A stretch of DNA of 64,000 nucleotides, from the NCBI GenBank assembly GCA_008330645.1, contig VLTN01000051.1, forward strand, positions 186,001 through 250,000, written 5' to 3'. Below the pieces are notes generated by a model. That model was not told the DNA's origin. It worked only from the letters and a program-made list of their open reading frames with translations, and searched no databases. Of this stretch, positions 1 to 64,000 are shown piece by piece. The stretch's first letter is position 1. Each line of letters opens with the position of its first letter. A program made the position numbers and the translations under genes. The stretch comes from Cafeteria roenbergensis (Eukaryota > Sar > Bigyra > Bicosoecida > Cafeteriaceae).

Positions 1-3000
1 AAGCAATCGCGGCGCACACTCTGGCTGAGCTCCCAGTTGTTGATCGTCCGAGTCACGAGCTCCGCGGTATCGACCGACTCGCAGAGCAGCCGGATCGCGG
101 TGCTGCTGGCAGTTGCGGGCCGCTCCACAACCCAGGAGCTGATCCGCCAGCGTGGCGCGGCGTCGACTTCGTACAGAGCCAGCCTCGAGCGCAACGCCTG
201 GACGAGCGCGGGCCAGTCAACGGGGTGCGCCCTCGGACCGTGGAGCTGCGCGCGGACCGTCACCTCCACCCCGGGGCAGTCGTGCGCCACCAGCTTCTCT
301 GCCGTTGCGCCTGGGCCCACGACGAGGTGGTTTGCCTGCTCGGTGGACGTCGCTGGCACCACGATGCGCAGCTCCATGAGTCGCTCCCTCGCCTGCAGCA
401 GCAGAGCCTTGACAGCTGCGTCAACCCGCTCGCGGGACGCCACGGGTGCTGACACGCGAAGTGTTGCCGCGCCGATGTCGCGTCCGATGGCCCTCGCTTC
501 GCCCACCAGGTCTGCAACAGCCACGGACGCAAACGGCATGCCAGAGTCCACTTTGACCCCGGACCCAATGGCCGCCTCCATGGCGCGCGTCCGCTCGCCG
601 TCCGACCCGAGCAACTCGCGAAGCACTGCCGCCTCGATGTCATTGTACTCGAGGACGCAGTGCTGCCCTGGAGCGTTGGGCCCGCCCTCGCCGATGCCAA
701 GCGAGTGAACGAGCGCAGGCGACGCAGCCTCCAGATCCGCCAAAGTGCACGGCATCGTCAGGCCCACAGACGTCGTGCCGTTGCAGTGGGCGAGCCCGGT
801 GCACAGCGCATAGCTCGACGCGGCATCACCAGCTCGGGCCAGCGCGGTGTCCCTCCCGGCCCGCACGACGCACCCGCCACAGAACTCGTCGCCGGGGCTC
901 ACCTCGCAGCCGCAGATGGCCTCGGCAGCATCGACCGCTGCCGCACTGGGGCGGCAGGCGGTGCGAGCGAGGGAGTAGCCGGCTGTTGCGTGCCCGGCCC
1001 TGACCACAACGTTCAGCGTCAGCCCCTTGGCCAGTGCGGCCATGAGCTGCGCCTCTTCGCCGGGGAGCCAGTCGAGAGGCCTCGCTTGGCCCGACGCCTC
1101 CGAGAGCACCACCATGCTGCCTCCTGCTCTCGTCGAAGCCGCCAGGCCCGCCCCGCCCGTGCCAGGAGTGCGCGGCACGCTACACTCGCGCACCGCCTCA
1201 ACGATGCGGCTGTGCATTTCGAGCTGCTGCGCCAGCGCGGCCTCAAGCTCGGCGGCTGAGTCCGCGGATAGCCGTGCTGATTCCGCGATGGAGCGTGCCA
1301 CGGTGGCCAAGGGCGTTCCGGGCGACCGCAGCAGCTGCTCGCGAGCCGCGCGAAGGTAGCGGACGAGCATGACGACGTCGTTTTCGTCATCGTGCTGCTT
1401 GGCCAAGTCCGCCATGCAGGCCGGCGGCCGGCATGCCATTGCCGCTGCCGCCTCCAGCACCGCATGAGCGGGGCGTTCACCCGCGCCTACCGCTTCCATC
1501 CCTGTGGCCACCACCATGGCAGCATCCGTCGGCATCCGAAGCCCCAGCAGGCCGAGCAGACGCCCCTTGGCGGTTGCTACGACTGATGCCTCGCCTGGGC
1601 CTCGGCCGAACGTGCAAGCGCCCCAGCTGGCAAGCGCGTCCAGCGCGTGTGCCAGATGCGTCGGCGGCGGAGTTGTCATCCAGTGAAACGCTGCGGGATC
1701 GATTCCGGCCGCCAGCAAGGTCGCCATCGCCTGCGTGAGGTCCCTGGCTAGCACGCCAGGCACGGCGTGCGAGTTCATGGTCTCGTACTGGGCCTTGCTG
1801 TAGAGGTGGATGCACCTGCCGCTGCGGGTGCGGCCGCAGCGGCCTCGGCGCTGCATGGCCGACGCCCGACTGATCATCTGGCGGCTTGGCACCTCCACCC
1901 GCAGCGAGGGGTTGTACTGCACCACATCCTCCTCCCCGGAGTCGATGACTACGCGCAGGTCTGGGATGGTCACGCAGCTCTCGGCCACGCTCGTGGCCAA
2001 GATGATGGTCCTCTTCCTGGATCGCGGATGGATGTCAATCTCTTCCCCGTGGACTCCCTGCATCGTGAAGAGCTGGACCGTGTGGGCCTTTCGGACCAGC
2101 AGCAGCTCAAGAACAGCCCGTGCCTGCTCGATGTCGGCGGGGCTGGGCAGGAAGGCCAGGATCGCCCCACTCTCGAACCGCCCCAGCCGGGTGTGCTCGG
2201 CACTCACAGCGACAGCCACCGCCTTGGCGGCGCTGGAGAAACCATCCGCGAAGCCCTGGTCAATGCCGGTGCTTGCGGCGATGTGGTCGGCCAGCTCAAG
2301 CAGCAGCTTTCTCGGGTCGACGAACACGTCTGCGACTGGGAACATCGTCCCTGCCACGTTGCAGCGCGCTGCGTCGCCCGTGCTCGACTCGGCAGCTGCC
2401 CCGCAGCTGCTGGGGGCGTCTTCCCTTGGGTAGTGCGCCCCTGCGCCGCTTGCCGCCGCGGCGCCACGTGCTCCTGCGCGGCTAACGCTGTGGCCGGCAC
2501 CTGAGGCAGCAGCTGCAGAGAGGGGGTCCCACCCGCCCAAGGCTGACCGCAGGCTGCCGCCTGCCTCAACGCACCCGATTGCGTCACGGACAGACTGGGT
2601 GACGCTGTCGAGAAAGCGAGAGGCAACTGACTCGTCCATGGTCGCGGAACAAATGACCAAACGAAGCGGCGTGCAGCTGCAACGCGCGCGCCTCAGCGGG
2701 ACGGCTGCAGCGGCGTTCCGGATGCGCAGCACCTGCGCGAGGCAGCCGAGTAGCAGGTCCAGCTCCAGCGACCGCTCATGCGCCTCATCCACCACCACGC
2801 TGCCAAACTGCGCCAGGGGCATGGCCACGCCGGCGGAGCTGTCGGGCGCGTCCAAGGAGTCATAAAACTCCCGCAGCTCGCGAACCAGCATTCCGAGCAG
2901 GTCCTTGTGGCTGCTGAACGCAATGCGGGCCTCGGGGGTGATGTCGTGAGAGCGAGGGCCGGTGATGACAGAGACGGCGCCTTCGCTGCAGGCGCCCTCC

Positions 3001-4625
3001 GAGGAACGCTGGCGCTGGGGCCCAGCCCCCGCGCCGCCCGCTGCTCCGAACTGTTCGGTTGCCACGCCGCCTGGCCCAGTGCCCGTGCCCGACCAAATGC
3101 CGCGAACACGCTGGGCAAGCAGCTGGCAGTGGTGCGCCTGTGGCTCGGCGACCAGGACCCGAAAGCCCTCGAGCAGCGCATCCCCGCAGCTCGCAACGGT
3201 GCGTGATGCGAGGACGACAGGCAGAACGGTTGACTTCCCGGTCCCAGTTGCACCTACGATCATGCTGGCAACGGGAGCCGGGCCAGCGTGGGGACGCGGG
3301 CCCTCGGCGAGCCCGAACACGGGCAGGCCTAGCGAGAGACATATGGTGTCGCTCAGCGCGTACACGGGCAAGGCTTCGCGCAAGCACCGAGCTTGGATGC
3401 ACCCCGCGGCTTCGATCGGAGCACAGAGCTCAGGAAGCGTCGCTACGCTCGCCCATTCCGAAGCGTGCGACACCGCCCATCGCTGGGCGGCCGCGATGGC
3501 CTGCGCGAACACGGTGCTGGTGAGCGCCGCCGCGCCTGCCTCACCCATGCGGTTTGCCAGCGCGCTCGCTGTGATCCCGCTGCGCCCGTTGTGGGCCTTG
3601 GTGTAGCCCTCGTCGGAGCTCTCGTCGCTGGCGGCCATGACTTCGCTGATGGCACTGTTGATCCCAACAACGTCTTGGAGCTTCCAAGCCACGCTACCGC
3701 ACGGCGGCGGGCGGCAGACTGGCAGCGTGCTGGAGTCTCCGCCCGCCACGGGATGCCGGAAATCATCCAGGTCCCACGACCGAGGGCGTGGGGCGTGGCC
3801 TGGGATGGGGTCGGCGCTTCGGTCAAGCGGCAAGCCAGCCGGAGGCGCAAAGCGGCGGACTTTGAAGCCTCCCGCGTCCGTGATCTCGCGCAGCGACAGC
3901 ACCTTGCGCCCTTTGGCCGCAGAAACGGCACCGTATGCACGGCTCACTGAGCCTGGCCATCCGACCATCTCCACAGGCACGCCGGCAAGGATGGCGTTGT
4001 GAACGGAACCTGCAAAGGTCAGCTCTTGCTTTTCGACTTCGATGTCGTCCCGCCCGTCGCCTGACACGACTACCAGGCGTCGTGCGCCGTCCAGGGCACG
4101 GAGGTGGGCAATGAACTCCTTCGCAGCCCGTTGGAGGCACTCGTCCGCAGGCCTGGGGCCGCCAACGGCCGCGGCCGGGGGAGCATCCAAAATTCGGATT
4201 TCCGGGCCAAGCGCCTCGCACAAGGCTGCAGGTCCGGCGGGGTCGTCTGCGCGCAAGTGCATGCCCCCTTCCCCCACGATCAGAACCGCTGGAAGGGGAT
4301 CGGACCCGGCTGCCTCTTGTTTGGAGGCCAGCTTCCTTCCGGCTAGGACTTGCAGCACAAACTCGCTCAGGCGCTGAATGGGCGGCATGGTCTGAAGGGG
4401 CCCGCTGGTACCCAGCGCGCCATAGTCTGCAACATCAACAATCCAATCAGCGGGGCGGATCGCGCTGTCGCCGCTGTGCACAACTCTGATCACCGTCAGC
4501 ACAAATCTGTATTTTTGTTTGCGGCTTGCAGGCGTGCCTTCTAGCAGCCCAGCCCGACCAAGGGGAGTCGCGTGCACTCTCCCCAGGCAGCCGCCGCGCC
4601 CGTGCAAGGGATTGGGAATACACTG
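1..4625 (-). CDS. NYN-domain / DEAH-box RNA helicase fusion (partial, C-terminus beyond window)
   Basis: One minus-strand frame stays open from 4625 to the left edge. It carries the SF2 DEAH helicase motifs in order: Walker A GATGTGKS (3254-3231), DEAH inside VVDEAHE (2789-2778), SAT inside VICSATMDE (about 2658-2635), ATSVAES with TIP and DSGEE (about 2000-1935), and motif VI QRRGRCGR (1853-1830). An HA2-like segment follows at about 1740-1400, then a Cys-rich stretch (about 950-830). In front of the helicase is a NYN/PIN-like module: strand IVDVADY (4448-4422), an acidic ADE, VVVSGDGRDD (around 4064-4044) and VEMVGWPGSVSRAY. DEAH helicases unwind or remodel RNA; NYN domains are often RNases, so an RNA-processing role is inferred. 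The start is unresolved: the first in-frame ATG (4388) lies inside the NYN domain and the frame is closed by a stop at 4628-4626, so an upstream exon is likely. The C-terminus is missing. Confidence 0.85.
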
Positions 4626-5163
4626 TTAGCCAGCTGCCGCTGCGCAGGCGCCCGGGCTGGCTGCGATCGCGTCGGAAGGCGCTCGCAGCCAGCAAATCGG
4701 TTTTTCTTGTCCTGCTGATTTTGCTCACCGACGATCAAGCATACCTGCTCCGCGGCGTCGAACGTGGGGCGGCACTCGGGCCTCAGGGCTCGCGCTGTGC
4801 ACCTGGGCGCCCACGCACGCGGGGCGGCCCCATGCAAGTGGCGGCCACGACCCGCGGTTGCGGAGACGGTGTCCGCTTGGCGCGTCGGCCCCTGGGCAAC
4901 TCGGCTTTTGCTGCGCCCGCCTCGCGCGCCGCGCGCAGCGGGAGAGCCTCGACCTCGACCTCGACCTTGACCTCGGCCTCGACCTCGGCCTCGACTGCCT
5001 GGCCGTGAAGGGGAGGGGGAGCGCGTCGTCGCGACCTGCATGGCAAGCTGTTGTGCAGCGCTCGCTCCTTGTCAGATACAGCAGAGCCCGACTCCAGCCT
5101 GGCAGAGCAGCGCAACACTCCCAAGCCAGCCAGCGCCGGCGCCAGCGCTGCACACCGGAGGCC
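4626..5163. other. Divergent intergenic region with probable 5' ends of both flanking genes
   Basis: This spacer lies between the minus-strand helicase and the plus-strand ankyrin gene, so it should hold both promoters and probably the missing first exon of the helicase. A minus-strand ATG at 4728 opens a short Lys/Arg-rich frame, but I could not prove a splice joining it to the helicase. A CTCGAC-type hexamer repeat sits at 4948-4995. I see no convincing TATA box or other recognisable element. Confidence 0.4.
4948..4995. repeat. Hexanucleotide repeat (CTCGAC)n, eight imperfect units
   Basis: Eight consecutive 6-bp units are variants of CTCGAC (CTTGAC and CTCGGC also occur). Read on the minus strand, the three frames give an RG-rich, an RS/RP-rich or an EV-rich stretch. 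If transcribed as part of the helicase leader it could encode an RG-rich tail, but this is unproven. Confidence 0.8.
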
Positions 5164-6042
5164 ATGGCTGCCACGCCCATGAGCACAGACGAAATGGGAA
5201 AGGCACTCTGGAAGGCAGCTGAGCTCGGAGACACGCGAGCGGCTGCGCAGCTGCTTGACGCGGGAGCGCCCGTGAACTGGCAAAACAAGGCGCAAGTGCG
5301 CAATGCGGTTGGCGTTGAAGCTGCTCGCTCGGGGCGGCCATGCTTGCCCAGCTGGCACTGCGCACGCTTGCAATGACAGGGCAGCCCCTTGTCTGCGCGT
5401 CTGGTTTCGCAGTACGGCTACTCAGTGCTGATGAAGGCCGTTTCCTGCGACCAGCCACATGCCGTGCGCCTGCTGCTCGACCGGGGCGCGGACCTCGAGG
5501 CCAGGAACACGGTTCGGACTCAGCAGGCTAGCGAGAGAGTGCGGCTTGCTTAGCCTCGTTGCGCGACATTGGGTTCCTGCTTGAATGCTGACCATGCCAT
5601 GCGCCGACCGGTTCCGCTCGCGCCGCAGTGGGGCAGGAGCATTTCTGAGTCGGCGAAAACAGAGGCCATGCGTGCCATTCTCAAGCACCCGGTCAAGCAT
5701 CTGCAGGCAACCATTGCCGGCCTGCGCGCGCAGCTTGTGGGGAGGCAAAAGCGCAGTGAAGAAGCTCTGGCAGCCAAGCAGGCTGAGATGGACGCGGCGC
5801 TGGCAGCCAAGCAGGCTGAGATGGACGCGGCGCTGGCAGCCAAGCAGGCTGAGATGGACGCGGCGCTGGCAGCCAAGCAGGCTGAGATGGACGCGGCGCT
5901 GGCAGCCAAGCAGGCTGAGATGGACGCGGCGCAGGCAATGGCCCATGCCAGACACTCGGCGACAGCTGTCCGTGCTGACAACCTTCTGCTGCATTTGGCT
6001 GACCGCGTGACAGCTCTCGAGCGAACAGCCATGGAGCTTTAA
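5164..6042 (+). CDS. Ankyrin-repeat protein with C-terminal hendecad coiled coil (three exons)
   Basis: The start is the ATG at 5164 in a good Kozak context (GCCATGG). The proposed exons are 5164-5295, 5413-5538 and 5629-6042, joined by two phase-0 GT-AG introns, giving about 223 residues. Splicing makes a continuous ankyrin pattern: residues ~10-44 (KALWKAAELGDTRAAAQLLDAG), then YGYSVLMKAV and AVRLLLDRGADLEARNT, then a degenerate third unit ending SAKTEAMRAILKH. Without splicing every frame stops early. The third exon is helical and contains five perfect copies of LAAKQAEMDAA, an 11-residue period expected to form a hendecad coiled coil, before a short tail ending at TAA 6040-6042. Ankyrin repeats bind proteins and the coil suggests oligomerisation; the partner is unknown. 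It is convergent with the giant gene downstream. The second intron is less certain than the first. Confidence 0.7.
5296..5412 (+). other. Intron 1 of the ankyrin/coiled-coil gene
   Basis: This 117-bp intron has donor CAA|GTGCGC and acceptor TTTCGCAG|TAC and is phase 0. It is supported because removing it joins VNWQNKAQ directly to YGYSVLMKAV, the expected continuation into the next ankyrin repeat, while reading through gives unrelated sequence and a stop at 5376. Confidence 0.75.
5539..5628 (+). other. Intron 2 of the ankyrin/coiled-coil gene
   Basis: This 90-bp intron has donor AGA|GTGCGG and acceptor CGCCGCAG|TGG and is phase 0. It bypasses the stop at about 5553 and joins the second ankyrin repeat in frame to WGRSISESAK and the coiled-coil exon. 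The donor resembles that of intron 1, but the joined sequence is only a weak ankyrin match. Confidence 0.6.
5767..5931 (+). repeat. Five perfect tandem copies of a 33-bp unit (11-residue hendecad)
   Basis: The units run 5767-5799, 5800-5832, 5833-5865, 5866-5898 and 5899-5931 with no mismatches I can see. Each encodes LAAKQAEMDAA. The identity at synonymous sites indicates recent expansion or gene conversion. Confidence 0.95.
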
Positions 6043-6669
6043 TCGAATCAAAACCTATCACCAATTCCAGCACTCAGCCAACTTGGACATTCGCCCTCAA
6101 TTATGCTCGCCACAACAGAGTCCCGCTTGGCGTACCGCGATCGTCTGTCTTTCTGCTGGGCAGCCCTGCGCGTCCGTCATCATTCTGCCGTTGCTTCGCC
6201 GCTGAGGCAAGGACTTCGTGTTGCCTGGGAGGCTGCAAAACTCCGCAGCGTCCGGCATTGGTCAGAGTATGAGACTTGCAGTCGTTGTTCTTTGGAACCT
6301 GAAAGCTGCCCTTGCGTCCCTCTACTTTCTACCTGAGCGACGAACAGCCAACGTAGAGAGCGTTGCACTGCCAGCGGGCAAAACCACGAAGTGTCACTGT
6401 GCCCGAGAGGCGGTCACGCGTGAGAGCTCAACCGCAAACAACCCCAGTGCTGACGTGCGTGTGTGTGCGAAGCGCCTGGCATGACAGCTTGCTTGGGATG
6501 GGCGGTTTGTGCCGAGGCTGTGCCCGAGCACACACAAAGCCGGCCAACAACAGAACAAGAGCGACTCGCCACGAGCCCTGGCAAGTCGAGTCCAGCCACC
6601 CGCTCCCTCCAGGCTGCCTGCGCGACGAAAAGCCTTGGTCCTGACATGCGCATGCCAGCCAGTCGGCCG
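6043..6669. other. Convergent intergenic spacer
   Basis: This is the space between the 3' ends of the ankyrin gene and the giant minus-strand gene, so presumably both 3' UTRs and termination regions. Its base composition is clearly less GC-rich than the flanking genes. Short ORFs here show no recognisable protein pattern. Confidence 0.5.
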
Positions 6670-9600
6670 TCAGCGCGTTCTTCTTGAGCGCGCGTGCGAC
6701 TGTTCGCTGGCCTGCAACGGAGCCAGCAGCGACCCCACCCCCACCGCTTCCCGCTGCCCCTCCATCACCGGCGCATCGCCCGCGGCGCTGTTGTCCAGCC
6801 TCACATGGACGGCCGCTGGGTGCGCTCTTGCGGCTGCGAGCGCGCCTCCGGAGGCCGCGCCGGCTGCGTGCGCTGCCAGCAGCCACTGGACGCGCGGGTG
6901 GCCCGCCGCTCTGTCCCAGGCGGTGCGGCCATTCACGTCTCGGAGCGACGCATCGCTCCCTCGCTCCAGCAGCAAGGCCACAGCACGCAGCCTACCGGCA
7001 CCCGCCGCCAGCATCAGCGGCGAGACCCGCCCAGCCTCCGCCGACGTCGACACGTCGCAGTGGGCCCCGCGCCGCAGCAGAGCGTGGATCACGAAGGTAT
7101 GCCCGCGCAGCGCCGCTGCTCCCAGCGGGGTCACCCCTGCCCCAGACGTGTGGTTGGGCCGCAGTCGCACCAGCGGCCGCTCCAGCAAGATCGCAGCCAC
7201 CATCACCCCACGGAACCCGCTGCCGCTGCTAGTGCCGCTGCTAGTGCCTGTGCCAGTGCCGCTGCTAGTGCCGCTGTTGGTGCCGGTGCCGGTGCCGATG
7301 CCGGTGCCATCAGCGCCCGTGCCACCGGTGCTGCTGCCGAACGCGGTCGATCGACCAACAACGTCGACCGCACCTTCGGCAGAGCCATCGGCGCGTCCCA
7401 CAAGCGGCTGACGAGGCGGCTTCCCGCCCCACCCCGCGGCAGAGCCCCCAGCCAGCGTGGCTGCCACACGTGCAGCAGGACGGGCTGAAGACACGCCGGT
7501 GGCCATCACCGTCGAATCAGCGCGCGGGGTCACTCGGCCGAGTCCGGCTGCCGGAGCGACGGCGACCACGCTTGCAAGGGCGTGGAGCGACGCGCGCGCG
7601 CTTTCCAACGCCGACCCGTCGGTGGCAGAGCCAGCGTCTCCTGGCCGACTGCTGGCCAAAACAACTCCGGCAGCGCCGCCACGAACAGCGGCACCGCCGC
7701 CGCCACCGTTCCGGGCAGACGAACCCAGCTCGAGCCAAGGCGCCCAGCCAGCTCTGCCGAGGGACGAGGTGACCTCGTCGTGCCACCCCACAGAGTGCAG
7801 CTGCGACTGGTGTCGATGAAGGTCGCTGCCTTCGGTCTCTCGTTCCGCCGCCGGCTGTCGTGCCGGCATCAGGTGGGGGTTCAGTCCTGCTGCCGACCAC
7901 CTGGCGGCAGAGCTGCGATCAAAGTGAGACGAAACGGGTGGCTCTGCCCGGCGCACCAGCCGATGGAGCCTGCCGACGTCAGCTGCGCTCGGCAGAGCCG
8001 ACGAAACCGCTGCTCCTGCCGCCGCCTGCTCTGCCGCCGCTGCTGCGGGGTGCGTCGACGCCTCGTTGAGGCAAGCGAGCAGCAGCGCCCTGGCGGCGAT
8101 GGCTGGGGCCAGGCGGCCCGCACGGGCGGCGACGCGGCTGGCATGCCTCACAGAGTCGCGGGCGGGGTCACAACCGCCGCTGGCTCGTCGCTCAGCAGAG
8201 CTGTGACGTTGGCCAGCCGCGTCGCTCACGCCCGGACCGCTTGCCGGAGGAATGGAGCCAGCTGCCAGAGACGCGCCCTGAGCGACTCCACCAGTATCCA
8301 AGCCGGGGTCCGACGCGGCGTCTGACCCCGGGTCAGCCGAGTCCCCGTCCCACACCGCAGGGAAGAGCGACGCCAGCGAGGCCTCTGCCGCAGCTGCAAC
8401 CGCAAGGTCCGCCTCCGCACTCCTGCTCTGCGGCACCCACACGGCCTGCCTCGCCCCGGCAGAGCGGAAGCGGTTTCGGAAGGCCGACGTCGCATCGACG
8501 GCGGGGCGGTACTCCAGCCCATAGAGCCGCTGAACGTCCCGCAGCGAAATATATGCGCCGTGCAAGCATACCCAGGTGAGGGCCGAGTGACCCTGGAGCT
8601 GCTGGTCCGACACCGGGGCGCTGGCTTCCGGATCGGCCCCCGCCTCGACGGCGGAAAGAAGCGCCGACCAGTCGTGTCGCCGCATCGCGGCCCACAGCCG
8701 CTGCTGCGTCGCCTCACGTGCAGCAGCGGCCCTTCGAAGGGCTCTGCTCCCGGCGACCGAAGTGGCAGAGCTACTCCTCGCCACCGCTACCAGCATCTTT
8801 GTGGCCTCAAATATTGCCTGCTGCGTCTTTGCGTGGGAGGAGCGTTTGCCCGCGGCACCGGAGTGCCTGCCCTGCCTCCAGCCGGCCTCGCCGCGGCGGG
8901 GCCAGACAGCCCAGCCGTTCTCAAGGCGGCCGAGCCGCGCGCCGTGGCCGGCCCCGAACCAGGGCAGGTTGCCCGGACCCAGTCCGTACAGGCTGGCACC
9001 CGCAGCCGCCGCCTCCTCCGCCGCCGCCGGGGTCTGACCCCACAGCGCCGCGCCAACTGCAACCGCCTCTCGCAGCGCGGCGCGGGCAGCAACCGCTTCC
9101 GTGCCCGCCACTGACGCCGCCGCGCCAGCGGTTTCGCCGCGACTGCTCGGAAGCCGCGCGCCCGGCAGAGCCATTTCAATGGCCGTGTGGCGGCGCCGCC
9201 ACCTGCCCACCTCGCCTGCCCGGGCACCAGGCAGCGTCACAAGGGCGGTCCGGCCACCCCACAGGGGCACCCACACGGACGGGTTGGACGTCGACGCAGC
9301 GCGGAGCAACGCCGTGCGAAACCGAGCGCGCTCTTGCACGAAACCCATGAAACCGCTGGAGGCCTCCTCGGCAGCCAGCCCGCCACCGTCGCCGAATCGT
9401 CCGGTGACAATGGATGACGTCATTGATCGCCCAGTGAGCGCGCCGGACGCTCTGCTTCGTCCAGTGATTGAGCCGCTGCCGCCACCGCCGCCGCTGCCGC
9501 CGCCGCTGCCACCGCTGCCGCCGCCACCGCCGCCGCCACTGCCACGACGAAATGAATCGTCGCCTTGCGCATCAGGACGGTCGTCAGCGACCCCTACTGC

Positions 9601-12600
9601 CGAAGAGAGGTCTGACCCCGCCTGCCTTGCCGAGTCAAGCGACCCCACTGCGGCGTGCAACTCCGCGTCGCTCATCTCCGCGTCCTCAATGCCCTGCAGA
9701 GCGAGAGGGGCCCTGTCTCCGCCGGACAGCGTCATGAGCCCGGGCCCAAACGTCGGCATGGGCCCCACCGGCCGAACGTTTTGCCGGCCCCACAGGGCAC
9801 CCACCCCCCAGGCGGGGTAGAGCAGAGCCAGCCAGCGCACGACGCTCTCTTGCGCAGCGTATGACGCCTCCACCGCAGGCGACCGGACCGAGGCGCGAGC
9901 GTCTCTCCAGCGAGTGAGAGACGCGTGCCAGGAGAGATAGGACGCCGCGTCCAGAGCGACGCGCCGGCCCCCGGTGCGGGGCGTCGCAGCGCGTCGCTCA
10001 GACCGCATCCAGTTCACGTGGCCCCACCACGCCTCAATTGCACCGGCGGCGGCACGCCCTGGGCTCACCCACGATCCTTCCAGCAGCGTCGACGTCTCGC
10101 CCGTCAGGCCGGCGGCCGCTCCCCACGGCTGTGGGTCGCCGGCTGCAGACGAGCCCACTTCGTCGGCAGCGCCGCGGATTCCGGCTCTGCCGGGGGGGCC
10201 CCAGCCGGCACCCGCGTCCTCCTCGTCCGATGACGTCATCCAATCGTCGCTGGCCGCAAACGCAGTCCCAGCACCAGCGGTAGAAGCGGCACCAGCGCCA
10301 GCGCCAGCGCCAGCGCCAGCGGCGGACTGCTCAGCTGATGCCATGGACGCGGCCGCGGCTGCCGCGACGGCGGCGTGGTCCTTCCGTAGTCCAACGGATT
10401 TTCCGGCCGTCATCCTGTCAAACTTGAACAGAGCTGCAGAGCCGCCGACGTCCTCAGTGACCCTGGCCGCACCCTCCATGCGTGCGACGTCCTCGGCCCC
10501 GTCCCCGGGCCCAGCTGACACCCACGCCACACCCCAGCCGCTCGCCACAGCACCGGCGTCAGCACCAGCACCGGCACCTGCTGCGCTGGCGAGGCTCCCT
10601 CCGCCGGTGTGCCGGCCCCACGTTACGCCGAGCCCATCTGCAGAGCCGCCCGACGTCGGCACGCGCAGCTCCCGGAGCGACGGGGCCCGCGCCAGTGACC
10701 CCAGGGCCCGCGGCGCAGGCTGGCCAACGGAACTGTCGACGGGTCCCTGGCTGTCACTATCGGAGTCTGACTCCGCCCCTCCGGCAGAGCCAGCGCCACC
10801 ACCGGCGCCGACGTTGGCGCCGTCACCGTGGGCAGGATTGGAGCGGCTTTGAAGGCGGTTTCGCGATGCCGCAGCCCAGCCCCCAGACGCCGACGTCACC
10901 GCCCCCCGCGACACGACAAGCGATCCGGGGGTTAGGGTAGCGGCGCGAGCCCACGGGCTGACGGAGGCTGCCCTGCTCACGCCGGGGCCCAGCCGTGCGG
11001 CGTCAGCTGACGCCTCAAACTCCGCCTCCGCCTCCGCACGCCTGCCCCGGACTGCAACTGACGCTGCAAGGAGAGGGGCCCCCGGAAAACCGGCAGGGGG
11101 GCCTGCGGGGTGGTCACTGGCGAAACCGCCGCGGGTTGAGGAATCGCCGAGTCCAGGGCCGGGCCAGCCCGAAACCGTGGACCCACCCAGCAACGGCGCG
11201 AAACCGCTGTCCCCGGCAAATGCCCCGACGAAACCCGATGCGCGCTCCACAGACGTCGCGCCACCGCCGCCCCCGCTGCCCCCGCCACCGCCGCCGCTTG
11301 AAGCAACACCTGCAGCGGCAGCGGTTGCGTTGGGCCTGATGAGCACGGATGTTGGTCTTGCGGCGCCGATGGCAGCTTCTGCCGCTGCCGCTGCAACGGC
11401 TCTCCGCCTCCGCCTCCGCGCGCGTAACCGCTCACCCTCCCACCACCCAGGCAGCGACTCGGACCCGGAAGCCACGCGAAACCGCACGTCAGCCCCGTGG
11501 GGGTCAGACCCTCTCCGGAGCAACTCCTCCGCGCACCCGGTCGCCCCAACAGCGCAGGCGTAGCTAAACGGCGTATGGCCAGACGCGGCCGGCTCTGCCA
11601 CCAGCCGCGCCGCGCGGAGTCGTTTCTCCGCGGTTTCGACTGCCTCCTGCGCGAGGGACGCCTTTGCGCCGGCCAGCTCTGCCACTTCGTCTGCCTCTGC
11701 CAGCGACCGCTCTGCCAGGCCTAGCTCTCCCATCAGGCCTCTCGACGGACCAATCGCGACGGATGAAACCGCCCTGTCCGTCCTCATTGTGAAGGCGGTT
11801 GCAGTTGTGCCGGGCCGCGACCACCCTCCACGGGACAGCATCCGTCGCGAAACCGCGCGCGAGGGCGAGGCTGCTCGCGAGCCCAGCGTTCGAACCGCCC
11901 CAGTCGGAGACGAAACCGCCGCTGACCGGGGCATGACGTCGCCGTGATGCGCTCCTGATCGGAAACTTGGCAAGGCCGCTTCGTCGCCGGCGGCGGTGGC
12001 CGCTCCGGCGTCGGCACCGGAGCCGATGCCGCTCGGCAGAGGGCGTTGCGGGGCGGTTTCACCGGCCGAAGCCGCTCTGTCCGGCAGGGCGGCCCGCTCC
12101 AAGCCCGCGCCACGTGCGTCGCCGCGCGCAGCCGCGGACACGAGACCACCGGGTCCCGTTGCAGCCATGTCGAAGCGGTCGGGTGGCCCAACCATGGGGC
12201 TGGTACCGTCAGCTGATCCGTCAGCTGATCTGTCAGCTGATCTGTCAGCTGATCCGTCATCGGTCGCTTCATGTGTGGCAGCGCCGTCGAGACCGCCAGC
12301 CCCGCCCTTCACCGCCCCAGCGGTTTCAGCCTCGTCAGCCTGCAGGTCGGTTCGGTCGACGTCCTCCATCACGTGCCAATCACCGGCTCCGCCGTCGAAG
12401 TCGGCGGGACGGCCGATTCGCGACCCAGCCAGGGAGCTCCTCTCACTTCCAGCGGTTTCACGCCGTGACGATGTGGAGGCCCTGCGCGACGCGGGCGAGC
12501 CGGCGGCAGGCACGACACCCGCGGCTGCCGCTTCGAGTCGGCGCCGCGACGCGTCTGCCATGCGCCGCTGTCGCGCGGCTGCCCGGGCGCGAAGTGAGTC

Positions 12601-15600
12601 GACTCGGGCCTGAAGCTCTGCCCGTTCGCGCTGTGCCGCGATGGCCGATCGACGGGCGCGCCGGAACCTGCGACGCGCGAAGCGGAGTTGCCAGGCGCAG
12701 CTCCGCACGTGGCCGGTGCGGTGAGGGACCCCGTGTTTGAGCAACGCAGCAACGGCTTCGCTGTCGTGAAGTGTGATTGCGATGAATAGGCGGCGTCGCT
12801 CTGCCGCCAGCGACGTGTGGTCCGCCAGGAAGGATGCGATGCGGTCGTGATGGAGTCGCTTGGCGAGGGACAGCGCGGTCTGACCCCCACGAATCCGTTG
12901 AGTCACGTCGGCGCGCCACTCCCGAACCAATCCTTCCACCACAGCAACGTGGTTGCCGCGCACTGCCTCTGTCAGTGGCGTGTAACCGCGCGAAGTGACG
13001 CCGTGCAGAGCTGCACCGGCCTCAAGCAGGTGGTGAGCGACTTCCCAGTGGCCGGCGGAACATGCAGCCGTCAGGGCCGTGTGTCCGTTGGACCCTTCCG
13101 TCTTGACTGCCTGCGCCGACAGCAACGGCAGCAGGTCCCTGACGGTGCTGACGTCGCCTGCCGCCGCCGCACGCAGCAGAGGGTTGGATCCAAACACAGC
13201 GTCGAACGCAAGAATGCCGAAACCGCTGGTGCTGGCGGCGAAACCGCCTGGAAGGGAGTCTTCCTCGCCGAGTCGAAGCGGTCCAACGGACACACCACCA
13301 GCACTGGCGGCAGCACCAGCACTGGCGGCACCAGCACCAGCGTCACTAGCAGCACCGAAGTCACGACCGCCAGCACCGCCGCCGACCAGCGATGCTGCAG
13401 TTGCGCCGTGACCTGATTCTGATGCTCGCGCCGACGTCGGCCCGGCAGAGCTGGCAGGCTTGCTCCACCTGGTCATGGCTTCGACTCCGCCCTGCGCCAG
13501 GCACGGGGGCCCTCCCAGGGCCCACACCGGGTCCAGCGGGACGGTGACAGAGACCACCGCGAAACCGCCAGCATGGCCCATCGCCGATCCGGCAACGGCT
13601 CCCCCCGTGAGAGACGCCGCCGCAGCGCCAGCACCGCCCGCTCGAGTGCGCGGGGGCGGGCCCGGCGGCGGCCGGCGTCCGGACGCGCCGAGAGAGACAC
13701 CCGTCGCCATGCCAGTGTCGCGAAACCGCCCCGGGAAGAGGATTCCTCCGGCTCGCGCTGCAAGCGCCTGAATCTGGGCAGAGCTGGAAAACACCATTCG
13801 TCGGGCGGTTTCACCGTCGGAGCGACGCGGGGCCTGCGATTGGCGAGCGGCGCGCATCGCGAGCACGTCGGCGGCCGGGACAAACACCGTGCCGCCGCGC
13901 CGGCGGTACGGCGGTTTCGCGAACTTGCTCCGGTGGGTCCTGGCCAGAGCGGCAAGAACTGTCGCCTCCTCCTCGGAGGGCCCAGCAGATTCTGCGGCCA
14001 GCTCTGCCGCCTCCATCAGCTCGGCCTCAGCACTGGTCAGCGCGAAATCATCAGTTTCGTCGATCCCTCCATCGCTGCCAGCGCCGACGTCGGCACCGTC
14101 ACCGCCACGGTCCCAGTCAGCGAATCCACCGTCGCCATCTCGCTGTTGCTGCTGCTGCCACTGCTGCTGCCGCTGCCGCCGTCTTGCCTTGACCGCTGCA
14201 ACGGACACCTCCGTCGCCCGGGCCACCATCCCATCAGCAGCCGGTCGCCGGAGCATCAGTGCAACATCCTCGTTTCGGCCCGCTCTGAGCGCTTCCAGCA
14301 CCCGTCGCCTGGCCAGAGCCCTGCGACGACGCACCCACAGCTGACGCACTTCCTCCAGACGAAGTGGCTCTGCCGGGTAAATGACCGTCATTGCAGCAGT
14401 CGGCACTTCGATCACCCAGTCACCAAGGCGTCTGACTGCAGTCATGTGAGCGACTCCGACGTCGCCAGTGCCGCCCGTCCCCCGAAACCGCGCAGCCGCC
14501 TCCGCAGCACGACGCGCTGCGCGACGCGAAACCGCCACTCGCCGCTCCGCAGCGCCCATCACGTCGTCAGTCTCACTGAGCTCGGCGGCGAAACCGCCCT
14601 CCTCCTCACCGGCTCTCTCCCACTCAACCCAGTCCTCCGGCAGAGCCGCTTCGTCGGAATCCGAATCGAAACCGATGGCTCTGCGTGCGGCACTGCGAGC
14701 CTCTTCCCTGGCAGGATCGGCTCTGCCAGCGCCATCGGACGACGCGTCGCTCGACACGCTGCTTGGATGAGATCCGTCGGAGGCGTAGCCTGCCGGATTG
14801 CCGCCGGCGCCGGAAGGCAGGGTCAGATGCGCTGGTGCCTCGTCGGTGATGCGCGGGTGACTGACACCACCTGTGCCGCTTCTTGAGGCAGCTCTGCCCG
14901 CCCCACTTCCATCGGTTTCGCCGGACGCGTGCGCCGCGGCGCGGTAGAGCGCGGCTAGTTGCGCCTGCGAGGCCTCGTCGCCGAATGCGCCGGGGACGAT
15001 CCCTCCAGCGCTCCTGCCGAGCAGAGCCGCCTCCAGCACCGCCTCTGCCTCTGCCCTGGTGCCGGCAGCCGCTGCCGCCGCCACCACCGCCTCCAGTCCT
15101 GACCAGGACCCGGGGCCGCCGCCGGGGCCCTTGACGGGGCCACCGCCGGGGCCCTTGCCGGATAGGCCTACAAGACCTCTCAGGCCGGGTCCGTTGCGGA
15201 GGGCGACTGGCAGCGTTGCCATGATGGCACCTAGACCGGCGGCGCCTGCCGAGGGGTCGGACCCCGACTGCGACAGCAAAGAGCCAGCGCCCAAGCCAGC
15301 GCCCAAGCCAGCGCCCAAGCCAGCGCCCCCGCCAGCGCCGCCTCCACCTGCCGCGGCGTCGGCGCCCACCGGGTCGGCGTCAAATACCTCCCAATTGCCC
15401 CCCGCCAGCCGGGCGGCGGCGGCGCGTCGCTCTCTTCCTCGAGCGATGCGTCGCTTGATGCGTCGCTCAAACCTGCTGCGTCGCTCCAGTGAGACCACCA
15501 CCCCGGCCAAATCAATGCCCGATCGAACGGCCCTGGCGTCGCGCTCAAAGGCTCGTGAAACCGCTCCGGATACGAGCACTCTTCGAAGGCAAGATCCCGA

Positions 15601-18600
15601 CACGTGGGCGTTGACGTCACACGCGGCCAGCCGAGCCCCGCATCCCAACGGACATGAAACCGCCCGCACAGCACAGCCCAGCGAGAGGTGATCCGGCAGA
15701 GCCTCTGCCGGAAGGATCCTGCCGCAGCCGTTGGGACAGGGCCCCAGCCGACGTCGGCAGTCCATCAGCTCGTGAGCGACGCGGTCGCGCTCAGGCATGA
15801 ACAGCCCACAGCCCTGGAGACACGGAACGAGCGGCGACGTCAACACGCCTGGCAGAGCCTCGCCGCCCACAGCCGCACCCTCGGCGGCGCTGGCGTCGCC
15901 GCCTCCCAGCCCGTGGCCGTCAGAGCGGCGAAGCCACCCTGTCGCGGCCCCGTCCGGCAACAGCTCTGCCTGCTGAAACCGCGCAGGAAGCTGACCCGGT
16001 CCTGATTGCCCCCCGCCTCCAAAGCCGCCACCTCCAAAGCCGCCGCCTCCAAAGCCGCCGCCTCCAAAGCCGCCACCTCCAAAGCCGCCGCCGCCGCCAC
16101 CAGCAGCGCTGCCTGGGGCCGCCACCACGGAGGCCCACCCTATCACAGCCGCCGCCGCGTCGGCATCCCGGCGCCTGGTCGCGGCCTCAGAGGCGGCAGC
16201 TGCGGCGGCAGCCACGCCGGCCCTGTGTCCGTTGAATGCGAGCGCCGATCTAGCGTCGGGGTAAATATTCGGAACCGCTTCCACGAGAATGAGAGACTCC
16301 AGAGCGGATTTCCACCCGGAGCGAACACTGAGAGACGCAGAGTCACTCATCGAACCGTTGGCGAAACCGCCTTCGTCCAGTGACTCCTGGAAACGGTCCG
16401 ACTGCAACCCGCCGCGTGGCAACGACTGACCTGCGATGCCTTGGCGACCCGTTCGCGATGGGCTGGTGACTGCCGAGGCGTTCGTTCCGGCTGCTGCCAG
16501 CGGCAACGGGTGCAGCCGAAACCGCCCGCGCCCAAGCCCCTGCAGTGCCGCTGATTGATCGCCGCCGACACCGCCGACACCGCCACCGCCGCCACCGCCA
16601 CCGCCGCCGCCAAAGCCGACACCGCCGATACCGCCGCCGCCGTCGCCGCCGTAGTGTTGGACGCGACTGTCGGCCCCGGGCGCGTCGGCCGGCGACGCCT
16701 CGTCAGCTGGACCGCCTTCGCCGTCGGCGCCGCCGATCGCAGCGCCCAGATGGCCGTCGCCGTACCACGACGCGTGGGCGCGCAGCCGGGCTGCCCCCGA
16801 TTCGGAAGGATCCGTCAGCTGATCGAGATCCCTCCAGGCGCCGCGCGGCGGGCCGCTAGCGTGGCCCGCCCCCGCCCCCGCCCCCGCCCCCGCTGCTGCT
16901 GTTGGTGCCACTGCCGCTGCTGCTGAGATCAACGGCGGCGGCGGCGGAGGCGGCGGCTGCTGCAGCCAGACCACTCGCGCCCCGGGCCACGCACGGTCGT
17001 TCCGCAACGGCATGGCGTCGGCCCACCCGGCGTGCGCGTCCTGACTGTCCGCTGACCGGCGTGTGATGTCGCCTCGGGCAGAGCCGTCGGCGTAACTCAG
17101 CGGAATGAGCGACTCGTCTCCGTCCCGCCCGGTCAACAGCCGGGCAGAGCCGATGCCTGCAGAGCCAGCGCGGGCAGAGCCAGTGCGCGCAGAGCCGATC
17201 AGGCCGCGAGTCGGGCTGCGGTCAGCTGACTCCGCAAAGCCGTTGGGGTTTTGCAGGGAGGCCAGGCGGGTGGAGTCGCTCAGTGCGAGCGACGCGTCGA
17301 TGCCCAGCTGACCGGTCGATCGCACGTCAGTCACGCGCGCATCAACCGCGCGTCGCGTCGAGCTTGCCCCCTGGCCCGGCACCGGCAGAGCCGTCACGCG
17401 CCCGAGGCCACTTCCGATCACCGCGTCGCCGTCGACGTCGTCGCCCTTCCGAGTCCTGCCACTCTTGCCGAACGGGTCCGGGGCGGAGCGGAACGCTGTG
17501 GGCTCTGCCGAGGGCGGGAGCGATTCCCAGCCACTGGCGTCAGGGCGCCATCGCTCGCCAGTCGCGTCAGCATCAGCGCCCCATCGCGTTCCGTCCTGCC
17601 GGCCGCCCCCGCCCGAAGCCGCCGGCCAGCCCCGGCCAGCCCGCGAAACCGCCCACTCAGACTGGGCAGGTTCGCCTCGCCACCCCACGGCACTCGTCAC
17701 GACGCGGTCAGCGACGTCGTCTACATCCGCCGCGTCAGGCTCTGCCGGCGGGTATTCGGCGTCTTGCGGCGCAGACCAGCTCCCGTACATGGAGGCACCG
17801 CCGTGAAACCGCTGCAGCAGCTGCCGCTCGACGGCGGTTGCAGATACAGTTGCAGCCTCTGGAAGGCCCGCCGCGACGAAGAAGTAGGAGCCGTCGCGCG
17901 AAGGCAGCGACGCCATCAGTGACTCCGCCAGTGACCCCGCCAGTGACCCCACCAGCGCGGCCCCGAGCAACGACGGTTGCCCTGTCCACGACCCTGCAGA
18001 GCTATCTGCAGAGCCACTTCGTATACCTGTAGCTCCGGCGCCGGGAACCGCCGGCGCCTCCGCGGGCCACCCGCCGAAGCGTGATTCCAGGTCTCGCCGC
18101 CGTCGCCGCCGCCGCGCCCCGCCCGGATCAGCCACAGACACGTCGTCCCAGCCTGCGATCCTTCCAGCGAGCGGCGCAGTCGTGACGGCGCCCGTGCCGT
18201 TGGCCGACGTCCACAGGTGCTGCTGGGGCAGGGGCCATGCCAGCGCAGCCGCCGCGGCGGCGGCTGGTACCGCCGGCTCTGCTGCTGGCGCTGGTCGTGA
18301 GACCACGTTCCCGTATCGGAGTCCGTTGGGCGGAAGGGACCCCACGGCTGAAACCGCGCGGGCCCCACCGCCCCGCCCGCGGGCCACGGGGCCCAGCAGT
18401 GACACCACCCCGACTCCAGCTGGCAGAGCGGTTTCGCCTCCAGCAAGCATCCAAGTCTCGCTCTGCTGTCCGCCCGCGCTCGGAAGCCGACGAAGTGGCT
18501 CTGCCGGCAGAGCCGATCGAGGTGCGGTTGCGCTGATGGCGTCGCTCAGCGCGCCGCTCAGGGGCAGGGCCGTGCGCGCCTCCCGAAAGAGCCGTTGCGA

Positions 18601-21600
18601 CACGAGTCTGCCGGCGACGGCGGGCTTGGCGTGGCCCTGAGGGCCTCCGCTGGCGATCCCCCCTCTGGGGGCGGCGTGGTGCGGCGCGCTGCCAGGCAGC
18701 GCCTGCCGGGGGCGAAACATCGCGACGGACGGGTGAGGCTCTGCCACAGCGTTGGGCGGTTTCGCGTCGTCAGCTGACCACGGGGACGGAACCAGCAATC
18801 CGCGGTCGATGGCAGCGGCGACGGCTGCGCGGAGGGCGGCGGCCGGACGCGGTGCGCGGCTCTGCCGGGCAGCGTGGCTCTGCCGGGCAGCGTGGCTCTG
18901 CCTGGCAGCGTGGCTCTGCCGAGAGGCGAGGGGTTGCGAAGCGGCTGAAGTGACAGTGGCGGTTTCGCCGCCCACACGCTCGGCGGCGGCAGGCAGCGGT
19001 TTCGTGAGGGGCCCCGCAACCACTCTTCGGATAGCCTCCTGACGACGCTGGGCCGAGACGATGGCATCTGCGAGCGACATGCCTTCCGGCAGAGCCACTT
19101 CGTTCCTGCCTGCGAGCGCGGCACCGTCCTTGGAAGGGCTCTCACGGAGAGTGGTCGGGCCTGATGTCGGCTTGAATGGCTTGGACGCGGCGCCACCGCG
19201 TCCCTTCCAAGGCCGTTGCGGCAGGCGGTCGCTTGCCGAGGCCTCGTCGGCGAAACGAACGGCCGTGCCAGCTGACCGCTCTGACGCAACGGCGCGCGCT
19301 GACGTTGCTGATGGCGACAGCAGCGGTTTCACGCTTCGGGAGGAAGAATGGCCGGGCGAAGTCGCTGCGGGAGCGGAAGCGTCCTGCCGCAGGCGCAGCG
19401 CCGGAACCACGGCCAAACGTTCCCCCGGCCGAGCAGTGACGCCATCACGCTGCACATCGTCTTGCGAAACCGCAGCCGCATCCCGGCTGGGCGGCCTGCC
19501 AATCACGCCCCCATCAGACGGCACTCGGGCCCGCTCTCGAAGGCGTTGCTTCAACAGCTCTGCCTGGGTCTGCGCCGGGGGCGACGTCGGCCGCTGCAGA
19601 GCCGCGTGGACCGCCGATCCTTCCAGCCAGTGCTCGTTCGATCGCGGGTCGGCCGGAAGGATCGGCCGGTCGGAGCGATGCGTGAAACCGCCAGCCGACC
19701 GCGCAGAGCCACGGTCGGCGGTTTCGCCCGCGCTGGTTGCTGGTCCAGCACCTTGAACAGTGACGGCGAAACGATTTCCCGCATCCATCATTCCAGCATC
19801 TCGACCGGCAGAGCCACCAGACTCCCTGGCACGAGTGCGGAACACCCTGCCACCCACAACAATGGCTCCTGGCGCGGTGACGCCAGTGCCGGCAGCAGCA
19901 GCAGCTGCAGCTGCAGCAGCAGCAGCAGAGGAAGAGGTCACGCCAGCAGCAGCAGCAGAGGAAGAGGTCACGCCGGCAGCAGCAGCGGAAGCGGCAACGG
20001 CAGCAGCAGCAGCAACCGGGCCGCGGCCCACGGCGGCGGAGAGGCCAACAGCAGCGGCGACTGAATCGCGCCCTCCCTGGAGGGCATGGCCGCTGCCCGA
20101 GCCGGCACCGGACATGCCGACGTCAGTGCCGACGTCAACATCCACCGCCGCCGCAGCCGCACCCCTCGCGCTGAGGTCGGCTCTGCCAAGCGACCGCGAT
20201 GAAACCGCCGGAGAGCTTGCTCGCGTTGCCGCCGAGCGTCTGACCCTGCGCCGTGCCTGCACCAACCCTGCCTCCGTCGCCCCAGCGACACCGGCAGAGC
20301 CCACAACTGGCAGAGCCAGTCGGACAGCGGCAGAGCCTTGGATGGCAGGCGGACGGCCAGACAAGGGCTCTGCCGGTGAAGCGATCCTTCCAGCGTCAGA
20401 CCCTGACCTGCCCGACTCAGCGGCAGGAGGCGCTGCTGTCACCTCCGCCCACGCAATCACGAGCCGGTCAGCTTTGAGTCGCGAGCCAGTCGCGCTGCGG
20501 CTCACCCGTGGCCGGTCAGCAATGCCACCTGCAGAGCTGGGGACAGAGGCAGCCACTGACGGTGGTCGTGAACCACCGACGGCGGCTCTGCCCGACCCAG
20601 CGGCACGAGCGCCCGCCCCGTTGCCAGAGCCACCGTCGCCCGCTCCAGCGTTGCTCGCTACAGCGCCGCCTGCGCCAGCGCTGCCGTGAGCAGGAGAGTC
20701 CCGCGCGCTGCGGCGGGCTGGCGTGACGGGACGTCGGCCGGTGTCAGCTCTGCAGGCCGTTTCGGCCTGCAAGCGATCGGCCAACATGCCCAAGCCAGAC
20801 GCCGGCAGCGCGCTCAGCGGACGACCCGGTCGAGATGCCGGAAGGATCCTCTCAACGGCGGAAAGTGGCGCCGCAACCAGCGCAAAGGGTGTGGCCGAAG
20901 TGGCAACGTGCTGCCCTCCGGCAGAGCCATGCGCACTCCCGGCGGATCCTTCCACTTCGGCAGAGCCACTATGACCGAGTCGCTGGCGCGGGGTGAAGGA
21001 GCTTGCTGATGCCGCTGTGACCGCAGACGAGGCCCCCCCAAACTCCGCAGCGTCGAGATACCGCACGTGAATCCGCTCAGCGCCTGCGGCGGCGTCGGAG
21101 CCGGTGCCGCGATCGCCCAGCCGTGAGGCGGATGACACTTCGTCGCGGCCAGGCGCCGCCCACCACGGGGTGACGTCGGGCTGATGGGCTGCTGATTGGC
21201 CGTCAGCTGACGCACCAGGAGAGGGCCTTCGCAGGCCCGCAGTGAAGAGGGGTCGCGGCGGCTCTGCCGCAAAGAGCTCTGCCGTCATGGCTCTGCCAGG
21301 AGCGCCGGCGTCTCGGGTCGCAGCAGCTGCGGTTTCGGCTCGTTCTTGCAAGCGTGACTCCTGCTGCACGAGCGGTTTCGCGTCGAGCTGTCTCCAACGG
21401 AGGAGCGAGTGGAAGGTTTGGTGGTTTGCAGCCACCTTGTCTGCCCTGGACGCCAGCGGCTCTGCCGGTGCCGGAGCATCCCAGGGCCGATCAAAGTCGA
21501 TTGGCGCCTGTGATGGCAGGCTGGCTGCGGCGCGCTGCGTGACCGTGGCGCCCGGACAGGATGCGCCCGTGGCCGGGGCGTGGTCCGTGGCTGCGGCGTG

Positions 21601-22640
21601 GTCCGTGGCTGGGGCGTGGTCCGTGGCTGCGGCGTGGTCCGTGGCTGCGGCGTGGTCGCGGTGCATTGGTCGGCGGCAGGCGGAGAGGCCAGCATTGACG
21701 GCCACTGCGTCGACGTCGCTTCGACACACTTCGAAGTGTGCTGTAGAGCCCTTCACTGCAGTATCGCCGTCTGCTGCGGGCGATTGGCCGCAGACAGGCT
21801 GGCGATGCCCTGGTGACTGCAGACTGACGTCTTGCCGCCAGCTGGTGTCTGACTGCAATCTAGCCCCATCGTATCCAGACGTCGACCGGGCGCTCACCGG
21901 CTCTCGCGGAGAACCCGTCACTTCAGGGAGGGACATCGCTGGCTCTGCCGAGGAGGCGCCGATGGACCTCCAGCCCGGCGGCAGCGTCGCCTGGTCAACG
22001 AACCGCGCCGGACCCAGCAGCTTCACGCGGCAGTCTGGAAGGCGGACCCACATGCGCAGCTCGGGCTCTCGGGCTCTGCTTGGTTTGGCTCTGCTGGCAG
22101 AGCCGTTATCGGCAGCAATGTCCCGGCGTGCTGTGGAGTCGCTCGCTCGCTGAAGTTGCAGTTGCGGCTGCGGCTGCGCTTGGGAAACGCCGGTTGATGT
22201 CACGGTTGCAGAGCCAGCGCCTGCATCTGACTTCGACTCGGCGGTTTCACCTGCCTGCGTCGCCGCGAGGGCGGTTGGAGGGTCGCTCCGGCGCCACCTG
22301 TTCGCGAACGCTGCAGGAATTTTCCCACCATCGTCTCCCCGCAGCAGGCTCCCGGAACGAAGTGACCGGTCAAGCACAGCGGCTCTGCCGGGAGGAAGCT
22401 TGGCGTAGCCCTCCGGGTCGATGGTGGAGTCGCTTCCTGCGTCGCTCGCCGCGTCGCTTCCTGCGTCATTCCCTGAAATGTCAGGACTGTGACATGCGCC
22501 GGCTGCAGCGGTTTCGCGCAAATCCAAACCTGTCCCAGCACCGGCTGATCCTTCCGCAGATCCTTCCGCAGATCCTTCCGCAGATCCTTCCTGCTGCTCT
22601 ACCTCTGCGGCTGCCGCCGCCGCCGCCGCCGCCGCCGCCG

Positions 22641-22680
<40 letters not shown>

Positions 22681-25600
22681 AGCGATCTGCCTGAGGACCA
22701 GCCCCAGGTCGAGGCCCCGCCCGTCGGCCCAGAACGCCTTTGAGAGGCAGCCCACCACGCTCGGCGGCGCGGTGGCTGCTGCCAGCACGGCGGCGGCGCG
22801 CTCAAGGTCGCTTCTCGGGCCGTCGGGCAGCCGGGGGTCCGACAGACGACGCTGCACAACGGCCTGCCTGCGATGGAGCTCTGACTGGCTGATGACTAGC
22901 AGCTGATGCATGCCTGTCTTTTCGTTGAAGCGGCAGAGCGTGCCGACGACCGGCGCAGCCGCGCCTCCTGCAAGCCACACTTGCACCAGCTGACGCAGCA
23001 CTGACCGGGCCGTGACTGGCAGCGGATCGGCCGCGTTGCGACTGCGAACAGACAGCCTCGTCGCCGGCGCGGCACCGGTGTCAGCTGACGCGCCACTCAG
23101 AGACTCGGCGGCGGCGGCGTGATCGGCCGACACCAGAGGCGACACCGCGCCGACGTCTCCAAGCTCGCCAGCGTCGCGCCTCAGCCCCGCATCGCTGCCG
23201 CCATCCCCGTGACGCGCCGCTGAAGTGCCCTGCCGGTCGGCGACGTCAGCGTCGTCGTCGGCCGGCGTGGCTCCCGGGGCGCCGAACCGCCCCTCGCCGC
23301 CTTGCTGGGCCTGGATGTTGAGTGATTCGGCAGTGACGCCTGGTGATGGGCCGGTGATGGGCTCGGACAAGGCAGTTCTGGCGGTGCCCTCGACCGCGCC
23401 GGTGAGCGACGCTGCGTCTCCCTCAGCGGCAGAGCCACCCTTGACAGGTCCCCCTGCTCCGGCAGAGCCGCGCTTATGGCCCAGACGGAGCGGAGGTGGC
23501 TCCGGGTACGCTGGAACAATCCGTTCGGGCGGTTTCGGCGCAGCGGCTTGCCTTCGTGCCCGCTCTGCAGCTTCGTCCATCATCACGGCATCAGGCGTTT
23601 CCTTGATGGCCGTCGCGTCCATGCGGCTCACCAGCCTGTCAACTCGGCGAAACCGCGTTGACTGTTCCCTGACCCGCGACACGAAGTTGCTCAGCGTCGC
23701 TCTGAGCTCAGCATCCACCCAGTGTCGCGCCAGCGAAACCGCTGCGTGGCGCAGTGCCAAGGCCACCGCCTCAGCCCGCAGAGGCGAAACCGCAGGAAGT
23801 GCTGGCCCTCCGATTCGTGAGTCAACGGACGTCTCCGACGCAGCCGAGCGTGCTGACGTGGCCGCAGTGTAGCTGGTGATCCCGCCGACGCTCCGGGCAC
23901 TTCCAGCACCAGCACCAGCACCAGCACCAGCACCAGCACCAGCACCAGCACCAGCACCAGCACTAGCACCTGCACCAGCACCAGCACCGGCACCTGCATC
24001 AGCATGGGGCTCATTGCCGCCACGGGCACCGTCGCCCATGCCGCCCGACGTCAGCGCGGTGGCTCTGCGAGGCGGACGTCGACCGCGATCCTGCCACCGC
24101 TGTGTGCTCTGCCGATCCGATCCGTTGTCATCAGAGTCAGTCTCTGGGAGCGGCGCGAGACCTGCTAGTGACGCGCCGGTGACATCCTGCGACGTGTCAG
24201 TGATGCCGCCGCTTGCTGCCACCTGCAGAGCCCGCCTCCGAGCAACCGCCGTCCGCACGACGCGCGAAACCGCCGACGGGTCAGGGACCGCTGCTGCCGC
24301 TTCGTCGCCCAGCTCTGCCGCCATGCGCTTGAATGACCGCCACTCCTCCTCCTCGCGAAGCTCTGTCGGCGTGCGTTGAACCGGGCCGCTCCCGCCGCCA
24401 CTGCCGTCAGCCCCAGCACCGGCCTGCCCGCCGTCGACCGGCTCAGCCGCGGGCTCAACAGGCGGCGCTTGAAGCCACTCCGGCACCGTCACGACTCCGC
24501 ATCGCTCCAGGCGACGAAGGGCTCTGCCGGCCTCGGCAACGACGTCGTCGGGCGGCGCTGACCGCTGGGACGTGTCAGCCAACCAGTCCAATGCGGTGTT
24601 GCCGTCAGCGTCAGCCTGCTCCAGAATGAGTCTGACCCGCCGAAGAGCCGGTTCAGTGAGGCTTGCCACGTCATCCGGGTCGCTGGAGGCGTTTGCCCGG
24701 GCCCTGTCCCGGAGGGCCCCCGTGCGGAATCCGTCGAGCACCGCGCGGAGGGCCCCCACCTGGCCCCGAGCAACGCACTGAATCAGTGGCGTCCGGCCGT
24801 CGCGGGCAGAGCCGTCGGAAGGATCGGCGCCAAGCCGCAGCAGCAGCCGCACCGTGGCCGCCTGCCCCGCCCCTGCAGCCCACAGAAGCGGAGTTGTCCC
24901 CTGGGGGCCCCGGGCCCCCACGCTGGCTCCAAGTCGCGTCACTAGCTCCTCCACGAGCGCCCCGTCTCCGTACAGCGCGGCGGTTTCGAGCAGCGTTCGT
25001 CGATCGCGAGAGTGGACGTCGGCCGCATACGGCCCGAGCGACGGGGCGGTTTCGCAACGGACCCGCGCCACCACCCGCGCAGACTCTGCCTGGGAGGGTC
25101 CCAGCAGCTCTGCCGACGACAGAGCCAGCGACGGACCGCCTTGGCTATGCTCTGCCTGGTCACTGGAAGGATCCGGAAGGGTCCTGAGCGACGCCCTTGC
25201 GCCCAGTGCCACGGCCAGCGTGGACTCCGCTCTGGCCGCGTCCAGACGCGCGAGGGGCGCCGACTGCCACGCTGGACCGTCATCGGGCGAGCCGAGAGAC
25301 GCCTGCGGGGCGGAGGCTTGCGCTCCGCGTTCGACGGCTCTGCCGGTGACCTGGTCGACGTCGGGGCCCGACAGCCCTCCGAGCGAGGACCCGCCGTCAG
25401 ACACGGAACCCCCCCCGTCAGAGAGAGCGCCAGCATCAGAGGCGGGGCCGCCGCGGCCGTCGGAAGGGTTTGCGCCGCTGAGAGCGGCTCTGCCAGAGCG
25501 TCCGCGGTGTCTCTCACTGCGGCTCTGCCAGTGGCTCTGCCGGAAGCGGCTGCTGCTGCCGGCGGCGGCGGCGGCTGGGCTGTGGTCGTCAGACTCGTCG

Positions 25601-27549
25601 TCCTGGTCAGCTGACGCCCCGTCGACGGCGTCGGCCACCGCCTCCGCGACGCTGCCGCCCCCCAGCAGGCGCGCCAGCGACCGCTCTGCCCGCTCCAGCG
25701 CCCCCACAAAGTAAGCCGGCTCCAGCCGCAGCTGGCCTGAGGGGTCCGTTGCGGCTGCCCGGGCCCAGTGCTCTGCCGCCGCGTCGAAGCCCGCCAGCGC
25801 ACCCAGGGGGGGCGCCGCTCCCGGCGAAACCGCGGGGTCAGTAAGCCACGCCATCAGCGAAGGGGAGCCGTTGAACGGGTCGCATCGCGCAACCGCAACT
25901 GCAACCGCTGCGTCCGCGCCGGCAACGGCCGCCACGTCATTGGGCGTCGGACGATAGTGGCCCGGAGGGCTGCCTCCCCACCCGGCGAAACCGCTCCCCA
26001 GAGCGGCAGCTTCGCGAAGGTGGCTTGGCACGGACAGCCCGAAGGCTCTGCCAGTCTGCAGCAGCGCCTCCAGCAGCGGGTCCGCGCCGATGTCCAGCGC
26101 GGTTTCGCCGGGTCCGACGGCCACGACTGGGCGACCCAGCGCCGCGCCGGCTTCGGAAGTGTCCGTTGGAAGCGCCGGCGCGGTCGCCACGGCAGCAGAC
26201 CTCACCGCGGTGGTGCGCCGACGTCGCTCCTCGCCGCGAAACCGCAGGGCCCTCGCTGCCGCATCGTCGGTCGGGATCCGGACCCCGCCAGGCAGCCTTG
26301 GCGCGTGCCGCGACGACGTCGTCGTCGACGATGTTGCTCCGCCACACGGGTGATGGCGGCGAGACTGGCTCGTTGACGCGGCCTTGACTCGCCCCCCGGC
26401 TCTGCCGGACGTGGTGCTCCAGGCCGGCGCCCCATACGCCGCGCCTGCTCTGCGATTTCGTCGCGGTGGCAGGGCCGGATCTGACGGGTCCTCGTCGTCC
26501 TCCTCCTCGTCGTCGTCGCCAGCTGACTCAGGGTCGACGTCGTCTTTGGCCTCGGCACCATCGGCGGCAGAGCCAGCCTCTCCAGCAGAGCCAGCGTGCA
26601 ACACAGTGCGAGACTGAGACTGCGCCTGTGTCGCGGACGCGCTGGTGACACTTCCGCCGCCACGGCCTCCGCTTCCGCCGCCGACGCCTCGTCCTCCAAC
26701 TCGACCAGACGACGAGAACGGTTTCACCGCCGACGTCGTTGCGAGGCCGCCGTCGCCGTCGTCCTGCAAAAACGCCATGAAGCCAAGCTGCAGAGCCTCC
26801 AGCTCTGCCGGCAGAGCCTCTAGGTGGGATCCGAAGTGCGTCCGCAGCTCACCCCTCCCGCGGCCGCGGCTCGACGCCGTGGAGGCGTCTCCCAGCTCGG
26901 CAGAGCTGGCCACAGAGGCGCTCGCTGACTTCATGTGGAGCGACGTCGACGACGCATACGGGGCGATGAGCGACGCTCTCGCGCCGATGCCGGTGAGCGA
27001 CGCCCTCGCACCAAAGTGCGTCGCTCCCCAGTCGCTCTCTCCGCCGTCCGGCAGAGCTGGAAGGATTCCCGATGTGACAGAGTCGAAGCGCCGCGGCAGA
27101 GCCGCAGACAGGTCCTCAAGCAACGCCCTTGGGAAGCGGCTGGCTGGGCCCGTCGCCAGGGCGGCGAGCGACGCTGCGTCGGGCACCGGAAACGCCGCCG
27201 GGCTCGACCACAGCACCGGCGGCCGCGGCGGGCGGATCGACGCGCCGAGAGACGACGAAACCGCGGCAGCAGCGGCGGCTGCCCCGAGCGGACCGGCTCT
27301 GTCCGGAAGGATTCCCTGCTCCCTCGCCGCCGCGATTGAGCGACGCGTCCGCTCGATGCAGAGCAACACCCTGTGCGCCGCCTCCACGCGCGCTCTGGTG
27401 AGGTCGCCCCCTGAGCGCACCGCCGCCAGCATGGCGGCAGAGCCGGCGTCCATGGAGGCGCGGACGCGGCGGCGCCACTCGGCGTGTCGGAGGGCCGTTG
27501 CCAGCGCGCGGCGCGCCAATCGCAGGTGCTTCGTGCGGTTTCGCCGCAT
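6670..27549 (-). CDS. Giant (~6,960 aa) ankyrin-repeat / TRAF-type zinc-finger low-complexity protein, single exon
   Basis: One frame is open for ~21 kb and stops at 6672-6670. I place the start at the ATG at 27549 (MRRNRTKHLRL, a basic helical N-terminus). The frame extends to an ATG at 27825, but only through a 62-bp tandem duplication that changes frame. Structured islands lie in a sea of Ala/Gly/Ser/Arg-rich sequence: ankyrin block A (about 25040-24440; TPLLWAAGAGQAATVRLLL), a TRAF-type zinc-finger cluster with repeated CxxGCG patterns (about 15840-15590), ankyrin block B (about 13215-12730; HTALTAACSAGHWEVAHHLLEAG) followed by a basic helical coil, isolated repeats near 11580-11450 and 8700-8500, and a C-terminal ankyrin block (about 7190-6800; SPLMLAAGAGRLRAVALLLERG). 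A polyQ-polyA tract and many in-frame minisatellites interrupt it. A scaffold or ubiquitin-related role is only inference. The length is exceptional, and an assembly or annotation fusion cannot be excluded from sequence alone. Confidence 0.8.
7224..7310. repeat. Degenerate trinucleotide/hexanucleotide repeat encoding Gly/Thr/Ser
   Basis: Plus-strand words such as GCTGCTAGTGCC and GTGCCGGTGCCG alternate. On the minus strand they encode alternating G-T and T-S-S-G units near the C-terminus of the giant protein. It is in frame and imperfect. Confidence 0.7.
12207..12254. repeat. 12-bp minisatellite, four units, inside the giant gene
   Basis: There are four units of CGTCAGCTGATC or TGTCAGCTGATC. 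The unit contains the palindrome-like core TCAGCTGA. On the minus strand it encodes D-R/G-S-A repeats, in frame with the giant ORF. Confidence 0.9.
15283..15330. repeat. 12-bp minisatellite, four units, inside the giant gene
   Basis: There are four units of GCCAGCGCCCAA, the last one diverged. On the minus strand they encode a GLGA repeat just after the zinc-finger region in protein order. Confidence 0.85.
16016..16090. repeat. 15-bp minisatellite, five units, encoding Gly-Phe repeats
   Basis: There are five units of CCTCCAAAGCCGCCA/G. On the minus strand they encode GGGFG repeats, a phenylalanine-glycine low-complexity tract similar in composition to FG-rich phase-separating segments. Any functional similarity is speculative. 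Confidence 0.9.
18858..18923. repeat. 18-bp minisatellite, about 3.7 units, inside the giant gene
   Basis: The unit is GGCTCTGCCGGGCAGCGT with one substitution in copy three. On the minus strand it encodes RQSHAA repeats. Each unit carries the recurrent word GCTCTGCC, so the minisatellite looks built from that word. Confidence 0.9.
21569..21658. repeat. 18-bp minisatellite, five units, inside the giant gene
   Basis: There are five units close to GTGGCTGCGGCGTGGTCC. On the minus strand they encode DHAAAT / DHAPAT repeats, in frame. Confidence 0.9.
22547..22592. repeat. 12-bp minisatellite encoding GSAE repeats
   Basis: Three perfect GATCCTTCCGCA units are followed by a diverged fourth. On the minus strand they encode GSAE repeats. 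The unit contains GATCCTTCC, one of the words that recurs singly across the whole giant gene. Confidence 0.9.
22613..22679. repeat. Adjacent GCC and CTG trinucleotide runs (polyAla and polyGln)
   Basis: A GCC run (about 22613-22641) abuts a CTG run (about 22642-22679). On the minus strand this reads about twelve Gln followed by about twelve Ala. Pure trinucleotide runs like these are likely length-polymorphic. Confidence 0.95.
23902..24005. repeat. AGCACC hexanucleotide microsatellite encoding Gly-Ala repeats
   Basis: About seventeen near-perfect AGCACC units with a few substitutions toward the right end. On the minus strand they encode an alternating Gly-Ala tract between ankyrin block A and the following disordered region. 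Confidence 0.9.
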
Positions 27550-27882
27550 GCGGACGATGATGCGCGTGGCACGGCGAAGCTTCTGCGGTGATGGGGCGGA
27601 GATGGGGCGGTGATAGGAGGGGCGGTGGTGATGGGGGAGGGGGCGGTGATGGGTCACGGGCGGCGTCAGAAGCAGGGCCAGCGATGGAAGAGCTGGGCGG
27701 CGGGGCGGTGATGGGTCACGGGCGGCGTCAGAAGCAGGGCCAGCGATGGAAGAGCTGGGCGGCGGGGCGGTGGCCTGGGTGAGAGACGCAAAGGACCGCT
27801 GCACGAAGGGGCCGCCGCTGCCCACCCCCCCCCCATGGGCCGCGTGTGCCGGGCCCAGCGATGCGGGGTGGTCGTCAAGGCC
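27550..27882. other. Spacer / leader of the giant gene containing a 62-bp duplication
   Basis: This is the short region between the stop of the small upstream gene and the preferred start of the giant gene. The giant frame is open through it, but the sequence is dominated by a frame-breaking tandem duplication, so I treat it as leader rather than coding. Confidence 0.5.
27640..27763. repeat. Two perfect tandem copies of a 62-bp unit
   Basis: Copy one is 27640-27701, copy two 27702-27763, and a third begins at 27764 and breaks off after about 9 bp. The unit length is not a multiple of three, unlike the minisatellites inside the giant ORF, so the copies are read in different frames. This argues that the region is not selected as coding. 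Confidence 0.92.
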
Positions 27883-28406
27883 TCATCGCTGCAGCTTGAC
27901 AATCGCCACAACGTCGACTGAGGGGCGCATTGCGGCATTCCGCGGCCGGTCCAGGGATGCCCCCAGGCGATCCGCTACCCAGGCAGTGTGTGCCGCGGCT
28001 GTGCCGGGGACGGTGGGGCCCAGCCGCCCGCTTCCGGCCGCACGGCGGTCGCGCTTGCGGCGCGGGCAGCCAAATCGCCGAGCGCCGGCGGCAGCGCGGA
28101 AAAATCGCGCGCAGCGCTCACCTCAGCAACGGCGTCCTGGCGCGTCATGCGCGCCCACTCGGCTGGCAGGCGGCCCTTGCCGTCGCGCTCCCGCAGCAGG
28201 CACAGCAGCGGGGCGTCGAACCCAGTGGCCTCTGCCAGGCGCAGCAGCGGCGCCAGCATGCGGTCGAAGGCGGCCTCGTCTGTCGCGATGGCACGGATGA
28301 GCGGGGTGACCTCGAACTTGAGCTGGGCCTGCTGGGCGCGCCGCTGCTTTTCGCGCTCGGCGGCGGCCAGCGCGCCTCCCACGCCGGGCCGTGCGGTTGC
28401 GGCCAT
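27883..28406 (-). CDS. Small two-exon gene, about 151 aa, function unknown
   Basis: The start is the ATG at 28406. Exon 1 (28406-28122) begins MAATARPGVGG and continues as an Ala/Arg-rich helix, then LKFEVTPLIRAIATDEAAFDR and a leucine-rich helical stretch. A clean donor GAG|GTGAGC follows. Reading through gives a frame ending at 27975, but the alternative frame downstream (TAWVADRLGASLDRP ... VDVVAIVKLQR, stop TGA at 27885-27883) looks more like protein. A 68-bp phase-0 intron (28121-28054) with acceptor GCAAG connects the two. The acceptor is not the usual CAG, so the second exon is tentative. I do not recognise the family. It lies head-to-tail ahead of the giant gene, about 330 bp from its preferred start, with no sign that the two are functionally linked. 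Confidence 0.5.
28054..28121 (-). other. Proposed 68-bp intron of the small gene
   Basis: The donor GTGAGC is canonical. The acceptor AAG is the only one I found that keeps phase with the downstream VDVVAIVKLQR frame. A transcript would settle it. Confidence 0.45.
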
Positions 28407-30468
28407 GCTGGCGAGGCGCTGGCCAGGCCGTAGCAGGGCCCGGGGACGCGATGCGGCCCCCAGGCGGGATCGGCGAGAACGCTCCCGGGCCGACTGCCCT
28501 CGGCGCGGTCCCTGGGACGCTGTGCGGGGCGTGCCAGGGCGGTCTCGATGCGCTTGCGTGCCATTCGCCGTTTGCAAGGGGGGGCTCTGCCGAGCACTGC
28601 GCCGTCGCGCGCTCGCGCCCGTTCGCGCGCCGGCCTCGGCGGGGTGTGGGCCTTGCCGCTTTGATTCCAAGAGCAGCTTCGTGGCGAATACGCACACACT
28701 TTTGCCGCGCGCGTCATTCCGCTGCGCATTGCCTCGGGGCAATGAAGACTCGCCCTGACTCGTGACTTGTTTTGCATTTGCTTCTGCTCCGGCAACCGCC
28801 GTAGTTGTAGCCCGCAGTTCTGAAACAGCAATTGCGGCTTTGCCCAGAGTTGTGAGCCTTCGCCGATTCATCGCCCCCCCCCCCCCGCCTTCAGTCCTGG
28901 CCTTCGACTGCAAGGCCTGGAACCCGCCGTCGCAGGCTTGCGGGGCCCTGGCCACCGGGCCTCGCTGGCCGTGGCGCGCGGTGCCAGGCGTCGAGCGGCC
29001 GGGCGGGTGCGGAGCGGGCGAACGAGTGTCCGATCCAGCCCCGGACGCGCACGCGCGTCGCCCCGCGACCGCCGCCCCCGGCGACAGCAGCGGCGGGGAG
29101 CCAGGTGGCTCGCTTTCCACGCCGCCCCGGAGAGTGGCTGTGCCTGCTCGACCACGGCCGCCTCGCATTCGCGGCGGGCTCGCTCTCTGTTGAGGTTGCG
29201 GGCAAACGGCAAGACTATTTCGCCAGTGCAACGCCGCTCGCAGCGCTGCCAACGCCGAGGGCTTCCTGAGCAAGGCTTCCCGCGCCGAGTCGCCCTCCTC
29301 CCGCCCTTCCCACCCCTGGGCCGTCGTGTGCTCCGTCGGGAGGCCTCGCGCCGGAGGACCGCGCGTGCGGAGCCGCCGCTGGTGCGACGTGCGTCCGGTT
29401 GCATCGCTTCGCTACGGTGCTCTGGACCCCGTGTCCACGCCGAAGCGCAGCCACTATGCCCCCGCCGAGGCACGCGCACGCCAATGGCGCGGTCGTTGCG
29501 AGAGGTGGGGCATCTGCGCGGCGGGGCGCGGGGGCAGAAGGCCTTTCCGCGGGCGCGCCAAGGCGGGAGGGCGCTCGGACCTCGTTCCGTCTCAGCCTGC
29601 CGAGCGATCCGCGCGTCACCAACCGATCAGACAGCACGGTTGTCGCGGAAGGACAACTCGCCTCCACACAGGCCTCGCCCGCCCCGCGCCCACAACCGCG
29701 CCGGACCCCGCCATCGCAGGCGAGTCGCTCTCCGGACGGAAGCTCCGAGTGGGTTGCTCAGGGGCAGGGGGCGCGGTCCGAGCGCTGGCGGGCCTCGCCG
29801 GGGCGCTGCGCGAGCGCCGGGCCAATCGGCGCAACTGCCCTGCTCCACGCCGAGCAGAGCGACGCGAGGCTTCCACGGCGCGCCCTCGCTGCCACCTTGG
29901 ACCCTCGCAGCAGCTGTCGGGAAACCACAGCGCGCGCTGACGAGCCCCCCAAAGCGACGCTCAGGCCACTCGTGAGCAAGCGAGCCCGCGCGCAGGCGGC
30001 GCAGGCGGCGCAGGGCTCCCCGGCGGAATGGCCCGTGGAAGCAGTTGCCGACGAGCGCTCCGACGACTGAACCGCCAACGCAGGCGCCAGAGCCCTCCCC
30101 GCGCCGCCGCCAGCGGGCACCCCTTGCCCCGAACTCGCCCTTCAAGGGCACGGCAGGGGCTGCCCCACCCTCCCCCTCGGCCGGCCGGGCTGGTGACGCG
30201 CGCCCGGCCCAGAACCGCCCTCTCGCTTGACCCACCAACCCGTTGCTCAGGCATCCGGCCACGCGCCTTCGCCCGAGCGTACGTCTGCGCCGCCGCGCCC
30301 CGCCGCGCCCCGCCCCGCCCCGCCCTGCCCTGCCTCCCCAAACCTTGAGTGGCCTGGACCCTGACTGCCCCCTTCCCTCCCCGTCCCCCCCGCCCCAATT
30401 TTCCGTCCCGCCCGACGTCGCAGTTGCCCAGGCGCCAGCTCTTGCAGCCAACAACGCAGCCCAGCCTT
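28407..30468. other. Divergent intergenic region, about 2 kb, no gene recognised
   Basis: This lies between the minus-strand small gene and the plus-strand receptor gene. It holds several Arg/Pro/Gly-rich ORFs on both strands that look like GC-driven noise. A run of 13 C at 28874-28886 followed by GCCTTCAG resembles the poly-C acceptor of the receptor gene's intron, so a 5' non-coding exon is possible. Parts near 28690-28860 are noticeably less GC-rich. Confidence 0.4.
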
Positions 30469-33400
30469 ATGCGCTCCTCCACTCTCGCTCTGGCCCTCGT
30501 GGCCGCAGCGGCCTGCGCCGTGCGCGCGGCCGAGCTTCCCCCCGGCGTTGTGTCGCGGTGGGTGGCGTCGGAGGCCACGGACGCGTTCGGCCAGCCCGTC
30601 GGCGACGGGGACTCGATTGCAGGTGTTCCTGACGAGGTGGGCGACGACCCGCTCGACGGCCCGGCGTCGGCGCCAAAGGCGCGCCTCTCTGCCCGCGGCT
30701 GCCACACATCCATGTCGTACGAGTCTTCCCGCTATCTGTCCACGCGCGATGCGGACGGCGACCTGGACCCCGACGGCGAGGAATGGCTCGTTTACATCGT
30801 GGGAAAGCAGACTGGCACGGCCAAGGGCCACGCCGTCGACCGCCACGGCGACCGCTGGCGCTTCGCAATGCTTCGGGGCCTCGCGTACACCCTCTCCACG
30901 GTCCTCATTGACCGCTACACGACCCCCACGGTCAAAGCGGCCACCAAAATGCCCGACACCGTGAGATTGTCCCGCGCCGCCGCAAATCGTTTCCGCCCGA
31001 GCTTGCGATGCAACCGTGCCAACCTCGTTCCCAGCGCCCCCCCCCCCCCCGCCTTCTATCCCGTGCCTGCAGCTGAACATGTGGTCCGTGTGGGCCACTC
31101 ACATCAAGCGGGTCGGCACCTCGGAGGTGTGGCAAGCCGTCGTGATGGACAACAACGACGACTCTGCTGCAACCGGCGGCGGCATCTCCGGGAACGACAG
31201 CGACACCTTCACCGGAAACATTACCATGTCCGGCAGCACGTTTTACCTGGGCGGCAGTGTCTCGAGCTTCCAGGGCGAGATCCTCGAGGCAGGCGTGCTG
31301 CGCCGCAAGGACATCGACCGCGACGCCCTGCAAGCCTTCCTGGACGAGCGTTACCACCTCGCCTGCCCCGAGCTGGCCCCCGCGGGCTCCGCGGCGGCCC
31401 AGCGGGCAGTGACCCCCGCGCTTTCCAACAAGGACGCCGACTGCTCAATCGCCGGCTCGCCGGCCGCGCGCGACCTGGGGTCTTGCACGCAGACCTGCGC
31501 CGCCGGCGCCTCGCGCGTGGCCGGCACCGCTGCCCATATCTGCAACACCGGCGCGTGGTCCGGCAGCCCCATCGTCTGCGAGGGCGTGTGCCCGCAGGTG
31601 GCCGCGCCCGCCTCCTCCTCCGTCTGCTACCAGGTGGCCCTCGGCCTCGACTTCGGCGCCACGCAGGCGGGCGGCAAGAGCGGCACCGCCGGCCTCGCCG
31701 AGGGCCCCCTCCGCCAGCTGACCGCCAGCCCGGCCGTCCCCTCGACCCTCCTGGGCCAGCTCTGGTCCATCGACGGCACCTCCGGCGTGGTGCGCTCCAA
31801 CGCCTCCGGGAGCTGCGACCCCGCCGCCACCCCCTCCGCCCTCGTCCACTCCAACCCGCTGTGGGCGTCCTTCGTGTCGGCATCCTCCGCCGTCGCGGTC
31901 GACGTCACTCTCGGTTTCACCGCCTCCTCCACCGGCACCGGCTCTCTGGGCGTGGTCACCCGCTACAGGGACGTCGACAACTATCTCCGCCTCACCGTGT
32001 CGCTCAACTACCCCGATAACGACCCCGGAACCGACCCGGCCACCGCCCTCAACGCCATGGCCACCCTCGAGTCGGTGCGCGCCGGCGCGGTTTCGTCGCT
32101 TGCCAGCGGGGTCATCGCCGCCGACGACTTCGACGGCACCCAGGCCCTCCGCCTGCGGCTGTGGGTGAAGCAGGCGTCGCTCGTCGTCTACGCGGGGCCC
32201 CAGACGTGGCCCGCTGCCGACCAGGCCGACGCTCCCCGGGCGTACGGGTTCGGCCCGCCCGCCGGCGGCGGCAGCGGCTTCGGCAGCGAAATCGTCAACC
32301 CCGTCAACATGGAGGGGGCCGGCAGCGTGCCGATGGCAGGCATGTCCCCCAGCGGTTTCGCCGGGTGGAGCACGTTCTCGGCGTCGGTGACGAACCTGGA
32401 CCACGGCGAGGACACGGCGGGACTTTACTCCGACGGCGCCGGCTGGTTCGACGACCTGGTGGTGTCGACGGATTGCCAGGCCGGGCGCGCGTGCCAGTAC
32501 GGCTCCTCGACGATGCAGTGCGTGCACGGCTGCGCGGTGGGATACCAGGCGGCAAACGGCACGCAGCAGCGCACGTGCAACGCCGGCACGACGTCGGGGT
32601 CGGTCGGCGCCTGGTCCGGGGAGGAGCTGCGCTGCGCCCCCGTCAAGCCGGCGGTGCCCCCCGGGCTGGAGCCCTTTGACGTGCCGGAGAACAGCCTCGT
32701 CGACACGCCGGTGGGCACGCCGCTGAGCGAGGTGGTCAAGAGCAACGCGAGCGACGTCGCCATCCTGTTCAGCCTGCAGGGCACCGGCCACATGCGCAAC
32801 GGCCAGGCCGTGTTCAAGATCGCGGGATGCTCGGGCCAGGTGTACGTTGACAACGGCGGCAGCGCCAACCTCAACCACGAGACTGACCCGCGCTTCGACA
32901 TCACCGTGGCCGCCACGCCCAACGGCGAAGTGGCCTCCGCCACCACCTTCGTCGTGACGATCATGGTGACCGACGTCGACGAGGCGCCCGTGCTGGTATC
33001 GCCGGCCAACCGCTCCGTGAACGAGGCGGCCTCCCCCGGCTCGGACATCGGCCTGCCGCTGGAGTGGAGCGACCCTGACTGCCCCGACATCGCGACGTGC
33101 GACTCGACGCCGGCGTTCACCATCGTGGGCGGGTCGCCTGCGTCCTGGCAGACGGGCGGCGCGAGCGGGCAGCCCGTGTTCGCGCTGGGCAACACCACCG
33201 GCCAGCTGGTGGTCGGCGCCGGCGGCGGCCTAGACTTCGAGACGCTCAGCGAGTACACGCTCACCGTTCGCGCGGCCTCGCCCGCGGACAACTCGCTCTT
33301 CTCAACGGCCACCGTGGTGATTTACGTGCTGGACGGGCCAGACCCGCCCTTCGCGCCGATGAACCAGCCCCCCATCTCGGTCGAGGCGCCCGACGTGTCC

Positions 33401-36400
33401 CCCGGAAAGGCCATCGGAGGCCCCGGGTCCGGCAGCTTCGTCTGCGGCAACGCTTCCGCCCAGGCGGCCGCCGCCGGCAGCTTCTTCGCCTGCGACTCCG
33501 ACGTCGGCACCACCCTGACCTACACCAAGCAGAGCGTCTTCGACATCGTCAGCGGCAGCTTCGTGGCGTCGGACGTGATTCGCATCCACAGCACCACCGG
33601 CGCCATCACCTGGGGGCCCGACGCCCCCGCCAACGTCGGCAGCCGGGAGGTCGCCCGCGTCAACGGCGTCTCCGTCTACTACGCCGCCACGCTCACCGTG
33701 AGCGTGTCGGACGGCGGCCTGGCCACCGTGGGCAGCATCAACATCCTCGTCGGCGCCAACGCCACCGGCCGCCCCACGCTCGACTCGCTCCGCATCCTCA
33801 CCAGCAGCGGTTACGCCACGACGTCGGCGCCCACCACGGGGTCCGGGTACAAGCTGGACTTTACCGGCGCCGGGCTCAGCGGCCCGGGCGTGTTCGGCGT
33901 CGCGTCGGGCTCGTGCCATTTCACGGACGAGGCCTTTTCACGGGCCCAGCCGGTGCCCATCGACGTCAGCTCCTGCGACGTCATGTCGGCCACCAGCGTG
34001 CAGTGCCTGGTGCCGCGGGGCGCGGGCCAGAAGCTCTCGTGCAACCTGCAGTTCACCGTGTCGGCCGTCTCGGGCGGCGGCACCCGCGTGGTCGACGCCA
34101 TCACCTCCAGCGAGCTGCTCTTCTCGTACAGGAGCCCCTCCATCCCCTTCTCGTTCACGTCCGAGCAGTGGCCCACCGAGGGCGGCGGCACGCACGTGCT
34201 CAACGGCACCGGCTTCGGCTGGGATCCTGCCATCGTCAAGGTGGACGTCGGCGACTACGGCTACAGCAACACGCCCGAGAGCGACATGTACCAGTTCCCG
34301 GCCAAGGTGTTGTCCGTGCAGGACAACGGCATCGTCATCGAGCGGCCGGAGATGTACGGCCTTCGGGCTCACTTCCGGGTCAACGTGGGCGGCGGCACGT
34401 ACCAGTCCTTCTTCCCCTTCGTGAACATCGAGGCGCCTGAGATCCTCAAGATCGAGCCCTCCTACAGCGGGATCGACATGCAGGAGCTGGACACGTACAG
34501 CCGGACCTACATCATCCTCACCGGGAAGAACTTTGGCCCGTACAACTCCGTCGCGGGCGCCACCCTGCGCCCCAGCGGCTGCCTCAACCGCAACTACGTG
34601 AACTACCAGTTCACCTGCCCGGACCAGTCCACCACGTCCAAGCTCTTCGGCGACCCCTACCCGGACTACGCCTGCTACAAGAGCAGCTCGCGCGACGCGC
34701 ACACGGTGGTGAGGTGCTCCGTGCCCCGCTGGGCCGGCCGCCGCCTCGGCGTCCACGTCTGCATCCCGCCTCCCTCCGGCACGGGCAAGATCTGCTCCAA
34801 GTCGTCCGTGTACACCGTCCCGGGCGGCCTGCCCGGCGTGGCCACGGCCCTCAACACGGTCAGCTACGTCGCGCCGGAGATCGCGTCGCTCATCGCCCCC
34901 TCCGTGGCCAGCACGGAGGGCGGCGACCTGGTGACCATCCGCGCCCGCAACGTCGGCCCGATCGACTTCGACGGCCTCACCGTCCGCTACGGCCCCAAGG
35001 GCTACGAGTCGCGCTGGATCTACGCGCAGAACTGCAAGGTAACGCAGGGGTCGTACTACACCTCGCCGGGCACGGTCGTCTGCAACATGGCGCCCATGCC
35101 CAACGCGCAGCTCCTGCCCCTCGCGAACAACCACCAGTGGCTCGTCACGGTCAGCGGCGACAGCAAGGGGGAGCCCGGCTGCTGCTCCTCCTACGGCCCG
35201 CCCATCCTCTCAGCAATCTCCGGCCCCGGCGCAGCTGACGCCGTCACGCCGGGCGGCCAGGCCGTGGTCATCTCCGGGAAGAACTTCGGGCCCAGCCCCG
35301 GCCCCATCCGCGTCATGTACTACCTGACGATCGACAAGTCCGCCGACGACAGCGCCGGCGGCGGCGGCGGCATCCTCAACGCAACCGACATTCGCACCAT
35401 CGGCGACGGCTCCGGCGAGTTCTACATCCAGCCCAACGGCGGGTCTGCCGCCTGCAAGATCACCGTCGACCACCTCGAGATCACCTGCGAAACCGCCCCG
35501 GCCGGCGGCTCGGGCCTCCGCTGGGAGGTGTTCGCGTACAACCGCAGCTCCGTGCCGCCGCTCACGGCCTACGCGCCGCCCCGCATCACCTCCATCGAGC
35601 TCCCCGACGGGTCCCCGGTCAGCGGCGCGAACCCGCTGGGCGGCACGGCGATTGTGATTCGCGGGGAGAACTTCGGCCCGCCGCAGGCCCCCTACGGCCC
35701 GTCCTTCGTCCAGGGGGTCCGCACGGGGCCCCTGCTCGAGTGGGCCCGCTACGGGTCCCCCGGCCGCTGGAAGGCGCTCTCCAACCTCACGATCACCAAC
35801 CACACGCAGATCAACGCCATTCTCGGCCCCGGAATCGGCTCCTCGCAAACCGTCATCGTGTCGGTGGCCGGCCAGGAGTCGGGCGCCAACGGCGCCGGGG
35901 CGACCTTCTCCTTCTCCCCGCCCGTGCTGGCGACCATGACCCCGCTGTCCGGCCCGACGGTGCCCAGCAACGTCATCTCCGGCGACGCGGCGGACTCGTT
36001 CAAGGTCCGCGGCACCATCCGCAACGTGCCCGAGGGCTACCGCGTGCAGGCGCTGTTTGGCAACCCGTCCGACTCCTCGCGGGTCGACCCGCCCATCTCC
36101 GCATCGGTCACGTTCGACGACACGTCGCCGGACCGCACCGCGTCCTTCCAGTTCGACCTCCCCGCCGGCGCCAGCTCGCGGCGCTACGTGTCGCTGCAGG
36201 TGACCGACCCCAACAGCCCGACGTCTGCCCCCACCCCGGCGCTGGGCGTGTGCGCGTTCAGCTACCGCGACCCCGTCCTCAAGACCTTCCAGGTGCGCCG
36301 TGTGCCTGCCTCCGAGACCCTTCCGAACCAGGTGCTCTTCAACTTCCCCAACCGCGCCCTCGACGCCTACGCTGTCACCCTGGTGGGTGAGTACCTGACC

Positions 36401-39400
36401 GACGCCACGCTGGAGGCCGCCGCCGGGGCGCGCATCACCCGCGTGGTGGAGGTGAACATCGGCGGGCAGTGGTACACAGACAGCACCACGGAGGGCATGA
36501 AGGCTCTCTTCGTGAGCGACTGGACTGACTCGGCCATCACCACGTACATGAACTTCCCGCCCCCGGCCAGCGGCTCGGGGCCCCCCGTCCCCATCGACGT
36601 GCGCGTCCGGATCACCGGCTCCGCCGACTCCACCGGCCCGTCCTCCGGCTGCAACCCCGCCATCTCGCTCCCGGCCCTGCCCGAGAACACCGTGACCACC
36701 CAGCAGATCGCGCCAATCACCGTCACGCTCGCGCGTCCCGGCGTGTCCGGCATCGTCGGCGCGCCCGCCGGCGGTTTCGCCACCGCCGGCGCGCAGTTCG
36801 CGCAGGTGCAGGTGCAGGGCACGGAGCTTGTCAAGGCGGCAGAGCTGTCCGTTGTGGTGGCGGACCTGGACGGCGGCGACCAGCTGGACTGCGCCGTGGG
36901 CGCCGTCATCGCCAAGCCTGGTGACTGGAACGCGGGAGCCTACTCCCCGGCCACCGTGGCCACGTGGTCCGCGGCGCAGGTTGTGAACCAGCTCAAGGAG
37001 CAGTGCAAGACGTATTACAACCTCAGCAGCGCCAACGACGTGCCGTCGCTCCCGGCGTCGCAGCCCTGCTCGCTCTTCTGCGTCACGCCCCCCGGCCAGG
37101 GCAGCTCCAAGGTGCTTGCCTTCGTCACCGACACCGACCCCACCTTCGGCTCCAGCGTCGGCTTCCCCTACCAGGCGCCGGCGCTGGCCACCGCTGCTGC
37201 CGGGCAGAGCGTGGGCGGGGCCGCGCCCGTCTTCGGCACCGCCTACGCCGTGTCGGCCACCGCCCCCGGCGGGGCAGCGGCCGGCATGCTGGAGCTGCCC
37301 GCTGACGGCACCGGCTACCTCCACATCACCGGCACCAACTTCGGCATCGCCCCGCAGGTGTGGTTCTTCCGCGACAGCCCCGACCTGGACGACGTGGACT
37401 CCTTCGTGGCGCACATGGCGACGTCGACCGACCCGCTGGAGAGCTTCTCGCACACGGACATCGTGGTGAGGGTTCCCAAGGGCTGGGGCACCGCGCGGCG
37501 CGTGTGGGTCCGCACGCCCCCCGGCGAGCTGCAGGTGGGCGCGGACTCTGTGTACTTCGACTACCGCAAGCCCGTGGTGGGCGGCGGCTGCGTGTGGGAC
37601 GCGGACGCGGGAGAGTGCGCCACCGGCGCGGCGGCCCTGGCCCAGGAGGGGGCGACCCTCCGCGTGCAGGTGTCTGACCTGGGCTCGCCGCTGGAGCTGT
37701 CCTCGCCGGCGGCCGCGCCCCAGTTCGTACCCATCTCCGTGGTGATCCGCGACGGGACCCCGTCCACAACCACGCTCAGTGGCATCACAGCGGCAGGCTT
37801 CTGCGGCACTCCGCCGGCGGACCGCGACGGCCACATGCCGGTCCGCTGCGTCATCCAGGGCAACGCCCCCTCCCAGGACGAGTTCGGCAACGCCTGCCCG
37901 GGCAGCGCCGACCCGCTCGCCAGCCCCGCCCAGCGCGTCCCGGCGTCCCTCCCCAGCCTCAGCTCCTCGGCGCTCTTCTGCACGCTGCAGGCCGGCGCGG
38001 GGCAGAACCTCTTCGTGCAGGTCGCGGTGGGGCCGCGCACGTCCGAGGTGGTGCTGGACAGGCGCCGGGCCCTCGGTAACGGGGCCCCCGCCAACGCCAA
38101 CGCCAACGGGGCCCGGGCCCTCGCCGGGGCCCCCGTGTCCTTCATGCCCCCCGTCATCAAGAGCGGTTTCAGCATGCGCTACGACGCGTCCACCTTTGCG
38201 GACGACCTGCAAACGATCCAGGCAGCCATCGCCGCCCAGCAGGCCGCCCGCGTGCCGGGCACGACCCCGCCGCTGCTGGCCCTCAACAGCTCCTTCGTGA
38301 CCTCCAGCTGGCCGGCCGGGAACCTCACCGGCCCCACCTCCGGCGGTTTCATCGTCGTGATCGAAGGCGCCGGCTTCGGCCGTGACTACGCCACGGCGTC
38401 GGGCATGACGCTGGCGGCCGCCTCCCGCGTCCGGGCCCCGGTGCCCACGGCCCCCTTCACGGGAACGCCCCCCGCGGTGCCGCTGAAGCGCTCCTGCCTG
38501 TTCGCCTCCGCGCCGTGGAAGCTGGGCCGCACCCCCGGCAACTCGCCCGTCTCGCCCTCGTGCGACGGCGCGGAGAGCTACCAGGGCGAGGGCGAGGCCG
38601 CGGACGCCACGTACCTGGGCGCCGGCGCCACCGGCTGGCGCAGCGCCATGGTGCCCGCCGACGCGGACGACGTGTTTGCGCCCGTCGTGCTCGCCTGGAC
38701 CGACACCGCCATCGCGTTCCGCGTGCCCCCCGGGGCGGGCCAGCTGGCGCTGCAGGTGTCTGCCCGCGGCCTGCTCAGCACCGCCACGCCCTTCCAGTAC
38801 CTGGAGCCCGTCATCAGCAGTGTGTCCGTGATGGCACCCGTGCGGGCCGTGCCCGCCGGCGTGGACCCCAACTCCCTCACGGACCTGGCGGCGCTGAACC
38901 TCGACCCGTCGCTCTTCGCCTCGGACGACCCCTCCGCCTACGTGGCCCTGCCGGGGGTGCCCATCTCTGGCGCCGTGTCGACGGACGGCGAGCAGGTCAT
39001 CGTGATCCGCGGCGCCAACTTCGGCCCCGCGCCGCCGCTGCCCTCCGCCTACGCCTCCATGCCGCCGGCCAACGGGTCCCTGGCGGTGCCCCGGCCCATC
39101 GGCAACCGCTTCCCTGCCGCGGTGGTGTCCGTTCGCGGGTCCGCGTCGTGCGCGACGGGGTACTACCAGTGGGACGTCCGCGGCACCTCGGCCCGGGTCA
39201 CGCACGTGGCCCCGCCCGCCGCCCGGCCGTACGAGTCGGTGCTGTGCTCAACGCGCGTTCTCATGCCGCTGGCCGCGGTGCCCGGACGGCTGGTGCCCGA
39301 GCTGGACGAGGTGGAGCGCATGGCCGTGCTCTTCCACTCCCACGACACCATCGTGATGCGGGCGCCTCCCGGCGTGGGCCACGGCAGGTCCCTCCGAGTG

Positions 39401-42400
39401 GTCGTGCACTCGTACGAGACGCCCGAGTCGGGCCCCCCCTCCGACCCCGTGGCCTCCTCCGCGCCCTACCAGTTCGACTACGCGCCCCCCACGGCCCGCC
39501 GGCTGGCCGACTCGGACCTTCGCATCACCGACGGGCCGACGTCCTCCTCCCCCATCATGGTGCTCGGCTCGTCGCTGGGCCGGGTGGAGGACCAGCCGGC
39601 CAACCCCGCGGCGCTGCCGGCGTCCAGCGTGGCATACCGCGTGGCGCTCCGCCGCCGGTACGACGGCGGGTGGAACACTGGCGGCGTGGTGCGCGACCAG
39701 CTGGCCGGCGTGCTGGACCTCAAGCTGGACGGACGCCCCTGCCTGGACCCGCCCACGCGTCTCGACGTCAAGGGGTCCGAGGTGATGGCGGCGGCCCAGA
39801 ACGAGGCTGGCATCGTGTCCGCCGTCAAGTGCGCTTCGGCCAACGTCTCGGACATGACCGTGGGGCGGCACGTGGTCGACCTCGGCGTCGCCGGCGTGAC
39901 CACGCGCCTCGAGAACGCCTCCGCCGTCTACGTGGGCTGCGCCCTCGACTACTACGGGCTCGAGGGCACCACCTGCCGCAAGTGCCCGACGGGCGCGCGC
40001 TGCTCCGGCATGGTCACGCGGTTCAACCACTCGCTCCCCGCCGCCGAGCCCGGCTACTACGACCTCGGCGCCAACCGCTTCAACCTCGTGGAGCCCGGCA
40101 CCACCAAGGCCGTCGACCCGCTGACGTGGCTGAACGACGTGTGCCCCTCGGCGCAGCCGCGCGAGGACGTCAACCGCGGGATCTGCGTCGTCCCCTGCTT
40201 CCCCCCCGACGCCTGCCTGGGGAACAACCTCTGCTCCGTGGCCTACTCCAGCCTGCCCCAGACCTTCACGGGGGGGCCCTCGGAGCCCCGGCCCTCCGAC
40301 TTCAAGTTCCGCTGCGCATACTGCGCGCAGGGCTACTACCGGCGCACCAGCGACTGCGAGCGCTGCCCGGACCAGCCGATCCTGCTAATCCTGGCCTTCA
40401 TCGTGGCGGTGGTGCTGGTGGCCGCGCTCGGCCTGTACCTCAGCTCCCGCAACATCAACGTGGCCCTCATCAACACGGGCGTGGACACCTTCCAGGTGCT
40501 CAGCCTCTTCACCACGGCGCGCATCAGCTGGCCGGACGAGGTGCGCACAATCTTTGAGCTCATGTCAACATTCAGCCTCAACATCGAGATCACCGCGCCC
40601 GAGTGCCTCATTCCGTCGCTCTCGTACGAGACCAAGTGGTGGATGGTCATGCTGGTGCCCATCCTGACCCAGGTCGGCCTGCTGCTTGTGTTCCTCGGCT
40701 ACGCGCTGTTCAAGCGCTTCGTCAAGGGCCAGCGCGGCCGCCGCAAGTTCTGCTCCCACGCCCCCAAGCTGGTGAGCGCCTTCATGGTGGCGCTCTACTT
40801 CTACTACGTGCTGGTGAGCCGCAAGGTGATGGACGTCTTCGACTGCGAGCCGGTGCCCAACGCGGGCGACGACGCGCTGTACATGGCCGCGGGCACGCTG
40901 GACAAGTGCGGGGAGCCGGGCGGGCTGCAGGCTCGGCTGCAGCCGTTTGCCGTGTTCTTCCTCCTCTTCTACACGCTGGGCCTGCCGCTCGTGCTGCTGG
41001 TGATCATGTACCGCAAGCGCTTCGTCATCATGACCGACCAGCTCCTCCGCGCCAAGGGCATGGGCTTCAAGCGCGCCACCAACAGCGACGAGGGCTACCA
41101 GCTTCGCAAGATGATCGGCCGCGTGTACTTCGCCTACCGCCCGGGGGTGTCCTGGATCTGGGTGCAGGCCATCCTGATGCGAAAGCTGGCCATCTGCATC
41201 ACCTCGGTGCTGCTGCCCAACGACAGCTCCTTCATCCTCACCTCCATCACGCTCGTCCTCATCGTGTCCTACGCCATCCACGTGCGGTTCCTCCCCTTCA
41301 TGAGCCCGGGCGACCGCCCGCGCATCCTGCGCGACCACGCGCGGCAGGTGATGGAGGGCGACCTCATCGCCCAGCGCATGCAAAAGGCCATCGAGGCGGT
41401 CGAGGGCCGCCAGCGCAAGAGCACGCGTCGCGTCGACTGGTCCGACCCCTCCCGCGCCGCGGGCAGCATGAGCGCCGCCCGGCGCAACGCCCTGGCGCTG
41501 GGCGCGTCCGTGCTCGTCGACTACAACGTAGTGGAGGGAATGATGCTCTTCGTGACCATCCTCGTCAGCCTCAGCGGCATCCTCTTCAACACCTCCCGCT
41601 TCGAGGGCGACGTCTACGCGGGCCAGCGCGACTTCGTCACCTACGCCGTGCTGCTCATGCTCTTCGGGATGATCTCCTACTTCGTCATCGTCTTCCTGGT
41701 GGACATGCACACGGGCATCCAGGAGTCGGCGGTGCGCTCGGGCAAGCTTCGCCCAGAGGACGTCAGGCCCCCCTGCCACCCCGTGCTGCGCGCCGTGGGC
41801 TGCTCGGAGCTGCCCCCGGTGCGGGCCAAGAAGGGCGGCAAGGGCAAGGGCGGCAAGCCCATGGCCCCCGCTGCGGCGGGGTCGGACGCCGCCGAGGCCG
41901 AGGCGGCTAGCAAGGCCGACGACGACAAGCGCCGCCGCGCCCTCGAGCGCACCGCCTCGTCCAAGGGGTTCCTCAGCCCGACGGCCGACGGAACAGCCTC
42001 GCCGGCGCTGGCGGGGGAGCGCGGCGGCATCGAGATGGCGGCCCTGCCTGGCGCCAGCGGCGCCGTGGACGGCTCCGGCATCCAGGCCTCGGCCAACCCG
42101 CTGTTCGGGCTGCAGGGCGGCGCTGCTGGCGCGGGCATTGACATCGGCGACGCTGACGCCCGCCGTCGCGTGGCCGGGAAGTCGCTGGACGACGCCGGCC
42201 CGGGCGACGACGACGAGGAGGGCGACGCCGACGACATGCTGGGCAGCGGGCGCGTGGGCGGCGACGCCCACATGACGGAGATGCGCCGTATGACCGCGAA
42301 CATCTTGTCGATGACCCACCCTCCGTCCTCCGCGGCGTGGCCGGACATCCAGCAGCTCTTCGCGGACATGGCCTCGCAGGTGGACGCCCACACGAAGCGC

Positions 42401-42655
42401 GCCAAGATGACGTCCCGGGCCATGGAGGAGGCGGGCTCGGGCGCCGACGCGAGCGGCGGCGCCACCGGCCACGCCCGCGCCGCCCGGAAGTTGCTGCGCG
42501 GCGCGGGCGGGTCGCGGCAGGCGCGCAAGCAGTTCAGCCAGGCGCGCCTCGGCAGCTCCCGCACCCTGGGGGCGGGCACCGGCGTGTCGATGCGGTCGCT
42601 GGCGCAGGGCCGCCAGCCCAGCTCCGGCGGCGGGTCGGACCACGCCGCCGAGTGA
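30469..42655 (+). CDS. Giant adhesion-receptor-like membrane protein (LamG, sushi-like, cadherin-like, IPT/TIG, multipass membrane), ~4,024 aa
   Basis: Exons are 30469-30960 and 31073-42655, joined in phase 0 by a 112-bp intron. Residues 1-22 are a signal peptide (LALALVAAAACAVRA). A LamG-like domain spans the splice; a second follows (about 31650-32470), with sushi-like Cys-rich pieces near 31440-31590 and 32475-32640. Cadherin-like repeats (about 32655-33760) show FDVPENS, LNHETD and VTDVDEAPV. From about 33770 to 39900 there are roughly a dozen IPT/TIG-like units with the signature G(K/E)NFGP. A Cys-rich stalk (39938-40375; CRKCPTGARC, CERCPDQP) leads into a first transmembrane helix (about 40380-40448) and some seven more hydrophobic segments up to about 41716. 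A low-complexity basic/acidic cytosolic tail ends at 42655. The architecture suggests a surface receptor or sensor; ligand and signalling output are unknown. Confidence 0.88.
30961..31072 (+). other. Intron of the receptor gene with a 14-C polypyrimidine tract
   Basis: The donor is ACC|GTGAGA and the acceptor CCTGCAG|CTG, 112 bp, phase 0. The run of 14 C at 31037-31050 acts as the pyrimidine tract. Splicing continues the LamG-like domain from KMPDT into LNMWSVWATHIK. Confidence 0.85.
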
Positions 42656-43307
42656 GCGGGCCCGCTGGTCAGGGGCACGCCGCCCTGCCTGGGCCGCGCG
42701 CCCGCTGGTCAGGGGCACGCCGCCCTGCCTGGGCCGCGCGCCCGCTGCTGGCGGGCGATTGACTCTGTCCCTGGGACCGAGCGAGACGGCGGCGCCGTGC
42801 GGCTGGCACCCACCCCCCTCCCGGGCCCCGCGTGGCGCCCCTCTCGCGACTGGTCCTCTTTTCGTTCGAGCGCTGCACTGTTTGCCTGGCAGCGCGCATT
42901 GGATTCTCGCAGCGGGCCGGGGTGTGCGTGTTAGGGTGGTGCATTCGCCGCGCCATCTCCGTGCCGCGCGCCTCTGCGCCTGCCTGTGCGGGCGGCAGGG
43001 GCGCCGGCGCCGGCTCCGGCAGCGGCGGCAGCAGCAGCATGGCGACTGAGTGCTGCGCACTGCCCAGCGTTTGCTCCGATTGCATGAACGTATGGCCCCT
43101 GCTTCTGCGGCGCGCGTTGGCAGTCGGCGTCGTAACCATCACTCGAACTGCCCGCCGAACACTGGGATCGCGACAATTTTTTGGGCAAAGCAAGGATTCG
43201 CGAAAGTTGAAGCGGCGAAGTTTGATTAGAGTCGAAGCGCAACTAGGCCGACTCAGGCTTGTGTCTGTCCAGCAGTCGCACTCTGCCGAGAGGCCGGCCC
43301 GTGTTGC
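42656..43307. other. Intergenic spacer between receptor and phosphatase genes
   Basis: This same-strand spacer holds the receptor 3' region, with a perfect 40-bp tandem duplication immediately after its stop, and the presumed promoter and 5' UTR of the phosphatase gene. No further gene is recognised. Confidence 0.5.
42661..42740. repeat. Perfect 40-bp tandem duplication just after the receptor stop codon
   Basis: The two copies (42661-42700 and 42701-42740) are identical, and the first 7 bp of a third follow at 42741. It starts six bases past the stop codon, so it lies in the 3' UTR. Confidence 0.93.
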
Positions 43308-46300
43308 ATGGCGTCGCGCTCGGTGATGCGGCCCCTAGGGCCGGCAATTTCGATGGCCGTGGTTGGCGCCGCGGCCGGGGCGTCTGCCGCGGCGGCCGAG
43401 GAAAGCCGCGGCGCCCCCGTCGACCTGGTGCAGATGCAGGTGATCGTTCGGTGAGACGCCAGGCAGCCGAATCTGTCTCCGCCCCCGCGAGCGCCAGGCC
43501 GTGATGCGGCCCCTGGCCGGGCCCCGGCCGCCCTGCCGCGTTTGCGGTAGCTGGCGCGCGCCGCGGGGCCTGGCCCGTGCGCCCTTGGCCGGGAAGCCGG
43601 GGTGGGAGCGGAGGACGGGGGGCAGGGCGTCGAGGCACACACCGCTTTTGCGGCCGGACCGCGAATGCCGACGCTTTCGCGGGCAGCGCGGCGGCCGCGG
43701 CGAGTGGCGCGCAGGCGTCGGCGCTGCCAGGATCGCGCGCTGGTGCCGGGCGCGTGCTGCCCGCGCGCGCGTGCCGTGGCTCGGTGGCGGCGGAGCCGCG
43801 GTCGTTCCCGCTGGGGGGTCGTGCCCGCCGACTTCGCCGCCCCGCCCGCCAGGGGCTTGCCGGGCGCAGGAGCCGGGCGCGCGCAGCGCAAGCGGGCGCG
43901 CCGCGCAGCAGCTCACCGAGGCGCGCGTGCTGGCTTGCGTGTGTTGCCGCAGTCACGGGGCGCGCACGCCGACGGACAAGGGGTCGTACAACCCGTCGCA
44001 GTTCAAGCTGGCCGAGCGGACCGAGGAGCCCTGGGCCGGGCTGCAGCCCGCGGCCTGCCCTGGCGAGGAGCTCCCGCCGCCCAAGGACTGGTTCCCCGCC
44101 TGGCAGGGTCCCCAGGACGGCCAGCTCACCGCCCGCGGCGAGGAGCAGCTTCGCGAGCTTGGCCGGCAGCTGGGCGCGTCGCTTGCCCGCTCGGCGCTCG
44201 CTGGCGGCCCCGGCGAGGCCGCCCAGGACGCCTCAGTTTACGCCCGCTCGTCCGCCATGGAGCGCACGGTGGCATCGGCGCGGGCCCTTCTCGCTGGCCT
44301 GGCCGAGACCGCACCGGAGCGTCTCGCCCGCCCCGCTGCCGCCGCCGCGCTCCACAGCCGCCCGGCCCGCGACGAGTACATCTTCCCCAACTACGCGTTC
44401 ATGCCCGGCAAGGGCAAGCTGCTCTCCCGGCACGACCCGCCCTCGCACAGCGGCGACGCCGAGGCTGCCAGGCGGCGCGTCGCCGACGGCACGCCCTATC
44501 CCGGCCCGCTGGAGGGCCCCGGCGTCGCGCTGGGCGGCGCCGGGCTCAACGCCCGCCAGCTCATGGACGGGATCTGCATGCGCGCCAATGAGGGCGCCCC
44601 GCTCCCCGCATCGCTGGGCGATTCGCCCGCCGAGGCGACCCGCAACCTCCGCCTCATCTGCGCGGCGGCCGTGGCGGAGTTTGGCGAGCGCGTCCTCGCC
44701 CGCAGCAGCCCCGCCGCCCCCGCGGCCATGCCCTCGACCGAGTGCGCGCCCGTTGTGGCCGCCGTGGCTGCCTCCTGCGCGCCCCTCTTTGCCGAGATAC
44801 TCGACCGCATTCGCCTCCTCGCGGCCCAGCAAGACGACGACGAAACCGCGGCGCGGGGCCTGGGAACTGCAACTGGGCCGGGAAGCCGCAACCGCCACCT
44901 CGCCGCTGTGGTGGCCGGTGAGCGCCGCGCCGAGGGCCCCGCCGGCGTGGGCTCCACGGACCCAGCCCAGGCGCGCCGCGCCGTGGCCGGCCGCGCTGCC
45001 TTCCCGGCGGCCGCGGACGGCGCCAGGGAGCCTGACCTGGTGGTGATGGCGGGCCATGACTCGACGCTGATCGCGCTGTGCGCGGCGCTGGCAGGCACGC
45101 TCGACGCGTCAGTTGCCACCCAGCTGGGGCGCGACGGCGGCCCAGACCACCCCGCCGCCCGGGGCACGACGCCCTGGCCGAGCGCCGCGTCCTCGCTCCG
45201 CGTGGAGGTGTATCGCCGGGGCGCCGCGAAGCAGGACCCGACCGCTGATGGCAATGCCGCTGATGGCAGTGCCGCTGCTGGCAGTGCCGCTGCTGGCAGT
45301 GCCGCTGCTGCCGCTGGGAGCAAGGCCGCTGGCGGGTCTGCTGGCGGTCTGGACGTGACGGCGGCTTCCCCGTCCGAGGCGGGGGGCGCGCCCTTCGTGG
45401 GGCTGCTGGCTGGCGACGACGACGACGCCGTCTCGAGCGCCGACCTGGACGAGGAGTCCTCAGACCCGCGCTCCGTCGCCGAGGCCGAGGCTAGGGCAGA
45501 GCTGCGCATGGAGCAACGCGTCAGGGACAGGGAGGCGGCCGCCGCCGAGGCCGACGCCGCGGCGGTGCGGCGCGAGGCAGCTGCCCGGTCCAGACGGCAG
45601 GCGGCGCGCCAGGCGGGGCGGGAGGCGGCGAAACCGCCCGCGGCCTCCGCCAAGGGCGCAACCGAGGAGGCGGCGGCGGCGGCGGGGGGGGGGCAGGCGG
45701 TGGTGGTAGCGGCGTCGCCCCTGTCCGCGGGCGCCTTTGGGTCGGCGCTCTCCGGTCACGCAGACCCCGCGGCGGGGTCCCCGGCGCGTGGGCGGGGCTC
45801 GTCTGCGGCTGTGCCCGTGGACGTCGGCGCCCTCCTGGCTGGGCTGAACCCCGCAGTGGGTCTCTCTCGCCGGGAGGCCGCGGACAGGGCCTCGGCTGAA
45901 ATGCAGCGCCTTGTGACGCTCGGCACCCCCGCTGCCGCGGCGGAGGCGGCGGTTTGGGCAGTGCTCAGCCCAGCCCTCTCGCGCTCAGCCGCCCAGGCAG
46001 CCACAGGCGCCGCCGGGCGCGGCACCAGCGGCGCCAGCCGCACAGCGGAGGAGCTGGCCCGTGACTGCTGGCTGGCCCGTGAGCGGGGCAGGGCCGCCGC
46101 CCGCGCCGCCACCCCCGCCGAGCTGGCAGCGGCCGACCACGCCGCCGCCGCCCGCGCCGCCGCCCGCGCCGCCGAGGCCGCCATGGCGCGGGCAGCGCTC
46201 AGCGCCGTGTCCGCCGTGCTGGCCACCGAGTCCGCCCGCGCCCGCGAGCGCGCTGCCGAGCGCCGCCACCTCTCGGAGCGCGAGTCGCTGCAGCGCCAGC

Positions 46301-49300
46301 TGGAGGGCCTCGTCGCCACGGTGGGACAGGTCGCCCGCCACGCCGCCTCGCGCGTCGCCGCAATCGGCTCCGCCGCGCGCAGGGCAGTGAGCGACGCGGT
46401 GGCAGAGCAGCGGCAGCGCGCCGACGAGGCCGCGGCACACGCGGCCGGCAGCGCCGCCGCCGCGGTGGCCGGGCTGCAGCGCGCTGCCGACGGCGCCGTG
46501 GCTTCGGCCGAGGCGGCGACGCGCTCCGCCGAGCGCGCAGCCCTCACCGGCGCGGCAAGTGCCGCCGCCGCGCTCACCGCCCTGGACGAGACGCGGCTCG
46601 AGGCGGCAGCTGCCGTGCGCGGGGCCCGGGCGGAGGGCGCGGCCGCGGCCGTCACCACGCTCACCGCCTGGGCGGAACGCTCCGTCGCCGCTGCCCACCG
46701 CCTCGCCACGGAGCGCGGACAGCTGGAGGCGGCGGCCCTGGCGGGCGCGGCGCTTGCCAAGGCCGAGTCGGCTCGCGCGACGGCGGCTGACCTGGAGGCC
46801 GCGCTGGCGGCGGCGGGCCGCGCGCTCGCCCGGGAACAGTCCGCCGCCGAGGGCGCCGCCGCCGCGGCAGCCGTGCGGGAGCGCCGCCTCCAGGCAGCGG
46901 CGGAGGCTTCGGCCGCCAGCGGCGCGGCCGCGGCCAGGCTGCTGGCGGGCGCGCTGGAGCACGTGCAGGGGAGCGCCGAGCAGGCGTGGGCCGCTGCCGC
47001 CCGCTCCGAGGCGCTGGCGGCAGCGGAGGCCTCGGCGGCTGCTTCGGCCAGGGCCGACGCCGCGGCGGCGCGGCGGGGCCAGCTTGCCGCTGCCGGCTCC
47101 GTGGCCGGCGCGCTCGGCGACGCGGCCACGAAGCAGCAACGGACGGCGTCTCTCGACGCCGCGTCGCTCCGCTCGCTCGCTGAGCGGCTGTCGTCCCGCC
47201 TCGCCGCCCTCAGGCAAGAGCACGCCGCCGCCGTTGCTGCCCTGGAGGCGGCCCTGCAGGCAGAGCGGAAGGCATCCACAGCCGCAACGGCATCCGCCGA
47301 AACCGCCCGCACGGACCTGGCACGCGCGAGGCAGCAGGCACAGGCCGAGGTCGCCGCAGCGTCGACGGCCGCGGCCGCGGCGTCGCACACGGCCCACCAC
47401 GCAGCAGACGCTGCGGCGGCTGCGGCACAGGCCGCCGCCTCGGACAGAGCCGTGGCAAATCTCGCTGCCGGGACGGCGGCCGCGGCGCTGGAGGCGGCGC
47501 AGGCGGCGCGAGCCCGGGAGCGGGCGGCGGTGAGAGACGCTGCGTCGCTCGCCGAGCAGGCGGCGGCCGAGGAGGGCGCAAGAGTGCAGGCAGCGGCGCA
47601 AGCCGCCTTTGCGCAGGACGCCGCCGCAGAGGCCGAAGTCGCCTCCCGGGCTGCTGCTGCGGCCAGCCTCGCTGCCGGACAGGACCGAGCCAGGCTCGTC
47701 GCGGCGGTGGAGCAGGCCCGGCAGAGCCGCGACGCCACGGCGGCAGAGCTGCGCCTGGTGCGCCAGCAGGCCAGCGAGCGGCTGGCCCGGGCGGCGGCCG
47801 AGGCGTCGGCCCAGCGCTCTGCCAGCCAGGCCGCGACCGCGGCGGCAGAGGCCACTGCGGCCGCCCTCACCCACCGGCTCGACGCTGCAAGGGCCCAGGC
47901 GGCCCGTGCCGCCGCCGACGGCGACGCCCTCGCAGCAGAGCTGGCCGCGTCCCAGCGCGCAGCGGGCTCTGCCGCCGCTGCCGCCGCGCTCGCCGGCGCC
48001 GCCGACCGTCTGCGCCTCCTCCACAGCCTCGAGCAGGCACGCGCGCGGCTTGGCTCTGCCGTTAGCGAAGTGGCAGAGCTGCGATCCAAGTCCCTTCAGG
48101 CAGGCTTGGCCGCCATGGGGGCCACTGCCTCGGCGGCGGCAGAGCTGGCCGCAGCCCGGGACGAGGCGTCACGCGCGCGCGCGCTCTGCCAGTCGCTGGA
48201 GGGGTCTGCAGCCGCCTGCCAGTCAAGGGTCGGGGCGGCGGAGGCGGAGCTGGCTGTGGCCCGGCAGCGGGCGCTGGTGGCGGAGGTGGCCGCCGCAGCG
48301 GTGCTGGACGCTGCGGCTGGGCCGACGACGGTCCACGCAAGCACCGGCACCGGCGGCGGCGGCAGCGGCGGTGACAACAGGGCGGTGTCGGGGCTGAGCG
48401 TCGCGGCGTCTCTCACGTCGCCGGTGGCGCAGCTGGCAGCGGCATCGGCTGGGGCGCTGCGCGTGGTGGCAGCCGACGACCGCCGCGTGGCTTGCAAGGC
48501 CCAGCGCCGCGCAGTCGCGGCCGAGGCGGCGGCAGAGACCGCCGCTCGCGACGGAGAAGCGGCCGCTGCCGCCGCTGCGGCCGCCGTTGCAAGCCACGCC
48601 CGAGAGGCGGCGGCGGCGAACAAGGCCGCCGCTGCGTCCGACGCCGCGTGCCGGTCGGCGCAGGCCCGGGCGAGCGCCGCGCACGCCGCCGCTGCCCGCG
48701 CTGTGCAGGCCGGCGAGGCCGGTGTCGCAGCCTGCCTCGCGCAGCACATGGAACTGCGCCGGGCCCGCGACGACGCGGCCCGCTGGGCGGGCGCCGCAGA
48801 GGCCTGGGCCAAGGAGATGGAGCGTGATGCCGCGGTGATGGGCGCGTCAGCCGCGGCGGCAGTGGTGTCGGCCGACGCCGTGAGGGCCGACCGCAACGCT
48901 GCGCTGGCCGCGTCGTCGCGAGCCGCTCTGGCGCTGGCGGCTGAGCGGGACGCCGCGGCGGCAGAGCGAGCCCGCGCCGATGGCATGTGCGCCCGCGCCG
49001 CTGACGCGGCCAGCAGAGCCGACGCTGAGCGCAAGCGGGCCAAGCGGGCGGAGCGCGACGCGGAGGCGGCGCAGCTGCAGCTGGCGCAGCTGGCCGACGC
49101 CGCTTCCAAGGCGCAGAGCCGCGCCCGTGATGCGGCCGCTGCGGAGGCCAAGGCCAACGCGCGGCTGGCGGCGCTGGAGGCCAAACAGGCCGCCGCATCG
49201 GGCGCCGCGCAGGCCAAGGCCAAGGCATCACCGGCACGCGCGCGCTCGGCGCGCAGGCGCGTGACGGGCATCGACTTTACCGCCGGAGACACCCCCACGC

Positions 49301-49578
49301 GTCCGGCCTTTGACGAGGAACGGGCCGTTGCTGCGGCACCGGCGGACACGACGCTCGCGTCGCTCGGCCCGCCAGGGCCCGAGGGCGAGCTGCTCGTCAG
49401 GGTGGTCCTCAACGACGTGCCGTTGCGGCTGTGCGAGGCAGGGCAGTGGTGCCGTCTGGACGAGGCCGCCGAGCTCTTTGCGCGCTACGCAAGCCCTCTC
49501 CCAGCAGTGCTCGCCGGCCACAAGGGCCACGGCGTGGCTGTTGGTGCGGAGATTGCCGGAACTAGCGGCCGGGCATGA
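43308..49578 (+). CDS. Histidine acid phosphatase with a giant Ala-rich coiled-coil insertion, ~1,922 aa
   Basis: Exon 1 is 43308-43450: a hydrophobic Ala-rich leader, probably a signal peptide, then VDLVQMQVIV. Exon 2 is 43953-49578. The phase-2 junction (CG|T CAC) recreates the catalytic motif RHGARTP. Downstream are GQLTARGEEQLRELG, the phosphate-pocket-like YARSSAMERTVASA, the HD motif in VVMAGHDSTL (about 45045) and the strand SSLRVEVYR (about 45190-45219). All are family landmarks of branch-2 histidine phosphatases (phytase, ACP6-like, multiple inositol polyphosphate phosphatase). The usual closing segment, LLVRVVLNDVPL plus a two-Cys element ending CRLDEAAELF, appears only at about 49390-49500. 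Between them are some 1,390 residues, mostly Ala/Arg/Glu helical coiled coil. Substrate is not predictable. An unspliced ORF begins at an ATG at 43501 inside the intron but lacks the catalytic Arg. Confidence 0.85.
43451..43952 (+). other. Intron splitting the phosphatase catalytic motif
   Basis: This 502-bp intron has donor CG|GTGAGA and acceptor GCCGCAG|TCAC, phase 2. The first Arg codon of RHGARTP is split between the exons. Both the motif match and the splice consensus support it. It contains no in-frame stop from 43501 on, which would mislead an ORF-based annotation. Confidence 0.9.
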
Positions 49579-52168
49579 GCCAAGCGAGAGGCAAGGCAGC
49601 CCTCGCAATGCCGCCCGCGGGGCCGCACGCGCCCGCTGTGTGAGTGAGCATGACTTCGCCAACGCGTTTCGCCAATGGCCCAAGCGCTGGCGGCACACGC
49701 TTCGGGCCCCATGCCGGTCTATGCTCGCAGTTACACGGTGGGCGGCCATCCCGGCAACAGTGCCCGCGCCCAGCTTGCATTTTGCGTTGTGTGCTCGCTC
49801 AAGGCTCAACCTTGCCTTGAGGAACGTGTGATACCGTGCACCGAGCGATTGTGCGCACGCGCGGACAGCTGCCTGAAGCCTGCCGGCCGGGAGAATCGCG
49901 GCCGTCGACCAGATGCAGACTCGCTTCCCCAGCGCGCGCCGGCAAGTTGAGAAAATTCGAGGGTGATGAGAGTGACGCTCGCGCACGCATGGCACTCGCT
50001 CCATGGCGAAGACATTGCAAAATGCAATCGCGCAATATGGTGGAGGGCCAAGGCGAGTGAAGAGAGAGTGGGCCTCCAGCACGCAGCGGCGGGGGAAGAG
50101 GAGGCACACTGCCGCGGGCACCACAAACCGTCCTCATTCATTTGCGGTCTGTACTTCTTCCCGTCATGACAACGAGGCTTGACGCAAGCTTGCAATCATG
50201 GATGACACGGAGGGCGGCCCTATGTGATTCCGCCGCGCCGAACTTTGGCCATTCAAGGTCAACATCGGTCTTTCTCCCGCACGCGTCCTCTCAACGTCCT
50301 CGCAGGTCAGCAGGATCGCGTGCACTGTGCTGCAGGATAGTTGAGGCAACCTGGCGCTGCCTTGTCAAACCCAAGCCAAGACGAAAAGTCCGCGGTGTGC
50401 GCTCGGTGCGACACCAATTGCGTTTCCGAGCCAAGTCGGGTTTGCGCGTGGAGGGCCTTCCACGTGGGTCCTGTAATTCAACTACGCCGAGCCGTGCAAT
50501 GGTGAAATCTTTCGATGATATGGAGGATCCTCGGCTTCGGCTCGGCGTCACTGACAGGCGCGGACTTGCAACGATCACTGCCAGTGTTCCCATCTTGCGG
50601 CTGTTACCTTTGGGGAGGAGCTTGGATGCAGGCTGCTCTTCCTTCTAAATTTCAATCCGGGATTCTTGCCAGCCCTCGTCAGCAAGCGCGATTTCTGAGG
50701 CTTGATCGATGTGTGGCAGCATACCTCTCGCTCTCTGCATTGGTTTGGCACCGTCTCCGGCAGGGTAGAACCCGTCGGCTTGGAGTGCGTTGTGCACAGG
50801 GACAGAATCCGGGAGCGCGGTGCTTGTCACGACCTGCCGAGGGCCCAGTCCGTCGCGAATCTGAAACAAACTCTGTAAAACTATGGTGGCAGAGTTCCGG
50901 ATCAGGGGCTCTCTCGCAAAGCGGCCGAGAGCAAAATGCGAGACCTGCCGAAGCCGCCGGTAGTGCGGGAACCCCGCTGAACGGGGCCTCCGCCGGCCGA
51001 TTGCAAAGGGTTTCGCTCGCTCTGGGCGCTCGTGTCCAAGGACGCTTGGGCGGCGGGGGGGGGGTGGGGCGAGGGCTTGTCCTTGTCCATTCATCCACTA
51101 CAGCCGAGAGCAGCGGTCAAGCTCCTCGCCGGGTGCGCGGTCGTGCACTGGGAGCGGTGCGTCGGCGGTGGTGTTGGGACGGGGGCACTCGCCTGCTCGT
51201 CGCCCTTTGCAAGCATGGGGCGCGGCTGGCGTCGCATGCGTTGCTGCGACTCGCACAGCGAGAGAGCAGCCAAATCGCAACTTGGGAACCCAAGTCGACA
51301 GATGTCGCCGTCAGCCGGCTGGGTCAGCTCTCACGCAAACGCAACTACACACGACAGACCCGGTCATGACCCATGCTCGCTGGCGGTCCTGCCCGGCCAG
51401 GTGCAGCCGAGATCAGGCTGGCGCCGGCCTCGCAGCTGCAGGCGGAGGGCGTGCTGCAGCCGCCCCACCCGCCGCGCTCACCGCCGCTGGCGGCGACAAA
51501 TAGGCACGCACCACACGTGACAGTCCTGGCAGCATAAAGCCGACGCTCCGGCTCAGACCATCCCTGAACAACCCGAGTCGCAAGCAATGCCGCAGGTCTC
51601 AAAGCCATGAGTGCCGCTCCGTCGCGCGCCCGAGCAGCAAACGACGCGCCCGCTCACGCCCCCGCCCCGCCCCCAATAAACACGCGCGGCAACACAGCCA
51701 TAGAGCAGCGCTGCATTCAGAGGCCCGGGGCAACTCAGCCTCGGGGAGGCCAGAGGCGAGAGCCGATGCCAGGGGACTTGTCTTGGGCTGGGTCTCGATG
51801 GCGCCATTCCTCGGCCCGCCCTGCCCAACTACGCCATAAGCTGCCGCTGCCGAGCGGGCCCGCCTCGGCCCGGAGCAGCGAGGGCTCGCCTTCCCAGCCC
51901 CCCCCCGCCATTGATCCGAGCCCCAGAAGACGCCACCGCAGGCTTTGGTCTTGGGCATGCGACGGGTCACTTTGGACGGCCTGGCGTTGGGTCTGACGTC
52001 GTGCAATTTTTCTCGCGCGCTGCCCAGCCTTCGGCCCCGCCCTCGCACTCTTGCTGGCCCAGCGAGTCCGTGACGCTCCAGGCTTTGCTCTCGAGCAAAC
52101 GCTTGAGCGCACAGAGTCGCAGAGTGCAGCATACCCGGCGCTTCGACCCGAGAGCGTCCCCGGAAGCC
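49579..52168. other. Intergenic region of 2.6 kb, lower GC, no gene recognised
   Basis: This lies between the phosphatase stop and the start of the LamG-repeat gene. The part near 49950-50640 has roughly 55-60% GC by eye, clearly below the coding regions. A 10-G run is at 51055-51064. ORFs on both strands are short and compositionally odd, and none shows a domain pattern. The right end should hold the promoter of the next gene. Confidence 0.45.
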
Positions 52169-55100
52169 ATGCGCGCGATTTCGTGCGCGGTGTTCGCCGC
52201 GATCGCGCTGACCTCAGCGCTTGGCGCCCCGACCGCCTCCTCCTTCGCCCCCAGCAACGGCGCCACCAACGTCCACCCGCTGTCCAGCGTCGCGGTGACG
52301 TTTGGCGCCGACGTGGAGGCACAGGCAGCCAAGCTGGTCGAGCTGCGGCGTGCTGGGACGGGACAGGTGCTGAGCACCGTTGCCGCGCTGTCCTCCTTTG
52401 TCAAGGTAACCGGCCCAACCGTCAGCATCTCGTTTCCCCTCGTGCACGTGCCGGCCGGCTCCGTGTACGTGACGATCGAGGCTGGCGCCTTCGTCAGCAA
52501 GGCGGACCAGACTCCGTTCGCCGGCATCGCCGGGTCAACCTGGTCGTTCGAGTTCCAAGGTGAGAGACGGCAGCGGCGTGCCGCGGGCGTGGCCTTGGGG
52601 TCGGCCGCAGCTCGGTCCGCGCCTCCTCTCAGCCGAGGGTCTCAGGCCGTTGCCCTGGGCGGGCACGCCTTGCCAGGCACCCGACGGTCTGGCAGCGGCG
52701 GCTGTTGCCGCTCCCGGTCTGAAGCCGGGTTGCCTCGCAAACTTGAAGTTGCGACCAAAAGCTGCCAGGCAGGCTCGCAAACGACAGAGCTGCGCGACTC
52801 CGTCGCACGCCGCCGTGCGCACCGCGACCTTGCCCCGCCCTCGCGCCCCATGGTGCGGCCCGGCTGCGCCACCGAGGCGGCACCAGCCCGTCTTTGGGCC
52901 TGGGCTGGCGGCGGCAATGCCCTTGCTGCCGGGCTCTGCTCGGGCGCAATGTCCGACGCCCCAGCGGCCTGAGCCGGACTGCAACGCCCCGCTGCCCCCC
53001 GTTTCGTCACTGCGCTGACTTTGGGGCACTCGCAGGAAGCCTGGGGTGCGCGGCCCTGCTCCGAGGCCCGGATGAGCCCGCCCCGGCCAGCAACAACGAC
53101 ATGTCCGTGGCCTTTGCGCTCGGCACGAACGCAAACACGGCCTGCGACATGCGCTTTGACGGTGAGTCCTGGCAGCCCTTGCCCCAGCAGCGCACAGCCA
53201 GGCAGCTTGCGAAGCTGCTCGCGCGCGGCATTCCAGTGTCTGCGTGGGCGACAGCAGCAGCGTGCTGGGCCCGCCGTCCCTGGCGGGCTTGCGAGCGGGC
53301 AGTTGCCTCGTCGCGAGCGCCTCACGCGTCCTCCCCCCGTCCCGCCCTTTGCGTCCCCGGCGCGTCCGCGCAGGTGCCTACACCCTGATCGGTTACACCG
53401 ACTCGGCCATGGGCGGCGACCTGACGTCCGCGCGCGGCACGTTCAACGCCAGCATGCGCAGCGGGTCCGCCACCGTGGGCGACGCCCGCAACCTGGTTCG
53501 CGCCTCGAGCGCGCTCGCCTTCTCGCTGTCGGCCACCTCGGCGAACAGCGCCTCGTCCGCCATGGGCGGCGGCGTGTCCGACTACTCGCACGCCTTCCGC
53601 ATGAGCATCCCCAAGCCCGGCGCCCAGCAGCTGACGCTGGCGGCCACGTGCTCGGCCAACGCCGTGGAGAACGACTCGGACCGCTTCGGCAACGACCTCA
53701 TGTCCGTCGCCTTTCCCTCGGACCACAGCGACCCGGCTGGCGCTTGCGCTGCCGCGTGCTGCGGGCACGCGCAGTGCGCTTCCTGGTCCATGTCCACCCG
53801 TGAGGACTCGCCCTTTGGCGCGTGCAACGTCGGCGACAAGTGCTGCTACCTCAAGAGCACCGCCGGCTCCCAGGGCTACAAGGCCGGCGGCAAGTCCGGC
53901 ACCGTGACGCGCACCAACAAGGACTGCTCTGACGCCTCCTTCGCCCCCACCGCGGTGGACTGCCTGCCCGGCGCGGACGCCGACCAGTGCGGCGCCGTGT
54001 CGCTGCCCCCGCGCATGCTCACCGGGGCCGCCACCATGGCCGTGGCCGGCGGCACCTCCTACGGCGCCGTGGCGCGCGTGTCGGACGCCTCGGCCGCCAC
54101 CTGCAGCGTGGGCCCGCTCGGCCTGGACGGCTACGCGGCCCTCATGCTGCGCGCCGACGGCTCGTCCACCCTGCGCTCCGCCATCAGCCCCGCCGGCGGT
54201 GGGGGCAGCGCGACCACCGTCAACGCCCAGTCGGCCGCGGTGTGGGCCTTCACGGAGCGCCGCTACAAGTCCTGCGCCGACGCGCTGAGCACGGTCCGCT
54301 CCGGCGACCTGCTCGGCTGGTGGTCCATGGCCTCCACCCGCGCCGGGGACGGCAAGATCCGCGACCTGTCCGGCAACGGCCGCGACCTCGTGCCCGCGGA
54401 CATGGCCCGCACCGCCTCTGGCGGCCTGGGCGCTCTGTCCCTGGACGGCGCAGCCAGCCGCGCGGACGGCGCGGCCGGCTCCGGCCCCGAGGCCCTCCGC
54501 GGCGACAAGGCGTCCACCGTGTGCGCGTGGGTGCGCTGGGAGGCGTCGTCTTGGGGCACCGCGGCCGCGCCCATCTTCTCGCTCAGCAGCCCGCGCACCG
54601 CGCGCACCAACCAGGGCTTCAGCTTCGTTGCCCCGGGCGGCAGGCCCGGCCTCGGCTTCCAGGGCGTGCGCGTGCTGACGCGCGACTCCGTCCTGTCCCC
54701 GCTCACGTGGCACCACGTGTGCGCGTCCCGCACCGGCTCCGGCGCCAAGCTGGCCAACACTCGCGTGTGGGTGGACGGCGCCATGGTGTCGGCCCTCAAG
54801 CTCGACTCGGACGCGGCCGTCGCGGGCTCGCCGGACGAGACCGCCGCCGTCGACGTGATCCCCGCCCCCGTGGCCGTTGGCGTGCTGGCCAACGCGGCCA
54901 CCGGCACGGCGGCCTACTGGAACGGGTTCGTGCGCGACGTGCGCCTGTACTCGCGGTCCCTGTCCACGGCGGAGGTGCGCGACGTGATGACCTTCGACGG
55001 CGTGTCCGCCACCATGATGGCCTCCGCCGTGTCGGCCGAGCGCCAGCTCATCGGCGAGTGGGACTTCGACGCCACCGGCGCCACTAGCTCCGCCTCAACT

Positions 55101-58100
55101 GCCGCCGTCCGCGACGTGGTTGGCAGCAACGACTGCACGCTCGAGGGCACGGCCAAGGTGGCCGACGGCGCGCTGGTGCTGGACGGCAAGGGCCACGCCA
55201 AGTGCGGAGCCGTGCCCAAGTCGCTGAGCTCCTACTCGCTCGAGGTGACCCTGACGCTCTCCGACCTGGTGCAGCGCGGCGGCGGCGCGATGACCCTCTC
55301 CGATGGCGCTAGCGAGTCCGTTTTCGACTCGCTGGTGTACGGCGAGGCCCGCTCCGGCGAGTGGATCGACGGCTCGGACCAGGCGCAGCGCACTTCCAAC
55401 CTGCAGCCGCCGCCCGAGACGGCGTCCCCCACGGACGTGATCCACATGGTGATGACGGTGGCCTCCAACGGCGTCCGCGCCATCTACCGCAACGGCGCCC
55501 GCATCACGCAGCACACTGCCAGCCTTCAGGCGTACACGGCCGGCACTTCCGCCGTGCTCTTCGGCTGCCGCCACGAGGACTGCTCGGCCACGGGCACGGT
55601 GACCACACGGCGGCTCAAGGGCCGCATCCTGCACGCCCGGCTCTACCAGTCGGCGCTCTCGGAGGCCGAGGTGCGCGCCGTGTACGCCACCGGGACCAAG
55701 GGCGTGGCGCGCGTGCCCCCCGCGATGCGGTCGGGCGAGCGCACGCTGGTGCTGCCGCCCGGCGACTCCACCCCTGTGACCGTGACGGCCAAGTGCGACA
55801 TGGACGCGATGGGGGGCGGCTGGACCCGCTTCTGGTGGGTCGGCCCCGAGCAGACCTCCTGGCCCTCTGGCGAGAGCGACGTGCTGGGCGGCACCTTCGG
55901 CTCCTGCTCCGCCGACGCCAAGTACTGCTTCGGCAAGATGCCCTCGGACATCCGCGAGGACCGCGCGCAGCTGCTGGCCCGCGACTCCACGGGCACCGCG
56001 TACGTGTGGGACTTTGACCCCGACAACGAGGTGGCCCATGCGGCCTGGGAGGCGTTCAGCGAGGGCAAGGGGACCGAGTTCGACGAGACCAGCGGCACCA
56101 TCGCCTGGAACCCGTCGGCCGTCCTCGGCGGCACGTTCCACGGCCGCGACCAAAAGTACTTCATGTACCGGTACGAGAACGGCGTGCGCTCCTTCCAGCT
56201 GAACGACGACCAGTGCTCGTGCTTCAGCACGCTCGAGGCCGGCATCACGCTCTGCCGCGGCTCCTCGGACCCCAGCACCGTGCCGTCGACCCTTGGCGTG
56301 GACAAGCTCAACGGCGAGGGCTGCACCAGCCCCGGCTTCTCCACCAGCGTGGAGCTCTTTGTGCGCGAGCGGCCCTCCACCGAGTCGGCCGCCGTGGGCG
56401 TGCAGCGTGCCGTCGTGTTCGTGCGCGAGTCTGAGCCCGTGGTCCGCATCCCCGTGGAGCGCACTGGCCCGCTCTCCGACGCGGCCGCCGTCTCGTACAT
56501 GACCATGGACGGCACCGGCGTGGCAGGCACCAATTACGTGGCTGGCCGCGGCCGCGTGGCGTGGGCCGCCGGCGAGGGCGGCTCCAAGTCGATCATCGTT
56601 CCCATCATCCTCGACACCTCGCTCGGCGCCTCGGACAAGGCCTTCTCCGTGAAGCTGCTCGCGCCCGAGCACGCGTCTCTCTCTACAGCTGCAGCGACGG
56701 CAAGCGTCACCATCCGCACGGAGCGCACAGGCGTGTCCGGCACCCCCGGCCCGCTGTCCTTCAAGCAGGAGGGCGGCTCGACGGACGTGCAGCTGAACAT
56801 CGCGGCCAAGTCAAAGGGCGGCCGCGCCTTCTCGTCCGGCGCTGACACGTCTTCCGGCTCGTGGTTCTCCGAGGCCAACGCCATCGACGGCGACTACGGC
56901 CAGCTGCAGGCGTTCCTCCCGCACGCGGCCGCGCCCCTCGCGGGCGCCGGCTCCACCGCGTCCCCGAACATGCCGTTCATCGGTGTCATCTTCCCCACGC
57001 GCGCGCTCATTGACCACGTGGCCTTTGGGCGGGACAACACTGGCGTGCACGCGAACCACTGGCGCGGCCAGGTGGCGGTGGAGGTGACCACCGCTGCGGC
57101 CCCGGACGCCAACACGCTGCAGGCCGACTGGACCCTCGTGGACACCGTCACGATGACCACGCCACTGCGCCGCCTCTACGCCTTCAACTCCCCCACCGAG
57201 GCCACGGCCCTGCGGCTGCGCCTGATCAACTCCACCAGCGAGGTGATCATCATCGACGAGCTCGAGGTGTACCAGGCGGGCGCGGTGCCCAGCCTGACCT
57301 CCGGCATGCTGGCCCAGTACACGTTCGAGGCCGCCACTGTGTCCGACCCCACCAAGGTGGTCGACACGTCCGGCAATGGCAACGACGCCGCCGTCAATGG
57401 CGTGGTGACCTTCGGCATGGAGGGCTCCTTCGCGGCCGCCCGCTTCCCGAAGCGCGACTCCGACACGGCCGTGCCCGCGTACCTCGAGGTGCCGGCGCTG
57501 AAGAACTTCGCGTGGAACCAGGCCTTCACCGCCTCGGTGCTCGTGAAGCGCGTGGGCTCTGGCGGGTTCGCCGGCGTTCTCGGCAACGGCCGCGGCGTCG
57601 ACGGCTCGTTTGAGATCCGCATGACCCCGTCCAACGGCGGCCAGGAGGTGGGCGTGAGCGTGAACACCGTTGGCGGCCACAACTCGGGCGAGTTCGTGCT
57701 TCGCGGCCAGGCCGCCCCCGTGGGGGACTGGCACCACATCGTGCTGACGTACGGCGACAACGCCACGTCGCTCTGGATCGACGGCGAGGAGCTGATCAAG
57801 TCCGTGTCCGGCACCGTGGTGCGCGTGGACCAGCCGCTCTTCATCGGTGTGTCGGGCAACCCCAACAAGCCCGCTGGCTCGCGGCCCTCGGCTGCACTTC
57901 CTGACGCCGCGGAGGAAGGGCTTGACGGCTTCGTGCACGACGTGCGCATCTACAACAAGACCTTCACTGGCGTGGACGTTGCCGCACTGTGGCGCACCTA
58001 CGAGAGCACGATCAAGCGCGAGGGCCTCGTGGCCTGGTGGCGCCTGGCCGAGTCCAGCGGTACTGTGATCGTCGACGACTCCGGCAAGAGCGTGACCGGC

Positions 58101-61100
58101 GCCACGTCGCAGTCCGGCACCAGCTGGGGCGACGGCGGTCTCATCCTCGACGGCACCGCGGGCAGCGCCTCGTCCTCCAGTGCCCTTGCCTCTCTCAACG
58201 GGGACGCCGCCTTCAGCGTGTGCGCCTGGGTGTACCCGGGCCGCACCGCCTACTCAACTGACATCAACGATGTGGAGTACATTGTGGGCCTGGACGGCTC
58301 GGCGCCAGGCACCTGGTTCGCCCTCGCGCTCCGCCGCGGCGTGCCGTCTCTCGAGTTCGGCGGCAAGACCCGCGTGGAGCACCAGACCGGCACGAAGCTT
58401 GCGCTCGGCCAGTGGAGCCACGTGTGCTTCTCCAAGTCGCCGGGCGTGAAGACGGGCCTAGGCGGGGCGCCCAGCTCCACACGGCTCTTCGTGAACGGTG
58501 CAGAGGCCCCCATTCGCCTCTCGTATTCGGCACTGGACGGCGTGACGTTTGACCAGGCCAACGCGGCGCCAAGCATTGCCACGTCGAACAAGCTGACCGT
58601 CGGCGCCATCGGCGGCACGAGCTTTTTCAAGGGCGTTGTGGCGGACGTGCGCGTCTTCTCACTGGCCGTCTCGCAGCGCCAGGTGTCCTCGGCCTTCAAC
58701 GGCGGCCGTGTGCTGGCCTGGGGCATGCACGAGGGCCAGGGCGAGTCCGTGTACAGCGCCGACGGCGAGGCCACCGGCGTGGCCGGCGCCCTCTCCGGCT
58801 CGACCTGGAGCTGGAACGGCACCCTCCTGTCCTTTGCAAACCGCGGGGACGGCATCCAGAGCGCCGGCTCGTCCGTCGGAATCTTCGGCGACGCCGCCCT
58901 GTCGCTGTGCGTCTGGGTGTTCTACACGCCAAGCGCCTGGCCGACCGCCTCGGCGGCCACTGGGTCCAACGGCGTCGTCGAGATCGCTGGCTTCGCGCCC
59001 ACCGTCGTCTCCGGCGGCAGCGGCGGGTCCACCGCCGCAAGCATGACAATGGCCAACACCGGGTTCGTGCTCTCCGTCGTGAACGGCCTGCCCGCCGTGG
59101 ACTTTGGCGGCGGCGTGTTCGTGGTGGCGGACGGCGCAGCGACGCTGCTGCCCAGGCGCTGGGCGCAGGTCTGCGCAGTCAAGTCTCCCGGCGCCAAGGC
59201 GACGACCACCAAGCTCTACATCGACGGGTCGCTCGTGCCCACGAAGCTCGCGGACATGAGCGGCGTCGAGGGTGGCCTGAGCAACGCGGTGCTCGACGCC
59301 CGGCCAACCATCCGCTCCTCGCCCCTGCGCGTGGCAACGGTGTCTCCGAAGGACTCCCTCACCGCAGCGATGCGCCCCTCGTTCGTCGGCGTGGTGGACA
59401 CGGTCAGCCTGTACCGCCGCGCCCTGGACCAGGCGGGCGTGAGCGCGATCAACTTCGCGTCCAAGTTCGACCACGTCCGCGACTACGCTCTTTCCCTGCC
59501 CGGCACCGATGAGCACGCCACAATCACCCCCTTCCTGCTCGGCGGCAGCGACATTACCGTTGAGATGTGGGCCTTCTGCCAGGACACGTCCAAGTTCTCG
59601 CAGACGCTCTTCGACTTTGGCAACTCGCCCTCCAGCTCCCGCATCACCGCATATCTAGCCCCCGAGTATCCGTACAAGCTGCGTGTCTCGGTGCAAAACG
59701 CCCCCACCGATGCCGTGTCCGTCCTGGAGACGATCTCGGGCTTCTCGCGCGGCCGCTGGCTGCACGTGGCCTACACGCAGTCGGGCACCACGGGGACTCT
59801 CTTCCTGGACGGCAAGCCCGTGCGCTCCGGCACCATGCCGCAGCTGGCGTCGGCCGTGCGCGCCAAGATGCTCCTCGGCAAGTCCATCGGCCCGAGCCAG
59901 TCGAGCTTCTACGGCAAGCTGGACGAGGTGCGCATCTGGTCCGTGGCGCGGACGGCGGCGGAGATCACCGCGGGCATCGCCTTCTTCCCCTTCCCGACGC
60001 TCGCTCAGGCGGACGAGATGAAGCTGCAGGCGTACATCCCCTTCGACATCATCTTCTCCAGCCCGCACCACGACGAGGTCCTGCTGCAGGGCGCTTCGCC
60101 GGCCAAGGACCAGTCCGGCCACGGCCGCGATGCCACCGTCGTGTGCGAGAATGCCGACGCTGGGACTTCGGGCGGGTCCTCTTCCGCTCTCCCGGCCGGG
60201 CTCCTTGCGCGCACCTGCGTGGTGGCCTCGCCGCGCTCCGCGACCCGCTCGCTCTGCAACAACGGCTTCCGCGAGGTCGGAGAGGAGTGCGACGACGGCA
60301 ACACCGTGTCTGGCGACGGCTGCAGCAGCACGTGCAGCATCGAGTCCGGGTGGGTGTGCGAGCACGAGGACTTCAGCGCTGCCGACGTGTGCACGCGGGC
60401 CACTGTCATTGCCATGGACGGCTTCGAGAGCGCCGGTAACCCCGCGGGCATGCCCTCGGCCCCCGTGTGGAGCCCGTCGCGCGGCAGCGAGGGAACCTGG
60501 ACCCTTGGCGGCGAGTACGCCTTCAGCGGAAGTAGTGGCCTTCGCATTGTGCAAAAGGACGCCACGACGAGCGCCACGGGCTGGATTACCTTTGGCCAGA
60601 CCGTGGTTTCGGGTATCAAGCCCGGCGTCTTCCTGAAGCTCCGCTACAACGTGCGAAAGGCCGACTTCGCCAAAGCCGCGGCGCCTTTGGTCGTGCAGCT
60701 CACTGACGGGTCCCAAAACCCGGCCCCCACGACCTGCCTGTCAGCCACGGGATGCGGAACCTCCCGCGTGTACAGCATTTGCATCAACGCCGGCACCGTT
60801 AGCGGCTGCGACGAGAGCGTGGCATCCAAGGCCAAGACCTGGAATGCCCTCACCGCAGACGTCAGCCACAAGTTCACCTCCAAGTACGGCATCCAAGTTG
60901 CGCCCGCCAGCGTCCGTGTCCGGCTCATGACGGTGGCCGACGATACCGAGGCCGAAGTGTGGCTCGACGACTTCCGCATGGTCAGCCTCACGAACGTGCA
61001 GTCATGCGGCCGAATCGCCGCCACGTCGGCTGCGGGCGGCTCCTCGGGGGGCAGCGACCCGACAGTGTACGTCCGCTTCCCCCAGCTAGACAGCCAGCCA

Positions 61101-64000
61101 GCTAGCGCTGTCACGCCCAACTGGCACACCGAGTTCACCGACTTTCCCACGGAGCAGTTCAGCATCTCGTTCTGGGCCAAGGGCAAGGGCTACTACCATG
61201 CTGACAGCAGCGGCATGCGCTCTGTTGGCTTGTTCCACATCAAGTCCTCGAACTACTACCAGTTCATGATGTACACCAACTACGATGCGGCATACGTGTA
61301 CATCATGGGGTACAGCTTTTACTACTCCGGTGTCTGGCAGCCGTCGTCCACGACGTCCAAGCCGACTTGGACGCACTTCACCGTCACGTACAATTCCCGT
61401 GCAAGCGGCTGCTCTGGGCGCTTTGTCTTTTACATTAACGGCATCGAAAAGGGCCGCTCTTGCACCAACCGCGGAAATGCGTTTGCTGCTTCGCGCATGC
61501 TTGTCGGCGGCTACTGGCTCTCTTCGAGCTACACAGACACGCAGGCGTACAACTACTACCACGACCGCAACGGCCTTAGCTTTGCCGATGTTGCCGTGTA
61601 CAAGACGGAGCTCACGTCTGCCGATGTGACGGCTGTGTACAGCGCGCCTGTCAGCAGATCGAGGAGCGATCTGGCAGCTCTCTTTGCCCGCGACAGCGCT
61701 GTGACCTCAGACGGGCGTCGCGTGACCTACTGGAACGACACTGTGGCCGGGCGAAAGCTGCAGGACACCCGCTCGTCGGGCATCGGCCCGGCGGAGCAGA
61801 TCAACCTGTTCCACCCCAAGGAGGGCACGACCTCCGAGCCGCCTCCGCTGTCGAATGACGTTGCCATTGACAAGGACGACCGCTTCACCAAGTACATCGC
61901 CTTCCAGCGGACGACTACGGGGACATACACGTACTCTTTCTGCTACAACTACTACGCTGGCTACTCGTGGCCGCCGTCGAGCTACGGGATCCACGTTGCG
62001 GCATGGACTCGTTTTGGCTTGGCGAGCGAAACCGGACGAACCGAAACCTACCAGTCGCTTTTCCACCTGTACTACTCGTCCTCGTCGGAGTTCTATGTCT
62101 ACAAGCTTTCCGGCTCGTCTGCGACCACGTACTACAAGATGGGCAACCGGGCCATGACAATCAGCAGCTTTTGGCAGTACGACTACGACTGGCACCTGTT
62201 CACGTTCGAGTACGCCCGGTCGACGTCTTGCAGCAACACCATTGCTCTGCGCGCCACTCTCGACAAGGGGACCGTCCTCTCCCCGACAGAGTCCTGCTCG
62301 TACACCACAGCGTACTACATGTACACCACGTCGTCCTCGAACCTCGTGATGGGGCGCTACCTCACGTCGTCTTACTACTACAACTTCAACGGCTACAGCT
62401 CGGGCCTTTTCATGGACGTGGCCCACTTTGTCATCTACCGGGGAGCATCATCCAGCTTCGGCAACTACATGCTGACATCGACCAACATTGCCAGCTTGTA
62501 CGACGCAGAAAACCTTCCGACAACGGTTGGCGACAAGACGCGCACCGGCCAGTGGGGCTACCTCACCACAGACACCAGTGCCATCGCCAAGAACCCTTCC
62601 GTGCGCTCCTCGCTCTCGGGCAGCCAGATTTCGTACCTTACGAGCCACCTGACGACGTCTTCGTCCTACAGGATGTACTGCTCGTCTGACTACAGCGACT
62701 ACAGCCCCATTGCCAAGTTCGGAGACGACAATCCAAGCGCCGACGGTCCGGTGCAGGACCCAACGAAGCTGCCGTCAGGCGGCGTCTTCCCCCACTGGAC
62801 TGTTCGCAACAACGAAGGCCTTTCCTACCTCGCTTCGGAGTCGGCAGACGCGGTCAAGACTTGGCCAACCGGTGACATGAGCGTCAGCGTGTGGCTGCGC
62901 GCCACCAAAGGCATGGACCAGGGAAGCTCCACTCACGCGACCATCCTCTCCTTCGCGAACGAGGCATCCACTCAGGCGTTCGAGCTGCGAGTGGGACAGG
63001 CCAAGGACGGGCCGTTGTCCGTGGTGGTGGGAGGCGTCGCGCTGTCGGTGCCCAGCGTGTCTACCGGCTTGATTGCGACGGGGACTTGGGTCCACTTGGT
63101 TGTGACGCGAGTCGCCGCGTCGGGCTCTGTGGGTGTGTTCTTTGAGCGGAACCTGACCGGCACCGGCGTGCTGTCCGCGGGATCTGGCACACCGGCTGGC
63201 GATGGCTGCCTTGTGGTTGGGGCTGCACAGTCCGGCGCCCCCTGCTCCGGCATGGCGGCGAGCACTGGCTTCCGAGGCGACATCGCCCAGCTCAGCGTGT
63301 GGTCTCGAGTGCTCTCGGCGCAGGAGGTTTCCGACCTGTGGTATGCTGCGCCGTCCACGTACCAGGCCGGGCTGGAAATCTCTCTCAACGCTGGCATCAA
63401 GGCCGCGCCGGGAAAGGTTGGCAGGTGGCTCGACGCCCGCACTGCCACAGAGGACGCCCCCGTGCTTGTTGCCGGTGGACCTTCTGCCCCAATTTGGCGC
63501 GAAGGCAGCACCACTGCGTACGTTGCAGCTTGCGACTACTCCACGTATTCACTGAACAGCGCGTACGGCGTTGTTGAGACGACTTCCGGACGCAAGATCT
63601 TGCAGCAGTCGAGCTACTACATGACCATGATCATCTGGGCATCGGGCACAATGGACGACTCGTACACCATGACAACGCACTACAGCCCAGGCTACACGAG
63701 CATCACTGCAGCAGAGCAATCCATCACGAGCGCTAGCAACGACGCGCTCATCCTGGTGATGTGCTCCTACAACGGCTGCCAGCTTGGAGGAACGGCCAGC
63801 TCCAACTCGCTGTTCCAAAAGATGAAGCTCTTTGGAGCGACTGACGCCAACTTCCCATCAACCACTGGGCCGTACCTTCTGGTTGGCCGGAAGGGTGATT
63901 CGAAGGCCGTGATCGAGCAGCGTCAGGCCCAGGGGACGTGCGCCACGGGCTGGCTTTCCGACTCGGACGACCTGTTCTCGTCCATCACCATCGACAACAA
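52169..64000 (+). CDS. Secreted giant LamG-repeat protein with Calx-beta, discoidin-like and DUF4215 domains (partial, 3' end beyond window)
   Basis: Exons are 52169-52559, 53036-53161 and 53374 to beyond 64000, with phase-1 GT-AG introns of 476 and 212 bp. Residues 1-19 are a signal peptide, followed by an SbsA/Big_5-like Ig domain (20-131). Exon 3 stays open to the edge, so the total exceeds 3,700 residues. In order: a Cys-rich PAN/apple-like patch (about 53743-53860), LamG domains near 54265-55000 and 55045-55700, a fibrinogen-like GGGWTRFWWVG region (about 55760-56330), a Calx-beta repeat (56385-56705), a discoidin-like domain (56760-57285), LamG domains up to about 60000, a DUF4215 Cys-rich repeat (EECDDGNTVSGDGCSSTC, about 60250-60390), a jelly-roll-like domain, then at least four more LamG-like domains. 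The last ~3 kb is unusually rich in Tyr and Ser. No membrane anchor is seen within the window. The likely role is extracellular adhesion or glycan binding. Confidence 0.85.
52560..53035 (+). other. Intron 1 of the LamG-repeat gene
   Basis: The donor is CAAG|GTGAGA and the acceptor ACTCGCAG|GA, 476 bp, phase 1. It follows the end of the Ig-like domain (STWSFEFQ). Read-through gives Arg/Gly-rich sequence ending in a stop near 52972. Confidence 0.8.
53162..53373 (+). other. Intron 2 of the LamG-repeat gene
   Basis: The donor is GACG|GTGAGT and the acceptor CCGCGCAG|GT, 212 bp, phase 1. It joins CDMRFD to GAYTLIGYTDSAMGGD, keeping the long frame that then stays open to the window edge. Confidence 0.85.

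Follow-up and report, generated by a model that had tools for sequence, protein, structure and literature searches.

Can a conserved enzyme domain be divided just before its final strand by a very long insert, and is such an insert translated? These questions are raised by a locus in Cafeteria roenbergensis, a marine single-celled flagellate. The window – the whole stretch of DNA analysed, 64,000 nucleotides of contig VLTN01000051.1, ca. 70% GC – includes a gene in which the apparent catalytic body of a histidine acid phosphatase is followed by a long Ala-rich sequence and then by a short C-terminal piece. A preliminary description of this DNA took the whole to be one phosphatase domain interrupted by a coiled coil. 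Comparisons within the genome drew on an assembly of 36,303,456 bases in 167 contigs. The adjacent open frame on the same strand (31016..42655, +) encodes 3,879 residues, with IPT/TIG and cadherin domains.

The gene is predicted to have two exons (Table 1). An in-frame stop lies upstream of the exon 1 ATG, at 43227. Joining exon 1 (ending in QVIV and the bases CG) to exon 2 (beginning T CAC) gives QVIVRHGARTP, in the longer context QVIVRHGARTPTDKG. Within the open frame 43501..49578, the residues ahead of the catalytic His are intron 1 sequence, so this frame alone is not the full gene. Introns were considered for the gene model because an excerpt of the Cafeteria genome paper gives a mean of 1.67–1.89 introns per gene (PMC6972860). 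The ends of intron 1 fit the donors (GTGAG at five of six, GTGCG at one) and acceptors (GCAG at all six) of reference introns in chaperonin genes of the same genome; these introns are putative, their sites having been picked by eye at six of the seven gaps in those genes. Judged by eye, the N-terminus encoded by exon 1 may act as a signal peptide or as a mitochondrial presequence, and the enzyme would probably be sent to the secretory pathway or the mitochondrion.

Table 1. Features of the phosphatase gene, in window coordinates
Feature	Position	Strand	Remarks
Whole gene	43308..43450 + 43953..49578	+	Two exons, 1,922-aa product
Exon 1	43308..43450	+	ATG, 143 bases; strand-like VQMQVIV; its last two bases open the catalytic Arg codon
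Intron 1	43451..43952	+	502 bp, GTGAGA..CCGCAG
Exon 2	43953..49578	+	Single open frame up to TGA; carries the insert
Main catalytic body	43954..45216	+	Pfam His_Phos_2; catalytic residues identified in an alignment to 15 Agp-type proteins
HGARTP	43954..43971	+	Catalytic motif; VRHGARTP once exon 1 is joined
ERT Arg152	44263..44265	+	Second catalytic Arg
GHD 415-417	45052..45060	+	Catalytic H416, D417
Strand SSLRVEVYR	45190..45216	+	End of the main catalytic body
Insert part 1	45217..46011	+	Residues 470-734 (265); Ala-rich low-complexity, partly Gly/Ser/Pro-rich; borders by eye
Insert part 2	46012..48324	+	Residues 735-1505 (771); amphipathic Ala-rich, helical by periodicity
Insert part 3	48325..48471	+	Residues 1506-1554 (49); Gly/Ser linker, GGGGSGG at 1515; no helix in model
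Insert part 4	48472..49224	+	Residues 1555-1805 (251); second Ala-rich stretch, without hydrophobic periodicity
Insert part 5	49225..49389	+	Residues 1806-1860 (55); C-terminal low-complexity tail
Likely final phosphatase strand LLVRVVLNDVPL	49390..49425	+	Pfam profile completed to 354/354 in joined construct
Cys pair C1875-C1881 (CEAGQWC)	49432..49452	+	After the final strand; family order

By its sequence the protein is a histidine acid phosphatase of branch 2 (Pfam His_Phos_2). All of the family's catalytic residues were found (R48, H49, R52, R152, H416 and D417). With exon 1 included, the catalytic part matched the Pfam profile at 66.3 bits (E 4.2e-18, against a gathering cut-off of 23.6 bits) starting at profile position 2; without exon 1 the score was 52.4 bits and the match started at position 11. 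Among PDB chains searched with exon 1 in and the insert out, the best match was ACP6 (4job, E 2.6e-4), followed by glucose-1-phosphatase (3ntl, 3.8e-4). Without exon 1, glucose-1-phosphatase 3ntl was the best match and ACP6 had an E of 0.15, and ACP6 thus appears to be the nearest solved relative only narrowly. An AlphaFold2 model of the catalytic part was unusable (pLDDT 36.7). Catalysis in the histidine acid phosphatase family proceeds by phosphohistidine chemistry, and the enzyme would use this ordinary route.

Between the end of SSLRVEVYR at 45216 and the start of LLVRVVLNDVPL at 49390 there are 1,391 residues, all in one frame without a stop, so the two landmarks are as far apart as the preliminary description had put them. 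The gap between the last two strands in relatives is about 5–30 residues – by eye, 6 in L105, 5 in L118, 8 in ACP6, and ~25 and ~29 in the paralogues L001 and L006 of the same genome. Joined to the C-terminal piece, the catalytic part scored 73.9 bits against Pfam His_Phos_2, compared with 66.6 bits when joined to a shuffle of that piece and 67.8 bits when joined to a piece of the insert. A short construct, from GHD onward, scored 17.8 bits with the C-terminal tail and reached the end of the profile (354/354), while with the tail removed it scored 12.1 bits and ended at position 340. Seventeen control tails were placed on the short construct: a set of seven (one shuffle, the reversed tail and five insert pieces) and 10 further shuffles. 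None scored above 13.4 bits or extended beyond position 349 of 354, and two of the seven and four of the ten gave no His_Phos_2 match at all.

A matrix of the second strand of the hairpin, made from eight relatives, picked out ELLVRVVLNDVP as the top 12-mer of the whole protein, and ranked it 40th among the 110,891 12-mers in the six frames of the window; this matrix is narrow, as the paralogue L006 scores only 2.2 when left out. Of 31 relatives, 23 have a C-x(2-12)-C pattern after the HD region; the pair in L006 is not near the C-terminus, which leaves 22 of the 31 comparable. Single-sequence comparisons of the C-terminal piece gave no such signal. Alone, it had no phosphatase match in the PDB, and when it was aligned pairwise with L006, L001 and a fragment of ACP6, 296, 988 and 397 of 1,000 shuffles, respectively, scored as well. 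A profile built from the 31 sequences, mostly of Agp type, gained 2.1 bits from the C-terminal piece and left the last strand unaligned; the gain was equalled by 3 of 400 shuffles and by 66 of 3,648 decoys, some of which were pieces of the core. This profile was set aside for judging the last strand as overly Agp-heavy. The Pfam scores, the control tails and the strand-2 matrix all point, as first proposed, to a single phosphatase domain whose last strand and two-Cys element lie behind the insert. LLVRVVLNDVPL and the Cys element are likely, though not proven, to be the end of the domain that begins before the insert.

The composition of the insert, counted over 1,382 of its 1,391 residues, is 39.5% Ala, 10.2% Arg and 6.7% Glu. 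The Ala/Arg/Glu-rich sequence, Gly/Ser linker and DDDD patch noted at the outset are all there, the last at residue 536 in part 1, which also has a charged Ala/Arg/Glu stretch near residues 541–620. At the start of the insert is a tandem array with a 15-bp unit (45242..45310, 4.6 copies, 96% match). The insert had no match in Pfam, NCBIfam, PHROGs or the PDB at the limits used, and of the 53 candidates scored for a 490-residue piece of it in its own genome, the sole match was the piece itself. Within the rod, internal similarity does not exceed that of shuffled sequence, and the second Ala-rich part scores lower against the first than shuffled first-part sequence does (the controls being longer queries).

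In agreement with the preliminary description, the insert looks like coding sequence in the phosphatase frame. Its frame has no stops in 1,386 codons, where 9.9 would be expected from independent position-specific base composition (P ~5e-5), and the open frame and the codon-position pattern (GC of 0.839/0.691/0.845 at the three positions within the insert) continue across both borders. The strongest sign of translation is the spacing of hydrophobic residues (LIVMFWY), since unselected DNA should not show such periodicity chiefly in the phosphatase frame: over 46150..48470 a period of 3.6–3.65 residues has a z of 5.0, reached by 0 of 200 shuffles, and the other five frames of the same span have z between -0.9 and 2.5. 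Synonymous-codon scores do not help to decide the matter – the minus strand of the insert scores 0.441, higher than the 0.305 of the phosphatase frame, though that minus frame has 6 stops. An antisense open frame (45756..48089, -), of 777 residues, lies over the rod; its helix periodicity has a z of 0.4, and it probably owes its existence to the codon pattern.

The first description, of a coiled coil of ~1,390 residues, goes too far. Only residues 735–1505 have the periodicity of an amphipathic helix (3.5–3.67 residues, as in coiled coils, from hydrophobic spacing). Residues 1555–1805 do not (48460..49230; z 0.1, reached by 83 of 200 shuffles), and some 370 residues more are low-complexity or linker-like. 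An AlphaFold2 model of 1,197 insert residues has long helices with gaps near residues 908–946, 1064–1117 and 1502–1611, and the fourth part is helical in it only from about residue 1612. The model agrees with the helical reading, yet weakly so, having a mean pLDDT of 49 and being made without an alignment.

Long insertions are found elsewhere in this genome. An open frame of 3,216 residues (G000:C39:104263-113911; L141 and L142), which we take to be PPIP5K-type from its RHGDRTPKQKMK motif, has its phosphatase domain broken by large low-complexity stretches, with 340 and 1,850 residues between profile pieces and insertions rich in Ala, Gly, Ser, Pro and Asp. Large insertions are thus not unique to the phosphatase described here; the distinctive feature of the present insert is the helical rod. 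The 1,850-residue stretch holds apparent conserved islands. The paralogue L006 (G000:C33) is a phosphatase frame of 814 residues.

In bacterial genomes, two Agp-like phosphatases (L094 and L109) have long Ala-rich C-terminal tails containing Lys, Asp and Glu; here too, in an instance distinct from the present one, an Ala-rich sequence of helical type is attached to a phosphatase. Relatives were also sought in viral and prokaryotic sequences. None of 13 pattern-matching stretches in viral contigs, and none of 55 stretches found in a prokaryote scan with L001 and prostatic acid phosphatase as queries, were confirmed as relatives. The same kind of scan with Agp/AppA queries gave 119 confirmed stretches, the best 80 of which are 76–98% identical to Agp. 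In plasmids, neither the core (E limit 0.01) nor L001 (1e-5) found a match, and 12 plasmid records matched L105, which is MINPP-like. In one bacterial phylum, 17 of 299 genomes matched the phosphatase family.

Taken together, it is probable that the gene encodes a single His_Phos_2 domain broken in the loop of its last beta-hairpin by 1,391 translated residues, among them a long Ala-rich amphipathic helical rod. The parts of this reading differ in strength: the split architecture, judged from the sequence comparisons, is likely, and the role of the rod as a tether is put forward tentatively. The last strand would pack beside SSLRVEVYR as it does in relatives. Because the insert is located in the hairpin loop, both of its ends would leave the head at one point, if the strand assignment is right. 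The rod may serve as a spacer or self-association element, tethering or multimerising the enzyme. Since the helical parts have low-complexity sequence on either side (265 and 55 residues), the rod may, but need not, fold back as an antiparallel hairpin.

A spacer or multimerising rod is the best guess for the role of the insert, and the main rival is that the insert, though translated, is compositional filler. In that case low-complexity sequence would have expanded, in a GC-rich genome, at a loop able to tolerate it, and would be helical in character without having a selected role. This account agrees with the split architecture and differs from the preferred reading solely on role. It would fit the PPIP5K-type frame, where 1,850 residues, much of them Ala/Gly/Ser/Pro-rich, separate profile pieces only 90 profile positions apart; it would also fit the loop of ~29 residues at the equivalent hairpin of L006, the tandem array with which the insert opens, and the shuffle-level internal similarity of the rod. 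However, hydrophobic periodicity across some 770 residues is unexpected for unselected sequence. Nor was a second Ala-rich helical stretch found in 220,889 surveyed bases of the genome (overlapping pieces counted twice, thresholds self-set), apart from antisense frames of this insert. Filler is considered unlikely, though it is the rival that survives best.

The plan of an SMC head, in which the last hairpin would open into a rod of ~100 nm that returns to the same point, is improbable. At a helix rise of 0.15 nm per residue, the 771 residues of the first Ala-rich part would extend 116 nm as one helix, but the low-confidence model breaks it, and the unequal lengths of the two Ala-rich parts speak against a simple SMC-like hairpin. 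If the plan were nevertheless true, the active-site sheet could sense the state of the rod, or a fixed distance could be kept between two heads.

Splicing could also shorten the insert. If 46079..49375 were an in-frame intron of 3,297 bp, the mature hairpin loop would keep ~292 extra low-complexity residues. The proposed donor is GTGAGC, of the GTGAG type used by five of the six reference introns; the CAG acceptor has 65% pyrimidine, is in equal phase and lies just ahead of the final strand, and there are further, shorter in-frame donor/acceptor pairs within the insert. Against this, the six reference introns are 116–492 bp long and intron 1 is 502 bp, and the acceptor ends in CCAG rather than the GCAG of intron 1 and all six reference acceptors. 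The segment is stop-free in the phosphatase frame and has a helix periodicity z of 4.5 (reached by none of 200 shuffles, with -1.0 to 1.4 in the other frames); the intron would delete nearly all of the stretch that carries the helix signal. No donor of the types searched for occurs in 45150..45564, and thus no such intron removes exactly the whole insert. The GTGAG donors at 46387, 47530 and 48880 are out of phase with the acceptor at 49375, and another GTGAG, at 44918, is within the catalytic part. An intron of this kind is also quite improbable.

Two further explanations fare worse. The phosphatase might be complete ahead of the insert and the C-terminal piece an unrelated tail, in keeping with the negative single-sequence PDB and pairwise tests and the weak result from the 31-sequence profile; this is very unlikely given the Pfam and strand-2 matrix tests and the Cys pair that follows in family order. 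An assembly artefact fusing unrelated sequence is extremely remote: nothing was found in its favour, the open frame and codon-position pattern are unbroken at both borders and, according to an excerpt of the genome paper, both PacBio and Illumina reads were used to polish the assembly (PMC6972860).

Should the protein be produced in the form read here, it would show that the histidine acid phosphatase fold can accommodate, at its terminal hairpin, an insert roughly three times as large as the domain itself. It would also be a test case for the folding of split domains and for a rod that places or regulates an enzyme. Together with the PPIP5K-type frame, it may point to a lineage whose conserved enzyme domains accept very large insertions.

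Among the open-licence papers listed, judged by title or the start of the abstract, no histidine acid phosphatase with this layout was found, and a search of open-licence literature for Cafeteria burkhardae with acid phosphatase had no match. Several known systems are similar in part. ACP6 (4job) aligns with the present protein at the RHGAR motif and in the region up to LYPNY/IFPNY, and the order of its last strands is alike, but it has ~8 residues between them (LTMELY..FVQLYY) where there are 1,391 here. The Agp/AppA group of glucose-1-phosphatases and phytases has the RHGxRxP-type motif, the second Arg, the HD and the C-terminal Cys pair in common with it; in that group, the hairpin loop is short and a different segment lies between the last strand and the Cys pair.

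The heads of SMC and Rad50 proteins are catalytic domains split by a long helical insert. The present phosphatase resembles them in this division, with no homology claimed, and differs in having Ala-rich parts of unequal length (771 and 251 residues) and an insert in which Pfam detects no domain. In PPIP5K/Vip1, the phosphatase domain likewise has a histidine acid phosphatase core into which an additional domain is inserted, but as described in an excerpt of work on the yeast protein, its GAF domain replaces the beta1-insert and involves neither the last hairpin nor a rod (PMC11836120). The same excerpt describes the GAF domain of yeast Vip1, inserted in the phosphatase core, as affecting activity, and inserts in this fold can therefore matter to the enzymes that carry them.
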